Source: Natronoflexus pectinivorans (GTDB lineage Bacteria; Bacteroidota; Bacteroidia; Bacteroidales; Marinilabiliaceae). Taken from it: a stretch of 64,000 bases of DNA. How positions within the stretch are numbered: position 1 is the first letter of the stretch; the number at the start of each line of letters is the position of its first letter. This document shows positions 1 through 64,000 of the stretch, in pieces. The stretch is from assembly GCF_004345615.1 (NCBI RefSeq), contig NZ_SLWK01000016.1, forward strand, positions 1-64,000, given 5' to 3'. A program made the position numbers and the translations under genes. The notes beneath the pieces were generated by a model. It worked only from the letters and a program-made list of their open reading frames with translations, made no database searches and was not told the DNA's origin.

Positions 1-14
1 TAAAAAATTAATTC

Positions 15-302
15 CTATTTTTGAAAAAAATGCAGACCTAAAAAGTGTCCGGATAAATCCGGAATGGGTGTCCGAATAAAACAGAATGTGCAGCACATAT
101 CCGAGGCCATAATGTTCAGATTTTCATTGGTTAAGGAGGCATGCATAACCTGGTTGTATAACTCTTTCGGAAACTGTTCTTTGGCAGGAGAGTCTCCAAC
201 AGTCATTACTTCCAGCTCTCCATCAAAAATGGATTGATAAAACTTCATTGCTTCGATGCAGTTGTCATTAAAATGCAAATAGGGTTGAATGGCTTGTTTC
301 AT
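15..302 (-). pseudogene. truncated VOC/PhnB-like (glyoxalase-fold) protein
   Basis: The first ~67 residues match the start of PhnB-like VOC proteins: a PYLHFNDNC-type opening strand, EAMKFYQSIF, GELEVMTVGD, then NQVMHASL and NIMASDM. Family members then continue for another 60-70 residues with a second beta-alpha-beta-beta-beta unit. Here, after ASDM, the sequence turns into an unrelated 26-residue tail and stops at 95 residues. I checked the other two frames past that point and saw no continuation, so this looks like a truncation by rearrangement rather than a simple frameshift. Metal and substrate binding would need the missing half. Function is therefore unlikely to be retained. Confidence 0.6.
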
Positions 303-774
303 AATTTTGATTTTTAATTTGGTCGTTATTTAAGTCGTTCAATTTGTCCTTTTCTTTTCACGATATACTCTAATTTGTTATTACAATGATCACAATTTGT
401 CCCGATTTTTCGGGATAGCCTTCCGATTTGCGGAACAGGTCGTCTTGACTTGTCGGGAAATTTAAATTCCTAGAATCGGAAACTCGCTATTCCACTCATT
501 GGCTAGGCCGATCTTCGATTCTTCTGTGTGAGAAAGCCTTTGACTTCGTCGATCTTTCGATTCTCATGGCTCGTTTCATGAGCAAATAATTTTGTTCGGG
601 TTTTTAATTAAATTTGTTGAAACTTAACAATCAAGAGACCAATATGTTTTTATTGAATGCATAGCAATTTATCGATAGACCGCTTCTAACGGCACATACT
701 TTTCAACTTAAATGAATTATTTCGCATTTGGTATATTAATTGATAAATGAACTTTATAAGACTATCTTTACATC
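303..774. repeat. gene-free region with a repeat-like non-coding block
   Basis: No coding sequence is seen. Around 395-590 the minus strand carries two near-identical words of the form GAATCGAA(A)GATCG about 40 bases apart, a small hairpin CCCGATTTTTCGGG near 403-416, and a block around 440-475 with the AT-rich palindrome AAATTTAAATT. The composition differs from the flanking genes and resembles dispersed intergenic repeats of Bacteroidota. I infer a repeat or a structured element; its function is unknown. The last ~150 bases are AT-rich and should hold the promoter of the next gene. Confidence 0.4.
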
Positions 775-1146
775 ATGACTAAACGTTTCAGAAATATCGC
801 AATTTGCTTGTTTGCAACAATCTATTGCTTTGCAATGGTTGTTGTGCCAAGTTCATTGGCTGCATCTGATTCCTACGATGAGCAAACAGTTAATCAGGAG
901 AGATTTATTTCCGGACTTTCTGTCATTAACTTCAACCACACTTCCCAAACGGATAGTTCTTTAAGTATTTTTACAAATTTATCTATCACCGATTCCCCTA
1001 TCCCTTTTATTGGATATCATTCCATCGTCGATTTAATCAATCAGCTTTTTAAAGAAAAGCTGATAAAGTCAAGGTTTTTCACTGAAAACGTACTGATAAA
1101 CCATCGCAAATCGGATATCATTTTTCCATTTCATTACTTCTGGTAA
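775..1146 (+). CDS. small secreted or membrane-anchored protein of unknown function
   Basis: A 123-residue protein with a clear N-terminal export signal: positive TKRFR, then a ~20-residue hydrophobic stretch ending in SSLAA. The mature part is polar and has a conserved-looking end, HRKSDIIFPFHYFW. I recognise this as the type of small Bacteroidota protein whose members share the C-terminal IFPFHYFW signature, but no function is known to me. The start ATG lies in an AT-rich context without a strong Shine-Dalgarno sequence, as is normal in this phylum. The downstream gap carries a short hairpin ATGCCA-tac-TGGCAT (1165-1179). It stands alone, with no obvious operon partner. Confidence 0.6.
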   Translation: MTKRFRNIAICLFATIYCFAMVVVPSSLAASDSYDEQTVNQERFISGLSVINFNHTSQTDSSLSIFTNLSITDSPIPFIGYHSIVDLINQLFKEKLIKSRFFTENVLINHRKSDIIFPFHYFW

Positions 1147-1244
1147 AATCAATTTTTTCTTTCCATGCCATACTGGCATAGTACTCTTTCAGGCTTATCA
1201 ATATTGATGAGCTCAAATATTTAATACAATAAATTTAATAGCAT

Positions 1245-1769
1245 ATGGATACCGGAAGTACCATTATTGGTGCAATCATATTACTTGCTTGCATCGCTCC
1301 TTTTTTCCTGATTTATGTTTCCAGGAAAAGAAAAGAGAGCTTGAAACTGCAAATCATAAAAGGGTTTGCACAACAAAATAACTGTGAGATAGATGATTTT
1401 GAATTTGATGGAGATTATACCATTGCAATAGACAAAAATCAAAACTACATATTTTTCATCAAGGAGACCAAAAATGGAGTTATCAATCAGTTTGTGGATT
1501 TATCCGAAATTCATTTTTGCCGATCTGTTGTAAGCACGAGAAAGGTTCAAAATGGGAATAAATATTATGATGTGATTAATCGGGCTGAACTCTGTTTTGT
1601 CCCAAAAGATAAATTCAGAAGTGAAGTGCGATTTAACCTTTTTACAGATGATGAAGACATGCAGATTGATAATGAATTGCAGGTGGCTGAGAAATGGTCT
1701 CAGATTATCAACAACCAAATTGAAGTAAAGGCCCATTCTGCCAGAGGGTTTATACCGCCAAGCTGTTAG
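1245..1769 (+). CDS. hypothetical protein with one N-terminal membrane segment
   Basis: 174 residues. Residues ~5-25 form one hydrophobic membrane segment (STIIGAIILLACIAPFFLIY), followed by a basic stop-transfer stretch SRKRKE and a soluble cytoplasmic domain. The soluble part alternates short beta-like segments (YTIAIDKNQNYIFFIKE, NQFVDLSEIHFCRSV) resembling the PH-like/YcxB-type folds of small membrane-tethered proteins, but I do not recognise a named family. It ends 28 bases before the next gene. No catalytic motif is visible. Function unknown. Confidence 0.6.
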   Translation: MDTGSTIIGAIILLACIAPFFLIYVSRKRKESLKLQIIKGFAQQNNCEIDDFEFDGDYTIAIDKNQNYIFFIKETKNGVINQFVDLSEIHFCRSVVSTRKVQNGNKYYDVINRAELCFVPKDKFRSEVRFNLFTDDEDMQIDNELQVAEKWSQIINNQIEVKAHSARGFIPPSC

Positions 1770-1823
1770 TTCCATTCAAAATCGTATATTTGATAAGTGA
1801 TTTATAAAAAATCTTTCTCTTTT

Positions 1824-2585
1824 ATGACGGTACAGTACTGCTCAGATTTGCATCTGGAATTTGCACAAAACGCTTTGTTTCTTCATAAAAATCCCATCAA
1901 ACCTGTTGGGGAAATTCTTATTCTGGCCGGAGATATTACCTATTGGGGGCAAAAACATTTTAAACATTGGTTTTTCGATTACGTATCTGATCATTGGAAA
2001 GCGGTCTATTATGTACCGGGAAACCATGAGTTTTACTCCGGTAAAGACCTGAGGGTGTTGGATCATCCAGTATATGAAAACATCAGGGAGAATGTTTTTA
2101 TTGTGAATAACAAGGTCGTATCGGTAAATGAATGTGATCTCTTTTTTACGGTATTATGGTCACATATTCCACCAGATAAAAGCCTGATTGTGGAATACGG
2201 TGTGAGCGATTTTCATTTAATTAAATATAGAGGGAGAAAACTGAAGAGTAGTGACTTTAATCATCTGCACCAGGAGAGTGTTGAATTTTTACGAGATGGA
2301 TTGTCCAAATCAAATGCCAAACATAAAATTGTGGTAAGCCACCACGTTCCCAGTCAAATAGTAAATCCACAGATTTACAAAAATTCTGAAATCAACAGCG
2401 CATTCGTATCTGAGCAGTCAGATCTGATGTTTGAACTGCAACCCGATTATTGGATTTATGGCCATCACCATGCCAATATACCAGATACATTGTTGGATAA
2501 CACCAAATTGGTTACCAATCAGCTCTGTTATGTGCATTTAGCAGAGCACTTCAATTATCGGAATGCAGCTGTTATTCTGGATTAA
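1824..2585 (+). CDS. calcineurin-like metallophosphoesterase
   Basis: A ~253-residue cytoplasmic metallophosphoesterase with the full set of metal-binding blocks in order: SDLHLEF (D-x-H), LAGDITYW (G-D), PGNHEFY (G-N-H-E), SHHVPS (histidine) and GHHHAN (G-H-x-H). These bind two metals that activate water for phosphoester hydrolysis. The substrate cannot be told from sequence; close relatives are generic predicted phosphohydrolases. An in-frame GTG nine codons upstream (1797) would also open the frame, but the ATG at 1824 places the conserved SDLH strand at the usual distance from the start, so I chose it. It is followed by a 225-base gap with no gene. Confidence 0.85.
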   Translation: MTVQYCSDLHLEFAQNALFLHKNPIKPVGEILILAGDITYWGQKHFKHWFFDYVSDHWKAVYYVPGNHEFYSGKDLRVLDHPVYENIRENVFIVNNKVVSVNECDLFFTVLWSHIPPDKSLIVEYGVSDFHLIKYRGRKLKSSDFNHLHQESVEFLRDGLSKSNAKHKIVVSHHVPSQIVNPQIYKNSEINSAFVSEQSDLMFELQPDYWIYGHHHANIPDTLLDNTKLVTNQLCYVHLAEHFNYRNAAVILD

Positions 2586-2810
2586 TTGCATTAGATTTTA
2601 ATCTGTGATTAAAGTGAACCATGTTATTGTCTCGAGATGAGAAAGCTGAATCCAGAATAAAAATACATTGACTAGATTTTGCTTGCTTTAATTTTGTGAA
2701 TGATCCAATATAATTATAATCACCAACTGCTATATGTAAAACAAAACCTACAATAACACAATAGATATAGTTGTTGAGACAAATCGGGAATTTACATTCT
2801 CGTCAGCATC

Positions 2811-3938
2811 TTAATCCAATTTAAAAATCATAGCCATTTGCCTTTTATTGATTACTCTTGGTAAGTATTTTATAGTCGTGTTCCGTATCCATAGGCCAAT
2901 ACGATTTTCCCAATGAGCTATTTTTCCAACTGTCCAGCTCCTATTTACGATTCTGTGGGCTTTATTCCGTCTCAACTGCTCAAATTGCTCAAAAGACTGT
3001 TCAATCATAAATCCATCATCAATTAGCTTGCCCAAAACATAAGCGTCTTCAATGGCTTGACAAGCCCCTTGCCCCAGGTTTGGCGTAGTAGCGTGTGCTG
3101 CATCTCCTATAAGACATACATTTTCGCTTTGCCATTTGTAGATTGGCTTTAGGTCAATAATCTCATTTGTTATGATTTGATCTTTGGATGTTGATGAAAT
3201 AATGGAGGGAATGTCCTTATGAAACTCATCAAATAGGTTCACTAAGTTGACTTCATTAGTTGTTACATTTTTTGCATTTGCCAAAGCGTACCAATACACT
3301 TTTTTTTCGTTGAGTTTTACAAATCCAAAGCGTTTGCCTCTTCCCCAGGCTTCATTGAGCTCTTTTTGGTAGTTTTCGGGCAGATCAATCTCACATACTC
3401 CTCTCCAGCAGATTTGGTTTGCATTTCGCAAGGTGTTTTCTGAGAATAATTGATCTCTTACGATTGATTTAATTCCGTCTGCCCCAATCAGCGTTTTAAT
3501 CGCAATGGTCGAATCATCTTCAAAAGTCAGTTTGAAAAGCTCCTCCTTTTCAATTTTTATCAATCGCTTTGAAAGTTTTATGTTTTCATAGCCAATTTCT
3601 TCAGCAAGCAATCTTTGTAACTCGCCCCTATGAATTGCAATGTTTGCTACTCCATATTTTTGTTCATATTCAGAAAGGTCAACTACAGAAAGTGAATTTA
3701 GTTGGCTATCAGTAATTTTTATTTTTGAAATTCTGTTACCTGCCTTTTCTATTTTGGCTTGCATTCCCAGTTTTTGAAAGACCTGCATTGCATTGTTTGC
3801 GATAATTATACCTGCTCCAACCGGCTTGATTTCTGAGGAGCTTTCAAATATCTCCACATTAAACCCTTTTTGTTTCAGCATTAATCCAATTGTTAGTCCA
3901 CCTATTCCTGCACCGATAATGGCTATTTTGTCTTTCAT
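2811..3938 (-). CDS. FAD-dependent monooxygenase (PHBH/UbiH-like)
   Basis: 375 residues of the class A flavoprotein monooxygenase family. An N-terminal Rossmann motif IIGAGIGGL binds the ADP part of FAD. A second FAD block is GADGIKSIVR (~170), and the classic CLIGDAAHATTPNLGQGACQAIEDA region (~275-300) contacts the flavin and pyrophosphate. Such enzymes hydroxylate aromatic or other ring substrates using NAD(P)H and O2. The substrate here is unknown, and some relatives in this phylum act on tetracyclines (Tet(X)-like) or salicylate-like compounds. I see nothing that assigns it to Tet(X). A TAATTTTG -7 box on this strand lies at 4039-4046, giving a ~100-base leader. Confidence 0.85.
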   Translation of the reverse strand: MKDKIAIIGAGIGGLTIGLMLKQKGFNVEIFESSSEIKPVGAGIIIANNAMQVFQKLGMQAKIEKAGNRISKIKITDSQLNSLSVVDLSEYEQKYGVANIAIHRGELQRLLAEEIGYENIKLSKRLIKIEKEELFKLTFEDDSTIAIKTLIGADGIKSIVRDQLFSENTLRNANQICWRGVCEIDLPENYQKELNEAWGRGKRFGFVKLNEKKVYWYALANAKNVTTNEVNLVNLFDEFHKDIPSIISSTSKDQIITNEIIDLKPIYKWQSENVCLIGDAAHATTPNLGQGACQAIEDAYVLGKLIDDGFMIEQSFEQFEQLRRNKAHRIVNRSWTVGKIAHWENRIGLWIRNTTIKYLPRVINKRQMAMIFKLD

Positions 3939-4038
3939 TTGTCAGAAATTTATTTTAATGATCTCCTTTTGTGGTTTTTATTTTTTTCAAAAACATAGTC
4001 AGGTGAATAATCCCTTTCTTGCTATGTTTTCCACCATG

Positions 4039-4046
4039 CAAAATTA
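4039..4046 (-). promoter_or_regulatory. Bacteroidota -7 box upstream of the FAD monooxygenase
   Basis: On the minus strand the octamer reads TAATTTTG, matching TAnnTTTG. It lies about 100 bases before the monooxygenase start. No clear -33 TTG was found at the usual distance, so support is moderate. Confidence 0.35.
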
Positions 4047-4252
4047 CATAAGTCCGAAATTAGGCGTTGTATAAACGTCTATTCAAAGATGCGAAAATCT
4101 GAAATTGAAAACTATTTCGTGTTCAAACCTACGATTGGTATAGTGGATATGCAACAAATATCGAGAATTCAGACGAAACCATTGGTATATGCTTATAAAT
4201 ATCTTCGAGGAATAGCTATGAGCTATCTGAATATGTTTGTGTATTTAGGAGT

Positions 4253-4876
4253 TTATTCGAAAGTCCTGAAGAGGCCGAAAAAATTGGGTTCTGAATATTC
4301 GAAAAGGCCACTCTCAAAAAAGGTATTTGCCATTTCCAATGCATCGCCATTCGAGTTTTTGTCTGCTCGAATGATATAGTGATGATTTGTAGTATCATGC
4401 TTTAATATTTCCACCTTATTTTCTTCTATTAATTCCATCAATTGATCTTGGGTTGAATTGCTCTTTAGTTTGCAGACAAAAACATCTGTAATCCCAAATG
4501 TGAAGCTTCCTTTCGTCATGAGGAACTTATTGCAATTACTAACTCTGGAATCCTCCTTGATAGAGTTAAAAAGCTCATCGGTTTCAAAACAATTTTTAGA
4601 ATCAATGGATATTATAGAATGCCTGCTGCTAGATGGAGATGAAAGAAGTTCAACCTCTGGGTGATTTTCTAGTATTTCATTGATAATATCTGGTGGAAGT
4701 GTATCGTAAAATGAAATAGAGCCCATATTAGATATCTCTGTGAGAAAGACTTTCTCAGTTCCATAGTAATAATAGCGAGTTCCACAGTCAATGAATAAAT
4801 CATTTTCTAAGTTGTTTTTATTACAACCTATAAACATTTGAGCAGTTGCTATAAGAGCAATTAATAATCGTTGCAT
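4253..4876 (-). CDS. lipoprotein resembling an isolated subtilase (S8) propeptide
   Basis: The frame opens further upstream, but the Met at 4876 starts a lipoprotein signal: MQRLLIALIATAQMFIGC, with the cysteine as lipidation site. The ~207-residue product ends with a segment typical of the N-terminal prodomain of Bacteroidota S8 serine proteases: LMELIEENKVEIL, then ALEMANTFFESGLFEYSEPNF. In full-length proteases this is followed by the catalytic domain with Asp-His-Ser; here the protein stops nine residues later. It may be a truncated protease or a free-standing inhibitor/propeptide. The start lies ~100 bases from the divergent reductase gene. Confidence 0.55.
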   Translation of the reverse strand: MQRLLIALIATAQMFIGCNKNNLENDLFIDCGTRYYYYGTEKVFLTEISNMGSISFYDTLPPDIINEILENHPEVELLSSPSSSRHSIISIDSKNCFETDELFNSIKEDSRVSNCNKFLMTKGSFTFGITDVFVCKLKSNSTQDQLMELIEENKVEILKHDTTNHHYIIRADKNSNGDALEMANTFFESGLFEYSEPNFFGLFRTFE

Positions 4877-4982
4877 GATGCTATCATTTAGTTTATGACA
4901 GATGATTGTATCATCATTTGGTTGCGTCAAATAATTCAATAGGAGAAGCTTCGTTTTGTAGGCAGTTAAAATCCAAAATTGC

Positions 4983-4990
4983 TATATTTG
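4983..4990 (+). promoter_or_regulatory. -7 box of the aldo/keto reductase gene
   Basis: TATATTTG fits the Bacteroidota TAnnTTTG consensus. It overlaps the most upstream possible start codon (a TTG at 4979), which argues that translation starts downstream, at the ATG at 5027 or the one at 5039. Confidence 0.45.
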
Positions 4991-5026
4991 TTAGGGAGTA
5001 AACCAAATTATTTAAAAACCAGACTC

Positions 5027-5974
5027 ATGAAACGAGAAATGGATAAATCTAACAGGATAAATCGGCGTCAGTTTATGCAAACCGGTGCCACGGTTGCTGC
5101 TGGGGCATTATTTGCCACATTGGGTGCTTCAAAATTATTTGGGTGCGCTAATACACCGGCAACAACATCGGTAAAAAATGTATTACTGAACAATGGAGTA
5201 AAGATGCCTGTGCTTGGCTTTGGCACTCTTTACTTGGGAGGGAGTGAAGGAGAAAGATGCGTATCCGACGCAATTTCTGTTGGGTACAGGCTTATTGATA
5301 CAGCCACAATCTACAACAATGAAGATGCTGTAGGTGCCGGAATCAGGCGCAGTGGTATTGAACGTGAGAAACTATTTGTGACTTCAAAAGTTTGGGTTGA
5401 TGACTCCGGCTATGAAAAAACCAAAAAGGCCTTTGAAACATCATTGAATAAATTGGGATTAGATTATCTGGATTTATACTTGATACATCGTCCGAGAGGC
5501 GATGTTAAAGGATCCTGGAAAGCCATGGAAGAACTATACAAAGAGGGCAAAATAAAGGCCATTGGAGTCAGTAATTTTGAACCCCATCAATTAAGAGACT
5601 TGATGGAATCAGGCGAAATTATACCGATGGTCAATCAAATTGAGGCACATGCATTTTTTCATCAGCCTGAATCTCTGGAATTCCTGAAACAAAACAACAT
5701 ACAAATGGAAGCCTGGTCGCCTTTTGCACAGGGACGGAATGGGCTTTTTTATAATGATGTTCTTGCCGAAATTGGAAAGAAATACAACAAAACCAATGCG
5801 CAGGTAAGCTTAAGATGGCATTATCAGCGGGGAATTGTAACCATTCCCAGAACCTCACAAAAAGCACATATGGTTGAAAATCTGAATATATTCGATTTTG
5901 AACTCAGCGATAAAGACATGAATCTGATCTCAAAATTAGATCTCAACACCACACAATTCCCTGAATGGGACTGA
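5027..5974 (+). CDS. Tat-exported aldo/keto reductase
   Basis: A ~315-residue NADPH-dependent aldo/keto reductase with an N-terminal twin-arginine signal: NRRQFMQTGATVAAG, then a hydrophobic stretch and FGC, which could be a lipobox. The (alpha/beta)8 barrel shows the catalytic tetrad: Asp and Tyr in DTATIYNNED, Lys in TSKVW, His in LYLIHRP. The cofactor loop IPRTSQKAHMVENL is near the C-terminus. AKRs reduce carbonyls to alcohols. Export of a folded, cofactor-loaded enzyme is consistent with the Tat route; the physiological substrate is unknown. ATGs at 5027 and 5039 are both possible. Confidence 0.85.
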   Translation: MKREMDKSNRINRRQFMQTGATVAAGALFATLGASKLFGCANTPATTSVKNVLLNNGVKMPVLGFGTLYLGGSEGERCVSDAISVGYRLIDTATIYNNEDAVGAGIRRSGIEREKLFVTSKVWVDDSGYEKTKKAFETSLNKLGLDYLDLYLIHRPRGDVKGSWKAMEELYKEGKIKAIGVSNFEPHQLRDLMESGEIIPMVNQIEAHAFFHQPESLEFLKQNNIQMEAWSPFAQGRNGLFYNDVLAEIGKKYNKTNAQVSLRWHYQRGIVTIPRTSQKAHMVENLNIFDFELSDKDMNLISKLDLNTTQFPEWD

Positions 5975-6018
5975 TGTTTTAATGAAATTAATTTTTAATT
6001 TCTCACTCATAGTGTCGC

Positions 6019-6043
6019 ACTCAAAACGTAATGCGTTTTGAGT
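6019..6043. terminator. hairpin after the aldo/keto reductase gene
   Basis: ACTCAAAACG-taatg-CGTTTTGAGT is a perfect 10-bp stem with a 5-base loop, 45 bases after the reductase stop. There is no immediate T-run, so it may be a weak terminator or an mRNA-stabilising hairpin. Confidence 0.45.
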
Positions 6044-6140
6044 ATGGCATGGGTTGGTAATTTTTTTCTTGACATTAATATTTCTTATTGATAATTTTAA
6101 TCCCGATATGATCTTAATTAATTAACCCAAAATTCAAGTT

Positions 6141-6455
6141 ATGTTAAAACTTATTTTGTCAGGTGCTTTGGGCAACGATGCCGAAGTAAAAGATGTCGGA
6201 GGTAGTAAAGTCATCAATTTTAGTGTTGCCGTTTCTATGGATTACAAGGACAAGGACGGTAAGCGAGTTGAGAAAACAGAGTGGGTAAAAGCCGTTATGT
6301 GGCGCGACCAGAGCTCAAAAATCGCCGACTACCTGAAGAAAGGGAAAAAGGTTTTGATTGAAGGGGTACCCGAAAGTGAAGGGTATCAGAGCAAGGATGG
6401 TGAGGTTCGTTCTGCTCTTACCGTGAAAGTGAAGGAGGTAGAGTTTTTGAACTAA
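6141..6455 (+). CDS. ssb: short single-stranded DNA-binding protein
   Basis: 104 residues forming an OB-fold SSB domain: MLKLILSGALGNDAEVK at the start, then INFSVAVS, a WVKAVMWRDQSSKIADYLKKGKKVLIEG core and a terminal VKVKEVEFL strand. Bacterial SSBs usually add a Gly/Pro-rich linker and an acidic DDDIPF-like tip that recruits repair proteins. This one lacks both, ending right after the OB fold. It may be a second SSB paralogue, the housekeeping one lying elsewhere. It sits upstream of recQ, a sensible partner for ssDNA handling, but separated by ~270 bases with its own promoter for recQ. Confidence 0.8.
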   Translation: MLKLILSGALGNDAEVKDVGGSKVINFSVAVSMDYKDKDGKRVEKTEWVKAVMWRDQSSKIADYLKKGKKVLIEGVPESEGYQSKDGEVRSALTVKVKEVEFLN

Positions 6456-6556
6456 TATAGCTTTGCTTATTGTTAAATGGTTCATTAACATTAACCCTTT
6501 AGCCATTAAGAGTGTAAAGCATTTATAAGACGTACAGGGTGTGGAATTTTTTCTTA

Positions 6557-6564
6557 TATCTTTG
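6557..6564 (+). promoter_or_regulatory. -7 box upstream of recQ
   Basis: TATCTTTG, a perfect TAnnTTTG match, lies about 160 bases before the recQ start. No TTG was found at the ideal upstream spacing. If used, recQ has a ~150-base leader in which I saw no conserved RNA element. Confidence 0.35.
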
Positions 6565-6722
6565 TCTTAGCTTTATAATCTTAATGGCTTTTTTTTGCCG
6601 GATTATATAGAATTGAAAAAATAGCTTTAGCGTCTTTGTGGGTTGACTGTTAAGTGTGTAAGTTGGTTGAAATCAAGGGTGTACTCTTGTCTAAGCTCTG
6701 AATTTCTAAGGATCTATTATAA

Positions 6723-8633
6723 ATGATAAACTATCGAGAAATATTAAAAAAGTACTGGGGGTACGATGATTTTCGTCCCATGCAGGAGGATATTATAAAA
6801 TCGGTAGGCGAAGGAAAAGATACCTTGGGACTGCTGCCAACGGGAGGGGGGAAATCCATTACTTTTCAGGTTCCGGCTATGGCTAAACCCGGTATATGTC
6901 TGGTTGTTACACCTCTTATTGCTTTGATGAAAGACCAGGTAGAAAACCTGAAAAAGAAAGGCATCAAAGCCTATGCAGTCCATTCCGGATTAACCGGAAT
7001 GGAAATTCAGATTGCTTACGATAATTGTATTTACGGGGAAGTGAAATTTCTCTATCTCTCTCCGGAAAGGCTCTCCACACCGGTTTTTCTTGAAAAGCTG
7101 CAACATCTGAAGGTGAATTTACTGGCCATTGACGAAGCACACTGTATATCACAATGGGGGTATGATTTTCGTCCCGGTTACCTTAAAATTGCCGATGTAA
7201 GGGAGCATTTACCCAATGTGCCTGTGTTGGCACTTACGGCCACAGCCACACCAAAGGTTGTGGACGATATCCAGGAGCAGCTTCGGTTTGAGAAAAAAAA
7301 TGTCTTTCAAAAGAGCTTTGAGCGATCAAATCTTGCGTACGTGGTTCGCAAATGTGAGGACAAAGAGGGGCAATTGGTTAAAATTCTTGCTTCGGTACCG
7401 GGTACGGCGGTTGTTTATGTCCGGAACAGGAAGAAAACCCGCGAATATGCAGAAATTCTTCAAAAAAATGGAATACGGGCTGATTATTTTCACGCCGGGC
7501 TGACTCAGAAGGTGAAGGATTTTCGGCAGCAGCAGTGGAAAAGCGGCGCATGTCGGGTGATTGTTTCCACCAATGCATTTGGAATGGGTATTGATAAGTC
7601 TGATGTCCGGATTGTGGTGCACATGGATGCTCCTGACTCGCTGGAGGCCTATTTTCAGGAAGCAGGCCGAGCAGGGCGTGATGAGAAAAAAGCATACGCA
7701 GTGATGCTTTTTTCGCCTGTCGATAAGATGCAACTCAACAAGAGTGTAACAACGTCCTTTCCCGAAAAGGAGGTTATATTAAAGGTTTACGATTCGTTAT
7801 GCAATTTTTTCCAGGTGGCTGTTGGACATGGCGAAGGTTTGGTTCTGGATTTTAACATCGGCAAATTTTGTTCTGCTTTCGGATTTAATGTACTCACGGT
7901 ATTCAACAGCCTGAAAATACTGCAACGTGCCGGTTACCTCTATTATTCCGAAGATTCCGATATTCCGTCGAAAGTTATGATGCAGATGAGCGATTTTGAA
8001 CTCTACAAATATCAGGTGGCCAATGCAAAACTAGACCCATACATCAAAGTTTTGCTCAGAAGTTATACGGGGTTGTTTACCGATTATGCTTCCATAGATG
8101 AAGATGTGTTGGCTCAACGACTAAAGGTCACACGGGACGATGTTTATCAGGCTTTTCTGGCACTTTCCAGAGCTAAGGTTTTGCATTACATTCCGCAGCG
8201 ACGAACACCGTTGATTACCTTTCTGCAACGACGCGAAGAGCAGCGCCACCTTGTTTTAGCTCCCGAAATATACGAGTATCGACAAAAGGAGTACCGTCAA
8301 AGGGTGGATGCAGTGCTTGAGTATGCAACCACAACGCACATTTGCCGAAGCAGGTTGCTGCTTCACTATTTCGGACAGGGCAACAGCAACAACTGCGGAC
8401 ATTGTGATGTTTGTCTCGACAGGAAAAAGCAGAATCTCTCGGATGACGAATTTGCCAAAATTGAAGAGGCCATTTATGATACATTAAAAAAGGAGCCGGT
8501 CTCTGCTGAATCGCTCCCCGAAAAACTTTCGTTTGCACAGGATAAAGTGTGGAAAGTAATTCATTGGCTGGAGGATGTGGGGGCGGTTAGCGAAAATCAG
8601 GATGGCATGATGGAGTGGATTGGAAAACGATAG
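6723..8633 (+). CDS. recQ: ATP-dependent DNA helicase RecQ
   Basis: 636 residues. Superfamily 2 helicase motifs are in order: FRPMQ (motif 0), LPTGGGKS (Walker A), TPLIALMKDQV (Ia), DEAHCISQWGYDFRPGY (Walker B plus the RecQ aromatic-rich loop), LTATATP (III), and in the second lobe VSTNAFGMGIDKSDVR (V) and EAGRAGRD (VI). The zinc-binding region ends in CGHCDVC (~560), after which a short winged-helix-like tail follows. RecQ unwinds forks and recombination intermediates 3'-5'. Length fits the short bacterial RecQ class; I do not see a clear HRDC domain. Confidence 0.95.
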   Translation: MINYREILKKYWGYDDFRPMQEDIIKSVGEGKDTLGLLPTGGGKSITFQVPAMAKPGICLVVTPLIALMKDQVENLKKKGIKAYAVHSGLTGMEIQIAYDNCIYGEVKFLYLSPERLSTPVFLEKLQHLKVNLLAIDEAHCISQWGYDFRPGYLKIADVREHLPNVPVLALTATATPKVVDDIQEQLRFEKKNVFQKSFERSNLAYVVRKCEDKEGQLVKILASVPGTAVVYVRNRKKTREYAEILQKNGIRADYFHAGLTQKVKDFRQQQWKSGACRVIVSTNAFGMGIDKSDVRIVVHMDAPDSLEAYFQEAGRAGRDEKKAYAVMLFSPVDKMQLNKSVTTSFPEKEVILKVYDSLCNFFQVAVGHGEGLVLDFNIGKFCSAFGFNVLTVFNSLKILQRAGYLYYSEDSDIPSKVMMQMSDFELYKYQVANAKLDPYIKVLLRSYTGLFTDYASIDEDVLAQRLKVTRDDVYQAFLALSRAKVLHYIPQRRTPLITFLQRREEQRHLVLAPEIYEYRQKEYRQRVDAVLEYATTTHICRSRLLLHYFGQGNSNNCGHCDVCLDRKKQNLSDDEFAKIEEAIYDTLKKEPVSAESLPEKLSFAQDKVWKVIHWLEDVGAVSENQDGMMEWIGKR

Positions 8634-8634
8634 A

Positions 8635-8666
8635 TTGTTGTAGTTACGTGCTTTTTTATATCTTTG
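8635..8666 (+). promoter_or_regulatory. promoter of the DUF5063-exonuclease-rlmI-DEAD operon
   Basis: A TTGTTG at 8635-8640 is followed after 18 bases by TATCTTTG (8659-8666), close to the Bacteroidota TTTG-N19-TAnnTTTG consensus. It begins right after the recQ stop and lies 48 bases before the next start codon. Confidence 0.6.
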
Positions 8667-8713
8667 TGTAATTAAAGAACATAAGATTGGTTTACTCGTG
8701 ATATTTCAGGTAA

Positions 8714-9358
8714 ATGGAAGATAGTTTTGAACACCCGGTGTATTCACCAAATGTTATTGAATTTGTGACGGTTAGCCGTGAGTTTTGCAATTGGTTGGAG
8801 GGCTCAACAGAGCAAACGCCAAAGGAGTTTGTCAATACTGCATTAAAAATACTTCCACTTTTATATCTGAAAGCAAGCATGTTACCCCGGTCAGAAACCA
8901 TGTTGGACGATTTTGTCGAAAGCTTTGTTTCGGAAGAGGAGTATGAAGCGGTTCTTTTTCAGGTTAAAAGCCTGATGGGGCGTTTTGATGATTACCTGGA
9001 GGTGTTCACTGCTGATATGCAAAACAGTGAGCTTCCGCTCACTTCAACCGTTTCAGAGAATTTGGCCGATATTTACCAGGATTTAAAGGATTTCCTGATG
9101 AATTATCGTTCTGCGGTGACAGAAATTATGAATGATTCAATGGTTGAAATGACCAATCATTTTGAAAGTTACTGGGGGCAGCGATTGGTGAATGTATTAC
9201 GGGCTTTGCATCAGGTTTATTATTCCGGCGAGAACCTGGATGCAATTGATGACGAGCCGGAACAAGAACCGGAGCAAAGAAAAACAGACCATTGGTTTAT
9301 TTCCAGGCGACAAAAGGACTGGAGTGATGGTTCGAAAAAATCCGGAATTAATGAATAA
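8714..9358 (+). CDS. DUF5063 domain-containing protein
   Basis: 214 residues, mostly helical, soluble, with no signal peptide. It opens with NVIEFVTVSREFCNWLE and KEFVNTALKILPLLYLKASMLP, the pattern of the DUF5063 family found throughout Bacteroidota. No enzymatic motif is visible and no function is established. It is first in a tight four-gene run with an exonuclease (6 bases on), an rRNA methyltransferase and a DEAD-box helicase. The context suggests a role in RNA metabolism or ribosome assembly, but this is only guilt by association. Confidence 0.75.
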   Translation: MEDSFEHPVYSPNVIEFVTVSREFCNWLEGSTEQTPKEFVNTALKILPLLYLKASMLPRSETMLDDFVESFVSEEEYEAVLFQVKSLMGRFDDYLEVFTADMQNSELPLTSTVSENLADIYQDLKDFLMNYRSAVTEIMNDSMVEMTNHFESYWGQRLVNVLRALHQVYYSGENLDAIDDEPEQEPEQRKTDHWFISRRQKDWSDGSKKSGINE

Positions 9359-9364
9359 ATTCGA

Positions 9365-9973
9365 ATGGATAGCACAATTAGCAAAGAGGCCATAGGAGAA
9401 TTACCCTTATGTCAGTTCGAGGGTACAATTACCGTAGTGGAAGACCCGCAAAAGGTCGATGAAATTGTTGAAGAACTTCTGTCTGAGAAGGTGATTGGTT
9501 TCGATACCGAAACCAAACCATCGTTTAAAAAGGGAGCTCTTAATGAAATATCACTTCTACAGCTTTCTACATCTGACAAAGCATATCTTTTCAGACTCAA
9601 TAAAACAGGCTTTAACGGTTCTTTGGTTAAACTGTTTGAAAACTCTGCCATCATAAAGGTTGGTGTTGGCATACGTGATGACTTACGTGGCCTAAAACGC
9701 CTGGCAAACTTTAAACCGTCCCGGTTTGTTGAAATACAAGAAATGGTGAAATCCTTCGGAATTGACGTGTTTAGTCTGAAAGCTTTGGCCGGATTGATTT
9801 TAAGTGTTAGAATATCGAAACGACAGCGATTAAGTAATTGGGAGTCGGATAGTTTAACGCCTGCGCAGATAGATTACGCTGCCACTGACGCCTGGATTGC
9901 CTATCGTATTTTTGAGGAGCTGATGCTGATTGAGCCTACCTATAAAGTAAAGAGCCTTCATTTTAAAAATTAG
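9365..9973 (+). CDS. 3'-5' exonuclease, RNase D/DEDDy type
   Basis: 202 residues. The exonuclease motifs are visible: Exo I as VIGFDTETKPSF (Asp and Glu ligands), Exo II around KVGVGIRDDLRGLKRL, and Exo III as YAATDAWIAYRIFEEL (Tyr and Asp). This is the two-metal-ion core of RNase D, without the HRDC domains of full-length RNase D. Bacterial single-domain members degrade or trim RNA or DNA 3' ends. It lies between DUF5063 (6-base gap) and rlmI (14-base gap), supporting a stable-RNA role. Confidence 0.85.
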   Translation: MDSTISKEAIGELPLCQFEGTITVVEDPQKVDEIVEELLSEKVIGFDTETKPSFKKGALNEISLLQLSTSDKAYLFRLNKTGFNGSLVKLFENSAIIKVGVGIRDDLRGLKRLANFKPSRFVEIQEMVKSFGIDVFSLKALAGLILSVRISKRQRLSNWESDSLTPAQIDYAATDAWIAYRIFEELMLIEPTYKVKSLHFKN

Positions 9974-9987
9974 TACCACCGCAATAT

Positions 9988-11172
9988 ATGCAGTTACCTG
10001 TAGTTTATCTGAAACCCGGGAAGGAGCAAAGCCTGAAGCGATTTCATCCGTGGATTTTTTCAGGAGCCATCAAAAACGTCAATGCCGAACTTGAAGAGGG
10101 AGATTTGGTGCGCGTGCACGATTCGCACGATAATTTTCTGGCCATTGGCCATTACCAGATTGGCTCCATTGCCGTTCGTGTGCTCTCGTTTAAGGATGAA
10201 CCCATCGACGACGCCTTTTGGCAGCGAAAAATTCGTGTTGCATACGGCATTCGCACTGCTATGGGGTTAACATCATCCGAAGTCACCAATGCGTTTCGGC
10301 TGGTTCATGGCGAAGGCGACGGGTTACCGGGTTTGATAGTGGATGTGTACGACCAGACTGCCGTAGTACAAATGCACACTGTTGGGATGTACAGGTGCAG
10401 AAATATTTTGGCAGATGCGCTTAAAGATGTTATCGGAGATAAATTAACAGCCATATACGATAAATCGGAAGGAACATTGCCTTTTAAGGCCAATGTTCAG
10501 CCTGAAAACGGATTTATTTGGGGCAAAAGCAGTTCCCACTTAGCCAAGGAGAACGGATTGCTGTTTCAGGCAGACTGGGAGAAGGGTCAGAAAACCGGCT
10601 TTTTTGTCGACCAGCGTGAAAACCGTGCTCTGCTTGAGAAGTACAGTGCAAACCGCACCGTGTTAAACATGTTTTGCTACACCGGGGGGTTTTCGTTCTA
10701 TGCCATGCGGGGAGGAGCTAAAATGGTTTATTCCGTGGATAGTTCTGAAAGGGCGGTTGAGTTGACAAACCAGAATGTTGAGCTGAATTTTCCGGGCGAC
10801 AAGCGCCACAGCTCTTTTGCGGTAGATGCATTTAAGTTTATGGAGTCGGCCACTGAGAATTATGACTTAATGGTGCTGGATCCACCGGCTTTTGCAAAAC
10901 ATTTGAAGGTGGTTAAAAATGCACTACAGGGATATAAAAGATTGAACGCGAAAGCCATTGAAATGATTGCTCCGGGTGGAATATTGTTTACGTTCTCCTG
11001 TTCGCAGGTGATTTCAAAGGAGGCTTTCAGAACCATGGTGTTTTCTGCCGCTGCACGAAGCGGCAGAAATGTACGGATTTTGCATCAGCTGGATCAGCCG
11101 GCTGATCATCCGGTGAGTATTTACCATCCCGAAGGCGAGTACCTGAAGGGATTGGTGCTTTATGTAGAATAG
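9988..11172 (+). CDS. rlmI: class I SAM-dependent rRNA (cytosine-C5) methyltransferase, RlmI-like
   Basis: 394 residues. An N-terminal PUA domain (~1-75; KRFHPWIFSGAIKNV, GDLVRVHDSHDNFLAIG) is followed by an EEHEE-type central domain and a C-terminal Rossmann methyltransferase. SAM-site motifs are NMFCYTGGFSFYAMRGGA and VDSSERAV. The catalytic motif IV is DLMVLDPPAF, and FTFSCSQVIS carries the catalytic cysteine region. E. coli RlmI makes m5C1962 in 23S rRNA. Homologues in Bacteroidota usually have this architecture, so rRNA is the probable substrate. It is third in the RNA-processing operon. Confidence 0.88.
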   Translation: MQLPVVYLKPGKEQSLKRFHPWIFSGAIKNVNAELEEGDLVRVHDSHDNFLAIGHYQIGSIAVRVLSFKDEPIDDAFWQRKIRVAYGIRTAMGLTSSEVTNAFRLVHGEGDGLPGLIVDVYDQTAVVQMHTVGMYRCRNILADALKDVIGDKLTAIYDKSEGTLPFKANVQPENGFIWGKSSSHLAKENGLLFQADWEKGQKTGFFVDQRENRALLEKYSANRTVLNMFCYTGGFSFYAMRGGAKMVYSVDSSERAVELTNQNVELNFPGDKRHSSFAVDAFKFMESATENYDLMVLDPPAFAKHLKVVKNALQGYKRLNAKAIEMIAPGGILFTFSCSQVISKEAFRTMVFSAAARSGRNVRILHQLDQPADHPVSIYHPEGEYLKGLVLYVE

Positions 11173-11196
11173 AATCATTCATTAATTTATTACAAC

Positions 11197-12441
11197 TTGA
11201 AATTTACAGAGTTTGGATTTAATGCCGAAATCCTGGAGGGATTAGAGGCTATGCGTTTTGAAGAAGCTACTCCTGTTCAGCAGGAGACCATTCCGGTCAT
11301 CATGACCGGAAATGATATCATTGCATGTGCGCAAACCGGAACCGGGAAAACTGCTGCTTACCTTTTGCCGGTTCTCAATGAACTTATTGAAACTAAGGAC
11401 ACCAACACGACTACGTTAATATTGGTTCCTACTCGGGAACTGGCCATTCAGATTGACCAGCAAATGCAGGGGTTTTCATATTTCGTGCCGGTTACATCGG
11501 TCGCCGTTTATGGCGGAAATGATGCCGGATTGTGGGATCAGCAAAAAAAGGCACTGATGACCGGAGCCAATGTGGTTGTGGCTACTCCCGGACGTCTTAT
11601 TCAGCATCTTACCATGGATTATTTTAAATTTTCCAATTTAAAACATCTTATTTTGGATGAAGCCGACCGGATGCTGGATATGGGATTTCATGATGACATC
11701 ATGCAGATTGTGAAAACATTGCCACAAAAGCGTCAAACGCTTTTGTTTTCGGCCACCATGCCGCCGAAAATCAGAGAACTTTCACGGAAATTGCTTTCCA
11801 ACCCAAAAGAGGTGAGCATTGCCATCTCAAAACCGGCCGAAGGAATTCTTCAAGCGGCTTACCTGGTTTATGATACGCAGAAAATTCCCCTCATCAACTC
11901 CTTGTTAAAGGACAAAGAGATGAACAGCGTGATTATTTTCTCTTCCACCAAATTAAAGGTGAAGGAGATACATCGGGCGCTGGTTAAGGAGGGTTTTGCA
12001 GCTGAAGCCATTCATTCCGATTTGGAGCAGGCTGAACGTGAAAAAGTGATGTTGGGTTTCCGAAACAGGAGGGTAAAGATTCTTGTGGCTACCGACATCA
12101 TCGCACGGGGAATAGATGTGGATGGTATCGACTTGGTTATTAATTACGATGTACCGGGCGATGCGGAAGATTATGTACACCGTGTGGGGCGAACTGCACG
12201 GGCAAAATCAACTGGCGTGGCGCTTACTTTTATTAATGATAAGGAGCAGGAAAAATTCTCCTATATTGAGAAGTTAATTGAAAAGGAGATTTTTAAATCT
12301 CCTTTGCCTGATGGTTTCGAGAAAGGACCCGACTATAATCCCGATGCTGCACCGCGCAAACGCTTCTTCAAAAAAGGACATCCTCCCAAAAGAAAATTTA
12401 ACAAAGGGAAGAGACCTGATAACAGTGTGCAGAAGGGGTAG
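11197..12441 (+). CDS. DEAD-box RNA helicase
   Basis: 414 residues starting at a TTG codon (KFTEFGFNAEIL follows; no ATG fits the conserved start). It carries Q-motif EEATPVQQETIP, Walker A AQTGTGKT, PTRELAIQ, TPGRL, DEADRMLD, SATMP (motif III), then in the second RecA domain FSSTK, ATDIIARGIDVDGI and HRVGRTARA. It ends in a basic Lys/Arg-rich tail (PRKRFFKKGH...KRKFNKGKR) that would bind RNA non-specifically. Likely role: remodelling rRNA during ribosome assembly or mRNA decay, like RhlE/CsdA. It is last in the four-gene run, 24 bases after rlmI. Confidence 0.92.
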   Translation: MKFTEFGFNAEILEGLEAMRFEEATPVQQETIPVIMTGNDIIACAQTGTGKTAAYLLPVLNELIETKDTNTTTLILVPTRELAIQIDQQMQGFSYFVPVTSVAVYGGNDAGLWDQQKKALMTGANVVVATPGRLIQHLTMDYFKFSNLKHLILDEADRMLDMGFHDDIMQIVKTLPQKRQTLLFSATMPPKIRELSRKLLSNPKEVSIAISKPAEGILQAAYLVYDTQKIPLINSLLKDKEMNSVIIFSSTKLKVKEIHRALVKEGFAAEAIHSDLEQAEREKVMLGFRNRRVKILVATDIIARGIDVDGIDLVINYDVPGDAEDYVHRVGRTARAKSTGVALTFINDKEQEKFSYIEKLIEKEIFKSPLPDGFEKGPDYNPDAAPRKRFFKKGHPPKRKFNKGKRPDNSVQKG

Positions 12442-12484
12442 TTCTAAATTGAGACTTCATATTTTTAAATTAAATAAGAAGAAG

Positions 12485-12516
12485 TTCCCGTTTTGGGAAT
12501 TTGTTTTATATCTTTG
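12485..12516 (+). promoter_or_regulatory. higBA promoter with operator-like palindrome
   Basis: TTCCC-gtttt-GGGAA (12485-12499) is a short perfect palindrome just upstream of the -7 box TATCTTTG (12509-12516); the toxin gene starts at 12535. A palindrome in the core promoter is what is expected for autorepression by the HigA antitoxin. The binding itself is inferred. Confidence 0.45.
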
Positions 12517-12534
12517 CATTAATCATCAAAGGTA

Positions 12535-12831
12535 ATGGAAAGGGTTTTTGCGAAAAGCACTTTGAGAGAGTTTTGGGAGAGACATCCTGATTCGGAACAA
12601 TATCTGAAAACATGGTACAACACGACCATGAACAGTGATTGGAAGAATCCCAATGAATTGAAAGGGAGTTATGCCAATGCCAGTATATTGAAAGAGAGCA
12701 GAATTGTATTCAATATCAAAGGAAACTCTTATCGACTAGTCGCAAAATTCAACTTTGAGAAGCAATGGGTTTTTGTCAGATTTATTGGGACTCATGCGGA
12801 TTATGACAAGATTGACGCAAATACAATTTAA
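12535..12831 (+). CDS. higB: HigB-type mRNA interferase toxin
   Basis: 98 residues of the HigB/RelE-like toxin family: RVFAKSTLREFWERHPDSEQYLKTWY at the start, SYANASILKESRIVFNIKGNSYRLVAKFNF in the core and VFVRFIGTHADYDKID at the end. The terminal IGTHADYDKI block contains the His-Asp-Tyr cluster typical of the family. HigB toxins cleave ribosome-bound mRNA. The antitoxin gene begins 9 bases downstream, giving the toxin-first order typical of higBA. Confidence 0.85.
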   Translation: MERVFAKSTLREFWERHPDSEQYLKTWYNTTMNSDWKNPNELKGSYANASILKESRIVFNIKGNSYRLVAKFNFEKQWVFVRFIGTHADYDKIDANTI

Positions 12832-12840
12832 TCTATAAAA

Positions 12841-13209
12841 ATGGAACTAAGGCCAATAAAAACAGATGCTGATTTACAAAATGCGCTAAAAAGACTTGAG
12901 GAGATTTTTGACGCACCAATCGGTTCTTCTGAAAGTGATGAAGCTGATGTATTGGGGCTCTTAATTGACGAATACGAAAAGAAACATTATCCAATTGAGA
13001 CTCCGGATCCAATTGAAGCAATCAAGATTCGGATGGAGGAAATGCAACTCAAGCAGGTTGATTTGGTTGCTGAAATTGGAGGAAAAAGCAGGGTCTCAGA
13101 AATACTAAGAAAAAAAAGGAAATTGACTTTAGAAATGATTCGAAATCTCACAAGAAAACTAAATCTTTCACCAGAATTGTTGATTTCAGATTACCAGCTT
13201 TTACGGTAG
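12841..13209 (+). CDS. higA: HigA-type antitoxin with helix-turn-helix
   Basis: 122 residues. An acidic N-terminal half (ESDEADVLGLLIDEYEKKHYPI) is likely the toxin-neutralising region. A C-terminal Xre-type HTH follows: MQLKQVDLVAEIGGKSRVSEILRKKRKLTLEMIRNLTRKLN. It should neutralise HigB and repress the shared promoter. The domain order (acidic N-terminus, HTH at the C-terminus) is the one found in HigA of the YgjM/HigA2 kind. Confidence 0.85.
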   Translation: MELRPIKTDADLQNALKRLEEIFDAPIGSSESDEADVLGLLIDEYEKKHYPIETPDPIEAIKIRMEEMQLKQVDLVAEIGGKSRVSEILRKKRKLTLEMIRNLTRKLNLSPELLISDYQLLR

Positions 13210-13474
13210 GTGGTTTAATTGGCTTTATTAGCTCTAGCTAATGATGTGGCATCAATGACATTCTCAAATTCTGATTCCGAATTATTAATGGCCAATCCCC
13301 ATATTGATTCCTATGTTAAGTGAGTTGGTATTTGTAATTTAAGAGGTTTGTATTAATGTTAAGGTTCTGTATCGCTGTTGTCCGATAAATCTAAATTAAT
13401 TAGCCGGTCAGTTGTGGTTCTGTATATGTAATAGTGTGTTTAAATATTAAACTAAATAATCACTTACCATTCCT

Positions 13475-15589
13475 ATGTTTTCAAAATTAATTTCCACCGA
13501 TTTAAATATTTCTCAACAGCAGGTAACCAATACTTTATCGCTTCTGGATGAAGGAGCCACCATACCATTTATCAGTCGTTACCGCAAGGAGATGACCGGC
13601 AGCCTCGATGAAGTTGTTTTGGGTGAAATAAAGGAAAAGTACGAGAAGTATCAGGAAATTGAGAAACGCCGTCAAACCATTTTAAATACCATTGAAGAGC
13701 AGGGGCAGTTAACCGATGAGCTTCGCAGACGCATTGAAGCCACATGGGATGCCACTGAGCTGGAGGATGTTTACCTGCCTTATAAGCCAAAACGAAAAAC
13801 CCGGGCTGTTAAAGCACGGGAGAAGGGTCTTGAGCCTTTTGCGGAGATTCTGATGAACCAGCAGGAGAGGGACGTTGAAAGCAAGGCGGTTGAGTTTTTG
13901 AACGATGAGGTTCCCGATGTGGATGAGGCGTTGCAGGGAGCAAGGGATATCATTGCCGAATGGGTGAGTGAGGACATCAGGGCACGTGAAACCATTCGAA
14001 ATATTTTTGAAAGGCAAGCCGTTATCAGCTCAAAACTGGTAAAAGGTAAAGAAGAGGAAGCGGCTAAATACCGGGACTATTTCGAGTTTTCGGAACCATT
14101 AAACCGGTGCCGTTCGCACCGGTTACTGGCCATGCGCCGGGGAGAAAAGGAAGGCTTTCTTAAAGTTTCCATCGCTCCTGAATCGGAAGGCGCCATTGAA
14201 CGGCTGCAACGAATGTTCGTGAAAGGACGCAACGAAGCTGCTCACCAGGTAGAATTGGCCGTCGAAGACAGCTATAAACGCCTTTTGGCTCCATCCATAG
14301 AGAATGAAACCGCTTCACTTTTCAGAGAAAAGGCTGAGGAGGAGGCCATTCAGGTATTTACGGCCAATTTGCGGCAGTTGCTGCTGGCTTCTCCGCTTGG
14401 ACAGAAACGGGTGCTTGCCATTGACCCGGGATACCGAACCGGTTGTAAGGTGGTTTGTCTGGACGCACAAGGTAATTTGCTGCACAACGAAACCATTTAT
14501 CCCCATCCTCCCCAAAATGAGCAAAAACAAGCTTACCGCAAAATTGACACTTTGGTTGAGGCTTATAAAATAGAAGCCATTGCCATTGGCAATGGAACAG
14601 CATCCCGCGAAACGGAGTCGTTTATTCGCAATATGCGCCTGAAACAGGAGGTTTTGGTTTTTGTTGTAAGTGAAGACGGTGCTTCGGTTTACAGTGCCAG
14701 TAAAGTGGCACGGGATGAGTTTCCCGACTATGATGTTACAGTGCGAGGAGCAGTCTCCATTGGACGCAGATTAATGGATCCGTTGGCAGAACTGGTTAAA
14801 ATTGATCCAAAATCCATTGGCGTGGGACAATATCAGCACGACGTGGATCAAACAAAACTTAAAGGTTCTCTGGATCAGGTGGTGGAATCGTCTGTAAACC
14901 TTGTTGGTGTTGAGCTCAATACGGCCAGTCATCACCTGCTGACTTACGTTTCTGGTCTTGGTCCTCAACTGGCTAAGAACATTGTGGATTTCCGCACCGA
15001 AAACGGAACTTTTAAATCGCGCAATGAACTCAAAAAAGTTCCCCGGCTTGGTGCCAAGGCATACGAGCAGTGTGCCGGATTTTTAAGAATTGGTGGAGCA
15101 GCCAATCCTCTTGATAACTCTGCGGTTCACCCTGAATCGTATGGTGTGGTTGAAAAAATGGCTGCGGATCTTAATTGCAACGTTTCAGATTTAATCAAAG
15201 ATCCCTCTTTGCGGAAAAAGATTGACCTGAAAAAATATGTAACAGATAAAACCGGAATGCCGACTCTGTCCGATATCATCTCTGAGTTAGAGAAACCGGG
15301 ACGCGACCCGCGACAGCAAATCAAGGTTTTTGAGTTTTTACCTGATGTAAGAACCATCGAAGACTTGAAACAAGGCATGGAACTGCCGGGAATTGTCACC
15401 AACATAACCAATTTTGGAGCATTCGTGGATGTGGGTGTTAAACAAGATGGATTGGTCCATATCAGTCAGTTGGCCGACAAATTTATTTCTGATCCCAATG
15501 AAGTGGTATCCCTTCATCAGCACGTTAAAGTTAGGGTGCTTGAAGTTGACACAGCAAGAAAACGGATACAGCTGACCATGAGATTTTAA
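13475..15589 (+). CDS. tex: Tex-family RNA-binding transcription accessory protein
   Basis: 704 residues, slightly shorter than the ~770 of E. coli/Pseudomonas Tex. Visible parts: N-terminal helical region with PFISRYRKEMTGSLDE; central YqgF/RuvX-like RNase H fold with VLAIDPGYRTGCKVVCLD and AIGNGTASRETESF; helix-hairpin-helix segment VSGLGPQLAKNIVDFR and RVPRLGAKAYEQC-like repeat; and a C-terminal S1 domain (~630-704) with ELPGIVTNITNFGAFVDVGVKQDGLVHISQL. Tex binds nucleic acid and affects transcription and stress tolerance. A strong hairpin spans its stop codon. Confidence 0.93.
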   Translation: MFSKLISTDLNISQQQVTNTLSLLDEGATIPFISRYRKEMTGSLDEVVLGEIKEKYEKYQEIEKRRQTILNTIEEQGQLTDELRRRIEATWDATELEDVYLPYKPKRKTRAVKAREKGLEPFAEILMNQQERDVESKAVEFLNDEVPDVDEALQGARDIIAEWVSEDIRARETIRNIFERQAVISSKLVKGKEEEAAKYRDYFEFSEPLNRCRSHRLLAMRRGEKEGFLKVSIAPESEGAIERLQRMFVKGRNEAAHQVELAVEDSYKRLLAPSIENETASLFREKAEEEAIQVFTANLRQLLLASPLGQKRVLAIDPGYRTGCKVVCLDAQGNLLHNETIYPHPPQNEQKQAYRKIDTLVEAYKIEAIAIGNGTASRETESFIRNMRLKQEVLVFVVSEDGASVYSASKVARDEFPDYDVTVRGAVSIGRRLMDPLAELVKIDPKSIGVGQYQHDVDQTKLKGSLDQVVESSVNLVGVELNTASHHLLTYVSGLGPQLAKNIVDFRTENGTFKSRNELKKVPRLGAKAYEQCAGFLRIGGAANPLDNSAVHPESYGVVEKMAADLNCNVSDLIKDPSLRKKIDLKKYVTDKTGMPTLSDIISELEKPGRDPRQQIKVFEFLPDVRTIEDLKQGMELPGIVTNITNFGAFVDVGVKQDGLVHISQLADKFISDPNEVVSLHQHVKVRVLEVDTARKRIQLTMRF

Positions 15590-15598
15590 TCTCATGGT
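15575..15598. terminator. hairpin overlapping the tex stop codon
   Basis: ACCATGAGATT/AATCTCATGGT is an 11-bp near-perfect inverted repeat with a 2-base loop that includes the last codons and the TAA of tex. No T-run follows directly. It probably protects the mRNA end or acts as a weak terminator. Confidence 0.5.
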
Positions 15599-15644
15599 TA
15601 ATGTAAACTGGATATTATTGACTATTTTTTATATTTTGCGGAAT

Positions 15645-15671
15645 GTTTTAATTCCCCCATGGTATTAAAAC
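15645..15671. repeat. GTTTTAAT/ATTAAAAC inverted repeat
   Basis: Perfect 8-base arms separated by 11 bases in the 280-base gap before the histidine kinase gene. It could be an operator for the kinase-permease pair, but no regulator is known. Confidence 0.25.
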
Positions 15672-15869
15672 GGCATTAAGAGGCTTTTCGTTGTATATTG
15701 AAATGACTTATTAGAAGTTTAGAGTGAGATTTGCCGAAAGAATATGAAAGTTGGATCTTTTAATATCAGGCAATCTCATCACATCTAATCTATCTGCCTT
15801 GTTTCTATACTTCAAAAAGACTGATGCGAATTTATCACTCAATATTATCCTCATTCAAAGTGTAACTGA

Positions 15870-17309
15870 ATGGTTTCATTAAGCGACAGAGAACTTAGTA
15901 CAGGATTTAAGGAGCATTTAATAGAATTGGTTAACCAAAAGCTTGGTTTAAAACTTGTAATTGGAATTCTAGTCCTTCTTTATTTTGGTTGGTCTGATAT
16001 TTATGAGCTGAATAACATTCAGGCATTTTATACCCGCTTATTGCCTCTGGGGTTGATGTTGGTTTTGTTGTTTTTCGTTTGGTTAAATCGTCCATCTCAC
16101 GCAGCTTTTCGAAAGGTTTTGTATAATGTCATGCTTGCATCACTGGCGGTCATGATGTACGCCAAATGTCTGGTTCATTTAAATTGTGATCATCTTGCCG
16201 CTCATGCCACGGGAACCATCCTGATTATTTTTTTAATCTCCATGGAGATTAAAACAACCATTATAAAGTCAGCTCTTCTGTATTTTGTGCCTCTTATTGT
16301 TTTTACCTGGTTATGGAAAATGGTATTCAGAGCCGGAAGCGATCAGTATTTGATACTTGTTAATATTTATCCCATCGTAATACTGGGATTCATGGTAAAT
16401 ACCATTCAGCAAGAGTTAAGACTAAAAGCCTTTAAATCAAGCATGCTGCTCGAAAAAGAAAAAGAGACCACCGATAAATTGTACCAACAAGCTGAAGTTC
16501 GAAACCGACACTTGAATGAAGTCAATGATAAATTGACCCGTTCAGAGGATGAGTTAAAGAGTGTAGTGAGGTTACGGGACAGGTTTTTGTCTATCGTAGC
16601 ACATGATTTGCGGAGTCCGTTTACTGGATTGATGGGATTGAGCGAAGTTTTGATGAGGGATGGTAATGGTTTCAGCAAAGAGGAAGTTAAAAATTATGCA
16701 GGGGAGATTCATGAGTCTTCCAATTCCCTGTTAAGTTTAACGGACAATTTATTGTCTTGGGCAATGAATCAATCCGGAGAAATTAAGGTAAACCCATCGA
16801 ATGTAGAAGTTAAGGATTCGATCGATAAAGTTTTTAAGGTTTTGCAGGTAAATACCATGCATAAATCTTTGCAGTTGGTCAATGAAGTGGAGGAAGGAGT
16901 TTTTGTTTATGCAGATCCCTCAATGTTTTCCATAATTGTTCGCAACCTTGTCTGCAATGCCATGAAGTTTTCTCACCCCAGCGGAACGATTACTGTAAAA
17001 AGTGAAGTTTCAGGAGAGAGGATTAAGCTATCTGTTATTGACGAAGGCATCGGCATCAGTGCTTCTAAAATCAGGGTGATTTTTAGCTTCGAGAAGAATC
17101 TCTCTTCTCAAGGAACGGCTGAGGAGACTGGTTCAGGTTTGGGATTAGTAGTTTGTAAGGAGTTTGTTGAAAAGAACGGGGGTGACATTGAAATTGAGAG
17201 TAAAGTGGGGAAAGGTACCACTGTGAATGTATATTTGCCAATAGAAAAGTCAGAGAATAATAATGACGCAGGAGAAGCTCAGAAGAGAGATCGGGGTTTG
17301 GGGGCTTAG
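15870..17309 (+). CDS. membrane sensor histidine kinase
   Basis: 479 residues. The N-terminal ~185 residues hold about six membrane helices (an MASE-like module with no large periplasmic loop), then a coiled-coil linker (LLEKEKETTDKLYQQAEVR...). The HisKA domain has FLSIVAHDLRSPF with phosphoacceptor His245. The HATPase domain shows N-box IVRNLVCNAMKFSHPSG, G1 DEGIGIS and G2 GSGLGLVVCKEF. No receiver domain is attached and no response regulator gene is adjacent. Its 3' end overlaps the next permease gene by 47 bases, suggesting translational coupling and perhaps a sensing role linked to the transporter. Confidence 0.88.
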   Translation: MVSLSDRELSTGFKEHLIELVNQKLGLKLVIGILVLLYFGWSDIYELNNIQAFYTRLLPLGLMLVLLFFVWLNRPSHAAFRKVLYNVMLASLAVMMYAKCLVHLNCDHLAAHATGTILIIFLISMEIKTTIIKSALLYFVPLIVFTWLWKMVFRAGSDQYLILVNIYPIVILGFMVNTIQQELRLKAFKSSMLLEKEKETTDKLYQQAEVRNRHLNEVNDKLTRSEDELKSVVRLRDRFLSIVAHDLRSPFTGLMGLSEVLMRDGNGFSKEEVKNYAGEIHESSNSLLSLTDNLLSWAMNQSGEIKVNPSNVEVKDSIDKVFKVLQVNTMHKSLQLVNEVEEGVFVYADPSMFSIIVRNLVCNAMKFSHPSGTITVKSEVSGERIKLSVIDEGIGISASKIRVIFSFEKNLSSQGTAEETGSGLGLVVCKEFVEKNGGDIEIESKVGKGTTVNVYLPIEKSENNNDAGEAQKRDRGLGA

Positions 17310-18561
17310 TGCCAACCTTATTAACATCATTGTAGGAGCCGGAATATTTGTATTGCCGGCCATTGTAGCAGCCGGATTAGGTGCTGCCAGTATTTTGGCA
17401 TATCTGTTTTGCGGGGTCTTGATTTTGCTAATTATGCTCTGCTTTGCCGAGGTAGGTAGTAAAGTTACCAACAGTGGTGGTGCTTATACTTATATTGAAG
17501 TGGCATTTGGCAAGTATGCCGGTTTTTTAACAGCCATCCTTTTTTTGAGTTCCTGTATTGCTGCCGATGCTGCTGTAGCCAATGCTCTGGTAGGAATATT
17601 GGCTTCCGTTTCTCCGTTTTTTGGTGAGGAGATTGTCAGAATTCTGTTTTTTCTGATGGTTTTTGGTGGATTGGCATTTGTTAATGTGCTTGGAGTGAAA
17701 CAAGGAATTGGGCTCATCAAGTTCATTACCATTGCAAAACTGGCACCATTAATTCTGCTGGTTGTGTTAGGTTGGGGAGAGGTTTCAATGGAAAACCTGA
17801 AATGGGAATTTACCCCAGGAATTAGAAGTGTGGGGGAGATGGCTCTCATACTTTTCTTTGCATTTCAAGGTGGAGAATCAGGTTTGGCAGTCAGCGGAGA
17901 GGTTAAAAATCCTTCTAAAACCGTTCCCCGTGGCATATTTGTCGGCATATTGGGTGTTCTTCTATTGTATATGCTCATTCAAATGGTATCGCAAGGAGTG
18001 TTGGGTTCTGAATTGGTAACAAATCCTGAAACACCGTTGGCTCAGGTTGCATACCAGATTATTGGTCCGTGGGGTTTTACCATCATGACCATCGGTGCTG
18101 CAGTTTCCATGTTTGGGAATTTAAGCGGGGAAGTTTTGAGCATGCCAAGGGTATTATTTGGTGCAGCCAAAGACAAGGTCATTCCATCGGGATGGCTTTC
18201 CAGAATTCATGCCAGATACTCAACACCACACATTGCCATTGTTGTTTATGCAGCCATTGGTTTTACTTTGGCAGTTCTTGGTGGTTTCCGACAACTGGCG
18301 ATTATTTCCGGAGCCTCCATATTACTGGTTTACCTGGGAGTTGCTTTATCGGTGATAAAGCTTAGGATGAATAACAATGGAAATTTAAGAAAAGCCAAAT
18401 TTGTAATCCCCGGCGGATACACGGTGCCGGTTCTGTCTGTGGCCATCATTGTATGGTTTTTATCTAATCTTGATTATAGTGAAAAGGTTGGGATGGTGCT
18501 TTTTGTAGTCACATTGACAATCATATACTTTTTATTGCGTTTAGTTAAGAGACCAAATTAA
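17263..18561 (+). CDS. APC-family amino acid permease
   Basis: 432 residues with 12 predicted membrane helices. The N-terminal NIIVGAGIFVLPAIVAAGLGAASILAY is the helix-1 substrate-binding motif of amino acid-polyamine-organocation transporters, and AFQGGESGLAVSGEVKNPSKTVPRGI is the conserved helix-6/loop motif. Likely proton- or exchange-driven amino acid transport; the exact amino acid is unclear. The ATG lies inside the upstream kinase gene in another frame, so both are probably made from one mRNA. Confidence 0.88.
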   Translation: MTQEKLRREIGVWGLSANLINIIVGAGIFVLPAIVAAGLGAASILAYLFCGVLILLIMLCFAEVGSKVTNSGGAYTYIEVAFGKYAGFLTAILFLSSCIAADAAVANALVGILASVSPFFGEEIVRILFFLMVFGGLAFVNVLGVKQGIGLIKFITIAKLAPLILLVVLGWGEVSMENLKWEFTPGIRSVGEMALILFFAFQGGESGLAVSGEVKNPSKTVPRGIFVGILGVLLLYMLIQMVSQGVLGSELVTNPETPLAQVAYQIIGPWGFTIMTIGAAVSMFGNLSGEVLSMPRVLFGAAKDKVIPSGWLSRIHARYSTPHIAIVVYAAIGFTLAVLGGFRQLAIISGASILLVYLGVALSVIKLRMNNNGNLRKAKFVIPGGYTVPVLSVAIIVWFLSNLDYSEKVGMVLFVVTLTIIYFLLRLVKRPN

Positions 18562-18573
18562 ATAAATCAATTT

Positions 18574-19794
18574 TTGATGACAGAGCCGGAAAATCAAGTT
18601 AAGCCATTATTATCTGTTGTTATTGTTTCCTATAATTCAAAACCTTTTATCGGATTAACACTGTCCTCTTTGTTAAGGAAGCCACATTCAGAATGTGAAG
18701 TGATTGTTGTGGATAACAACAGTACCGATGGTACTGTTGATTATATCTCCTCTTTTTTTCCGAAAATAAAATTAATCCGGAATCAGCATAATCCCGGTTT
18801 TGGCGTGGCATGCAATCAGGGCATGGCTGCCGCAAAGGGAGAGTTTTTTCTGATGCTCAACCCCGATACTGTAGTACCCGAAGATGTGGTGGAGAAGGTT
18901 CTTGATTTTATGAAGCTTCATCCCAATTGTGGCGCTATGGGGGTGAAAATGATTGATGGCAATGGGCGATATTTACCTGAATCAAAACGTGGGTTACCCA
19001 CATTTTCAAGATCTGCATACCGGATGTTGGGTTTGGCTAAATGGTTTCCTGATTCAAAACGATTCGCCGGTTATTATTTGGGACACTTACCGATAGATGC
19101 CGTAAATAAAATTGAGATTCTGTCGGGCGCCTTTATGGTACTAAGCAGAGAAGCCATCGAGAAATGCGGAGGGTTTAATGAGCGATTTTTTATGTATGGT
19201 GAAGATATCGACCTCTCCTGGCGAATAAAGGAAGCTGGTTTTGATGTCTATTATAACCCTGACATCACCATCATCCATTTTAAGGGTGAAAGTACAGCCC
19301 GCGATTCTCGCTATTTACGTGTCTTTTATGAAGCCATGGAAATTTTCTATGATATCCATTTTGGTTCAAAACGCAATCCTTTTTTCAAGGTTTTGGTAAA
19401 GCTGCTTATTTTGGGTTCCCGACTTCTATCAACCCTGCGTTTGCTCATTTCGAAACGCCTTGCAAAACAGAAAACCATTTTTCCTTTAAAGGGGAAGTTC
19501 ATGATTTTCTCAACAACAGAGAATATATCAAGCCTTATTCCGAAACAAATCCTTGCTGAAGACGAACATCAAATTGTTAATGCTCCAACCCAAATGGAAA
19601 ATAATCTTTCGGGGAATATGTTGTTTGACTTCTCTTCCTATTCAGCAGATTTTGTGATCAGAACCATTGTGAAAAATGAGTATGACAGGGATGTTTTGAT
19701 GCTGACCCACGATCGCCGCAACTTGCTTTATCCTGTCTCTGCTTCACGAAGAACTTATGTGTTTTCGTTGATCGACTTCAAAGTTGAAAGCTAA
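18574..19794 (+). CDS. family 2 glycosyltransferase
   Basis: 406 residues. GT-A fold: LSVVIVSYNSKPFIGLTLSSLL, VIVVDNNSTDGTVDYI (nucleotide-binding Asp), FLMLNPDTVVP (DXD-like metal site) and FFMYGEDIDLSWRIKEAGF (catalytic-base ED region). It resembles rhamnosyltransferase-type enzymes that build O-antigen or other surface glycans from NDP-sugars. After ~270 residues the C-terminal ~130 residues do not match the GT core and are unassigned. It starts 12 bases after the permease; no other glycan genes are adjacent. Confidence 0.85.
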   Translation: MMTEPENQVKPLLSVVIVSYNSKPFIGLTLSSLLRKPHSECEVIVVDNNSTDGTVDYISSFFPKIKLIRNQHNPGFGVACNQGMAAAKGEFFLMLNPDTVVPEDVVEKVLDFMKLHPNCGAMGVKMIDGNGRYLPESKRGLPTFSRSAYRMLGLAKWFPDSKRFAGYYLGHLPIDAVNKIEILSGAFMVLSREAIEKCGGFNERFFMYGEDIDLSWRIKEAGFDVYYNPDITIIHFKGESTARDSRYLRVFYEAMEIFYDIHFGSKRNPFFKVLVKLLILGSRLLSTLRLLISKRLAKQKTIFPLKGKFMIFSTTENISSLIPKQILAEDEHQIVNAPTQMENNLSGNMLFDFSSYSADFVIRTIVKNEYDRDVLMLTHDRRNLLYPVSASRRTYVFSLIDFKVES

Positions 19795-19893
19795 ATGATA
19801 GTTTTTTTGCAATAAAAACTTATTTTTGTTGGAGAAAGAGTACGGGTACTTATAAAATCCAGCTCTTCCCTTATTTGAAATAACAATTCGATA

Positions 19894-20008
19894 TCGTTTA
19901 GTTAAGACCTGACAGGTTTCGATATTCTTATTAGGACAGGATGATAAAAGAAATAATATCAATAGTTAACGGAAAAAGCCTGCCAGGTTTTTTCGCTTAA
20001 CTAAACGA
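19894..20008. repeat. 115-bp element bounded by 13-bp perfect inverted repeats
   Basis: TCGTTTAGTTAAG (19894-19906) and CTTAACTAAACGA (19996-20008) are perfect inverted repeats. Just inside each end is a CCTGNCAGGT palindrome (acctgacaggt and gcctgccaggt). The inside has no coding sequence. This is the build of a small MITE/REP-like element or a long hairpin. It occupies the 367-base gap after the glycosyltransferase gene. Confidence 0.5.
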
Positions 20009-20064
20009 CATTGGATAACAATTTTGAATTTTCTGGTTTTATGCAGATAAACCAGAATTTGTTT

Positions 20065-20103
20065 TTCCCGATTTCGGGAAAACTCCTTTGATGGAGTTCA
20101 ATT
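20065..20103. repeat. two consecutive small hairpins
   Basis: TTTTCCCGATTTCGGGAAAA is followed directly by ACTCCTTTGATGGAGTT. Similar short hairpins recur near 26660-26940 and 49610-49660, suggesting a shared intergenic repeat type. Confidence 0.4.
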
Positions 20104-20161
20104 TTATTTGTGTTTGTAGATTTTAGCAAACCTGTTCGTATTATGATTTAATCGATCAATT

Positions 20162-21874
20162 ATGCAAAAACTTAACGACTTTTTATCCATTCTTGATTCC
20201 TATATTGGTGGGGGACAATGGTTTGTATTTCTTCTACTTGGTACTGGTCTTTTTTTTACAATATATCTTGTTTTTCCTCAAATTCGTTTTTTCAAATACG
20301 CCATTAAAATGGTGAAGGGAAAATTCGACAGGGATGGAGATGAAGGCGACACCAGTCATTTTCAGGCATTAACAACCGCTCTGTCCGGTACCGTTGGTAC
20401 CGGAAACATCGCTGGGGTTGCACTGGCTGTTCATCTTGGAGGGCCGGCTGCCTTGTTTTGGATGCTTGTGACAGCATTAATCGGGATGACGACCAAATTT
20501 GTAGAGGTTACTTTATCACATAAACACCGTGAAAAAGCCGAAGATGGCACCATTGCCGGAGGGCCGATGTATTATATGAAAAAACGGCTAAACATTAAAC
20601 TTCCTTCGGGAAAATGGCTCAATTTTGGTAAATGGATGGCCATTGTTTTTGCTGTGGCAACTGTATTTTCTTCTTTCGGAACAGGCAGCTTACCCCAAAT
20701 CAACAGCATATCCAACTCTCTGTGGGAAACTTTCTCTATCCCGCATATGCTTACTGGTGCCGTTTTGGCTGTTTTGCTGGCTTTTGTAATTGTAGGAGGG
20801 ATTAAAAGAATTGCAAAAGTTACCCAAACTCTGGTTCCGGTAATGGCTATCATCTATTTTCTGGGAGCATTTCTGGTTATTATCTATAATTATGAGAATA
20901 TTTGGCCATCCATGGTGGCTATTTTTGCCGATCTGTTTACCGGTTCATCAGCAACCGGCGGATTTTTGGGAGCCTCTGTTGCTTTTGCATTTAACCGGGG
21001 AGTAAACCGAGGATTATTCTCCAACGAGGCAGGTCAGGGTTCTGCACCCATTGCACATGCTGCCGCACGTGCTCATGAGCCTGTTTCTGAAGGGATGGTG
21101 GCTTTGTTGGAACCGTTTATCGATACCATCATCATCTGCATGCTAACCGGAATGACGCTTTTGGCTTCCGGGGTGTGGCAGGAAAAACATGAAAACCTGT
21201 TCCAAATGGCCGATTTGGCCGTGGTTGAAGGATTTTATGACGATGGTAATGAATCCGACCGTCAACTACTTGGCGCACATGTTAATGGTAAAAAGTCGTT
21301 GCCACTGTTTACAGGAAACTTGAAAGTGACTGAGGGGCAAATTTTTGATGAAGTATCCATTATTCATGCCCGCTCATTGGCTGAAAATGTATTTTTGATT
21401 CAGGGCAACATGCCATGGACTGGTGAAGTTCCTGTTGTTAGGGGGCGAATGTCGCCACCTGAAGGCGTCAGGGTATTTGGAGAGTCGCTCATTCATAGTG
21501 CACCTCTAACAACCATTGCATTCTCCCGCAGTTGGCTTGGAGAATATGGAAAATACATCGTCTCAATAGGATTGTTGTTGTTTGCTTTTTCTACTGCCAT
21601 TTCGTGGAGTTATTATGGCGAAAGAGCTATGATATACCTGTTTGGAATGAACTCTGTTATTTGGTATAAACTGGTTTATGTTGTAGGTTTCTTTGTTGCT
21701 TCTTTTGTTGATACTTCCATTGTTTGGGTGTTTTCCGGAATAACCATCGCTTTAATGACCATTCCAAACCTAATCGGAATTCTTATATTGCACCGGGAAG
21801 TAAAGAGTGAGGTGAAGAGCTTCTGGAAGGAATACGCAGAAAGGTTTCCCGATGAGAAAGCCCCAAAATACTAA
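20162..21874 (+). CDS. alanine:cation symporter (AGCS family) with a large loop insertion
   Basis: 570 residues, longer than the usual ~450-540. Hallmarks: [53 protein letters not shown] and [27 protein letters not shown]. It couples uptake of alanine/glycine to Na+ or H+. Between the helix ending LLASGVW (~335) and [14 protein letters not shown] (~445) lies a ~100-residue hydrophilic insertion with beta-like character ([22 protein letters not shown]), probably extracytoplasmic or a cytoplasmic lid. The stop overlaps by 4 bases the end of a small convergent gene. Confidence 0.9.
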
Positions 21875-22128
21875 TGATTGAATTTCATAGCAAGCGAGTC
21901 AGATACTGATTCTGTTTCTGTTTCATTGGAGATTATCAATGTCTGGAATACCAATGGATTTCGGTATGAGATATTGGTGATTGCCATGATGGAAGAGTTT
22001 TGGGTTGAGGCTTGTTCTTTAATTGATGGAGTTATGTTGTTGTCTGCATTAGCATCTCCATTTTGCTGAAATTTTGCTATCCCGCCTATAATTGCTAAAT
22101 ATGCAAAAAGTTTAATGAACTTGATCAT
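21871..22128 (-). CDS. small protein with N-terminal hydrophobic segment, unknown
   Basis: 85 residues: a hydrophobic N-terminus ([19 protein letters not shown]) then a polar Asn/Ser/Thr-rich stretch. It may be a secreted or membrane-anchored peptide. It is convergent with the symporter gene, overlapping by 4 bases. Homology is not recognised; coding status is plausible but not proven. Confidence 0.35.
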
Positions 22129-22258
22129 GGTATAAGGTTTTCGTTTATGACTATAACTATACGATGATGGTCATAGCAAAGGTTGCGCCAAATAGTTGTA
22201 ATCTTTTAAAAAAAACTTTAATTCAATTTTATTTTATGTGTGTTAGTGTATTGATATT

Positions 22259-22546
22259 ATGAGTGTTGTAGTCGTTATCGGGTTGTTTCTTGTTGGGCTG
22301 ATTGCCGGTCGGTTTTTTAAATCATATTCAGTAGTGAGGAAAAGAGCCTCACTCTTTATGATGTGGGCAGTCTATTTGCTGTTGTTTTTTCTGGGAATCT
22401 CTGTGGGAAACAACCCCGATGTTATAGAAAATATTCCACAACTGGGGTTGCAGGCGTTTCTGTTGTCTGTGGGAGCAGTGATCGGAAGTGTGGTGGTTGT
22501 TGCATTATTGATGCTTTTATTTCACAAAAACAATCGCCTTTCGTAA
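22259..22546 (+). CDS. LysO-family protein, N-terminal half
   Basis: 95 residues with three membrane helices, including LLLFFLGISVGNNPDVIENIPQLG. This GISVGNN/GISVGS motif is the repeat signature of LysO (YbjE, DUF340), the lysine exporter. In E. coli both halves are one ~300-residue protein. Here the N-terminal ~90 residues and the rest are encoded by two genes 80 bases apart, a split often seen in this phylum. The pair should act as one transporter. Confidence 0.75.
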   Translation: MSVVVVIGLFLVGLIAGRFFKSYSVVRKRASLFMMWAVYLLLFFLGISVGNNPDVIENIPQLGLQAFLLSVGAVIGSVVVVALLMLLFHKNNRLS

Positions 22547-22625
22547 TTAATAAAAAAAGTTCCTACAAACAAACTATCAACGATATCTGAGGTTACGGTT
22601 TACTTAAAGACGAACTATTAATGAG

Positions 22626-23234
22626 ATGAGAAGCAGTATCATCATTCTATCTTTTTTTGCATTGGGAATAATTTTGGCATTATCCGGTTTACTTCCCCGG
22701 TGGATGCTTAATGAATCTCTTTCAACTTATGCACTTTATTTACTGATGTTGATTGTTGGAATCAGTGTTGGAAGTGATAAATCCATGAGCGAAATTTTTC
22801 GTCGTATGAAACTGGTTCATCTGCTTGTTCCTGTTGGCGTTATTCTTGGGAGTTTAGCAGGTGCAGTAATCGTCTCCCTCTTTATCCATCAAATCAGCCA
22901 CGGAACAGCCATGGCCATTGGTGCAGGTTTTGGATACTATAGTTTATCTGCAATTCTTATTAGTGGCATTCGTGGCGATGAGGCCGGGGTTGTAGCTCTT
23001 TTGGCCAACATCTTTCGAGAGGTATTCACTTTGGTCATGGCTCCTTTTTTGGTGAAACTGTTCGGTCGTTTCTCCATTATTGCTTCCGGAGGTGCCACAG
23101 CCATGGACACCACCTTGCCTGTTATTGTTCGTTTTTCGGGGAAGGAGATGACCGTAATAGCCATACTCAGTGGTATTGTATTAAGCCTTTTGGTTCCTGT
23201 TTTAGTCCCTTTTTTACTTATTTTCTTTTCATGA
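22626..23234 (+). CDS. lysO: LysO-family lysine exporter, C-terminal part
   Basis: 202 residues, about six membrane helices. It has YLLMLIVGISVGSDKSMSEIFRRM, AIGAGFGYYSLSAILISGIRGDEAG and SGGATAMDTTLPVIVRFSG, the core of LysO that exports L-lysine and confers resistance to thialysine. It needs the N-terminal part encoded just upstream. Confidence 0.82.
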   Translation: MRSSIIILSFFALGIILALSGLLPRWMLNESLSTYALYLLMLIVGISVGSDKSMSEIFRRMKLVHLLVPVGVILGSLAGAVIVSLFIHQISHGTAMAIGAGFGYYSLSAILISGIRGDEAGVVALLANIFREVFTLVMAPFLVKLFGRFSIIASGGATAMDTTLPVIVRFSGKEMTVIAILSGIVLSLLVPVLVPFLLIFFS

Positions 23235-23274
23235 CTGATGGTTTTTTCTTAAATTGAGGATAAAAATATCAGTT

Positions 23275-24165
23275 ATGGAAAAATATCATCTTGACACACA
23301 CTTTCAGGTCAAGCCTGGTTCTCGTGTCAAAGTCAGTGACTTTGACACTTCTTATTCAGCAGGATTTTATAATAAATCCGATGCAGAGAGTGAGGTTCTT
23401 TCCAATATTCAAACCATGCGGGAGCTACAGGACAAGCTATATGCCGGAAATAAATATTCAGTGTTAATTATTTTTCAGGCCATGGATGCTGCCGGCAAAG
23501 ATGGTACCATTAAGCATGTCATTTCAGGTGTAAATCCTCAGGGAACCCAGGTTTCAAGTTTTAAATCGCCAACGGAACTCGAATTGAAGCACGATTTTCT
23601 ATGGCGAATATATAAGAAGTTACCTGCCAAAGGATACATAGGAATCTTTAACCGTTCATACTATGAGGAGGTTCTGGTGGTAAGGGTGCACCCGCAATTT
23701 TTGCTCAGACAAAATTTGCCCGGCATTGACCAGGTTGAAGATGTGAACGATCAATTTTGGCAAAATCGCTTCCAACAAATCAATAACCTCGAGAAGCATT
23801 TAACTGCTAGCGGGACAATGGTGCTGAAATTTTTTCTTAATGTTTCTAGGGATGAGCAAAAAAAGCGCTTTATGAAGCGCATTGAAGACCCTGCGCGCAA
23901 CTGGAAATTTTCCATGTCTGATGCTGAAGAACGCAGACACTGGGACAAATATATGCATGCATACTCCGAGATGCTTTCGGCAACTAGTACCAATTACGCT
24001 CCATGGTATGTAGTTCCTGCCGACAAAAAATGGTTCATGCGCATGGTGGTGAGCAATATTATTACCAATAAACTGGCTCAACTGCCATTAAAGTATCCTC
24101 AAATAGGTGACAAAGAGCGCGCCCGTTTGGAAGAGGCACGTAAGTGCCTGGAAAGAGAAGATTAG
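23275..24165 (+). CDS. ppk2: polyphosphate kinase 2 family protein
   Basis: A ~296-residue PPK2 kinase. Walker A is IFQAMDAAGKDGTIKHV; the polyphosphate/nucleotide lid carries FNRSYYEEVLVVRVHP; later KFFLNVSRDEQKKRF and ARNWKFSMSDAEERRHWDKYM match the family. It transfers phosphate between polyphosphate and NDP/NMP, so it can regenerate ATP/GTP from polyP. A TTG seven codons upstream (23254) opens the same frame, but the ATG at 23275 is the better start. The gene ends 5 bases from a convergent gene. A VTC-domain polyphosphate-polymerase-like gene occurs ~6 kb away. Confidence 0.92.
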   Translation: MEKYHLDTHFQVKPGSRVKVSDFDTSYSAGFYNKSDAESEVLSNIQTMRELQDKLYAGNKYSVLIIFQAMDAAGKDGTIKHVISGVNPQGTQVSSFKSPTELELKHDFLWRIYKKLPAKGYIGIFNRSYYEEVLVVRVHPQFLLRQNLPGIDQVEDVNDQFWQNRFQQINNLEKHLTASGTMVLKFFLNVSRDEQKKRFMKRIEDPARNWKFSMSDAEERRHWDKYMHAYSEMLSATSTNYAPWYVVPADKKWFMRMVVSNIITNKLAQLPLKYPQIGDKERARLEEARKCLERED

Positions 24166-24170
24166 ACTGT

Positions 24171-25406
24171 TTATAATGTACCAAGTGCCTGTTGGATGTC
24201 ATCAATAATATCATTTACATCTTCCAGCCCAACAGAGAGTCGCAGCATGTTGTCATTGATTTTCATCAACGCTTTCTCTATTGCCGGAGTATCCCAGAAT
24301 ATAGTAGAAGCAGGATGTATGATCATCGATTTATTGTCGCAAAAGTTGGTGCCGCGCTTGATCATTTTAAGGTTGTTCATAAACCGGAAACAGTTCTCTT
24401 TGCCATCAAGTTCCACATTGATTAAACACCCAGACTTTCCTTTAAGGAATTTTTGGGTTAGATCATGGTATTTAGCACCTTTTAATGCAGGGTAATCCAC
24501 GTGCTGCACTTTTTCTGACTTGCTAAGGAATTCAGCAGTTCTAAGCGCATTTTCGCATATTCTGTCAATCCTCAGGGTGATGGTTTCCAAACCAAGCAGT
24601 TGCAAGAATGCACTGTTGGGAGAGAGGCAGGCTCCGGTATTTCTGTAAATCTCCTTGTGCATACGTTTATAGAATGCCTCCTGACCAAATTTCTCATATT
24701 GCTCTGCAAGCTTGGGAACAGATGCCCATTTATCCGATGGGTAGCAAAGTATTGTGCCACCAATGGAAGTGGCTCCACCTGAAACGAATTTAGTGTTTGA
24801 AAAAATCTCAATGTCAATCCCGAGATTTTTACTTTCAAAAATATAGGGGGTAAGTACGCTGTTGTCAGCAATCAAAGGGATGTTTTTTTTAGAAGCGATG
24901 TCAGAAATTGCCTTAAAGTCGTACACGATCAATTGTGGGTTGGTCAGTACTTCCATAAATATTGCCCGCGTATTGCGGTCAATATTACCTTCTATTTCTT
25001 CTGGGTTCTCCAGATTGACGAATCGCACTTCAACGTTGAACTCTTTCAGGGTCTTTGCAAAAAACGACCAGGTATTACCAAAAAGATAAGGAGACGTAAT
25101 AATATTATCGCCACTGCTACATAACGTCAGGAATACATTTGATACGGCCGCCATTCCAGAACTAACGCAGAGTGCATTGTCTGCGTTACTGAATAGAGCA
25201 AGCCTTTTTTCAAGTTCAGTCACGGTGGGATTTCCTATGCGGGAGTATATATATGCGTCACTCTCGCCACGAAAAGCCTTTTCAGCATCTTCTGCCGATT
25301 CAAAATCATAGGAAGCTGTCTGATATATTGGAGTTTTCAGACTTCTGTGTTGCTGGTCTTCTTTTCCGGTTGTGCCGTGGATTAGTTTTGATGAAATATG
25401 TCTCAT
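24171..25406 (-). CDS. trans-sulfuration family PLP enzyme (Cys/Met metabolism)
   Basis: 411 residues of the fold-type I Cys/Met metabolism family. PIYQTASYDFESAEDAEKAF and YSRIGNPTVTELEKRLA mark the N-terminus, ALCVSSGMAAVSNVFL the cofactor phosphate loop, VYDFKAIS...PLIADNSVLTPYIFES the pyridine-ring Asp, and SNTKFVSGG the Schiff-base lysine. The C-terminus LRLSVGLEDVNDIIDDIQQAL is standard. It could be O-acetylhomoserine sulfhydrylase, cystathionine gamma-synthase or methionine gamma-lyase; NTxFLQLLGLETITLRI-type features fit the O-acetylhomoserine sulfhydrylase group best. Function within that set is uncertain. Confidence 0.85.
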   Translation of the reverse strand: MRHISSKLIHGTTGKEDQQHRSLKTPIYQTASYDFESAEDAEKAFRGESDAYIYSRIGNPTVTELEKRLALFSNADNALCVSSGMAAVSNVFLTLCSSGDNIITSPYLFGNTWSFFAKTLKEFNVEVRFVNLENPEEIEGNIDRNTRAIFMEVLTNPQLIVYDFKAISDIASKKNIPLIADNSVLTPYIFESKNLGIDIEIFSNTKFVSGGATSIGGTILCYPSDKWASVPKLAEQYEKFGQEAFYKRMHKEIYRNTGACLSPNSAFLQLLGLETITLRIDRICENALRTAEFLSKSEKVQHVDYPALKGAKYHDLTQKFLKGKSGCLINVELDGKENCFRFMNNLKMIKRGTNFCDNKSMIIHPASTIFWDTPAIEKALMKINDNMLRLSVGLEDVNDIIDDIQQALGTL

Positions 25407-25793
25407 GTTTTTATCTAATGTCTTTATTTCTTTCTATACAGGTTGAATCATTCTAAAAGCCGCTAATGGTATAGCTCGCAATAAATTGATTGTAAAGGTA
25501 TTTATTTTCCTTCATTTTTCAATTTTAAGGACTCTTCAAATCGGATTCTTTTTGTTTTGGAGGTGCTTTATTTTCATTTTGATAGTTGAAATACTCTGCT
25601 AAACAGGAAAATAGGTAATAGAATAATAGAATGTGATTATTGTTTATGAGAGAATTTGAATTGTTTAACGTTGTGTTAACATCGAAAGCCGTGTTGCATC
25701 GCTGTTTGTTTGTATGAGAGCTGATTATCAATACTTATAAGCGATGACTATTTGTAATCAGTCTAATTTATATAAAAAAAAGTTGCAAAACTA
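25407..25793. other. gene-free AT-rich region before the sigma factor gene
   Basis: I see no supported gene. A 68-codon minus-strand frame (25525-25731) exists but is low-complexity Asn/Lys-rich and has no recognised homology. The right end carries the sigma factor promoter. Confidence 0.4.
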
Positions 25794-25824
25794 TTTGCAT
25801 GTGTTTATATATTTCATACATTTG
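25794..25824 (+). promoter_or_regulatory. consensus Bacteroidota promoter of the sigma factor gene
   Basis: TTTG (25794-25797), 19 bases, TACATTTG (25817-25824): an exact TTTG-N19-TAnnTTTG promoter for the primary sigma factor. It lies 35 bases before the chosen ATG and inside an upstream in-frame extension, supporting the start at 25859. Confidence 0.75.
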
Positions 25825-25858
25825 TTATACAAAAATAAACCAAAAAAAATCTTCAGCC

Positions 25859-26377
25859 ATGACGACAATTCAATTTAACAACCATTTATTAGGACTACAG
25901 GACAAGTTGCGTTATTTCGCATTAAGTTTAACAGCCAACGATGAAGATGCACAGGATTTATTGCAGGAAACCATCTTGAAGGCTTTAACCTATCGGAATC
26001 AGTTTACGGCCAATACCAATTTCAAAGCATGGGTGTTTACTATCATGAAAAACACTTTTATAAATAATTACCGCCGTAATCAAAAAACAAAAAACACTTT
26101 TGATGGTGGAGACGATGCCAACAGGTTAGCTTACCGTAGTAATTATGCATCTGAAACCCCTGAGATGGTTCACAGTGTTACTGAAATGAATCGCTACATT
26201 GACCAGTTGGAAGATGAATTTCGTATTCCTTTCAAAATGCATACAGATGGTTATAAGTATAAAGAAATTGCCGAACAGCTTGATTTACCGATAGGTACAG
26301 TGAAAAGCAGAATTTTCTTCACCCGCAAGAAGTTGCAGGAAATGTTAAAAGATCGTGAAGGAAGCTATGTCTATTAA
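25859..26377 (+). CDS. ECF-type RNA polymerase sigma factor
   Basis: A ~172-residue sigma-70 family protein with region 2 (LRYFALSLTANDEDAQDLLQETILKAL, then FKAWVFTIMKNTFINNYRR) and region 4 (QLEDEFRIPFKMHTDGYKYKEIAEQLDLPIGTVKSRIFFTRKKLQ). Regions 1 and 3 are absent, as in ECF sigma factors. No anti-sigma gene is adjacent, and a strong terminator follows at 26461. Such lone ECF factors (sometimes called the RpoE-like group in Bacteroidota) are common housekeeping genes. The start was set by the promoter position and the MTTIQFNNHL opening. Confidence 0.88.
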   Translation: MTTIQFNNHLLGLQDKLRYFALSLTANDEDAQDLLQETILKALTYRNQFTANTNFKAWVFTIMKNTFINNYRRNQKTKNTFDGGDDANRLAYRSNYASETPEMVHSVTEMNRYIDQLEDEFRIPFKMHTDGYKYKEIAEQLDLPIGTVKSRIFFTRKKLQEMLKDREGSYVY

Positions 26378-26460
26378 TTTTTTTAAAAAATAATTAGGTA
26401 ATAAAGAACTTAATTCGTTAAATTTGCATAGTTTTGGGTTTAGGTTTAGTAGATGAGTGA

Positions 26461-26500
26461 ACAACCGGTTTTGACAAAGGTCGAAACCGGTTGTTTTTTT
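26461..26500 (+). terminator. strong intrinsic terminator
   Basis: ACAACCGGTTT (26461-26471), 12-base loop, AAACCGGTTGT (26484-26494), then a T-run to 26500. It terminates the sigma factor transcript or a short RNA starting near a TAAATTTG box at 26419-26426. Confidence 0.85.
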
Positions 26501-26639
26501 ATAGTGGTTTATTTGAAAATAAACGAACCTTATTAAACTCCTTCTTCCTTCATTATTCTTCTCAACAGAAGCATGAATTTATCTGTTCTTATCTTATCTT
26601 TGGTTATAAGTTTTAAAATTAATAACTCAAGTTTCGCAT

Positions 26640-26970
26640 TATAGCTAATTTGCTGTAAATTAAACAAGTTTAACCCTTTTAGGGTTCTGAACCCGTTGAT
26701 TATCAGTCAGTCGTAAATTTCTTTATGGTTATTCAAGTTCAACCACATTCGTGGTTTAAAGCCTGAAAGGAGCCATAATAAAGTATTTCTCACACAGGAA
26801 AGTGACTGAAAAGCGAGTTCCATGTGGCCAATGAAAAACAAATTATAGACACATGAAAGGCTTAAATGTAAATAGTCGCGGGTGCTAACCCGGGGCTAAA
26901 GGTAGATTTTATATTCAGGGGCAACCCTGAAAAAGGTTGAATATAGTGAGAATTACAAGTGCGAAACTTA
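26640..26970. repeat. array of short degenerate hairpins
   Basis: Gene-free region with spaced small hairpins: AACCC-ttttA-GGGTT, AACCAC-attc-GTGGTT, GGGTGCTAACCCG and TTCAGGGGCAACCCTGAA. Phrases such as gttTAACCC and gttCAACCAC recur at ~80-base steps. This looks like a decayed intergenic repeat array rather than a gene. Confidence 0.45.
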
Positions 26971-26993
26971 AATTAATAATAACAACCACATAA

Positions 26994-27458
26994 ATGAGCA
27001 CTGATAAATCTAAAACAGGGCGATACAATCGCTTGTATGATCAAATAAAAGAATTGGTTTTACCTGTGAACAATCCGGTTTCGCGTATGTCAACCATCAC
27101 TGCGTTACTGCATCATAAAATGAAAGGTTATTTCTGGACCGGATTTTATTTTCTTGATGCGGGAGAATTGATTGTTGGTCCTTACCAGGGGCCGATTGCT
27201 TGCCTCAAACTTAAAAAGAATACTGGGGTTTGCTGGGCCGGCATCAACTCAGGGGAATCGGTCGTTGTTGAGGATGTTCATCAATTTCCAGGTCACATTG
27301 CCTGTTCGTCACTGAGCAACTCAGAAATTGTGGTGCCTGTAAGAAACAGCAACAACGAAGTTGTTGCTGTTCTGGATGTGGACAGTCGTGAATTTGCTAT
27401 GTTTGACGAAACTGATCGCATACATCTTGAAAAAATTGTTGCATTGATTTACATGTAA
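26994..27458 (+). CDS. msrC: free methionine-(R)-sulfoxide reductase (GAF domain)
   Basis: 154-residue single GAF domain with the catalytic cysteines of fRMsr: Cys70 (GPIACLKL), Cys80 (GVCWAG) and Cys104 (HIACSS). Their spacing (10 and 24 residues) is identical to C84/C94/C118 of the E. coli enzyme. It reduces free methionine-R-sulfoxide in the cytoplasm using thioredoxin. It is separated from the following reductase gene by only 3 bases, so it is in one operon with folate genes. Confidence 0.9.
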   Translation: MSTDKSKTGRYNRLYDQIKELVLPVNNPVSRMSTITALLHHKMKGYFWTGFYFLDAGELIVGPYQGPIACLKLKKNTGVCWAGINSGESVVVEDVHQFPGHIACSSLSNSEIVVPVRNSNNEVVAVLDVDSREFAMFDETDRIHLEKIVALIYM

Positions 27459-27461
27459 TAT

Positions 27462-28184
27462 ATGAGAAAAACAGTTCTGATTACCGGAGGAGCACGAAGG
27501 GTAGGAGCCGCTCTTTCACGTTTTTTTGCTCAAAAAGGTTGGAATGTGGTGATTCATTATAATCGCAGCAGTGATGTTGCCAGAGAATTGTCGCAGGAGT
27601 TGTCAGGACTGTTTGCTGATCAGCATTTTCCGGTTGTTCAGTGCGATCTGTCTGAGTTCCCTGAAAAACTGATAGAGTTTTTCAATCAATTACCACAAGA
27701 ACTGAGTTCAATAGATGTAGTGATTAACAACGCATCGGTATTTGATCCGGGATTATTGAGTGAAACAACGCCGGAACTGCTCAAAAGTCAAATGAGCGTC
27801 AATTTTGAGGCACCTCTATTTCTGATGCAGAGCTTTGTTAAGTGTTTTAAATCCGGCGTTATTGTTAATGTTATTGATACAAGGGTAACCGATAACAGTT
27901 TTTCGCATGCAGCATACAGCATATCGAAAAAAGCACTGATGCACCTGACAAAAATGGCTGCATTGGAATGGGCTCCTGATGTCCGGGTAAATGCTGTTGC
28001 TCCGGGGCCGGTTTTGCCTCCACCGGGCAAAACCGATGATTATCTTCATGCAGTAATTAAGGAGACTCCTTTAAAAAAGCAGGTAAAACTTGATAATTTG
28101 TTGGAAAGTGTCTATTTTTTGGTTGAAAATGATTCCATTACCGGCCAGATCATCTTTTGTGATTCCGGAACACATTTAACCTGA
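27462..28184 (+). CDS. short-chain dehydrogenase, FolM/pteridine reductase-like
   Basis: 240-residue SDR. The NADPH motif TGGARRVGAAL has the Arg-Arg that is characteristic of pteridine reductases (TGxxxRxG), with VVINNASVF as the structural motif and the catalytic YSISKKAL (Tyr-x3-Lys). The position before folB and folK supports a role in reducing dihydropteridine or dihydrofolate compounds, like E. coli FolM. Substrate assignment rests on motif and context. Confidence 0.8.
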   Translation: MRKTVLITGGARRVGAALSRFFAQKGWNVVIHYNRSSDVARELSQELSGLFADQHFPVVQCDLSEFPEKLIEFFNQLPQELSSIDVVINNASVFDPGLLSETTPELLKSQMSVNFEAPLFLMQSFVKCFKSGVIVNVIDTRVTDNSFSHAAYSISKKALMHLTKMAALEWAPDVRVNAVAPGPVLPPPGKTDDYLHAVIKETPLKKQVKLDNLLESVYFLVENDSITGQIIFCDSGTHLT

Positions 28185-28188
28185 ATGA

Positions 28189-28539
28189 ATGGCACAAATA
28201 AAAATCAAAAACTTACTGTTGAGAACTCAGATCGGGTTCAATGATCATGAAATAGGGAAGAAACAGGACTTGTTGCTGAATATAACCATTGATTATGACT
28301 TGGCAGGTGAGGAGGTGTCTGATGAACCAAATCAGGCATTGAATTACAGAACCATTTGCAAAGAGGTGATTAGATTGGTTGAAAACGGTCATTTTAACCT
28401 GTTGGAGAAAGTGGCTGAAAAAGTTGCGGCATACATCGTTTCAATTGATAGGGTAAAAGGAGTTTCTCTGGAAGTGGATAAGCCGCACGCCCTGCGTTTT
28501 GCCGAGAGTGTCTCTTTTTCTTTAACAAAAACTAAGTAG
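28189..28539 (+). CDS. folB: dihydroneopterin aldolase
   Basis: 116 residues. The tunnelling-fold pattern is clear: IKIKNLLLRTQIGFNDHEIGKKQDLLLNITIDYD, ALNYRTICKEVIRLVENGHFNLLEKVAEKVAAYI and VSLEVDKPHALRFAESVSF. The Glu in the NLLEKVAE block and the terminal lysine-rich end correspond to active-site regions. It converts dihydroneopterin to 6-hydroxymethyl-dihydropterin and glycolaldehyde in folate synthesis. It begins 4 bases after the SDR gene. Confidence 0.9.
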   Translation: MAQIKIKNLLLRTQIGFNDHEIGKKQDLLLNITIDYDLAGEEVSDEPNQALNYRTICKEVIRLVENGHFNLLEKVAEKVAAYIVSIDRVKGVSLEVDKPHALRFAESVSFSLTKTK

Positions 28540-28549
28540 GAGAAGCGCC

Positions 28550-28924
28550 ATGAACAGAATGATCATCAGCATTGGATCCAACATTGAACCATTTCACCAT
28601 ATTAAGGTGGCACTGGGGAAATTGCAGAATCATTTTGAGGTTTTGTCTGTTTCATCATTGCAAACCACCAAGCCCATTGGCATTGTTGATCAGCAAGATT
28701 TCATTAATGGTGCTGTTTTGGCTACAACGAATGAGGCTAAGAAGAAGGTGAATATCATTCTTAAAAAGATTGAGAACGAAATGGGGCGCGACCGGACAGT
28801 TCCTAAGTTTGGACCACGTAACATTGATTTAGACCTCTTAATCTGGAACGATGAAGTGGTGGACGATGACTATCATACTCGTCCGTTTTTGCAGGAAGCC
28901 GTTAAAGAACTTCAGAGTATTTAA
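28550..28924 (+). CDS. folK: short HPPK-like hydroxymethyl-dihydropterin pyrophosphokinase
   Basis: 124 residues, shorter than the ~160 of E. coli HPPK. Present: the start IISIGSNIEP, ALGKLQ, TKPIGIVDQQDFINGAV and the catalytic core IENEMGRDRTVPKFGPRNIDLDLLIWNDEVVDD (with the metal-binding IDLDLL Asp pair). The C-terminal third that carries the PHPR-type loop is essentially missing, ending FLQEAVKELQSI. It may be a minimal enzyme or a paralogue with reduced activity. Its stop overlaps the end of the convergent DUF4956 gene. Confidence 0.75.
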   Translation: MNRMIISIGSNIEPFHHIKVALGKLQNHFEVLSVSSLQTTKPIGIVDQQDFINGAVLATTNEAKKKVNIILKKIENEMGRDRTVPKFGPRNIDLDLLIWNDEVVDDDYHTRPFLQEAVKELQSI

Positions 28925-29592
28925 TCTTCATCAAAGAACAGGTTAACCTGGTGAACACCTTCAATTTTTCTGAGTTTTGAAACCAGTTCACTTCCCTTTT
29001 GCTGATCTTTTAAATTCACATAATAGGAGTACTCCATAATTTGGTCGTAATCGTCACCAATGGTTTTAACATTTACCAGTTTATGTGTTTTACAGTATTG
29101 CTTAAATGAGTCTCCAAAGGGATTTTCAGGCAGTCCATCGCCTTCGGTAGTGATGTGCATTAAGAATTCTCTTTTCCCCGAAAGGGAAAAGCTAAACTGT
29201 GTAACCAGTAAATAAGCTGATCCAACCATAAACGTTCCTAAAAATGCAATGGCATAGAGTTTTACCCCGGCTGCCAGGCCAATCGCCAGCGCAAAAAATA
29301 TGAACATGATGTCCGATGCGTCTTTAACAGCTGTCCTGAAACGTATGATCGACATGGCTCCAACCATACCAAATGCTCTGGCCAGATTGTTTCCAATTAC
29401 CATGATGACAATGGCTGTGATCATGGTCAGCATGATGATAGAGATGGTGAATGCCGAAGAATAATTTAATCCTTTATATGTGTGTTTGTATAGTAAGGCA
29501 ATAATAAAACCACAGGTCATTGCCACCAATACGTTGGCAAATACATCCCGGGCAGTTATACTAAATGTGAAAATCGATTGAATATCTTCCAT
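28921..29592 (-). CDS. DUF4956 membrane protein
   Basis: 223 residues. Four membrane helices in the first ~150 residues, with the family motif ARAFGMVGAMSIIRFRTAVKDASDIMFIFFALAIGLAAG, are followed by a cytoplasmic ferredoxin-like domain (~150-223). DUF4956 proteins commonly pair with VTC-domain polyphosphate-polymerase-like proteins, as here. They are thought to form part of a membrane polymer-synthesis or surface assembly machine; the function is not known. Confidence 0.82.
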   Translation of the reverse strand: MEDIQSIFTFSITARDVFANVLVAMTCGFIIALLYKHTYKGLNYSSAFTISIIMLTMITAIVIMVIGNNLARAFGMVGAMSIIRFRTAVKDASDIMFIFFALAIGLAAGVKLYAIAFLGTFMVGSAYLLVTQFSFSLSGKREFLMHITTEGDGLPENPFGDSFKQYCKTHKLVNVKTIGDDYDQIMEYSYYVNLKDQQKGSELVSKLRKIEGVHQVNLFFDED

Positions 29593-29607
29593 TCTGATGT
29601 TGTTGTT

Positions 29608-30348
29608 TTAATAGGTAAGCTTGCGATTATACTTGCTTACATCGTATCCAATGGTATATTTTGAAATGGCATCGTTACGGAGTTTGAACTCCTGTACCAG
29701 CGAACGTGCCCATATGGGCATTTCGTTGGTGAAATATTTTATTTCAAGAACAAAGTGGTTGTTAAACAGTCTTTTAAGATGCTTGTCTTCGTATAAAGCA
29801 TCAAGTTTTGGGTAAACCTTGCTTCTGATGTTCTTATCAAATGTAATTCTTACGCCGGCATCTATTTTTCCCTGGTATGCTTCTCTTTCATAGACTATCA
29901 GATTACTGGGGCGGTACTGTTTTTTCTTCAAATGGAAGAAAAAACGTTTTGCATCGTCCAGTGCCTCTTTTCTGCTTCCCGTAATGATGTAGTCTTCCAG
30001 TCGTGAGTATTTCATCATATCCTCCAAATCTTTATAAAGAAGAGTGGAACGATGCTTTTTTATGCGATTGCCTATTTTTCGTTTAATCTCCAGGATAACT
30101 TTACTCTTATCATTGAGCGTGTCATAACCTCTGATGCGCAGTTTACGTCTCAGTTTTATTCCACTGTCCTTTTGCGTATAGCATTCCATGTCCAGAGAGT
30201 CCAGATAGATGCTGCGGACAGTATATTGATGTAAGCCATGTTGATTTGGATGAGCATATTTGTCGGGCACTACAAATGGCATCAAACGCTTGCGCAATGC
30301 ATCCATTTGCTCATTCGGTACCAAATATTTACGCTCGTATCTAAGCAT
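29608..30348 (-). CDS. VTC-domain polyphosphate polymerase-like protein
   Basis: 246-residue triphosphate tunnel metalloenzyme of the VTC type. Tunnel residues look intact: RYERKYLVP, SIYLDSLDMECY, IKLRRKLRIRGY, VILEIKRKIGNRIKKHR, VYEREAYQG, VRITFDKNIR and VLEIKYFTNEMPIWARSLVQEFKL. In yeast Vtc4 this fold makes polyphosphate from ATP. It lies between HlyD (5-base gap) and DUF4956 (15-base gap), so it is membrane-associated by context. The substrate in bacteria remains unclear. Confidence 0.85.
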   Translation of the reverse strand: MLRYERKYLVPNEQMDALRKRLMPFVVPDKYAHPNQHGLHQYTVRSIYLDSLDMECYTQKDSGIKLRRKLRIRGYDTLNDKSKVILEIKRKIGNRIKKHRSTLLYKDLEDMMKYSRLEDYIITGSRKEALDDAKRFFFHLKKKQYRPSNLIVYEREAYQGKIDAGVRITFDKNIRSKVYPKLDALYEDKHLKRLFNNHFVLEIKYFTNEMPIWARSLVQEFKLRNDAISKYTIGYDVSKYNRKLTY

Positions 30349-30353
30349 TACAA

Positions 30354-31430
30354 TTAGTTGTGATAAATGTTTTTACTCATTCTGATTAGGTACTGCGCCA
30401 GTGAAATATTCCCGTAATCGATCCGTGCATTTACTTTCAGGTTAGGGCGCAGTTCTCCATCTGGATTTTCAAAAATGGCTGTCACAAATACTGCCTGCCG
30501 CTGGTTGATATGCTCTATATTATCATCTATATGGATGATATTCCCCGAAATGGAATTTCCTATATTATCAATGATTACTGCCATTCCATCTGTCACATAG
30601 TCCAAGTTGTAAACTTCAACAGGCATCAACAAAACCATTTGCTGGTTTTGTATAACTCGCATGAGGGTTTCATTGCTGGTTGTGTTTCTTATTCCTGAAG
30701 AAACTGTGCCCGAAATAGGAGAGGTGATGAAAAATGCATCAAGTCTTTGGTTCACATTTTCAATCTGTTCATTGATGGCTCCTATAACGGCTTCTACTCT
30801 TTCTACTTCCTCGCGCTTTGCCCCCGATGTAAGCACTTCATAATTGGCTCTGGCTATGTTGATTTGTTGCTTCTTTATGTTGTAGCTGTTTTGAGCCAGT
30901 TCATATTCCTGCAGTGCAATGACGTTTTCTTCATAGAGGGATTGTGTCCGTTCCCAGAGTTTTTTCTCTGTTTCGTATTCGGTTTGAGCCAAAATCATTT
31001 GCTGATAAGCAGCTGCAATTCTTTCAGGAGTTTCGCCCGTTAGGGTTATTTGCTTCATCCTCATTTGTTCTTCCAGGTTGCCTTTTAACTCCAAAAGCTT
31101 GAAATATTCCAGGTGAGAATGAATTTTTCCAATGGTATCGCCGGCAGTAATTTTTCCTCTCTGGTTTATCTCGGGAAACTTCCTGAATTCAACGTGATCG
31201 CCACGTTGAAATTCGGTGGCTGAGAATTTTGGGATGGTGTTGGTTCTGTTATCTTTAAGAGTGTTTACAATGGTTCCGTCAAATGATTTCTCCAAACGCC
31301 ACTCCATTACGGGCAGCAAAACCCCATTTGTATTAATGGTGTACGGTATTTTAATATAAAATGTTACTGGTATTAAAAGTAGAAAAAATACTATAACAAT
31401 AATTGGTCTCAGACCCTTTCCAATATTCAT
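30354..31430 (-). CDS. HlyD-family periplasmic adaptor (membrane fusion protein)
   Basis: 358 residues. One N-terminal membrane helix (IIVIVFFLLLIPVTFYIKIPY), a barrel-sandwich lipoyl-like domain, a long helical hairpin (~120-235; RIAAAYQQMILAQTEYETEKKLWERTQ and ALQEYELAQNSYNIKKQQI), and a beta-barrel region with FFITSPISGTVSSGI. It resembles adaptors of type I secretion or ABC/RND efflux. No ABC or RND pump and no TolC gene is adjacent; its partners are the VTC and DUF4956 proteins. A TATTTTTG -7 box on its strand lies at 31474-31481. Confidence 0.82.
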   Translation of the reverse strand: MNIGKGLRPIIVIVFFLLLIPVTFYIKIPYTINTNGVLLPVMEWRLEKSFDGTIVNTLKDNRTNTIPKFSATEFQRGDHVEFRKFPEINQRGKITAGDTIGKIHSHLEYFKLLELKGNLEEQMRMKQITLTGETPERIAAAYQQMILAQTEYETEKKLWERTQSLYEENVIALQEYELAQNSYNIKKQQINIARANYEVLTSGAKREEVERVEAVIGAINEQIENVNQRLDAFFITSPISGTVSSGIRNTTSNETLMRVIQNQQMVLLMPVEVYNLDYVTDGMAVIIDNIGNSISGNIIHIDDNIEHINQRQAVFVTAIFENPDGELRPNLKVNARIDYGNISLAQYLIRMSKNIYHN

Positions 31431-31888
31431 CCCGTATGTTTGTGGTTTGATTTTAATGAGATGCGAAAATAGTCAAAAATACTCCCTTAAGCAAATATCC
31501 ATGTATAGATGTTAAGTAATTGTTAAATTTGTATTACATTTTTTTAAATCCATGACCATCCAGAAGAAGAGGGGTCCATTTTTCTTTTAACCTAATAGAA
31601 CTTAATGTATCGGATTTGATCCCTCGGTAAATAATTAAAAACAAGCCAGGTATCTTGTTACAGCATTGTTGATCCCTTTTTAATCGACCGTAAAATGTAG
31701 TTGGTCAAATTGTTCTTCTGTTTCTTGTCTTTATTGTTTACTTTTAATTTGTGATAAATGGAATTGTATCGATAATTGTGCTATGAATAAGTTGACAGTC
31801 ATGCTAAAATAGCAATAGAGCCCAAAAACTACTAAAAAAGCGGGGCGTACTGAAAAGCTAAATGAGTGTGAATTAAAAAAGGAATAAA
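31431..31888. other. gene-free divergent promoter region
   Basis: AT-rich, between the HlyD and bile-salt-hydrolase-like genes. It holds the minus-strand -7 box TATTTTTG (31474-31481) and a plus-strand TAAATTTG (31524-31531). AAAAAAGGAA precedes the next ATG as a ribosome-binding site. No gene is seen. Confidence 0.4.
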
Positions 31889-32944
31889 ATGAAGACAAGA
31901 AATAAAATTACAAGTATTTCTATGGTTTTGTGTTTGCTAATAGGCTACAGCATAGAATCAGAAGCTTGTACTAGAGTGGTCTACAAAGGACCAAATAATA
32001 CGATTTTAACAGGAAGGACTATGGATTTTTCTATAGAAATACCTGCCAACCAATGGATATTTCCCCGTGGAATGAAACGAAACGGTGAAGTTGGTAAAAA
32101 TTCGATTGAATGGGTATCCAAGTATGGTAGTTTAGGTGTTAGCACATGGGATATCGCCATTGCCGATGGATTGAACGAAAAAGGTTTGGTAGCTAACTTG
32201 CTTTGGTTGGTTGAATCAAACTACCCTACATTCGATAAGGAAGGTGAAACAAAAGGAATGGCTATTTCTCTTTGGGCACAATATGTATTGGATAATTTTG
32301 CAACCGTTGCTGAAGCCGTTGAAGAATTAAGTAAAGAATCATTTGCTATAGTTTCTGATTTTATCCCCGGCACAGACAAATTCACCACAGTGCATTTATC
32401 CATTTCGGATGCCAGTGGCGACAATGCCATTCTTGAATACATCAAAGGGAAATTGGTGATACACCACGACTCATCATACACAGTGATGACCAATGACCCG
32501 CCGTATGAACAACAGTTAGCCATAGCTAAATATTGGGAAAATATTCCGGGCAAAACTTTTCTACCAGGATCAGTAACAGCAGCTGACCGTTTCGTTAGAG
32601 CTTCTTTTTTTATAAACTCCATCCCACAAACTGATAATACAAGAGTGGCCGTAGCCGGGGTTTTTAGTGTGATTAGAAATGTGTCAGTACCATATGGTTT
32701 CGAAATTGAAGGATACCCAAATTTATCTACAACACGTTGGCGCTGTGTCGCAGACCAAAAAGAATTGGTGTATTACTTTGAAACGGCATTAACGCCAAAT
32801 ACATTTTGGGTTGACCTTAAGAAAATTGATTTTAGTGAAAAGGCAGGTGTACGAAAATTGGATTTGTCAGATAATGAAACCTATGCAGGCGAAGTTTCTG
32901 CAAAATTTAAAAAGTCCAAACCATTTCAATTTTTAGGATTGTGA
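31889..32944 (+). CDS. choloylglycine hydrolase/penicillin V acylase family amidase
   Basis: 351 residues, exported. The signal peptide ends at SEA and the mature N-terminus is Cys27 (CTRVVYKGPNNTILTGRTMDFS), the N-terminal nucleophile that attacks linear amides. GRTMDFS carries the conserved Arg and Asp. It resembles bile salt hydrolase, penicillin V acylase and N-acyl homoserine lactone acylase relatives. Outside a gut setting, an acyl-homoserine lactone or N-acyl amino acid substrate is possible. No neighbour helps decide. Confidence 0.85.
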   Translation: MKTRNKITSISMVLCLLIGYSIESEACTRVVYKGPNNTILTGRTMDFSIEIPANQWIFPRGMKRNGEVGKNSIEWVSKYGSLGVSTWDIAIADGLNEKGLVANLLWLVESNYPTFDKEGETKGMAISLWAQYVLDNFATVAEAVEELSKESFAIVSDFIPGTDKFTTVHLSISDASGDNAILEYIKGKLVIHHDSSYTVMTNDPPYEQQLAIAKYWENIPGKTFLPGSVTAADRFVRASFFINSIPQTDNTRVAVAGVFSVIRNVSVPYGFEIEGYPNLSTTRWRCVADQKELVYYFETALTPNTFWVDLKKIDFSEKAGVRKLDLSDNETYAGEVSAKFKKSKPFQFLGL

Positions 32945-32989
32945 ACAAAAATTTGGTTAAGAGATTTTAAGTAGGTGTATTCTATTTTC

Positions 32990-33381
32990 TTTCAGCAATT
33001 ATTGTTTTGTACATTGCATTAGAGTTGACGAAAACCTAGATAAAGATTTTGATTTAACAAAAATAGACCCCATTGATATTGCACATATTGAAGTTATCAA
33101 GAATACTGAAGAAAGCAAGTTATATAATAATGAAAACAGTGGAGTTGTGAAAATCAACACAAAAGAATTTGTTCTCAGTGTACTAATGAGAATGGTTGAT
33201 TAGAAGTCCAAAGATGAGTTCGTTTTGCGTGATTATAATCAATTAAGGATTATCTTTTGTTCATCAATGAAAAGGAAGTTGACTTTGCAAAACTAATTAG
33301 CATTACGACTCCAACAATTGGGAAACAGGAAATTGTAAAATTAAAAGACGAAAAAAGTAAAATAATGATATATTTAAAGTA
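32990..33381 (+). pseudogene. remnant of a TonB-plug-like or BlaR-associated protein
   Basis: There is no start codon, but translation gives VDENLDKDFDLTKIDPIDIAHIEVIKN...SKLYNNENSGVVKINTKEF, the pattern IEVIKxxxAxxLYGxxGxGVVxIxTK seen in TonB plug-like domains appended to Bacteroidota M56/BlaR1-type peptidases. A stop follows at ~33200. After a frame shift, a related piece continues: FINEKEVDFAKLISITTPTIG...KSKIMIYLK to 33381. Two stops and one frameshift make this a decayed gene. Confidence 0.55.
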
Positions 33382-33437
33382 AATAATATTCAACCTCTTT
33401 TTGAGGCTTAAACCGATTTTAGAAATTAATGATTTGA

Positions 33438-33463
33438 ATGATTGCATAAGCAATCATTTTTTT
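33438..33463 (+). terminator. hairpin-T-run terminator
   Basis: ATGATTGC-ATAA-GCAATCAT followed by TTTTTTT. It isolates the upstream remnant from the next promoter, whose -7 box begins in the T-run. Confidence 0.65.
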
Positions 33464-33470
33464 ATCTTTG
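33442..33470 (+). promoter_or_regulatory. promoter of the first TonB receptor gene
   Basis: TTG at 33442-33444, 18 bases, TATCTTTG at 33463-33470, close to the Bacteroidota consensus. The start codon lies ~240 bases downstream, so the mRNA has a long leader. Confidence 0.6.
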
Positions 33471-33473
33471 CAT

Positions 33474-33503
33474 AGTGTTACTAAAATAAAAAAACGTAAC
33501 ACT
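33474..33503. promoter_or_regulatory. predicted NikR operator
   Basis: AGTGTTAC (33474-33481) and GTAACACT (33496-33503) form a perfect inverted repeat. Read as GTGTTA-N16-TAACAC its length and spacing equal the E. coli NikR box (GTATGA-N16-TCATAC, 28 bases). It sits immediately after the -7 box, covering the expected transcription start, a repressor position. A nikR gene is in the same locus (40750-41148). Binding is inferred. Confidence 0.55.
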
Positions 33504-33670
33504 AATTATTCTGCATATTTTATTCGGGAATTATAGAATGCGAATAAGTGAAAAGCTGGATGCACCGTCTGATTGTATGGAATTGAAAGATTTTCGATTT
33601 GTATCAGGGATATGAAACTTAGTTTGGCCTTAATCAATGAAAAATTATTCTTTTCAAAATATTGCAACGT

Positions 33671-33698
33671 TTTGGTTCCCAATTTATCGGGAACCAAA
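33671..33698 (+). promoter_or_regulatory. leader hairpin upstream of the TonB receptor gene
   Basis: TTTGGTTCCC-aatttatc-GGGAACCAAA, a perfect 10-bp stem 22 bases before the start codon. It may control translation or mRNA stability of the receptor. I do not recognise a known riboswitch in the leader. Confidence 0.5.
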
Positions 33699-33720
33699 TA
33701 CTTAAACACATTATTTTCAA

Positions 33721-36159
33721 ATGAGAAAATTAGTAAAACAACCGCTCCTTTTCATTTTAATATTACTATTCGGTTTTTTAAATGGTAATGCGCAGACCAT
33801 AAGAGGCGTGATTACGGACATCGAAACATCTGATCCTCTTCCGGGCGCTAATATTACCATAGCTGGTTCTAGAGAAGGTGTAATAAGTGATTCCGATGGA
33901 ACCTTTCTGATAAATATCGAGGATTGGAGCAATACAATTTTGAATATTACTTTTATAGGTTATCATAGTAAAGAGATTGACCTGGCTTCTCATAGTTCCG
34001 ATCATATTTTAAGTATTCAACTGTATCCCAACCACCATACACTGAGTGAAATTACCATTTCCGGAGCTATTTCGAATCCAGTAAGAAGAAATGGGGATGC
34101 TCTTTTTACCGGAACCGCACTAACCTCCAAAGGACTCAGTATTGGTGGAGCGCCCGCATCTGCCAGTGTTTATCATGCTCTGGATATTCTTCCCGGAGTT
34201 TTAACCGAAGGCATTGATGGTTATGGTTTGTCCGATAAGTCGGTGCGTATTCGGGGCATACGTAGTACTTTTAGCGGGATGACATTAGAAGGTTTTCCTA
34301 ATTACGGAATTATGCCCATTGGAGCCCGTGACGACATATACGATATGGAAAACATAGAAAGCATCGCTTTGTACAAAGGTGCATCTCCGGCAGATTTAGG
34401 AACTGCAACCGGTAGTAAGGGTGGTGCCATTGAATTGAGGTACCGCAGGCCAAATGAGGAGTTTGGAGCAGAAGTGAATCAATCAATTGGGAGTCACAAT
34501 TTTTATAGGTCATTTGCAAGGGTTGATTTGGGTAAAACTGCATTTGGAACATCGGCATTCGTCTCATTTTCGGCAACCGAGGCGGATAAATGGAAAGGCC
34601 CCGGGAAAATGGGTCCCCGATACAATGCAGTAACAGGTATTTCTCAACAATTTAATGAAAAGTTTGAGGCCGAAGTATTTGTTAATTACAATAGCATCAA
34701 ACGAAATGCTTATAGGAGGTTAAGCTATTCAGAGGCCATTAATTTGAATGAAAATTATACGAAAGATTTTTCATCAGAATTAACAGGGGTTGCGTCGCAA
34801 GATTTCAATTATTACGGTTACAATGACGGAACATTTACGAATATGGATTTTATGGGAATCGTTAGATATACTCCCGATGATAATACTTCTGTTTCGATAA
34901 AAGGATATGTATCCAATGAAGAGGCTGACTACGATGGTACAGTGCAGCGTGGACCTAATTTCTTCAAGACAACCAGCATGAGAGATATTAGCCGAATGGG
35001 AGTAATTCCTGAAATTCAGGGAAGAATGAATCAAATTTCATATTCAGCAGGGTATTGGTTGGAAATATTTGATAATGATGCGCAAGTATATAACACGCGT
35101 ATTGCTGATCAGGGATTAATTCCCGTTGGTTATGGGTTTTTCTCTGTGAATGAGAAGAAAGGGATAATTCACAGTCCGTATGCTAAATTGGCATACTCAC
35201 CGGGCAGGTTTAAACTTCAGGCCGGCTTGAAATACTTCCACTTTACAGATCCGGCAACAGAGAGGTATAATTCAGTTTCAGCCACCGAACTATCCGAATT
35301 GCCAAATGAGTCGTTATACACAAGAAAAATGACGCACCACGCATTATTGCCTTCATTTGGTATTGGATACTCTCTGAAAGATAATATGCAGTTATACATT
35401 AATTATGGAAAAAACTATATGCGCCCTTATATGTATAATCCCATTATATCGTTGTATGTGAACAATATGACTACATTTACTGATGCCGGGATGAATTTAC
35501 AGGACATTTTTGACCAGTGGAAAATGGAAACCTCACATCATTTTGATTTTGGATTTAGATATGTTTCCAATTACCTGACTTTGTCACCGTCGATCCATTA
35601 TGCCAGGCACAATAATGTGCTGGCTTCAGCATATGACTCAACTGTTGATCTGGATTATTTTCAAAACGTTGGCGAACAAACAGCCTGGGGTGTTGATACT
35701 GAGTTTTATCTACATCCGGTTTCGTGGTTCACTTTGATTCTCAACCCCACCTACACAAACATAAGCTATGATAAAAATCTGGAGCGCCAGGATGGAATAA
35801 TTGAGATAAAAGGCAACCAATCACCTGCCACCCCCCGTTTCAGCCTGAAATCTGGAGCTCTATTCTCAACGAGCAATATGGACATATCTTTAATTTACAA
35901 ACGCATTGGCAAAAGATACGGTGATGCCACCAACATCGAAAAGATTGATGCTTACGGACTTTTTGATTTCTCCATAAATTATAGTTTCGAAAACATAAGC
36001 TTCATCAGAAACATAACTGCCGGAGTTGACGTTAAGAATGTTTTTGACAAAAAACACATCGGAATTATTAACACATCGGATGACAGCCATCAGGGAAGTG
36101 CTACATATTTTGCCGGACCTCCAAGGATTGTTTCAGGAAAAATTAGTTTGAAGTTTTAA
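33721..36159 (+). CDS. TonB-dependent outer membrane receptor, predicted nickel uptake
   Basis: 812 residues. Signal peptide, then a carboxypeptidase-like beta domain (TIRGVITDIETSDPLPGANITIAGSREG), a plug domain (VYHALDILPGVLTEGIDG, RIRGIRSTF, IESIALYKGASPADLGTATGSKGGAIELRYR) and a 22-strand barrel ending in ISLKF, the normal C-terminal aromatic residue. It imports a metal complex across the outer membrane with TonB/ExbBD energy. The predicted NikR operator and the nearby NikR-ABC operon point to nickel or cobalt, as for FrpB4 of Helicobacter. That substrate is inferred from context. Confidence 0.85.
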   Translation: MRKLVKQPLLFILILLFGFLNGNAQTIRGVITDIETSDPLPGANITIAGSREGVISDSDGTFLINIEDWSNTILNITFIGYHSKEIDLASHSSDHILSIQLYPNHHTLSEITISGAISNPVRRNGDALFTGTALTSKGLSIGGAPASASVYHALDILPGVLTEGIDGYGLSDKSVRIRGIRSTFSGMTLEGFPNYGIMPIGARDDIYDMENIESIALYKGASPADLGTATGSKGGAIELRYRRPNEEFGAEVNQSIGSHNFYRSFARVDLGKTAFGTSAFVSFSATEADKWKGPGKMGPRYNAVTGISQQFNEKFEAEVFVNYNSIKRNAYRRLSYSEAINLNENYTKDFSSELTGVASQDFNYYGYNDGTFTNMDFMGIVRYTPDDNTSVSIKGYVSNEEADYDGTVQRGPNFFKTTSMRDISRMGVIPEIQGRMNQISYSAGYWLEIFDNDAQVYNTRIADQGLIPVGYGFFSVNEKKGIIHSPYAKLAYSPGRFKLQAGLKYFHFTDPATERYNSVSATELSELPNESLYTRKMTHHALLPSFGIGYSLKDNMQLYINYGKNYMRPYMYNPIISLYVNNMTTFTDAGMNLQDIFDQWKMETSHHFDFGFRYVSNYLTLSPSIHYARHNNVLASAYDSTVDLDYFQNVGEQTAWGVDTEFYLHPVSWFTLILNPTYTNISYDKNLERQDGIIEIKGNQSPATPRFSLKSGALFSTSNMDISLIYKRIGKRYGDATNIEKIDAYGLFDFSINYSFENISFIRNITAGVDVKNVFDKKHIGIINTSDDSHQGSATYFAGPPRIVSGKISLKF

Positions 36160-36173
36160 CGGGTAAAAACATA

Positions 36174-36203
36174 AGAAGGCAGATTTTTTAAAATTTGCCT
36201 TCT
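36174..36203. terminator. bidirectional terminator between convergent genes
   Basis: AGAAGGCAGATTTT/AAAATTTGCCTTCT: 14-base arms (one G-T wobble) with a 2-base loop and A/T-rich flanks on both sides. It sits between the TonB receptor and the convergent TrmO-FmdE gene and can serve both. Confidence 0.7.
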
Positions 36204-36232
36204 ATTTATGATGCCATCGAGTTTTTGCGCCT

Positions 36233-37339
36233 TCATGTGCATTTTATTCCATGGCCATCAAGAACATACTGGGAGGTTGCACTGCAGTCCAGACAAAGGT
36301 TCTCATTATTCACTTCAGTGATTCTCGATTTCATCGTGTTTTCTTTACAAACATCACAAACAATGCTTTCCATTATGGGGGCATAGGGAGGTATGCTGGT
36401 CTCTTTATCTTCAATTTTGAAAATATCGTTGAAGGGAATGGTTAAAGTTGCAAACGACGCTTTAGAAGCAGCTTTTCGGAATTCTCTTTTAATATTTTCA
36501 TCATGGTTTTGTTCAATCACCACCTGCTGGAACAGATTACTGAATTCGGGCGACTTTTGATTGATGGTTAGCCTGGAGTCGTTTTTAGCACACACTCTTA
36601 TTCCTTTGCCATTACGGGTGGTAAGCGTGAAAGCATTCTTTCCAATATCCCGAAAAATAAGAGCGTTGTTGCCAAATGAGCAGCCGGTTATGTACTGAAC
36701 GCCATCTGCAAAGCAGTTGTTGGTCTCGGTAATGGCCAGAAGGTCTTCCATCCCGTCGGAATGATTTTTAATTTGGTTCATGGCTTTAACGGCAGCTATA
36801 ACACCCATGGCTAATCCCGGACAGTAATGTCCGTGTATTTGAGCAGCACCAATGAGTAGTTTTTCCAGATTTTCTGATTTTATATCCATGATGATTTCAG
36901 CTCTGGGGTTACCCTTTAATCGTTCAACGCGGATTTTATTCTCTGATTTACTGTTTTCGTAAAAACTGTAATCGGCTGGTTTTATATCAAGAATGGGAGT
37001 CTCATTCATGGCATCAAGCCCCGTAACTGTGAGTTGATTTCCTTCTACTGAATGCAATTTTACAGTTGTTACTCCAATCCCATTTGGCCGATGCGGACTC
37101 CGACTGGCAAATACTCCTTTTATTTCTCCCGTGTAAATGGGGGTTATTAGCTTGTAGTTCTGCGAGCGGTGGAAATTAAATACAACATCAATGGCGGCCA
37201 GCTCATTTAAATTTTGCAAACCATCAGCAAATTCAGGTAAAATTTCCAGTACACTTTTCTCTTTTTTCAATACAAACCCGTCTTTAGGATCAATGATCTG
37301 ATTCTTAACGTATCCTATTGGTTGAAAATGGATATCCAT
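36233..37339 (-). CDS. TrmO-like domain fused to FmdE-like zinc protein
   Basis: 368 residues, two unrelated domains. Residues ~1-130 are a TsaA/TrmO domain: PIGYVKNQIIDPKDG, GLQNLNELAAIDVVFNFHRS, FASRSPHRPNGIGVTTVKL and GLDAMNETPILDIKPAD. TrmO uses SAM to methylate t6A37 of tRNA. Residues ~160-300 are FmdE-like: AAQIHGHYCPGLAMGVIAAVKAM (His/Cys metal site) and the ITGCSFGNNALIFRDIGKNAF core. The C-terminus is a CDVC...CLDC zinc ribbon. FmdE-like proteins are often encoded beside metal transporters and may handle metal or cofactor delivery. Here the fusion lies in the NikR locus. Confidence 0.85.
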   Translation of the reverse strand: MDIHFQPIGYVKNQIIDPKDGFVLKKEKSVLEILPEFADGLQNLNELAAIDVVFNFHRSQNYKLITPIYTGEIKGVFASRSPHRPNGIGVTTVKLHSVEGNQLTVTGLDAMNETPILDIKPADYSFYENSKSENKIRVERLKGNPRAEIIMDIKSENLEKLLIGAAQIHGHYCPGLAMGVIAAVKAMNQIKNHSDGMEDLLAITETNNCFADGVQYITGCSFGNNALIFRDIGKNAFTLTTRNGKGIRVCAKNDSRLTINQKSPEFSNLFQQVVIEQNHDENIKREFRKAASKASFATLTIPFNDIFKIEDKETSIPPYAPIMESIVCDVCKENTMKSRITEVNNENLCLDCSATSQYVLDGHGIKCT

Positions 37340-37418
37340 AGTTGTTTATTTTTATTTGATGACGATTGTTATATATTTGTTTTTCAGAATTTGTAGTCAA
37401 TTGTTAATCCGTTGTTAT

Positions 37419-37426
37419 TAACTTTG
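37419..37426 (+). promoter_or_regulatory. -7 box before the small membrane protein gene
   Basis: TAACTTTG fits TAnnTTTG and lies ~50 bases before the start at 37477. The -33 element is not well placed, so support is modest. Confidence 0.3.
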
Positions 37427-37476
37427 TCTCATGTAATCGATAATTAAAGGTTTATAACCCGGGATGTTGGGGGTAA

Positions 37477-37869
37477 ATGTCATATTATATGGTTGTTACT
37501 TCGCTGGAACAGGTTAAGGATATCAGGAAAAAGAAACCCAAAGAGGTTTCTTTTGAGATTGTTGGGTATGATAATGATTTTAACAGCGAATGGACTCAAC
37601 GTTTCAATCATCTTCTGGCAGAATGCGGATGCAGTTCTGGTCAGCAATATATCATGTATGCCTCTCCTCTTTATCTTTTGGCGATAATTGCTATGGCATC
37701 GTTCACATCAATTGGTAAACCATTAATTGTTGGTTTATTTCTTGGTGCCATTGTTGTTACCGGCGCTACCGGTAAAATTGCAGGTCTTATTGAAAAAAAC
37801 AACAAACTTAAAGCTCTTACCGGAGAGTTGTATTCAGTTACCGGTTATATAGACTCATCAAATGGGTAG
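37477..37869 (+). CDS. small two-helix membrane protein in the NikR locus
   Basis: 130 residues: a soluble N-terminal ~60 residues with a CGCSSGQ motif, then two membrane helices (YLLAIIAMASFTSIGKPLIVG and FLGAIVVTGATGKIAGLI) and a short tail. Divergent from TrmO-FmdE, and overlapping by 12 bases at its 3' end with the convergent ABC ATPase gene. I do not recognise the family. The two cysteines could bind metal, but this is speculative. Confidence 0.6.
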   Translation: MSYYMVVTSLEQVKDIRKKKPKEVSFEIVGYDNDFNSEWTQRFNHLLAECGCSSGQQYIMYASPLYLLAIIAMASFTSIGKPLIVGLFLGAIVVTGATGKIAGLIEKNNKLKALTGELYSVTGYIDSSNG

Positions 37870-38613
37870 GATATAGGTCTGGCTACCATGTGATATTTTC
37901 TGAACTTCTGTTTCGTACAAGGTTTTTATGTTCTCTTCGTTGATGACCTCTTTCCCCCCGTGGGCAATAATGTGCCCTTTTTTCATAAGAAAAAAATTGC
38001 TTGCATACCTGGTTGCCAGATTTAAATCGTGAATGACCGTTACAATGGTTATTTTTTTATTTTCTGAGACCTGTTTTAGTAATTGCATCACTTCAATCTG
38101 GTATTTCAAATCGAGGCTTGAGGTGGGTTCATCCAGCAACAGCACAGAAGGTTCCTGTGCCAAAGCGCGAGCAATTTGAACGCGCTGAAGTTCTCCTCCG
38201 CTGATTTCATCAATGTTGCGCATGGTTAGATCTGAAAGTCCCAACTCATCAATAATCCGGTAAACCAATTTTCTGTCCTTATTTCCGGGGAGCCATCCCA
38301 CATGTGGCCTACGGCCAAGCATTACCGTACTGAAAACATCCAATGGAAAAATTATTTTAGATGTCTGAGCCACGTAAGCCACCTTCTTTGCCAGATCTAT
38401 TTTACGGATTTTATTTATGGAAACCCCATCTAACTCAATCGTCCCGGTATGTGGGTGGAGAATGTTGTCCAAACATTTAATAAGAGTGCTTTTCCCGCAT
38501 CCATTAGGTCCCACAATGGCATAAAATCCTCCGGATTTTAAGTCTCCTGAAACGCCGTGCAGGACATCCTGATTTCCGTATGCAAATTTTATGTTTTGAA
38601 ATGATATGGTCAT
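37858..38613 (-). CDS. ABC transporter ATPase, FecE/BtuD-like
   Basis: 252 residues. Walker A GPNGCGKST, Q-loop VAQTSK, signature SGGELQRVQIARALAQEP, Walker B VLLLDEPTSSLD and H-loop VIHDLNLA. Type II importer ATPase of the siderophore/cobalamin/metal class. An 18-codon upstream extension exists, but the ATG at 38613 follows the permease stop by one base, so I take it as the start. Last gene of the nikR-SBP-permease-ATPase operon. Confidence 0.9.
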   Translation of the reverse strand: MTISFQNIKFAYGNQDVLHGVSGDLKSGGFYAIVGPNGCGKSTLIKCLDNILHPHTGTIELDGVSINKIRKIDLAKKVAYVAQTSKIIFPLDVFSTVMLGRRPHVGWLPGNKDRKLVYRIIDELGLSDLTMRNIDEISGGELQRVQIARALAQEPSVLLLDEPTSSLDLKYQIEVMQLLKQVSENKKITIVTVIHDLNLATRYASNFFLMKKGHIIAHGGKEVINEENIKTLYETEVQKISHGSQTYILPI

Positions 38614-38614
38614 C

Positions 38615-39655
38615 CTATCTTTTTTTGATGCGGTTAAACAACAGGTAAAGGAAAAATGGTGCACCAATAAAGGAGGTGATAATTCCCACGGGAATTACCA
38701 CAGGAGCAACAATGGTACGAGCCACAATGTCGCTGGCAAGGAGAAAAAGTGCGCCAAAAATGGCCGATCCGGTTATGACGTAAGTTTCATTAAAACCCAC
38801 CAACCTGCGGGTTACATGAGGAATTATCAACCCCACAAACGCAATAACCCCGAAAAAGGCAACGGTAACAGCCGTGCAAAGCGAGGCTGTAAGAACGGTT
38901 ATCATCCTTAATCTGTTCACATTGATTCCAAGACTGGCAGCCACTTCATCGCCGGCATTAAGGGAACTTAAGTTGAACGTATTGTATATAAAATATGCCA
39001 TGGAGGGAATGATCACGATGAGCAGAAACATGGTATTTTGATTGGTTGCCTTACCTAAATCTCCAAACATCCATGAAACAATGGCGGCAAGTTCCACATC
39101 GCTGGAGATATATTGCATCAGTGAAGTGGCGGAGCCAAAAAGTGCCGATAGAATTATTCCTGCCATTATGAGGGTTTCCGGGGTGGCTCCGCGCCATCGT
39201 GCAAAACCTGTAATGAGAAAAGTACAGGCCATTCCCCAAATAAAAGCCGATAACGTAATCAGATACGGACTGTTTTTCAATGATTGCGCGATTCCATGTT
39301 GTGCTGCGTAACCTAAAAGAACAATGGCCAATGCTGCACCAAACATAGATGCTGCACTTAATCCAAGTGTGTATGGTGATCCGAGGGGGTTGCGAATGAC
39401 TGTCTGAATAACCGCTCCCGATACCGAAAGAGCAACTCCTGACAGTATGGCAGCCAATACCCGCGGCCATCTGATGTGAAATAGAATTTGTCTGCTTACA
39501 TCATCTCCTTTTCCAAGGAGAAGCTCCGGGATGTTTAATATGGTGAGGTTAGAGCTTCCAATGGCCAAACCTGCAACTGACAATAGCAACAGGGCAACAA
39601 GACCTGTTGCCAAGATAATTATCCGATTTTGTTTTTGTCTTTTTATTGCATGCAT
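38615..39655 (-). CDS. FecCD-family ABC permease
   Basis: 346 residues, about ten membrane helices. Hallmarks of FecCD/BtuC: RWPRVLAAILSGVALSVSGAVIQTVIRNPLGSPYTLGLSAASMFGAALAI and FVGLIIPHVTRRLVGFNETYVITGSAIFGALFLLASDIVART (the coupling-helix region). It forms the channel for import of a metal chelate or cobalamin from the periplasm. Its start overlaps the end of the binding protein gene by 13 bases, and the ATPase gene starts one base after its stop. Confidence 0.92.
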   Translation of the reverse strand: MHAIKRQKQNRIIILATGLVALLLLSVAGLAIGSSNLTILNIPELLLGKGDDVSRQILFHIRWPRVLAAILSGVALSVSGAVIQTVIRNPLGSPYTLGLSAASMFGAALAIVLLGYAAQHGIAQSLKNSPYLITLSAFIWGMACTFLITGFARWRGATPETLIMAGIILSALFGSATSLMQYISSDVELAAIVSWMFGDLGKATNQNTMFLLIVIIPSMAYFIYNTFNLSSLNAGDEVAASLGINVNRLRMITVLTASLCTAVTVAFFGVIAFVGLIIPHVTRRLVGFNETYVITGSAIFGALFLLASDIVARTIVAPVVIPVGIITSFIGAPFFLYLLFNRIKKR

Positions 39656-40725
39656 GTCCAGCCGTTGTACATTTTTATCAACTCTTCACTTACATCGTTT
39701 CCAAGCATATACTCATAAATGGAAGTGCTTTTTTCTTTAAACATTAGCGGAGTTACTGCATCCGGATATAGTATTGAAGCAACATACCATGCGTTGGTCA
39801 GAACTGTTTCGAAATTTGTGGAATACCAGTTGTGTGGCATAAGAAAATGAACCTTATTATTCTGAACGGCTTGAAGAGTTGCTTGCAGAGGTGTTCCATT
39901 GGCAATTTGAGGCAGAACCAATTCTCGTCCTGCTGCGTCAACAAAAATCCTGTCGGGATTCCAGGTTATAAGTTGTTCTATGTCAATTTCAACAGTAGAG
40001 CCAATAGTCAGAGGCAAGTTGCTTCTTTGAGCCAATTCAGCAGCTACGTTTTCAGCATTTACAAATATAAATACATCAAAAAGCGGTATGGTGGAAGTGA
40101 TGGAGCGTGAGCCGCTGTAGGATATGCCACCGGCATAGACCGTTTCATTTTTTTTGTGGGTTTTGGCTGACACCTTGTTTAGTTCTGCAATTTGATTATC
40201 AATAAAATGTATAACGGAATCGGCTCTGGACTCTGTGCCTGTTACAGTGCCAATGGTTTTAAGCGATTTGTTAAAATCGCTTCTTTGGTTTGTTAAGTTA
40301 CCGGGTTTAATTACAACAACCGGAATTCCCGTTCTTCGTTGAAGGTCATTGGCTTCTCCAATGGTGGCGTTGGTCATAAATATTACATCCGGGGCATTGA
40401 TGGCTATCAATTCAGCATCGCCTCCATGCATTGGTCCTATTATTGGTTTTTCAGTAAGTTGTGGTTGTGCAAATGCATAAGCACGTCCCGGCCGGCGTTC
40501 AATATCTTCAACTCCGGATATTTTTTCGGTTAGTCCCATATAAACCAACATTCGTAAAGCTCCGGATTTTAGGCCAACGATGCTCTCAATATTAACAGGG
40601 ATTGTAACTTTTCGGTCTGCCATATCGGTTATGGTAACCGTTTCCTGAGCTATGCGCGATTGGGGATTCCCACAACCCACAATAAGGACGAATAGAATTG
40701 ATAGTATCTGTTTGGCGTTGATCAT
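39643..40725 (-). CDS. periplasmic binding lipoprotein, metal-chelate ABC transporter
   Basis: 360 residues. Lipoprotein signal ILSILFVLIVGC (lipobox VGC). The class III binding-protein fold shows VTITDMADRKVTIPVNIESIVGL, GPMHGGDAELIAINAPDVIFMTN, IPVVVIKPG and ITWNPDRIFVDAAG. The GP-x-HGGDAELI segment resembles a distinct group of binding proteins associated with FmdE genes in archaea and anaerobes, which fits the TrmO-FmdE neighbour. Ligand unknown; nickel or cobalt is favoured by nikR. Confidence 0.87.
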   Translation of the reverse strand: MINAKQILSILFVLIVGCGNPQSRIAQETVTITDMADRKVTIPVNIESIVGLKSGALRMLVYMGLTEKISGVEDIERRPGRAYAFAQPQLTEKPIIGPMHGGDAELIAINAPDVIFMTNATIGEANDLQRRTGIPVVVIKPGNLTNQRSDFNKSLKTIGTVTGTESRADSVIHFIDNQIAELNKVSAKTHKKNETVYAGGISYSGSRSITSTIPLFDVFIFVNAENVAAELAQRSNLPLTIGSTVEIDIEQLITWNPDRIFVDAAGRELVLPQIANGTPLQATLQAVQNNKVHFLMPHNWYSTNFETVLTNAWYVASILYPDAVTPLMFKEKSTSIYEYMLGNDVSEELIKMYNGWTCMQ

Positions 40726-40749
40726 ATATTGGTGCGTGAATTTTTAAAA

Positions 40750-41148
40750 TCAGGCTCTGCTCATGGTCAGTTTACCATGCTGAATCCCTTTTATGGCAAT
40801 CAGTTTGTCCGACAGCTCGGTTAATAGCTTTGCTTCTCCTTTTACGGCAATAATCTCCATGCAAATGTCGTGGTTCAGGTGAAAGTGCTGCGAAGAGAGT
40901 ATTTCATGGTGATAATGGTGCTGAATGTCATGAAGTTTATGAACCAACTCCCGTTTGTGGTGGTCGTAAATTAACGTTATGGAGCCAACCACAATATTAT
41001 TGCACTCCCATTTGGAACGTGCAGTATTCTCAGCAATCAGTTGTCTGATGGCTTGTGAGCGATTGGTGAATCGGTTCTTTTTTACAAATTCATCCAAGTC
41101 GTCTAATAACTCCTTTTCAAGGGATACCCCAAAACGAACTACACTCAT
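40750..41148 (-). CDS. nikR: nickel-responsive regulator NikR
   Basis: 132 residues. An N-terminal ribbon-helix-helix (VVRFGVSLEKELLDDLDEFVKKN, TNRSQAIRQLI) binds DNA; a C-terminal ACT-like domain binds nickel. The four high-affinity ligands align with E. coli H76, H87, H89 and C95 as His77, His88, His90 and Cys96 (QHHYHHEILSSQHFHLNHDICMEI). First gene of the transporter operon, 24 bases before the binding protein. It should repress metal uptake when nickel is sufficient. A GTGTTA half-site-like word occurs in its own upstream region near 41172. Confidence 0.93.
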   Translation of the reverse strand: MSVVRFGVSLEKELLDDLDEFVKKNRFTNRSQAIRQLIAENTARSKWECNNIVVGSITLIYDHHKRELVHKLHDIQHHYHHEILSSQHFHLNHDICMEIIAVKGEAKLLTELSDKLIAIKGIQHGKLTMSRA

Positions 41149-41216
41149 GGTGGCACAATTTAATAAATTCGTGTTATTATTACAAAAGTATTCTTTTTTA
41201 CTAACTCATCCAATAT

Positions 41217-41960
41217 TTAGGAAGGAGAGTTTTTTCGATGGGTGTAAGGTTTAGGGATGGAGGGTAGATTGGAAATCGGAAATGAAGCGTAGCGGAATTC
41301 CGCAAAGCGGAACCGGAGATCGGAAACTGGAGTTATGGCTGGGGAGTTTTGGGTTGATAGTTTATGGTTTTTTTGCGAAATGGAGTTCCGAAAGGAGGGA
41401 TGTTGTGGTGCGATAGAAGTCAATAAGTCAATAGACCATTCGGTCAATGAATGAATGAAAACAAGAGACGAAGCGCAGCCGAAGTCCCGCAAAGCTGGAT
41501 AAAGCATAGTTTAGTTTCACAAGGCGAAATAAATTGAAACGAAAAGCCGAGTATCAATACCCGCACAGCGGAAACGAAGTATAGCTATATCAGAATCCTT
41601 TTAGAAAAACCCATTACTCCACCGTAGGCGGCAAATGTTAATATAACATCAATTTAATAGTGATAAAAGCACCTCGCAGGTTTGCGTTATTCTAATCAAA
41701 GATTTGTATGTATGGGCTAAAACTCGTGAAAAATGGTAGATATACTTTTACAAAGTAAACTTACGCATGCCCTAAGGCATGCGTATTCTAAAATTAAAGT
41801 GTCTCTTCTTTTTTTAATAGCTCGTTAATAAATTTTTAATAACTTAAAAATCAATCATTTACGAATCTATTATGATGTTGTACAATCAGCTGATAATAAG
41901 AAATTGACTTGTGTCTAATCCCGATTATCTAAGGAATAACAATCTATTGATAATATAAAC
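41217..41960. other. 744-base gene-free region with repeats and a hairpin
   Basis: No supported gene. 41217-41600 has a repetitive style: ttccgcaaagcgg, gatcggaaact, gggttgatagtttatggtt (related to the motif near 56835). A frame of 96 codons on the minus strand here is an artefact of the repeat. A perfect hairpin ACGCATGCC-CTAA-GGCATGCGT lies at 41763-41784. The right side is AT-rich. Confidence 0.4.
41763..41784. repeat. perfect hairpin in gene-free region
   Basis: ACGCATGCC/GGCATGCGT, 9-bp arms with a CTAA loop. No adjacent gene end within 170 bases, so a terminator role is not obvious. Confidence 0.45.
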
Positions 41961-43376
41961 CTATTTCTTAATAAATTTAAGAACTTCAGACTCTTCTTGA
42001 GTACTCAGTTTTATGTAATATAATCCTTGTTCAAGTTGTGATAAATCTATGGAGGTTTTACTTACAAATTCGCCCTTTAGCATCGTTATGCCTTGTAAAT
42101 TCAAGATAATAAATGTTGTTACTACATCATCCCTTTCAGTATCAATACTTAGCTGATTTGATGTGGGATTTGGGTAGATGACCGTCTTGTTGACTTTTTG
42201 TAATTGATCAACTGTTGTTGCTATTTCAAATGTAGCGGTTAGTTCAATGTCTCCCACTTCAGTGATCCACTCAATATTTCCTTCATCAACCCATAACCCT
42301 TGTTCTAAATGGTGAACGGTTAAGATTTGCGATGGAGAAAGTGCATAGTCGTATATTCGCATTAAATCAAGTTTGCCCTGCATTTGATGTTTTTCGTGCC
42401 ACCCTGTCCAGTTCCAGGCTCCAAACCGGCAAGTTAAATTGTTGTGGAATGAAATGCCTCCGGGTGAATTTCCTGTGCTTTTTAATTCTCCATTGATGTA
42501 TAGCCTTCTTTCTTTTCCTTTTTCCCAAGTGGCAACCACATGCAGCCAAGTGTTAAGGGGCACGTTTGTTGCGGCTGTAGCTCCGCCGTCTTTTATGCCA
42601 AAAACAATTCTTCCACCTTCATGGATATTGCTGCTTATGGCAAAGTCGTTTGCGGTGTTTTCGTTTCCATAGTTTGCTCCCTGAACAACTAAAACCCCTG
42701 CCTGGCTGGCCGGCCCGTAACTCTCAAGTTTTGTCCAAAAGCTGAAAGAGAATGCCTCGGTAAAGTTGAAATTTGTGTTGGTATCGATGTACCTCACCCC
42801 TCCGTCAAAATAATACGCACTATTTGGTTCATTTGTAATGCCTGTTGTCAAAGTTGCTCCGTTATTGGTGGCATCATGATTTCCGGTTTCATCATTTGCA
42901 TTCCCGTTAAATTTGTAATATGCCAAATAATCATTTGCCGCATCACGTATCCATCCCTTAAAAGAGAATCCTTGTTTAGAAGCACTGTTTAATTGTATGG
43001 GCAGGTCGTAAACAGTAAAAGTGGCGGGATTATCGTGAGTGACTCCTTCAACATTCCTGTAATTAATTTGATATACTATGGCATCGCTCCATTTAGCCCA
43101 CAACTCAATGTTGTTTGCTTCATTTATGATTTCTACAGATTCTCCTTCAAAAAGTTGGTTATTATACCATCCTTGAAAGTTGTAGCCGGCTTTTTTCGGA
43201 TTTTTCAATAAAAGGGGTAAATCATCGGCAATAAAGTGTTCTGGGTTTTCCGGATGATTCTCCCCACCATTTAATTGGTAGGTTATAGAAATGGATTCTC
43301 CTAAGGCCGGAAAGCATATGAATCCCGTCATTGTTGTTAAAATCACAACAATCAAATTTAGTTTAGTGCTTTTCAT
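41961..43376 (-). CDS. secreted InlB-repeat/LamG protein with type IX sorting domain
   Basis: 471 residues. Signal peptide (LNLIVVILTTMTGFICFPALG), two Listeria-Bacteroides InlB-type repeats (YQLNGGENHPENP...GYNFQGWYNNQ and YRNVEGVTHDNP...GFSFKGWIRD), a concanavalin/LamG lectin domain (~150-355; YYKFNGNANDETGNHDA, FSFSFWTKLE, WLHVVATWEKGKERRLYINGEL, KLDLMRIYDYALS), then a C-terminal T9SS type A domain (VIYPNPTSNQLSID...LKFIKK). It should be exported by type IX secretion and anchored or released at the surface, probably binding a glycan. Confidence 0.85.
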   Translation of the reverse strand: MKSTKLNLIVVILTTMTGFICFPALGESISITYQLNGGENHPENPEHFIADDLPLLLKNPKKAGYNFQGWYNNQLFEGESVEIINEANNIELWAKWSDAIVYQINYRNVEGVTHDNPATFTVYDLPIQLNSASKQGFSFKGWIRDAANDYLAYYKFNGNANDETGNHDATNNGATLTTGITNEPNSAYYFDGGVRYIDTNTNFNFTEAFSFSFWTKLESYGPASQAGVLVVQGANYGNENTANDFAISSNIHEGGRIVFGIKDGGATAATNVPLNTWLHVVATWEKGKERRLYINGELKSTGNSPGGISFHNNLTCRFGAWNWTGWHEKHQMQGKLDLMRIYDYALSPSQILTVHHLEQGLWVDEGNIEWITEVGDIELTATFEIATTVDQLQKVNKTVIYPNPTSNQLSIDTERDDVVTTFIILNLQGITMLKGEFVSKTSIDLSQLEQGLYYIKLSTQEESEVLKFIKK

Positions 43377-43599
43377 CGTTGGTTTAATATTTATTTGGTT
43401 GCTAATGGTTTATGATGATTGCAAAATTAGAGATAATTCTTTGTGTTTTTCTGTATTTAAGAATAAAAGTAATCTTTTGAATTCATCTTTTCCCTTAAAT
43501 TAACTATAGCTCTTTTTTTATGCTGTGAGTTTAATGTAAGATTAAAAGCCGCATAAGAGTGCCTAAATACTCCAAAATTAGATTTTTAGTGACTCTATC

Positions 43600-43728
43600 C
43601 CTATTATTAGGTATTAATTTACACCTCTATTTATAACTTCTTGAAAAATAGGGCTGTGGGATTTTCATTCCTATTATAAAACCCCTATTAATGGGGATTG
43701 TAGAGCCGATAGAGCATATATATTTTTG
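43600..43728 (+). promoter_or_regulatory. regulatory region of the second TonB receptor
   Basis: A promoter TTG (43698-43700)-N20-TATTTTTG (43721-43728) lies ~45 bases before the gene. The word CCTATTA occurs three times upstream (43600, 43670, 43684); the last is inside CCCCTATTAATGGGG, which abuts the -33 element. These are candidate operators for a metal-responsive regulator; which one is unknown. Confidence 0.4.
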
Positions 43729-43770
43729 CATATGATTTTATTCAACCGAAACTAAACTAAGCTTTGTCTA

Positions 43771-46149
43771 ATGATCCTTCGATCCGGTAAGATATTTATC
43801 CTCTTGTTGCTGTTGTTTTGTAACAGTGTTTATGGAAGCAATTATGGTTTATCTGTAAAGGGAGTGGTGCTGGATGAAAACAATAATCCTGTTCCCGGAG
43901 CGAATGTTGTTTACAATGGCGGAACAATGGGGGTTGTTACTGATGGGCAAGGTGTTTTTGAGATCAACAACCTACCGATAGAAAAACAAGAGTTGGTAGC
44001 TTCTTCAATGGGATATGAGGCAGTAACTTATGAATTGGATGGTCATAGTGATGAGTCATTTATTACGCTGCGTCTTAAGTCATCTGATTTTATTTTGAAT
44101 GAGGTTCAGGTGGTGAGTAGTCAGCGTGACAACCGGCGTAGGTCTGAGAGCACCGCTGTTGAAGTAATCAATCAGGATTTTTTATTTAATAATTACTCCG
44201 GTTCGTTGATGCAAACCCTGCAGCGCGTTCCGGGTGTTAGTTCAATGGATGTAGGAACAGGAATTTCCAAGCCAGTTATACGTGGTTTAGGATTCTATAG
44301 GGTTGTGGTTGCTGAAAATGGGATAAAACACGAAGGGCAACAGTGGAACAGTCACAGTGGTTTATCAATTGATCAACAGGGAATTCATCAAATTGAAATC
44401 ATAAAAGGCCCGGCATCTTTGCAATACGGATCTGATGCCATCGGGGGTGTTATAAATATTCTGCCTGCCCCGATTCCTCAGAATGGTGAGATCAGCGGAA
44501 ATGTTTCGCTGACCGGAAAAACTAACACTGCATGGATGGGTGGCTCTGCTTCTGTGAGTGGTCGCAACGGAGATTTCTACTTTCACACCGGGTTTACACA
44601 TAATAGCTTTGGCGATTTTAAAATCCCTGAAACCGATGAATTCATTCTTCCAGCTCCGGTAAGTGCTGCGGAGGCTTCTCATCGTGTTCCTCTGGGGAAC
44701 CAGGTTTACAACACCGCAGGTCGTGAAAATGCAGTTTCATTAACCACGGGGTTGGTAAAATCATGGGGAACAAGCTATTTTGATATGAGCTATTACTCCA
44801 ATAAAACCGGATTCTTTGATTATGTGGGCTTGCAATATGAAGATCAACGTGCCGATCATGCAAAAAATCGCCGGGATATTCGTGTGCCATATCAAAAAGT
44901 AGATAATTATTCCTTAAACCACTTTACCAACGTTGCCCTTGGAGAAAATCGATTGCAGATGGCTTTGGGGTATCAGTATAACGAGTCGGCTGAGCATAGT
45001 TTCCTGTTCGATCGAACAGGAAACCGTTATGAAGATTTAATCTATTACAGAGAAAAAGATAATCTGGAATTGTTGTTGAAACTTCATAATGTAAGCGCCA
45101 ACTTTTTGTACTCCATCCGAAGTATCGAAAACCACACCATCGACTTTGTATTGAATTCTCAATATCATTATCATACAACCGATGGATACAATCATATTTT
45201 GCCACATTACAACAGGACTTCCATAGGTGCCGGTGTTTTATATAAGTATGAATTTTCGCCGCAATGGCTGTTTAATGCAGGCGCCAGGGCTGATTTTAAT
45301 CGTTTTGAAATGGAGCAGTCGCTTAACCCTGATCCGGCATACGGTGATGCAGTATTTAATCCCGATTTCAATAAAAATTTCAACGGTTCCTCTTTTTCTG
45401 TTGGTGTAAATCATCTGCCGGACAATAATACCATCTGGAAATTGCATGTAGGGAAAAGTTATAGAGTTCCATCGGCCTATGAGTTAGGAGCCTATGGATT
45501 GCATCGACATGAGGGACGCTTCGAGAGAGGAGACCTGAACATTTCTCCTGAACAAGCCTGGCAGTTTGACGCCGGACTGGATAAACGTATCGGTGATTTT
45601 GAGTTTTCGGTTTCTCCTTTTGTAAATTACTTTACCAATTATTTATTCCTTAATCCAACACCCGAGTTGCGTCCCGAAGGGCAAGTTTATGAGTACCGCC
45701 AAACTGAAGCACTGCTTACCGGAGGCGAAATAAGTTTGGATTATATGTGGCGTCGATTCCAGTTTAATGCATCGGCAGAATATGTTTATGCTGTAAATCT
45801 GGAGTTGGAACGTCCTTTGCCTTTTACACCACCTTTTTCTGCTATAGTTGGTGTTAATTATCAGTTGAATGATGGCAATGTTTTTAAACGCAGCAGTATT
45901 GGGTTGGAAGCATTGACTGTGGCCGACCAGAATATGACTGTCCCAAATGAATTGAATACCCCGGGGTATCGTATTTATAATTTCAATGCCCGCACAACGG
46001 TTGCTTTTGGCAGACAAGAAGTTAATATGCGTTTAACTGTGCGAAATTTGCTGGATGAGCAATATTTTAATCACATTAGTTTTTATCGTAGAATGCGCAT
46101 CCCGGAGCCGGGACGTGATGTTCAGTTATTTGTAAATATACCTTTTTAA
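43771..46149 (+). CDS. TonB-dependent receptor, ZnuD/metal type
   Basis: 792 residues. Signal peptide, a carboxypeptidase-like domain (VKGVVLDENNNPVPGANVVYNGG), a plug (LMQTLQRVPGVSSMDVGTGISKPVIRGLG, then GIHQIEIIKGPASLQYGSDAIGGVINILPA) and a barrel ending VQLFVNIPF. The plug contains HEGQQWNSHSG, a His-rich ligand patch like that of ZnuD and related zinc/heme receptors. Next come two lipoproteins with His-rich clusters, consistent with metal uptake. Zinc is the favoured cargo but unproven. Confidence 0.85.
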   Translation: MILRSGKIFILLLLLFCNSVYGSNYGLSVKGVVLDENNNPVPGANVVYNGGTMGVVTDGQGVFEINNLPIEKQELVASSMGYEAVTYELDGHSDESFITLRLKSSDFILNEVQVVSSQRDNRRRSESTAVEVINQDFLFNNYSGSLMQTLQRVPGVSSMDVGTGISKPVIRGLGFYRVVVAENGIKHEGQQWNSHSGLSIDQQGIHQIEIIKGPASLQYGSDAIGGVINILPAPIPQNGEISGNVSLTGKTNTAWMGGSASVSGRNGDFYFHTGFTHNSFGDFKIPETDEFILPAPVSAAEASHRVPLGNQVYNTAGRENAVSLTTGLVKSWGTSYFDMSYYSNKTGFFDYVGLQYEDQRADHAKNRRDIRVPYQKVDNYSLNHFTNVALGENRLQMALGYQYNESAEHSFLFDRTGNRYEDLIYYREKDNLELLLKLHNVSANFLYSIRSIENHTIDFVLNSQYHYHTTDGYNHILPHYNRTSIGAGVLYKYEFSPQWLFNAGARADFNRFEMEQSLNPDPAYGDAVFNPDFNKNFNGSSFSVGVNHLPDNNTIWKLHVGKSYRVPSAYELGAYGLHRHEGRFERGDLNISPEQAWQFDAGLDKRIGDFEFSVSPFVNYFTNYLFLNPTPELRPEGQVYEYRQTEALLTGGEISLDYMWRRFQFNASAEYVYAVNLELERPLPFTPPFSAIVGVNYQLNDGNVFKRSSIGLEALTVADQNMTVPNELNTPGYRIYNFNARTTVAFGRQEVNMRLTVRNLLDEQYFNHISFYRRMRIPEPGRDVQLFVNIPF

Positions 46150-46202
46150 AATAATTTATGTTTAACCAAACCCTGCACGGCAGGAATAATTTTTTTAACA
46201 TT

Positions 46203-46670
46203 ATGAAGTTATCAATTAAATTGTTTGCATTATTATTTGTATCTGTTTTTGTATTTGCATCTTGTAGCGATGACGATGATGATACAACCACACCTCCTGA
46301 AATTACCAATTTTAGTGCTGGATTGCATTATGGAGCAGGGAATACCATCGTAAAAGAACCGGGTGCTGAAATTATTGTGGATTTTGATGCCCGTTCCAGG
46401 AATGATGGACGTTTAGTTGCGTACCACATTGAAATTCATGATCATCCTGAGAGTGGAGATCCTGATGATGAGTATAAGATTATTGACGATTTGTTTGATA
46501 ATGATCCAAAATTTATGAATACACGCAATGCTTCAATTCACAAGCATATTGCAATTCCGGCAGATGCTCCTCTTGGCGAGTATCATGTTGAGGTAATTGT
46601 TTTTGACGAGTATGGAAATACTTCTGATGTGGATGCCATCATCTTCCTGGTAGCTCCTGCTGACGAGTAA
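46203..46670 (+). CDS. DUF4625 lipoprotein (first of two)
   Basis: ~155 residues. Lipoprotein signal LSIKLFALLFVSVFVFASC followed by an acidic linker SDDDDD, then a beta-sandwich DUF4625 domain with HIEIHDHPESGDPDDE and HKHIAIPADAPLGEYHVEVIVFDEYGN. An upstream in-frame ATG at 46158 adds 15 codons without a signal, so the 46203 start is preferred. It starts ~50 bases after the receptor stop. Likely surface or periplasmic partner of the TonB receptor; the histidine clusters may bind metal. Confidence 0.75.
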   Translation: MKLSIKLFALLFVSVFVFASCSDDDDDTTTPPEITNFSAGLHYGAGNTIVKEPGAEIIVDFDARSRNDGRLVAYHIEIHDHPESGDPDDEYKIIDDLFDNDPKFMNTRNASIHKHIAIPADAPLGEYHVEVIVFDEYGNTSDVDAIIFLVAPADE

Positions 46671-46840
46671 GATTCTATTATTAAATCAATAGATCGTTAG
46701 ACTTTAAGATGTTAGATTTAAGACATTAGCAAGATTCTTATTGTCAGATAATTTCATTTTTTGCTTGCAAGTTTATATGTGCCTAATAATTAGGTTAATA
46801 AAAAAAGATTAACGAACTATTATAAATAAAACATTGATAA

Positions 46841-47323
46841 ATGAAACGCTTGATTTTTGTAAGTTTGATTGTGGTATTGTTTGTTTCTTCTTGTGTGAAA
46901 GATTCAGATACAGAGGCCGAAGCACCAAAAGTTGATATTCTGTTGCCTTTTGCTTGTGATACCGTATATTTTGGTGAAGAATTTACCTTTCGTTTAAAAT
47001 TGACCGATAAAAATGCGTTGGGTAATTTAAGTATGGATGTTCACAACAATTTTAATCACCATAGCCATGGTGATAACGTAACCTGCCAAATGGATGAACG
47101 GAAAGAAGCCATTCACCCCTATTCTAATGCCTGGATTCATTCATTACCTAAACAGCGTGAATATATTTTTGAGAAAATTCTGACCTTTCCCAAAGAAACA
47201 GAAGAGAATAATATCCATGACCATGGTGATTATCATTTTCATATATACGTAACCAATGAAGATGGCTACCAGGTTTTCACTACTCTGGATATTAAAGTTC
47301 TTCACAGGGATGATTTTGATTGA
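46841..47323 (+). CDS. His-rich lipoprotein, DUF4625-like (second)
   Basis: 160 residues. Signal and lipobox LIFVSLIVVLFVSSC, then a beta-sandwich like the preceding protein but richer in His: NNFNHHSHGDN, HPYSNAWIHSL and NNIHDHGDYHFHIYV. The last segment, with alternating His, looks like a metal site. Probably a diverged duplicate of the first lipoprotein. A role in binding zinc or another metal for the TonB receptor is inferred. Confidence 0.72.
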   Translation: MKRLIFVSLIVVLFVSSCVKDSDTEAEAPKVDILLPFACDTVYFGEEFTFRLKLTDKNALGNLSMDVHNNFNHHSHGDNVTCQMDERKEAIHPYSNAWIHSLPKQREYIFEKILTFPKETEENNIHDHGDYHFHIYVTNEDGYQVFTTLDIKVLHRDDFD

Positions 47324-47447
47324 TTTTGCTATTTGTTTTAGAGATTTACTTGAAAAATTGGAGCTTTTGGCTCCCATTTTTGCTTTTAACAAAATGCATT
47401 CATTGGAGTAGAGTTTATTAATCGCTAAGATAAAATCAAAAAATCTT

Positions 47448-47455
47448 TATACATT
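47448..47455 (+). promoter_or_regulatory. -7 box of the restriction endonuclease gene
   Basis: TACATTTG about 30 bases before the start codon, a good TAnnTTTG match; the -33 element is unclear. Confidence 0.4.
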
Positions 47456-47483
47456 TGACTGAACCCTTCTATTAATAGATTTT

Positions 47484-48248
47484 ATGAATAATAAATATGT
47501 TGATTTTATAACCGATGAGCATTTATTGCAGTGTATTGAAAATTTGTACGCTTCATATATAAAGGCAAAGGCGAGAATTTCAAAGAAGAAGTTTTACAAT
47601 AATAAAATTGATACGATAAAGTTAACTTTCGATGCCAAATTCAATAATCTTGATGAAGAAAGCTTAATTGAAACAGAGGTTCTTCGGCAAATTGATAAAT
47701 CCATTAACAATTCCATTGGAACTTTTCATGAACAAGTACTTGGTGGAATTGAAGGTTTTGAAATTGGAAATTTGAGTGGTTTTGACATAAAAGCATCTGA
47801 TAATACATTGTTTGCCGACATTAAAAACAAGCACAATACGATGAATAGCAGTGCATCCGAAGCTCTTTTTCAAAAATTGGCGCGATATGCAGATGATTAT
47901 AAACAAGCCAAATGTTATTGGGTTCAGATATTAGCAAAAGGAAGTTTTAACGAGCACTGGAAAGGAGATATTAACGGAAAAGAATATAGTCATAGCCGGG
48001 TGTGTAAGATATCAGGTGATCAGTTTTATGCACTTCTTACAGGAAAAAAGAATGCTTTTTTTGAATTGTATAAAGCTTTACCTGTTGCCATTGATGATTT
48101 CCTGAAAAATATTGAAAAGGAACAAGGTGAGTCGATTAACTCTGCACTTTCTGAGATAAAGAAAGAAACAGAACACTCACGTCGCTCTATCCTCGACCAA
48201 ATAACATTTGAAAATTACAGTTATTATCTTGGGTTTGATAATTTATAG
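47484..48248 (+). CDS. type II restriction endonuclease, Eco47II family
   Basis: 254 residues. The core GFDIKASDNTLFADIKNKHNTMNSSASEALFQKLARYADDYKQAKCYWVQIL has the D...(D/E)xK nuclease pattern (FADIKNKHN) of the Eco47II/Sau96I family, whose characterised members cut GGNCC. It lies tail-to-tail with its methylase, with the ends overlapping by 25 bases. The specificity is inferred from family only. Low GC relative to neighbours suits a horizontally acquired cassette. Confidence 0.87.
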   Translation: MNNKYVDFITDEHLLQCIENLYASYIKAKARISKKKFYNNKIDTIKLTFDAKFNNLDEESLIETEVLRQIDKSINNSIGTFHEQVLGGIEGFEIGNLSGFDIKASDNTLFADIKNKHNTMNSSASEALFQKLARYADDYKQAKCYWVQILAKGSFNEHWKGDINGKEYSHSRVCKISGDQFYALLTGKKNAFFELYKALPVAIDDFLKNIEKEQGESINSALSEIKKETEHSRRSILDQITFENYSYYLGFDNL

Positions 48249-49462
48249 AACTCATTAAGGAGTTTTACTATTGAATAACCCACTTCTTGTGCGAGATTTA
48301 CAGGAACTGCATTTCCTATTTGTTTATACTGTTGCGCCAATGAGCCTGCAAATTGCCAATCGTCCGGGAAGGTTTGGATTCTAGCATACTCACGGACTGT
48401 GAAAGGTCTGGTTTCATCGGGATGGCATCTCTCTGTCTGTTTTTGTGCCGGGCTGCAAGTTAAAGTTAAAGATGGTTCATCCCAGCCAATTCTTCTTGCC
48501 ATTCCGGTTTTTCCACCACCGAGATAAAAACTGCCACCCATGTAATCTTTTTGAATTTCTATGGGTAAATCGCGCCAATAGCCTTTAGGCGGTATTAAAT
48601 CAAGCACTTTCTTCTTATATTCAGGGTACTTTGCCCCTTTTGATTCAGGAACATCACTATCGTATAACTCACCTTTTTTTAAAGCATCTTCTAAATTGTA
48701 TATTTTTCTGTGTGGCTTTGGGTATTCAAAATTAATGTCAATATCTTTTCTTATACCTACAAGAATCAATCTCTCTCTCTTTTGTGGAACTCTGTAATTA
48801 ACCGCTTTCAAAATCTGCACAGGAGCTACTTCATATCCAATTTCGTTTAGAATTGAAATCATTCCATTTAGGGTTTTACCTTTTTCATGACTCAGCAGCC
48901 CTCTAACATTTTCTCCTATGCATATTGCCGGATTGACTTCCTGAACGACTCTTGCAAACTCGTAAAAAAGTGTTCCTCTTGCATCATTCAATCCCAGTTT
49001 TTTCCCCGCATAACTAAACGCCTGACACGGGAAACCTCCTGTAACGACATCTATCTTGTTTTTAAAATTGTGAAAGTTATAATTTTTAATGTCTCCTTCT
49101 AAAACATTCCAGTTTGGTCTGTTTTTCCGAAGAGTTTCACAGGCCCATTTATCAATTTCGTTCAGTGCTGCACAGTGTAATCCGGCTTTCTCTAACCCAA
49201 TGGCTAATCCACCTGCCCCGGCAAACAGCTCTAAAACAGAGTATTTATTCTCAGGTTCAACAAAATTTGTAACATCGTCTTCAATAACTTCGTCAAAAAG
49301 ACTACCTAATAAAGCTTGAACATCAGCCTTTCTATATACTCTATAGTTAGAAACGGGTTCACGAACAGCATTAAGAATACCTTCTTTATCCCATCTTCGC
49401 AATGTTTCCTTACTTTTACCTATAATTTCTGATGCTTCTGATAGTGTTAAATATTCTTGCAT
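48224..49462 (-). CDS. C5-cytosine DNA methyltransferase with N-terminal HTH
   Basis: 412 residues. Residues ~1-55 are a MerR/excisionase-type helix-turn-helix (YLTLSEASEIIGKSKETLRRWDKEGIL). The methylase follows: motif I VLELFAGAGGLAIGLE, IV GGFPCQAFSY with nucleophile Cys146, VI GENVRGLL, VIII PQKRERLILVG and X QIGNAVPVNLAQEVG. It protects the sites of the adjacent nuclease. The HTH part suggests autoregulation of its own promoter, which carries a symmetrical element at 49464-49495. Confidence 0.92.
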   Translation of the reverse strand: MQEYLTLSEASEIIGKSKETLRRWDKEGILNAVREPVSNYRVYRKADVQALLGSLFDEVIEDDVTNFVEPENKYSVLELFAGAGGLAIGLEKAGLHCAALNEIDKWACETLRKNRPNWNVLEGDIKNYNFHNFKNKIDVVTGGFPCQAFSYAGKKLGLNDARGTLFYEFARVVQEVNPAICIGENVRGLLSHEKGKTLNGMISILNEIGYEVAPVQILKAVNYRVPQKRERLILVGIRKDIDINFEYPKPHRKIYNLEDALKKGELYDSDVPESKGAKYPEYKKKVLDLIPPKGYWRDLPIEIQKDYMGGSFYLGGGKTGMARRIGWDEPSLTLTCSPAQKQTERCHPDETRPFTVREYARIQTFPDDWQFAGSLAQQYKQIGNAVPVNLAQEVGYSIVKLLNEFYKLSNPR

Positions 49463-49463
49463 A

Positions 49464-49503
49464 TAACCATGTTATTAAACCTTGCACAATGGTTACAAAT
49501 ATA
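49464..49503 (-). promoter_or_regulatory. methylase promoter with TAACCAT-N18-ATGGTTA operator
   Basis: On the minus strand the -7 box TATATTTG (49496-49503) is followed directly by a perfect inverted repeat with arms TAACCAT (49464-49470) and ATGGTTA (49489-49495), covering the transcription start up to the start codon at 49462. It is a good candidate site for the HTH of the methylase itself. Confidence 0.5.
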
Positions 49504-49504
49504 T

Positions 49505-49810
49505 GAATTGTTTTTTAACCAGAAAACAAAATTGAATAAGCATTAAATTAATAGTAGTTTATGTATTTTAGATTAGACTGAAGGGCTTAAATCTTAATAA
49601 ACTTCGGTGAATCCGGAGGTGGAAAACTCCATAGGAGTTTGAACCCTGAAATGGGTTTGTGTTCCTATTTGATTGAATGTCATGGATTTTAAGTGGTTGT
49701 AAGTTTCAATTGCGTTTATTCAGAAATATCAAAAAAGATTCCTAAGTTTATGGTTTGGCTTGGTGATAAGCCAAATTCTTATGATTTTTAATTAGCTCTC
49801 ACTTATTCCT
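49505..49810. repeat. gene-free region with small hairpins
   Basis: Contains AAACTCC-ata-GGAGTTT and AACCC-tgaaat-GGGTTT near 49625-49660, the same hairpin style as at 20065 and 26640. No gene is seen. Confidence 0.4.
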
Positions 49811-52800
49811 ATGTATAGACTAGTATTACTCCTCTCACTTGCACTGTATTTGTCATTCAGTTGCAGAACTTCAGAGACCATGGTTCATATCGATTTTTCA
49901 GAACTATGGCATCATACTGATTCTCTTAATAAGTTAAACAGACCGCAAGCAACCCTTGAGGTAGTGAATGAAATTGTAAAGCAGAGCCGTAATCAACAAA
50001 GCACAGAGGATTACATCAAGGCAATTGTTTTAAGATTTCAGTTAAAACAGGAAGTGTTTGATAATGCTCTGGAAGAGACCATATCCGAACTTGAATCGGA
50101 AGTACCTGGTTTATGGATGCCTGCCAAACAAATGGTTCATAGTTTTTTGGGAGATTTATATCATAGGTTTTATCTTGAGAACCACTGGAGGTTGCTACAG
50201 CAACCTCTAGCTGAAACAGATGCCGAACACCTTATTGAAATGAGCGCATCGGAAATATCTCAATTATCAATCAATCACTACTTGGCATCATTGGAGTGCA
50301 GAGAGGAGCTTATTTCTGAGTCATCCGTCAACTATCAAATTTTATTGGAAGGCGGAGCTGATAAGATTCATTTGCGCCCAACGCTTTATGATTTGCTGGC
50401 CGGAAGGTTGGTGGAGAAATTGCTTAGTGGTGAGTTGTTTGAGTTCCCTGAAATTGATACTTACCGGTTCTCTGATGATTTTCTGTTGCAGCATCGGGAT
50501 TTATTTGTCAATGGTGTAATTGAAGAAATTCACTATGATGAATCCGACGTTAAAGCCATCCATATTTTGCAGGATTGGTTGCGTTTCAGAATAAATGTCG
50601 GTGATGTAGATGCTCTGGCCGATATAGACCTGTTGAGGTTGGAACTGATGTATGGTAAATATGAAGGTACCGACGGGTTGCAGCTTTTTGAAAAGGCGTT
50701 GAAACACCTGGCTTCAGAATCGAAGGATTCTGAAGTATATTCATCTATTCTCTATAGGCATGCCAGCCTGTTGCATAGTCAAACACATTTTGGCAAATTG
50801 GATTCCGATAGGAATTATCTTTTGGAAGCCCTTATTTTGGCACGTTCTGCAATGGAGGCATGGCCTGATAGTGAAGGTGCACGTTTATCACGCCAACTTG
50901 AGGAAGGTATTTTAAATCCAACCCTTCGGGTAAATGCTGAGTCGGTGGTTGTACCAGGTAGCCCTGTAATGTTTTCTGTAATTTATAGAAATATTGATAC
51001 GCTCTATACAAGCCTTTTTCTTTTAGATGCCCATGAGTTTGGCCCTGAGCGTTATAATATGGCCGATAGAGCTATGGAACAGGTGGTTCAAAATACACCT
51101 GTTTTTTCCCGGGATTATGTTCTCCATGATTTCGGTTATTACCTTGAAAGATCTGCGGAACTGAAGCTTTCGGAGGGAATGGAGCCGGGTTTTTATTGTC
51201 TGGTGGTGTCATGTGAGCCAATAGAACCCAAATACCTGAAAGACAATAAACTGTTTTCGGTGCTCCCTTTTCAGGTTTCAAATCTCGTTTACAGCGAACA
51301 TGTTCGTGAGGAGGGACTTATGATTTCAGTGGTGAACCGTACCAACGGACAGCCGGTTGCCAATGCAACCGTCTCTGTTCAACCCGAGAGAGCTTATGGA
51401 CGGCCTCATAAAGAAGGGGAGATTTTTTCAACCAATCAGGATGGTCGATTGATGATTGATGACAAGGGTTTGTTTGATAGGGGTTTGCGGTTGATTATAA
51501 ACAAGGGCGAGGATGTTTTATATTCCTTTGAACAATCTTACTTCTCATCTCCTCGTGAAAGGAGGAGTGCAACTCGTTCCCAGTTTTCATTTTTTACGGA
51601 CAGGCAAATTTATCGTCCCGGTCAGTTTGTGCATTTCAAGGGAGTTCTGCTTGAAAATAGAGATGGGGAAGTTAAGGCTGTTGCCAATGAACGTGTTCAG
51701 GTTTTTATGCGTGATGCGAACGGTCAGGAGGTGGCATCTGAATATTTTGTTACCAACAAATATGGCTCCGTATCAGGCCGCTTTCTTTTGCCACGCAGCT
51801 TACTTACCGGCAGTTTTAGCATAGGTTCAGCTCATGGTCACAAGTTTTTTAGTGTAGAAGAGTACAAACGGCCTCGTTTTGAAGTTACATTTAAACCCCA
51901 CACTGAAATAGCGTTGATTGGCGATACAATTACTGTGACAGCCATGGCTCAGGCGCTCACCGGGATGCCAATAACGAGCGCAGAGGTCAATTGGACAGTT
52001 ACACGATACAGTTACATCGGATTTAGGTTTCCAAACAGGCACATGAATCAGATTGCATCGGGAACCGGCTTTACTGATGAGAACGGACATGTACCGGTAC
52101 GTTTTATCGCTTTAGGAGAAAAGGATACAAATCATAATTTCAGAATAGAGTTAAGTGTGACTGATTCCAACGGAGAAACGCAAACTGGTTCGCTATCCGT
52201 AATGCTTGGAAAGCATGGGGTTGAGCCCTTTGTTGCAACTTCCAAACCATGGTATCCTGTCTCTGAGCTAAATGATTTTGTCGCCACTTTCGGGGTACAT
52301 AATTTGTCTGGTGAGCCGGTTGCATCTGAAGTTCTGTATAAGATTGAAAGGTTGAGGGCACCCGAGTTAATACTTCCGGAAAGGATATGGGATGAACCCG
52401 ACACTATTTTGTATGAAGGTGCTTTTTTTAGTTTTTCTTCAGAAAGAAAAACTAAACAGAGTCCTGATTACGTGGTGACCGAAGGACGTAAAGTCGTTGT
52501 TGGGAAAGAAGATACCGACATTAAACTTCCAGCCGGATTAAAATCCGGAAAATATCGGATTTCGATGATGGTACCTGATGTTTCGGGGGATACTTTGCTG
52601 ACCACCACCGAGTTTATGGTTGTTGATGTCAATAATAAAAATTATAATTCAGACGAACCACTTACATTGTTGAATTTAACAAACCGGATTTTGCAACCCG
52701 GTGAAACAGTTTCGTTTTTGGCCGGAACCGGCCTTGAATCAGCAAGGATTCGGGTTTTGGCGGCAGGTGAACAGGGGATTATTCTCGACAGGGAATATGA

Positions 52801-55702
52801 TTTGGACAGGGAGTGGCAGCACGTTTCTTTTAATGTTCCAAACGACCTTACAGGTCATCTGTTGGTTCAGGTTATTATTTTTTATCACAATCGGGTTTAT
52901 TCAAAGGAGCTTAACCATCATGTGATAACGCCTGATAATAGATTGGAAATTGATTTAATTGAATATAAGGAAGAGATGTCGCCAGGAGAACCCGCAACAT
53001 GGATGTTGCGGCTTGTGGATGGCAGTGGTCGTCCTGTTCAAACTGAACTTGTTGCTTTAATGTACGATGCCTCATTGGATGCCTATCAGCCAAATTCGTT
53101 GAATTTGCATGTGCCTGCAATCCATCGGGTTGTGAGTAAATGGCGCACAAGACCAGTCTCTTTGTCTCCTACGACTGGAAAGATGATGCATCATGGGTAT
53201 CAAAGAATGGTACAAAAACCTTATCCCCGGTTCTTTTGGGAAACGAAAATAGGTGCGTCTCGGGATGGATTTTTAATGCGAGCAACGGCGGCAGGCTCTC
53301 ATTTGAAAGAGCAATATGTAGTTTTGAATATTGTTGATGATGATGTAGATCTAGATATAGAAGAAATCGCTCCAATGACTCGACAAGAAGAGGTCATAAT
53401 TCCTACAGAAGACACCTCTGCTTCATTACAAATTCGCCGCGATTTAAAGGAGACCGCCTTTTTCTTTCCTCACCTCGAAACCAACAGTGAGGGCATTGCA
53501 AAGTTCGATTTTACCATGCCGGAATCTCTTACCCGCTGGAGGTTTATGGCGTTGGCGCATAGGGAGGATGGTGTTTATGCAACCACTGAGGCGTTTGCAA
53601 CTACGGTTCTGGATTTGATGGTGATACCCAATTTGCCACGCCTTGTTACCGAAGGTGATGAATTGGTTCTAAAAGCCAATATTGTGAATAACAGTTCCGA
53701 AACCATGCAGGGAACCGCCAATATGGTAGTAACGAATGCCATTTCGGGTGAAAAAATACCTTTGAAATCAGATTCAGAAAACGGGTGGCATCTTGCTCCC
53801 GGTCAAACCGTGCCGGTAAGTTGGCGGTTAGGCGTTCCCAAAGGCATAAAAGCTCTTGAAATAACGGTCTCTGCTGTTTCCGGTGAGCTGTCTGACGGAG
53901 AAGTACACCTGATTCCCGTAAGACCTGCACGAACGCTTATTACCGAAACCAAACCGGTAGTGCTTATCGGTTCAGGAGAACACAAAATTGAAATGCCTCT
54001 GCTAATGGATGCAACGGATCAGGATTTTGAAAGTTTTACCTTCACTTATACTCAGAATGCTGCTTGGGAAATACTGGGAGTTTTACCATGGCTCATGGAG
54101 AGGCCAAAGGAGAGTTCCGACCAAATATTTAACCGAATATTTTCTGCGGCTGTTGCCGGAGAGATTTTAAATCAGCATCCTCAAATAAAAAGAGTTCTGA
54201 CTGCATGGGGAGATGAGTTACCGGGAGATTCAGATGCTTTGCTTTCAGCCATGGAGCGTAATCCGGAACTGAAACCTCTTTTTCTTGAAGCAACTCCCTG
54301 GCTGAACCAGGCACAAAGCGACACAGAGCGCCGCCGTTATTTTGCTGCTTTGGTGCGGGATGGTTACTTGGAAACTGAATTAAATGAATCTGTCCAGGCT
54401 CTTAAAAAGCAACAACTTCCCAATGGAGCATGGCCTTGGTTCAATGGAATGATGCCATCGGAACAGATCACAGCTACCATAGTGGCTGGATTCGGTTATC
54501 TCAAAATGCAAAACATCGATTTGGGTGATGAGGTTATTAACATGATTAAAAGAGCAAATCGATGGTTAATCAATGAATTGAAAGAGCGAAAGGGAAGGGG
54601 AGATGAGGCTGAATTTCCCGCTGCTGTTTTGAGCCAAATTTATGCCTTAAGCTATTTTACTGATGCTTTAGAGCATCAGGTTGTTGAATACTGGATCAAT
54701 CAATTGGCTGAAAATATTCCTCGAGAACCGGTTTCACAAATGGCTTATGCTTCGGTAATTCTAAATCGTGCAGGACATATCAGCGAATCGGAGCAATTGC
54801 TCCGTTCCATTGAAGACAGGCTCATCGTTGGTGAAAATGAAACCCTCTTCTTCCGTTTGCCACACGGCCCATATTGGCATCAAGCTCCCATCGAAAGCCA
54901 TGTTGTAGCTATGGAGGCTCTCAGAGAGGCAAATCCCGAAAATGTTCTGTTGGAAGGCATGGAAAACTGGTTGATTTCCCAAAAGAGAACCCAATCGTGG
55001 CAAACAACGCGGGCAACGGTGGCTGCAGTTTATGCTTTGGCCACTTCTTCCCGAAAGTTATTTGATTTGAGTGAGCTGGATCGTATTCAAATGGGAGGAG
55101 AAGAATTAAGGCCGTCAGAAATTAGTTCTGGGAGCGGGTTTTTTAGTCATACGGTGAAAGGAGCTGCAATCAATCCGGCATTTGGAACGGTTATTATTGA
55201 TAAAAAAAGTTCCAATCCATCTTTTGCATCCATGCATTTGAGCTACTTTGAACAGTCAGGAGACGTAAAAGCAGGTGGTTTTTTGGAGGTGGATATTTCT
55301 AAGTATCTTCGCAATTTAGAAGAAGGAGTTGAGCAATGGGATTTGATTAAGGAGGAAACGTCATTGAAACCCGGCGACAGGATAATGATGCGGGTTGTGA
55401 TGGAAACACCTCAGGCGTTGGACTTTGTACACGTGGATGCACCACGTGCATCCAACCTCGAACCTGTTGATTTGCTGTCAGGTTTCAGATATCAATCGGG
55501 GTTGGGATACTATATGTCAATTAGAGATGGAGGAAACTCTTTTTTTATTGATCACCTCCCACGAGGACACTATACATTTACATGGGAAGTGACGGTATCG
55601 CACAGCGGAGAAGCAGTTCAGGCACCGATCAGAGTTTCATGTTATTACGCTCCCGAATTTTCCGGCCACAGTAAAGGTGGCACGATTCGTGTAGAATATT
55701 AG
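49811..55702 (+). CDS. bacterial alpha-2-macroglobulin lipoprotein lacking the thioester Cys
   Basis: 1963 residues. Lipoprotein signal LLSLALYLSFSC. Order: helical N-terminal region (~25-375), macroglobulin beta domains (~380-1180) including MG2 FFTDRQIYRPGQFVHFKG at ~595, the A2M core (~1195-1300; FFFPHLETNSEGIAKFDFTMPESLTRWRFMALA) and the helical barrel domain (~1410-1760). In homologues the barrel carries CxEQ, an internal thioester that traps proteases. Here the aligned site reads ERPKESSDQIF, with Ser1435 in place of Cys, so no thioester can form. It likely guards the envelope by conformational trapping or acts structurally. Confidence 0.9.
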   Translation: MYRLVLLLSLALYLSFSCRTSETMVHIDFSELWHHTDSLNKLNRPQATLEVVNEIVKQSRNQQSTEDYIKAIVLRFQLKQEVFDNALEETISELESEVPGLWMPAKQMVHSFLGDLYHRFYLENHWRLLQQPLAETDAEHLIEMSASEISQLSINHYLASLECREELISESSVNYQILLEGGADKIHLRPTLYDLLAGRLVEKLLSGELFEFPEIDTYRFSDDFLLQHRDLFVNGVIEEIHYDESDVKAIHILQDWLRFRINVGDVDALADIDLLRLELMYGKYEGTDGLQLFEKALKHLASESKDSEVYSSILYRHASLLHSQTHFGKLDSDRNYLLEALILARSAMEAWPDSEGARLSRQLEEGILNPTLRVNAESVVVPGSPVMFSVIYRNIDTLYTSLFLLDAHEFGPERYNMADRAMEQVVQNTPVFSRDYVLHDFGYYLERSAELKLSEGMEPGFYCLVVSCEPIEPKYLKDNKLFSVLPFQVSNLVYSEHVREEGLMISVVNRTNGQPVANATVSVQPERAYGRPHKEGEIFSTNQDGRLMIDDKGLFDRGLRLIINKGEDVLYSFEQSYFSSPRERRSATRSQFSFFTDRQIYRPGQFVHFKGVLLENRDGEVKAVANERVQVFMRDANGQEVASEYFVTNKYGSVSGRFLLPRSLLTGSFSIGSAHGHKFFSVEEYKRPRFEVTFKPHTEIALIGDTITVTAMAQALTGMPITSAEVNWTVTRYSYIGFRFPNRHMNQIASGTGFTDENGHVPVRFIALGEKDTNHNFRIELSVTDSNGETQTGSLSVMLGKHGVEPFVATSKPWYPVSELNDFVATFGVHNLSGEPVASEVLYKIERLRAPELILPERIWDEPDTILYEGAFFSFSSERKTKQSPDYVVTEGRKVVVGKEDTDIKLPAGLKSGKYRISMMVPDVSGDTLLTTTEFMVVDVNNKNYNSDEPLTLLNLTNRILQPGETVSFLAGTGLESARIRVLAAGEQGIILDREYDLDREWQHVSFNVPNDLTGHLLVQVIIFYHNRVYSKELNHHVITPDNRLEIDLIEYKEEMSPGEPATWMLRLVDGSGRPVQTELVALMYDASLDAYQPNSLNLHVPAIHRVVSKWRTRPVSLSPTTGKMMHHGYQRMVQKPYPRFFWETKIGASRDGFLMRATAAGSHLKEQYVVLNIVDDDVDLDIEEIAPMTRQEEVIIPTEDTSASLQIRRDLKETAFFFPHLETNSEGIAKFDFTMPESLTRWRFMALAHREDGVYATTEAFATTVLDLMVIPNLPRLVTEGDELVLKANIVNNSSETMQGTANMVVTNAISGEKIPLKSDSENGWHLAPGQTVPVSWRLGVPKGIKALEITVSAVSGELSDGEVHLIPVRPARTLITETKPVVLIGSGEHKIEMPLLMDATDQDFESFTFTYTQNAAWEILGVLPWLMERPKESSDQIFNRIFSAAVAGEILNQHPQIKRVLTAWGDELPGDSDALLSAMERNPELKPLFLEATPWLNQAQSDTERRRYFAALVRDGYLETELNESVQALKKQQLPNGAWPWFNGMMPSEQITATIVAGFGYLKMQNIDLGDEVINMIKRANRWLINELKERKGRGDEAEFPAAVLSQIYALSYFTDALEHQVVEYWINQLAENIPREPVSQMAYASVILNRAGHISESEQLLRSIEDRLIVGENETLFFRLPHGPYWHQAPIESHVVAMEALREANPENVLLEGMENWLISQKRTQSWQTTRATVAAVYALATSSRKLFDLSELDRIQMGGEELRPSEISSGSGFFSHTVKGAAINPAFGTVIIDKKSSNPSFASMHLSYFEQSGDVKAGGFLEVDISKYLRNLEEGVEQWDLIKEETSLKPGDRIMMRVVMETPQALDFVHVDAPRASNLEPVDLLSGFRYQSGLGYYMSIRDGGNSFFIDHLPRGHYTFTWEVTVSHSGEAVQAPIRVSCYYAPEFSGHSKGGTIRVEY

Positions 55703-55814
55703 ATAAGTAGTAAGGTTGGAAGTGCGGAAGTCTGACTAGTACAAATTTTGCTCAACAACGAACCTGAATTTATTATAAAAAATGATCGAAAGATTAGGTA
55801 ATCAGTTGATAAGG

Positions 55815-56795
55815 ATGAAGATATTTTTAATAAGTATGTTGCTCTTTGGAGCCCTATTGCACCCGGTTTACAGTCAACTTGGAGGCACTGAATATAAACA
55901 ACGTGGCTTACAGTTATTGCAAGCAGGTTCAGTAGATTCTGCCATGGTTTATTTGAACCAGGCAACTCTGCTTGGCGTCAATGATGGAGAGGTTCTTGGA
56001 GGATTGGCATTGGCCTATATCCTGCAAGGTGATGCGCAGAGAGCGTTGGAAAAAGCAGCCGATGCCCGTCGAGACCGATTGAACCCATCGCCGGATGCTT
56101 TTCTGGCCGGATTTTTAGCTCATGAGCAATTGGGAAATGTGCGACAGCGAAATCGTTGGATGGAGCAGGGGTTAGATCTGTTTTCCGGGGATTATCTGTT
56201 GTTGTTTCATGCCGGAAGAGTGCTCATCCCTTTTGACAAGGAGGAGGGAGAGCGTCTTTTATTAAAATCCATTCATGCCGAGCCTGCATTTGCTCCGGCG
56301 CACCTCTTATTGGGCGAACAAATGCACCGTAGGGGAGAGAATTTAAAAGCAGCATTACCTTTGTTATATTACCTTATGCTGCATCATGACACGCCTGAAA
56401 GTGTTGAACTGGTTCGTGTTCTTGAAAGGCTATATGACTCCTGGGGTGCTTCATCGGCAAGTATTTCGCGGCACAGCAATGTGAGCCGCGGTTTTTCAGT
56501 CCCTTTTGTACCGGAACTGCCCGAAAAAAGATTAGTCGATGATGCATCCCGTGCCAATTGGTATGTGAACCAGACCAATGCATTACTACAAAGTTTGCAG
56601 CTTGCAGATATCACCTCTGAGGATGCTTTGTGGGTTTTTTATTCTGACTTTTTTGCGCAAGTAGCCCGGCTTAACTTTTCAATGCCACTGGCCATGCATA
56701 CTGCCTACAGCCGATATCCTTCAGAAGTTATGGTTTGGATGTCGGAAAATGCACGACAGTACGATATGTTGGCCAATTGGTTGCTGATTAAGTGA
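55815..56795 (+). CDS. exported TPR-like protein linked to the macroglobulin
   Basis: ~326 residues. Signal peptide from the Met at 55815 (MKIFLISMLLFGALLHPVYS). Helical repeats of TPR type follow: YKQRGLQLLQAGSVDSAMVYLNQA and GEVLGGLALAYILQGDAQRALEKA. The C-terminal ~110 residues (RFSVPFVPELPEKRLVDDASRANWY-like segment onward) are not assigned. It lies 110 bases after the macroglobulin gene, same strand, and is probably co-transcribed. It may be an assembly partner. No enzyme motif is visible. Confidence 0.65.
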   Translation: MKIFLISMLLFGALLHPVYSQLGGTEYKQRGLQLLQAGSVDSAMVYLNQATLLGVNDGEVLGGLALAYILQGDAQRALEKAADARRDRLNPSPDAFLAGFLAHEQLGNVRQRNRWMEQGLDLFSGDYLLLFHAGRVLIPFDKEEGERLLLKSIHAEPAFAPAHLLLGEQMHRRGENLKAALPLLYYLMLHHDTPESVELVRVLERLYDSWGASSASISRHSNVSRGFSVPFVPELPEKRLVDDASRANWYVNQTNALLQSLQLADITSEDALWVFYSDFFAQVARLNFSMPLAMHTAYSRYPSEVMVWMSENARQYDMLANWLLIK

Positions 56796-56855
56796 CGACT
56801 GTTTTAAAATTTAGTTCAAAGTTCAAAGTTTTTAGTTTATGGTTGATAGTTTTGT

Positions 56856-56906
56856 AAACCCTAAACTATAAACCCTAAACCCTAAACCATCAACTCTAAA
56901 CCCTAA
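56856..56906. repeat. CCCTAAA telomere-like tract
   Basis: About five degenerate CCCTAAA heptamers (AAACCCTAAAC...CCCTAAACC...CTCTAAACCC), ending over the stop codon of the convergent GH15 gene. Just upstream (56830-56853) is the partly complementary TTTAGTTTATGGTTGATAG, so transcripts could fold into a long hairpin. It may act as a bidirectional terminator. Confidence 0.6.
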
Positions 56907-58723
56907 TGCAACATTTGCAACAAAATCTCCTCCCTGCTTAATTGACCGCCGCCAAGCACCATGGCCGTTTCAATTAAAGCCAGATGAGAGTATGCCTGAG
57001 GGAAATTTCCCAGCAGTCGTTTGGTCTCAAAATCAAGATCTTCACTAAAAAGTCCCAGGTGATTAGAGTAAGAGAGAAGTTTCTCAAATTTTTCAATGGC
57101 CTCCTCTTTTTTTCCTATCATGTACAAACTTTTGATCAGCCAGAATGAGCAAATAGTGAAAGCTGAAGATGGTTCACCGAAATCATCCTTGTTTTTGTAT
57201 CGGTACATCAACCCTTTGTGCTCAAGTTCTTTTTGAATGGCCAGTACAGTGCTGACATACTTCGGATCCTGGGGTGACATAAATCCATAAGTTTCCATCA
57301 ACAGCACCGATGCATCCAGATCTTCATGTCCATAAGCCTGTGTAAAGGATTGTTTCTCTTCCGACCAGGCATTTTCCATGATGTCCGCTTTTATTTTATC
57401 TCGCAGTGGAAGCCATTCATCAACTTGTTTGTTTTGTTGAAGAAGCGAGGCAATTTTTACTGCCCTGTCAATGGCCACCCAGCACAACACTTTACTAAAG
57501 GTAAAGTGTTTGTTGTTTTGCCGCATTTCCCAAATTCCTTTATCAGGTTTGTGCCAGTTTCTTTGCACAGATCGCACCATGTTTCTGGTGATGGTCCAAA
57601 GCTCTTCGCTATGTTCCAGTGTGACCGAAAATAGGTGAAAATGCTGGTAAATCACATCCATCAGGATGCCGTAAATGTCATTTTGTTTTTGTTTGTATGC
57701 TGCGTTTCCAATTCTTACCGGTTTGCTGCCACAATATCCTTCCAGATGATCCAGTTCAAATTCTGTCAGCTTTTTTTCACCATTAATCCCATACATTATC
57801 TGTATTTTTTCATCTTTCTCGGGCAACAAATGAGTAATGAAGTTCAGATATCGATTGGCCAGTTTGTGGTGATCTAAGCCAGACATGATTTTTATAACCA
57901 TTGAAGCATCCCTGATCCAGCAAAAGCGGTAATCCCAGTTGCGAACTTCGCCAATGGTTTCCGGTAGAGAAGTTGTTAAAGCCGCGAGAACGGCTCCGGT
58001 TTTTTGGTAGCTCAAAAGCTTTAAAACCAGGGCACTTCTGTCTATGATGTCGTTGTATTTTCCAAAATGAGTGGTGCGATTCGCCCATGTTAGCCAGTAG
58101 GCCTTTGTTCGCATCAGTTTCATGTAGGAACGCTCCATAGTTTGTTTCAGCAGTTTCTGGTTGTAACTCACCAGAATAAACTCATCACGATAAAGCGTGA
58201 TGAGCTGCTGACAAGCCACATCTGAATTGTTCATGCTGGTGTAAAGGTACATCGAATCGTAATTACCCTTGGTGGTTTGCGCCTTTACATATTTGTCATA
58301 AATCTGAATTTTCGTATCAAACCTGCCATACTCGAGTCTTGGATTAAACTTTATCCGGAACTTTGGGGCTCCTTCAACATGTTTAAAAAATCGAATTAAA
58401 TCGGGTGGTGTGTAGTATTGGCCACTATCCAACTTGTATCGTGGCATGAAATCGTGTACCTCAAATACTCCATCTTCACAATGAAACCTGGTAATTAAAA
58501 TGTTCGTGTTCCCATCGTAAGTTTGAATGATGCGGGATTCCGTATCAGTAATTATTTCAAAACTTCCACCATTTTTATCATCAAGAATTTTCCCGAAAAC
58601 CGAGGCAGAATCAAACTTTGGCAAACACAACCAATCGATACTTCCTTTGTCGGAAACCAAAGCACCACTTCTGCAGTTACCAATAATTCCATAGTTCAGA
58701 TCCTTATCACACAATTGCTTCAT
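56903..58723 (-). CDS. family 15 glycoside hydrolase (glucoamylase/trehalase type)
   Basis: ~606 residues. N-terminal DLNYGIIGNCRSGALVSDKGSIDWLCLPKFDSASVFGKIL and the barrel motif YRFCWIRDASMVIKIM mark the GH15 family. Later, WAIDRAVK-like and FTICSFWLIKSLYMIGKKEEAIEKF follow the (alpha/alpha)6 barrel. Such enzymes hydrolyse alpha-glucosides; some are trehalases. Divergent from a trehalose-phosphate synthase gene, so a trehalose or storage-glucan role is favoured. The longer frame begins at a TTG (58750); the ATG at 58723 is used here. No signal peptide, hence cytoplasmic. Confidence 0.85.
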   Translation of the reverse strand: MKQLCDKDLNYGIIGNCRSGALVSDKGSIDWLCLPKFDSASVFGKILDDKNGGSFEIITDTESRIIQTYDGNTNILITRFHCEDGVFEVHDFMPRYKLDSGQYYTPPDLIRFFKHVEGAPKFRIKFNPRLEYGRFDTKIQIYDKYVKAQTTKGNYDSMYLYTSMNNSDVACQQLITLYRDEFILVSYNQKLLKQTMERSYMKLMRTKAYWLTWANRTTHFGKYNDIIDRSALVLKLLSYQKTGAVLAALTTSLPETIGEVRNWDYRFCWIRDASMVIKIMSGLDHHKLANRYLNFITHLLPEKDEKIQIMYGINGEKKLTEFELDHLEGYCGSKPVRIGNAAYKQKQNDIYGILMDVIYQHFHLFSVTLEHSEELWTITRNMVRSVQRNWHKPDKGIWEMRQNNKHFTFSKVLCWVAIDRAVKIASLLQQNKQVDEWLPLRDKIKADIMENAWSEEKQSFTQAYGHEDLDASVLLMETYGFMSPQDPKYVSTVLAIQKELEHKGLMYRYKNKDDFGEPSSAFTICSFWLIKSLYMIGKKEEAIEKFEKLLSYSNHLGLFSEDLDFETKRLLGNFPQAYSHLALIETAMVLGGGQLSREEILLQMLH

Positions 58724-58828
58724 ACGCGCTGTCAAAATTTCAGTAATCAATTAAATAACTATTTTCTTTTGTATCTTCAAAAATCAGGAATTTATCTCTG
58801 TTTTGAGCAAAAAAGTCCTACTTTTTTT

Positions 58829-58836
58829 TATCTTTG
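58829..58836 (+). promoter_or_regulatory. -7 box of the trehalose gene
   Basis: TATCTTTG, a perfect TAnnTTTG match, lies ~330 bases before otsA/B. It implies a long leader containing the hairpin at 59104-59131. Confidence 0.45.
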
Positions 58837-59103
58837 TTAGAAACCGGATTGATCTGTATAATAAATTAAACAGGATTAACGGTTGAATTGTTAAAAGTAA
58901 GACCATTCAAAAATTTTTCAAGAAATTTTTGACTTCACTTTTACTCATTTGTTTTTCTGGCTGCATTGATTATTTGTCCAATAGCAAGCATATATCTCTT
59001 TAAACGAATGAGAGCGACTTTTGGGTTTATTAAGAAAACATAAATGATTCAAATCAAACAAAATTGAACCGTTTATAGCAATAAAATCCTTGCGGTTGCA
59101 TAA

Positions 59104-59131
59104 CTCCGGTTGAAAAACAACCAGAGCTTTT
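59104..59131 (+). promoter_or_regulatory. leader hairpin with T-run before the trehalose gene
   Basis: CTCCGGTTG-AAAAA-CAACCAGAG (one mismatch) followed by CTTTTT, 33 bases before the start codon. It has the build of a terminator or attenuator inside the leader. Confidence 0.4.
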
Positions 59132-59163
59132 TATAAACAATAATCCTAAATTTTTTTATCACT

Positions 59164-61377
59164 ATGAAGAAACTGCATATTGTATCGAACCGATTGCCTT
59201 TTAGTATCAGCTTTGATGATGGAAATCCGACTTTAACGCCCAGTGTTGGCGGTTTAGCCACAGGAATGAATTCAGTTTACAAAGATTTCAGCGGGAACTG
59301 GATTGGTTGGCCAGGAGTTGCTTCTGACAGTCAATCGCCCGCAGATTTGGCTCGAATTGATGCTTTATTGGAGAAGGAGGGTTGTGTTTCGGTGCATTTG
59401 AGCAATCACGAGGTGGAGGAGTTTTATGAGGGGTTTTGTAATAATACCATCTGGCCTTTATTTCATTATTTTGCTCAATATGTGGACTTTCATGCGGAGT
59501 TTTGGGATGCTTATGTGGAGGTAAACCAAAAATTTGCAGATAAAACTCTCGAAGTTATTGAAGACGGAGATTACGTTTGGGTGCACGATTACCAGTTGAT
59601 GTTGGTGCCTGAAATGATCAAGAGCAAGAAGCCGAACATCACCATCGGTTATTTTTTGCATATTCCATTTCCATCCTATGAAGTATTCAGAATTCTTCCC
59701 TGGCGGGATGAATTGCTCAAAGGGTTGTTGGGAGCCGATCTGATCGGATTTCACACCTATGATTATGAGCGACATTTTCTCAGCAGTGTTCGTCGATTAT
59801 TCGGGTATGAGATTACGTTTAACGAAATTCACATTGATGACCGCATCATTCTTGCCGATGCATTCCCCATGGGAATTGACTATAAGAAATTTGATGATGC
59901 TGCCATTAAAATTAACCAAACACCTCTTAAAGAGAGGTCTGAAGTTCATCGCGAACTGGAGAAGTATTTCCTGATGGATCCTGACAGGAAACTGGTTCTC
60001 TCCATCGATCGGCTTGATTACTCCAAAGGGATTCCCAACCGCCTGAGGGCTTTTGGTCGTTTTCTGGAAAATCATCCCGAATATCGTGGAAAGGTGACGC
60101 TTATAATGCTTTCTGTGCCTTCGCGCAACAATGTGATTCATTACCAACGTCTGCGAAGTGAGGTGGAAGAGTTAGTAGGCAGCATTAACGGCCTTTATGG
60201 GAACATTAACTATACGCCTGTTTGGTATTTCTACCGCACCATGCCATTCCAAAACCTGGTAGAACTTTACAGCATGTGTGATGTGGCTCTGATTACCCCG
60301 GTTCGTGATGGCATGAATCTGGTAGCCAAAGAGTATGTTGCTTCTCGAATTAACCAGACCGGGGTCATGGTAATAAGTGAAATGGCCGGCGTTGTAAAAG
60401 AAATGGGAGAGGCCATTGTTATTAATCCCAATGACGAAAATCAGATGGAAAAAGCCATCCTTCAGGCATTGGAAATGCCTCTGGATGAACAGAAAAAACG
60501 GATGGCTACCATGCAGAAACGAATCAGACGTTACGATGTTTTCAAGTGGGCTAAGGAGTTTGTAGGTGCGCTTAATCGTGTGAATAAAATCCAAAAGGAT
60601 TTTCTTGCTAAAAAAATTACTCCTGAAGTTGGGAAAACCATCATCGATAAATTTGAGAAGGCAGGCAAACGCGCCATCTTTCTGGATTATGATGGCACTC
60701 TTACCGGGTTTAAAGCCGATCCGCAAGAGGTTCAGCCCGATGCTGAACTGAAAAAACTAATTGATGAACTAACTGAATCGGAAAAGAATATTGTCACCAT
60801 TATTAGTGGACGAGACAAAGAGACTCTTTCCAAATGGTTTGAAGGACATAATGTTAATCTGATTTGCGAACATGGGGTGTGGTTGCGCAGGATCGGTGAA
60901 GACTGGAATATGCTCACAAACGCATCCAACTCCTGGATGCCCACCATTAGACCAGTTTTGGAAAGTTATGTTGACCGAACACCAGGGTCATTTCTTGAAG
61001 AAAAAAACTACTCGCTTGTATGGCATTTCCGTCGAGCGGAAGCTGAGTTGGGTGAACTTCGTGCCAAAGAGTTAAGGGACGAACTAACAGAGTTGGTAGC
61101 CAACCACAACCTCGAAATTATGGAAGGAAACAAAGTGGTTGAGGTTAAAACCGGAGGCGTGAACAAAGGTGCAGCAGCCAACAGTTTTCTGCTCAATATG
61201 AATGCTGACTTTATTATGGGTGTTGGGGATGATTGGACTGATGAGTTCCTGTTTAAAGAATTACCCGAGACTGCCATTACCGTTAAAGTTGGGATTAAGC
61301 ATACCAATGCAGCTTATAAACTAGAAACTGTGGAGGCAGTAAGAGCGTTCCTCAAAAAACTTTCAAAGAAAAAGTAA
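59164..61377 (+). CDS. otsAB: bifunctional trehalose-6-phosphate synthase/phosphatase
   Basis: 737 residues. The N-terminal ~480 residues are GT20 Ots[49 protein letters not shown] and [22 protein letters not shown]. From ~500 a HAD phosphatase OtsB follows: [11 protein letters not shown] (DxDGT), [25 protein letters not shown] and [13 protein letters not shown]. It makes trehalose-6-P from UDP-glucose and glucose-6-P, then dephosphorylates it. The fusion channels intermediates and is typical of several Bacteroidota. Trehalose serves as stress protectant. Confidence 0.95.
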
Positions 61378-61401
61378 TTTAATTTTATACTGATATAATT
61401 T

Positions 61402-62388
61402 ATGAATCAACACAGTGAGTTTGATGTTCCTCCTTTTGTGAAGGACATTTTTGGAAACATTCCCCGTTTGGCGGGGATTGTTTTGCTGGCCGTACTGGCC
61501 TGGAATATGATATTTCAGATCGCTTCGGAAGAGGTTGGAGTAATCACCCGTTTTGGGAAATTTGAACGTCTAGTAAGCCCCGGACTTAATTTCAAAATGC
61601 CGTTTGTGGAGAAATTGGTAAAAGTTCCGGTTGAACGTCAGCAGAAACAGGAGTTTGGGTTTCGAACAGTATCCACAGATGTGCGCTCAGAATACACTAA
61701 AAGGGGTACTTCCGATGAATCTCTGATGCTGACAGGTGACCTTAATCTTGCCGATGTGGAGTGGGTAGTACAATACCGGATTCAAGACCCATACAAATAT
61801 CTTTTCATGGTTAGAAACCCGGAAGGTACGTTAAGAGACATCTCTGAATCATCCATGCGCCAGATTGTGGGTGACAGAACTGTGAATGAAGTGCTTACCG
61901 TTGGACGTACCGAAGTTGCTCAAACCGTAAGGGACTTGATTCAGGGCTTGGTGGATGAATACTCTTTGGGTTTACGAATTGAGCAGGTTGTTTTACAGGA
62001 TGTAAATCCGCCCGATCCGGTTAAGCCTGCTTTTAATGCGGTTAACCAGGCTCAACAGGAGAGGGAGACGCTGATTAATCAAGCCAAAGCGGAATACAAC
62101 CGGGTCATTCCAAGAGCGCGCGGACAGGCACAGGAGACCATTCAGCGAGCAGAGGGTTATGCAACTGCACGTGTGAATAATGCGCAGGGAGAGGCAGTCC
62201 GTTTTAATTTGTTGTTTGATGAATATATGCGAGCACCTGAAATCACTAAACGACGAATTTATCTTGAAACCATGCAAAGGGTGATCCCTCAAATGGGGAA
62301 TAAGATCATTACCGATCAGGATGGCAACAATGTTTTTCCATTGTTGCAGATGCAATTAAGTCAAGGTCAGAAAAAAGAATCAAATTAA
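61402..62388 (+). CDS. hflK: FtsH modulator HflK (SPFH/band 7)
   Basis: 328 residues. One N-terminal membrane helix (LAGIVLLAVLAWNMIFQI), then the SPFH domain: EEVGVITRFGKFERLVSPGLNFKMPFVEKLVKVPVERQQ and ADVEWVVQYRIQDPYKYLF, then a coiled-coil (AQQERETLINQAKAEYNRVIPRARGQ). HflK with HflC forms a cage around the membrane protease FtsH and tunes its activity. It lies 13 bases before hflC. Confidence 0.93.
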   Translation: MNQHSEFDVPPFVKDIFGNIPRLAGIVLLAVLAWNMIFQIASEEVGVITRFGKFERLVSPGLNFKMPFVEKLVKVPVERQQKQEFGFRTVSTDVRSEYTKRGTSDESLMLTGDLNLADVEWVVQYRIQDPYKYLFMVRNPEGTLRDISESSMRQIVGDRTVNEVLTVGRTEVAQTVRDLIQGLVDEYSLGLRIEQVVLQDVNPPDPVKPAFNAVNQAQQERETLINQAKAEYNRVIPRARGQAQETIQRAEGYATARVNNAQGEAVRFNLLFDEYMRAPEITKRRIYLETMQRVIPQMGNKIITDQDGNNVFPLLQMQLSQGQKKESN

Positions 62389-62401
62389 TATTTAGAGAAC
62401 C

Positions 62402-63343
62402 ATGCAAAAGAATTTAATATACTTAATAGTAGCAGCTGTTATCCTGGTGGTGGTTGTATCGCAAAGTGCATATGTGGTTAATGAAACCCAACAGGTGGTT
62501 GTTACCCAGTTTGGCCGGCCGGTAGGCGAGGCCATTACTACGCCCGGATTGAAATTTAAAGTCCCATTTATTCAAAAAACAAATTTTATCGAAAAACGGT
62601 TTTTGGAATGGGATGGTGATCCAAACCAAATTCCTACTAAGGATAAAAAATTTATTTTCGTTGATACTTATGCCAGATGGCAAATTGTTGATCCACTGAG
62701 ATACTTCATTCGTTTTACAAATGAACGGAGTGCGATGTCCCGATTAGCCGATATTTTGGATGGTGAAACGAGGGACTTTATCGCCAGTCATAATCTCGAA
62801 GAGGCAGTAAGAACCAGTAATCGGGAGCCTGTTTCGTCGGGAATTATTGGTGATATGATTGGTGATTCTTTGATGCATATTGAAGTAGGTAGGGATCGCA
62901 TTCAGAGGATGATTCGTCAATCGGCCAACGAACAGGCTCGCGAGTTGGGTCTTGAAATCCTCGATTTCAAGATTAAGCGGATCAACTATGTCCCCGAGGT
63001 ACGCGAGCAGGTCTATAACCGAATGATCAGTGAGCGTTTGCGTATTGCCGATGAATTTCGTTCTGAGGGACAGGGCGAAGCATCGGTTATTAATGGTGAA
63101 AAGGAGCGTGAGTTGCAAACCATTCAGTCAGCGGCTTTTCGTCAAGCAGAAGAGATTATGGGTAGAGCAGACGCTGAAGCTGCTGCCATATATACCGCGG
63201 CATATAACAGGAATAATGCAGCAAGGGAACTCTATGCTTTCCTTAAGTCATTGGAAACTTTCGAGAAAACACTGGACAAAGAAACACAGGTTATTTTGTC
63301 CACCAACAGCGATTTGTATAAGTATCTGAAGAGGATGCATTAA
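62402..63343 (+). CDS. hflC: FtsH modulator HflC (SPFH/band 7)
   Basis: 313 residues. Membrane helix NLIYLIVAAVILVVVVSQSAYV, SPFH domain with ETQQVVVTQFGRPVGEAITTPGLKFKVPFIQKTNFIEKRFLEWDG and FVDTYARWQIVDPLRYF, then EMSERLRIADEFRSEGQGEASVING-like helical stalk and a terminal helical cap. Partner of HflK. A strong terminator follows at 63370. Confidence 0.93.
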   Translation: MQKNLIYLIVAAVILVVVVSQSAYVVNETQQVVVTQFGRPVGEAITTPGLKFKVPFIQKTNFIEKRFLEWDGDPNQIPTKDKKFIFVDTYARWQIVDPLRYFIRFTNERSAMSRLADILDGETRDFIASHNLEEAVRTSNREPVSSGIIGDMIGDSLMHIEVGRDRIQRMIRQSANEQARELGLEILDFKIKRINYVPEVREQVYNRMISERLRIADEFRSEGQGEASVINGEKERELQTIQSAAFRQAEEIMGRADAEAAAIYTAAYNRNNAARELYAFLKSLETFEKTLDKETQVILSTNSDLYKYLKRMH

Positions 63344-63369
63344 TCTGTAGTAAACTATTTTCTTAAGGA

Positions 63370-63400
63370 ACGCCTGATGTGATTGCATCAGGCGTTTTTT
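63370..63400 (+). terminator. hflKC intrinsic terminator
   Basis: ACGCCTGATG-tgattg-CATCAGGCGT followed by TTTTTT, 27 bases after the hflC stop: perfect 10-bp stem and 6-base loop. Confidence 0.88.
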
Positions 63401-63569
63401 ATGTGGAAAAGTGTAAAATTCTGTCAATTTGGGCGATGTTTCTCAAGTTTTTATTGAAATCAGGTTGAGAATTAGTAATTTAGTATTGTAGATTCATGAC
63501 ATTTCTTTGCACGAATCAGCCCCATTACCACGCAGCCAAATAAAGTTAAACTTCGCAAATTCAAACTCT

Positions 63570-64000
63570 ATGTATTTCTTTGACTATTTTAAGAGACAAA
63601 AACTATCTGCTGTCTTTGTCTCTTCTCTTGCCTTTATCTTGTTGGCTTCATGCACTGAAAAATCTGATAATCAGGTTAGAGAAAGGCTATCCATTAATGA
63701 CGGGTGGCGTTTTTTTAGATACGATGATGCAACTGATGCCGATGGTTTGATATATGATGTCAGACCTGATGTTGATGAAGATATTGATCAACGAGAAGCA
63801 GATGATCAGCCTGTTGAGGGAGAGTGGGTTGAGGGAGAGGAGTCTGTTCTAAAAGCATGGATTCTCCCTTCAGGGAATGATTTTATTAAAGACCCTGCTA
63901 AGCGCCATGTCAGACCTGAAGGATATCCCGGATTTGATTTCCCCTTTGTTCAGGCTGGTTTTGATGATGGTAATTGGGAGAAAGTAAACCTGCCTCACGA
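63570..64000 (+). CDS. family 2 glycoside hydrolase, 5' part (cut by window end)
   Basis: Open frame running off the window (143 codons seen). Lipoprotein signal FVSSLAFILLASC, then the GH2 N-terminal sugar-binding pattern RERLSINDGWRFFRYDD ... AWILPSGNDFI ... DDGNWEKVNLPHD, ending at the window edge. NDGWRFF and WxxVNLPHD are the standard opening of bacterial beta-galactosidase/beta-glucuronidase-type GH2 enzymes. An acidic stretch (DEDIDQREADDQPVEGEWVEGEE) is unusual in the first domain. Substrate cannot be judged from the visible part. Confidence 0.8.
   Translation, partial: MYFFDYFKRQKLSAVFVSSLAFILLASCTEKSDNQVRERLSINDGWRFFRYDDATDADGLIYDVRPDVDEDIDQREADDQPVEGEWVEGEESVLKAWILPSGNDFIKDPAKRHVRPEGYPGFDFPFVQAGFDDGNWEKVNLPH

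Follow-up and report, generated by a model that had tools for sequence, protein, structure and literature searches.

NikR-controlled nickel uptake in other bacteria

The NikR consensus of delta-proteobacteria, GTGTTAC-[N13/14]-GTAACAC, is known from Geobacter and Desulfovibrio (PMC545781). Its targets in this group are nikMNQO/nikK and an Fe-hydrogenase, whereas the locus described here comprises a TonB receptor and a FecCD-type ABC transporter, with larECB genes in relatives. The nikABCDE box of E. coli, GTATGAT-[N13/14]-ATCATAC (PMC545781), is likewise an inverted repeat of 28 bp and shares the spacing, but its half-site differs. The Helicobacter pylori NikR regulon (FecA3, FrpB4, fecDE; PMC5385501 and references therein) includes nickel-dependent repression of TonB receptors, which is also predicted here. 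As in the present locus, it involves fecDE-type ABC genes and half-sites that are two helical turns apart and contain a related TRWYA core. The DNA-contact residues differ, however, the H. pylori boxes are less conserved, and NikR of that species is linked to urease and hydrogenase. In Caldithrix abyssi, which belongs to another phylum, a common NikR-like motif was predicted from the sequence to precede nikR as well as the genes of TonB receptors and nickel transporters (PMC5317091). The transporters there are of the cbi/nikMNOQ rather than the FecCD type. The motif (delta-proteobacteria) and NikR-controlled TonB receptors (Helicobacter, and predicted for Caldithrix) are already known, and the nickel network across Bacteroidota is little described. 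A text search of open-licence papers found no description of a NikR-TonB receptor system in this phylum.

The window analyzed, a stretch of 64,000 nucleotides of Natronoflexus pectinivorans (contig NZ_SLWK01000016.1, positions 1 to 64,000), harbors the following features:

33437..33458, + strand: perfect palindrome AATGATTGC-ATAA-GCAATCATT (N4 centre) followed by a T run; kept in Alkalitalea saponilacus with a changed centre
33463..33470, + strand: Bacteroidota-type -7 element TATCTTTG (TAnnTTTG); kept in A. saponilacus
33475..33502, + strand: predicted NikR operator of the TonB receptor, perfect inverted repeat GTGTTAC-N14-GTAACAC
33503..33720, + strand: leader between box and receptor start, 218 nt, single copy, no Rfam family
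33721..36159, + strand: outer-membrane TonB-dependent receptor of the siderophore type with an N-terminal CarboxypepD_reg domain; gene predicted to be regulated
36233..37339, - strand: TrmO_N-FmdE fusion protein, belonging to the linked genes; in L012 these are followed by a TrmO-domain gene
37858..38667, - strand: ABC transporter ATPase, FecE/HmuV/BtuD type
38615..39655, - strand: ABC permease, FecCD/BtuC type
39643..40725, - strand: periplasmic substrate-binding protein (Peripla_BP_2)
40750..41148, - strand: nikR; DNA-contacting strand RFGVSL, ligands H77, H88, H90 and C96
41150..41177, - strand: predicted NikR operator of nikR itself, the second in the window, a direct repeat (ATAACAC-N14-GTGCCAC) located 1 bp upstream of the ATG

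The receptor promoter and the nikR locus

The receptor box reads GTGTTACTAAAATAAAAAAACGTAACAC and consists of two perfect 7-bp arms separated by a 14-bp spacer. The first-pass annotation had placed GTGTTA-N16-TAACAC on the receptor promoter, and this motif is present at 33475-33502 with no mismatch and can be extended to the 7-bp arms. All 14 bases of the half-sites GTGTTAC and GTAACAC are matched, and the N14 spacing lies within the N13/N14 rule. With up to three mismatches, 1.6 matches are expected by chance according to dinucleotide shuffles of the window; the exact 14-base arm match occurs once in the window and nowhere else in the 4.47-Mb genome. No other exact match to the pattern GTRWYAC-N14-GTRWYAC was found in the genome, and the 29 matches obtained with one mismatch allowed show no excess over the 42 of a reversed-pattern control. 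A second exact GTGTTA-N16-TAACAC (C1:818305) was discarded, as its arms lack the outer C/G and it overlaps an open frame. The E. coli-type half-site GTATGA(T) is absent from the receptor box, where GTGTTAC takes its place. The earlier view that this defines a new NikR box variant does not hold, since the box is identical to the delta-proteobacterial consensus of 2004 (PMC545781).

The receptor box starts 4 bp downstream of the -7 element TATCTTTG. The consensus of this element in Bacteroidota is TAnnTTTG. Transcription is therefore expected to start in or just before the first arm of the box, in agreement with the overlap noted in the first-pass annotation. A close relative of the window genome, A. 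saponilacus (Marinilabiliaceae), harbors a syntenic cluster encoding a NikR and a receptor that are 98% and 91% identical, respectively. The two promoters have identical arms (14 of 14 bases), whereas their spacers agree at only 5 of 14 positions (counted by eye). The distance from the box to the receptor ATG (33721) is 218 bp in the window versus 28 bp in A. saponilacus, which makes the leader at 33503-33720 about 190 nt longer than its counterpart. A riboswitch in this leader was rejected, because no Rfam match reached the gathering score and the others were at chance level, and so was a mobile insert, the leader being single-copy in the genome. A hairpin, GGTTCCC/GGGAACC, is located near its 3' end. 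No plasmid relatives of the receptor promoter were found. The palindrome at 33437-33458, just upstream of the -7 element, could serve as an intrinsic terminator for transcription coming from upstream or as a second operator. Further upstream, a short frame (33051-33200) reads DLTKIDPIDIAHIEVIKNTEESKLYNNENSGVVKINTKEF, similar to the terminal part of a TonB plug domain; no full gene surrounds it, and it appears to be a relic of coding sequence.

The NikR protein contains the RHH_1 and NikR_C domains, and its four nickel-binding residues correspond in the alignment to the ligands of the E. coli protein. It is encoded by the only nikR gene of the genome, which lies within the window at a distance of 7.2-7.6 kb from the receptor box; the nikR with four nickel ligands about 7 kb away had thus been correctly recognized before. 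Its DNA-contact strand reads RFGVSL versus RVTITL in E. coli NikR, which is consistent with an altered half-site. For NikR of Geobacter uraniireducens, Benanti and Chivers (2010) reportedly described Arg-Gly-Ser as the signature of DNA contact, which RFGVSL shares, together with an unusual mode of binding. The box on nikR itself, absent from the first-pass annotation, has three mismatches and is too weak to stand out alone. At the equivalent position A. saponilacus harbors ATAACAC-N14-GTAACAC, with a single mismatch. Through the box on the window nikR, the ABC uptake genes would be regulated together with the receptor.

A metagenome-assembled genome labelled Balneolales (L012) contains the genes for NikR, a TonB receptor, a substrate-binding protein, a permease, an ATPase and a TrmO-domain protein in this order and in one direction. 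The receptor and the ABC genes are therefore tied to nikR independently of the window. The TrmO_N-FmdE fusion protein (36233-37339) is possibly a metal-handling protein. Between its gene and that of the ATPase, a 130-aa open reading frame (37477-37869) lies on the opposite strand; it is 88% identical in A. saponilacus and has no match in Pfam or NCBIfam.

Half-sites on nikR and TonB receptor promoters of relatives

Promoters of nikR were collected from 40 loci identified by protein search, 30 identified by an order-wide family search, and the window, which yielded 64 distinct promoters. These were scanned for GTGTTAC/GTAACAC in any order with at most two mismatches in 14, at spacings of 5-25 and no more than 60 nt from the ATG. 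Half-sites at N13/N14 were detected on 46 of the 64, a fraction that overstates the number of events because related promoters are not independent, although the sites still span many families. N14 accounted for 34 and N13 for 13, and every other spacing occurred on at most two promoters. In 100 dinucleotide shuffles the mean was 0.11 and the maximum two promoters, versus the 46 observed. In nearly all cases the site ends 0-2 nt upstream of the nikR start codon and occupies the stretch that separates it from the -7 element. The motif is thus conserved near other nikR-linked genes, an expectation on which the first-pass annotation had staked its reading. On the remaining 18 promoters no box was found at up to two mismatches, for example in Mangrovibacterium (L022, L029), where nikR autoregulation may have been lost. 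The genes downstream of nikR are different in these two loci.

The exact box was searched for in 393 genomes of the order that had been scored for the presence of nikR (96 with, a few of these by weak NikR_C-only matches, and 297 without). It was found in 6 of the 96 nikR-bearing and in 4 of the 297 nikR-free genomes (Fisher one-sided p=0.016). The nikR-positive matches are all located directly upstream of a TonB receptor (G000, G001, G065, G328) or of nikR (G061, G276), whereas three of the nikR-negative ones fall into coding sequence and one is intergenic (6/6 versus 0/4 at such promoters, p=0.005). A search of related genomes for the box upstream of TonB receptors, as suggested by the first-pass annotation, hence yields four genomes from three families. 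In two of them (G065, G328) nikR is on another contig, and the receptors share 37-63% identity with receptors encoded directly behind nikR elsewhere; these two cases speak for a trans-acting NikR and a conserved family of target receptors. The window receptor falls into a different family and, with about 25% identity over part of its length, is no ortholog of these common nikR-linked receptors. Since most of the comparative sites are nikR promoters, the receptor regulon is represented by fewer independent cases.

The order of the half-sites varies, while their spacing is constant at N13 or N14. On nikR promoters the direct order is the commonest and the inverted order second, and the everted order is rare. 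Different orders also coexist within single genomes: A. saponilacus combines an inverted box on the receptor with a direct box on nikR, and G065 an inverted box on the receptor with an exact everted box on nikR. The genes following nikR in G065 look like cbi/nikMNQO, judged by sequence reading only. The near-palindromic frame GTRWYAC common to the half-sites may be the reason for this free order. The everted order is already reported for Desulfotalea in PMC545781. The direct order does not appear in the table of that paper, and no earlier report of it was found in the open-licence literature.

Predicted nickel control and the demand behind it

The box at 33475-33502 is very probably a NikR operator, through which nickel-loaded NikR would repress the receptor and, via the weaker box, the nikR-ABC operon. 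Points against this reading are the 218 bp to the receptor ATG, the three mismatches of the nikR box, the 18 nikR promoters on which no box was found, the place of the window receptor outside the common nikR-linked family, and the smaller number of independent receptor cases. From the box sequence, its conservation, the link to nikR and the gene content we infer nickel-dependent binding, repression, and nickel or a nickel-chelate as cargo. A Ni-loaded NikR tetramer, with its two ribbon-helix-helix dimers two helical turns apart, would bind both GTGTTAC half-sites. These are predicted to span the start site, located shortly behind the -7 element of the receptor promoter, and NikR bound to this region would block initiation or promoter clearance. 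Under sufficient nickel, the outer-membrane import of nickel, probably as a nickel-chelate, would be shut off. The second box would mediate repression of the nikR-SBP-FecCD-FecE uptake operon. With boxes on both the receptor and the nikR operon, import across the outer and the inner membrane would respond together.

It is very unlikely that the box is instead the operator of another metal regulator such as Fur or Zur on a siderophore-type receptor, with nikR nearby by coincidence. The profiles do type the receptor and ABC genes as iron-siderophore/B12-like, and the second palindrome at 33437-33458 would fit such a regulator. Fur and Zur boxes are contiguous, however, unlike the spaced arms of the receptor box. 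Moreover, its half-site is found on nikR promoters of many families and equals the published NikR signal (PMC545781), and arms two helical turns apart suit a NikR tetramer (PMC5385501). A chance palindrome near a promoter, without any regulator, would agree with the single copy of the box in the genome, and exact matches by chance do occur, as seen in 4 of the 297 nikR-free genomes. This explanation is highly improbable in view of the unchanged arms around a changed spacer in A. saponilacus, the N13/N14 half-sites on 46 of 64 nikR promoters, and the fact that every one of the six exact matches from nikR-bearing genomes maps to a promoter of nikR or of a TonB receptor.

The least probable alternative, to which we give hardly any weight, accepts NikR as the binding protein but assumes that it mainly activates the receptor. 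Helicobacter NikR can activate as well as repress (PMC9860126). The receptor box, though, follows the -7 element and overlaps the expected start, which is a repressing position, and in relatives the box takes up the space from the -7 element to the ATG. Repression by NikR at the receptor promoter remains the favored reading.

A link to hydrogenase genes, which the first-pass annotation had proposed to look for, is not borne out here, since neither a [NiFe]-hydrogenase large subunit nor urease was found in the genome by family search. This also sets the organism apart from H. pylori. One prismane-family protein is present, which may be a hybrid-cluster protein or a CO dehydrogenase. As nickel user, the genome encodes a predicted Lar-type enzyme:

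L102:6037-7311: nickel-dependent putative hexonate epimerase (NF052594), far above the cut-off

Its gene is part of a cluster for the catabolism of sugar acids, which also contains a TRAP-type transporter. Neighboring larB- and larC-like genes are present in the genome as well (L109). No NikR box with up to two mismatches was detected near either of these loci. In relatives, nikR is often the first gene of a larE-larC-larB operon. Such loci in Prolixibacteraceae also contain a membrane protein labelled NicO/UreH-like from the look of its sequence alone (L036:10456-13923, L016, L048, L050). The nickel-pincer cofactor genes of this family are thus apparently under NikR control. Together, the Lar-type epimerase and larB/larC in N. 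pectinivorans and nikR-larECB in relatives indicate that the nickel demand is likely that for the nickel-pincer cofactor.

We consider it rather probable, if less firmly than the operator itself, that one Bacteroidota NikR reads inverted, direct and everted half-sites at N13/N14, even within one genome, and that the regulon has Lar enzymes and TonB import at its core, not hydrogenase or urease. The variable order of the half-sites and the connection to Lar enzymes are what merits a specialist's attention. A fixed spacing combined with a free half-site order would provide a sharp test of how DNA is read by the flexible NikR tetramer. A NikR signature for Bacteroidota would allow unannotated TonB receptors, FecCD-type ABC transporters and NicO/UreH-like permeases to be assigned to nickel, and nickel-pincer enzymes are indicated as the nickel users behind many NikR regulons of this phylum.
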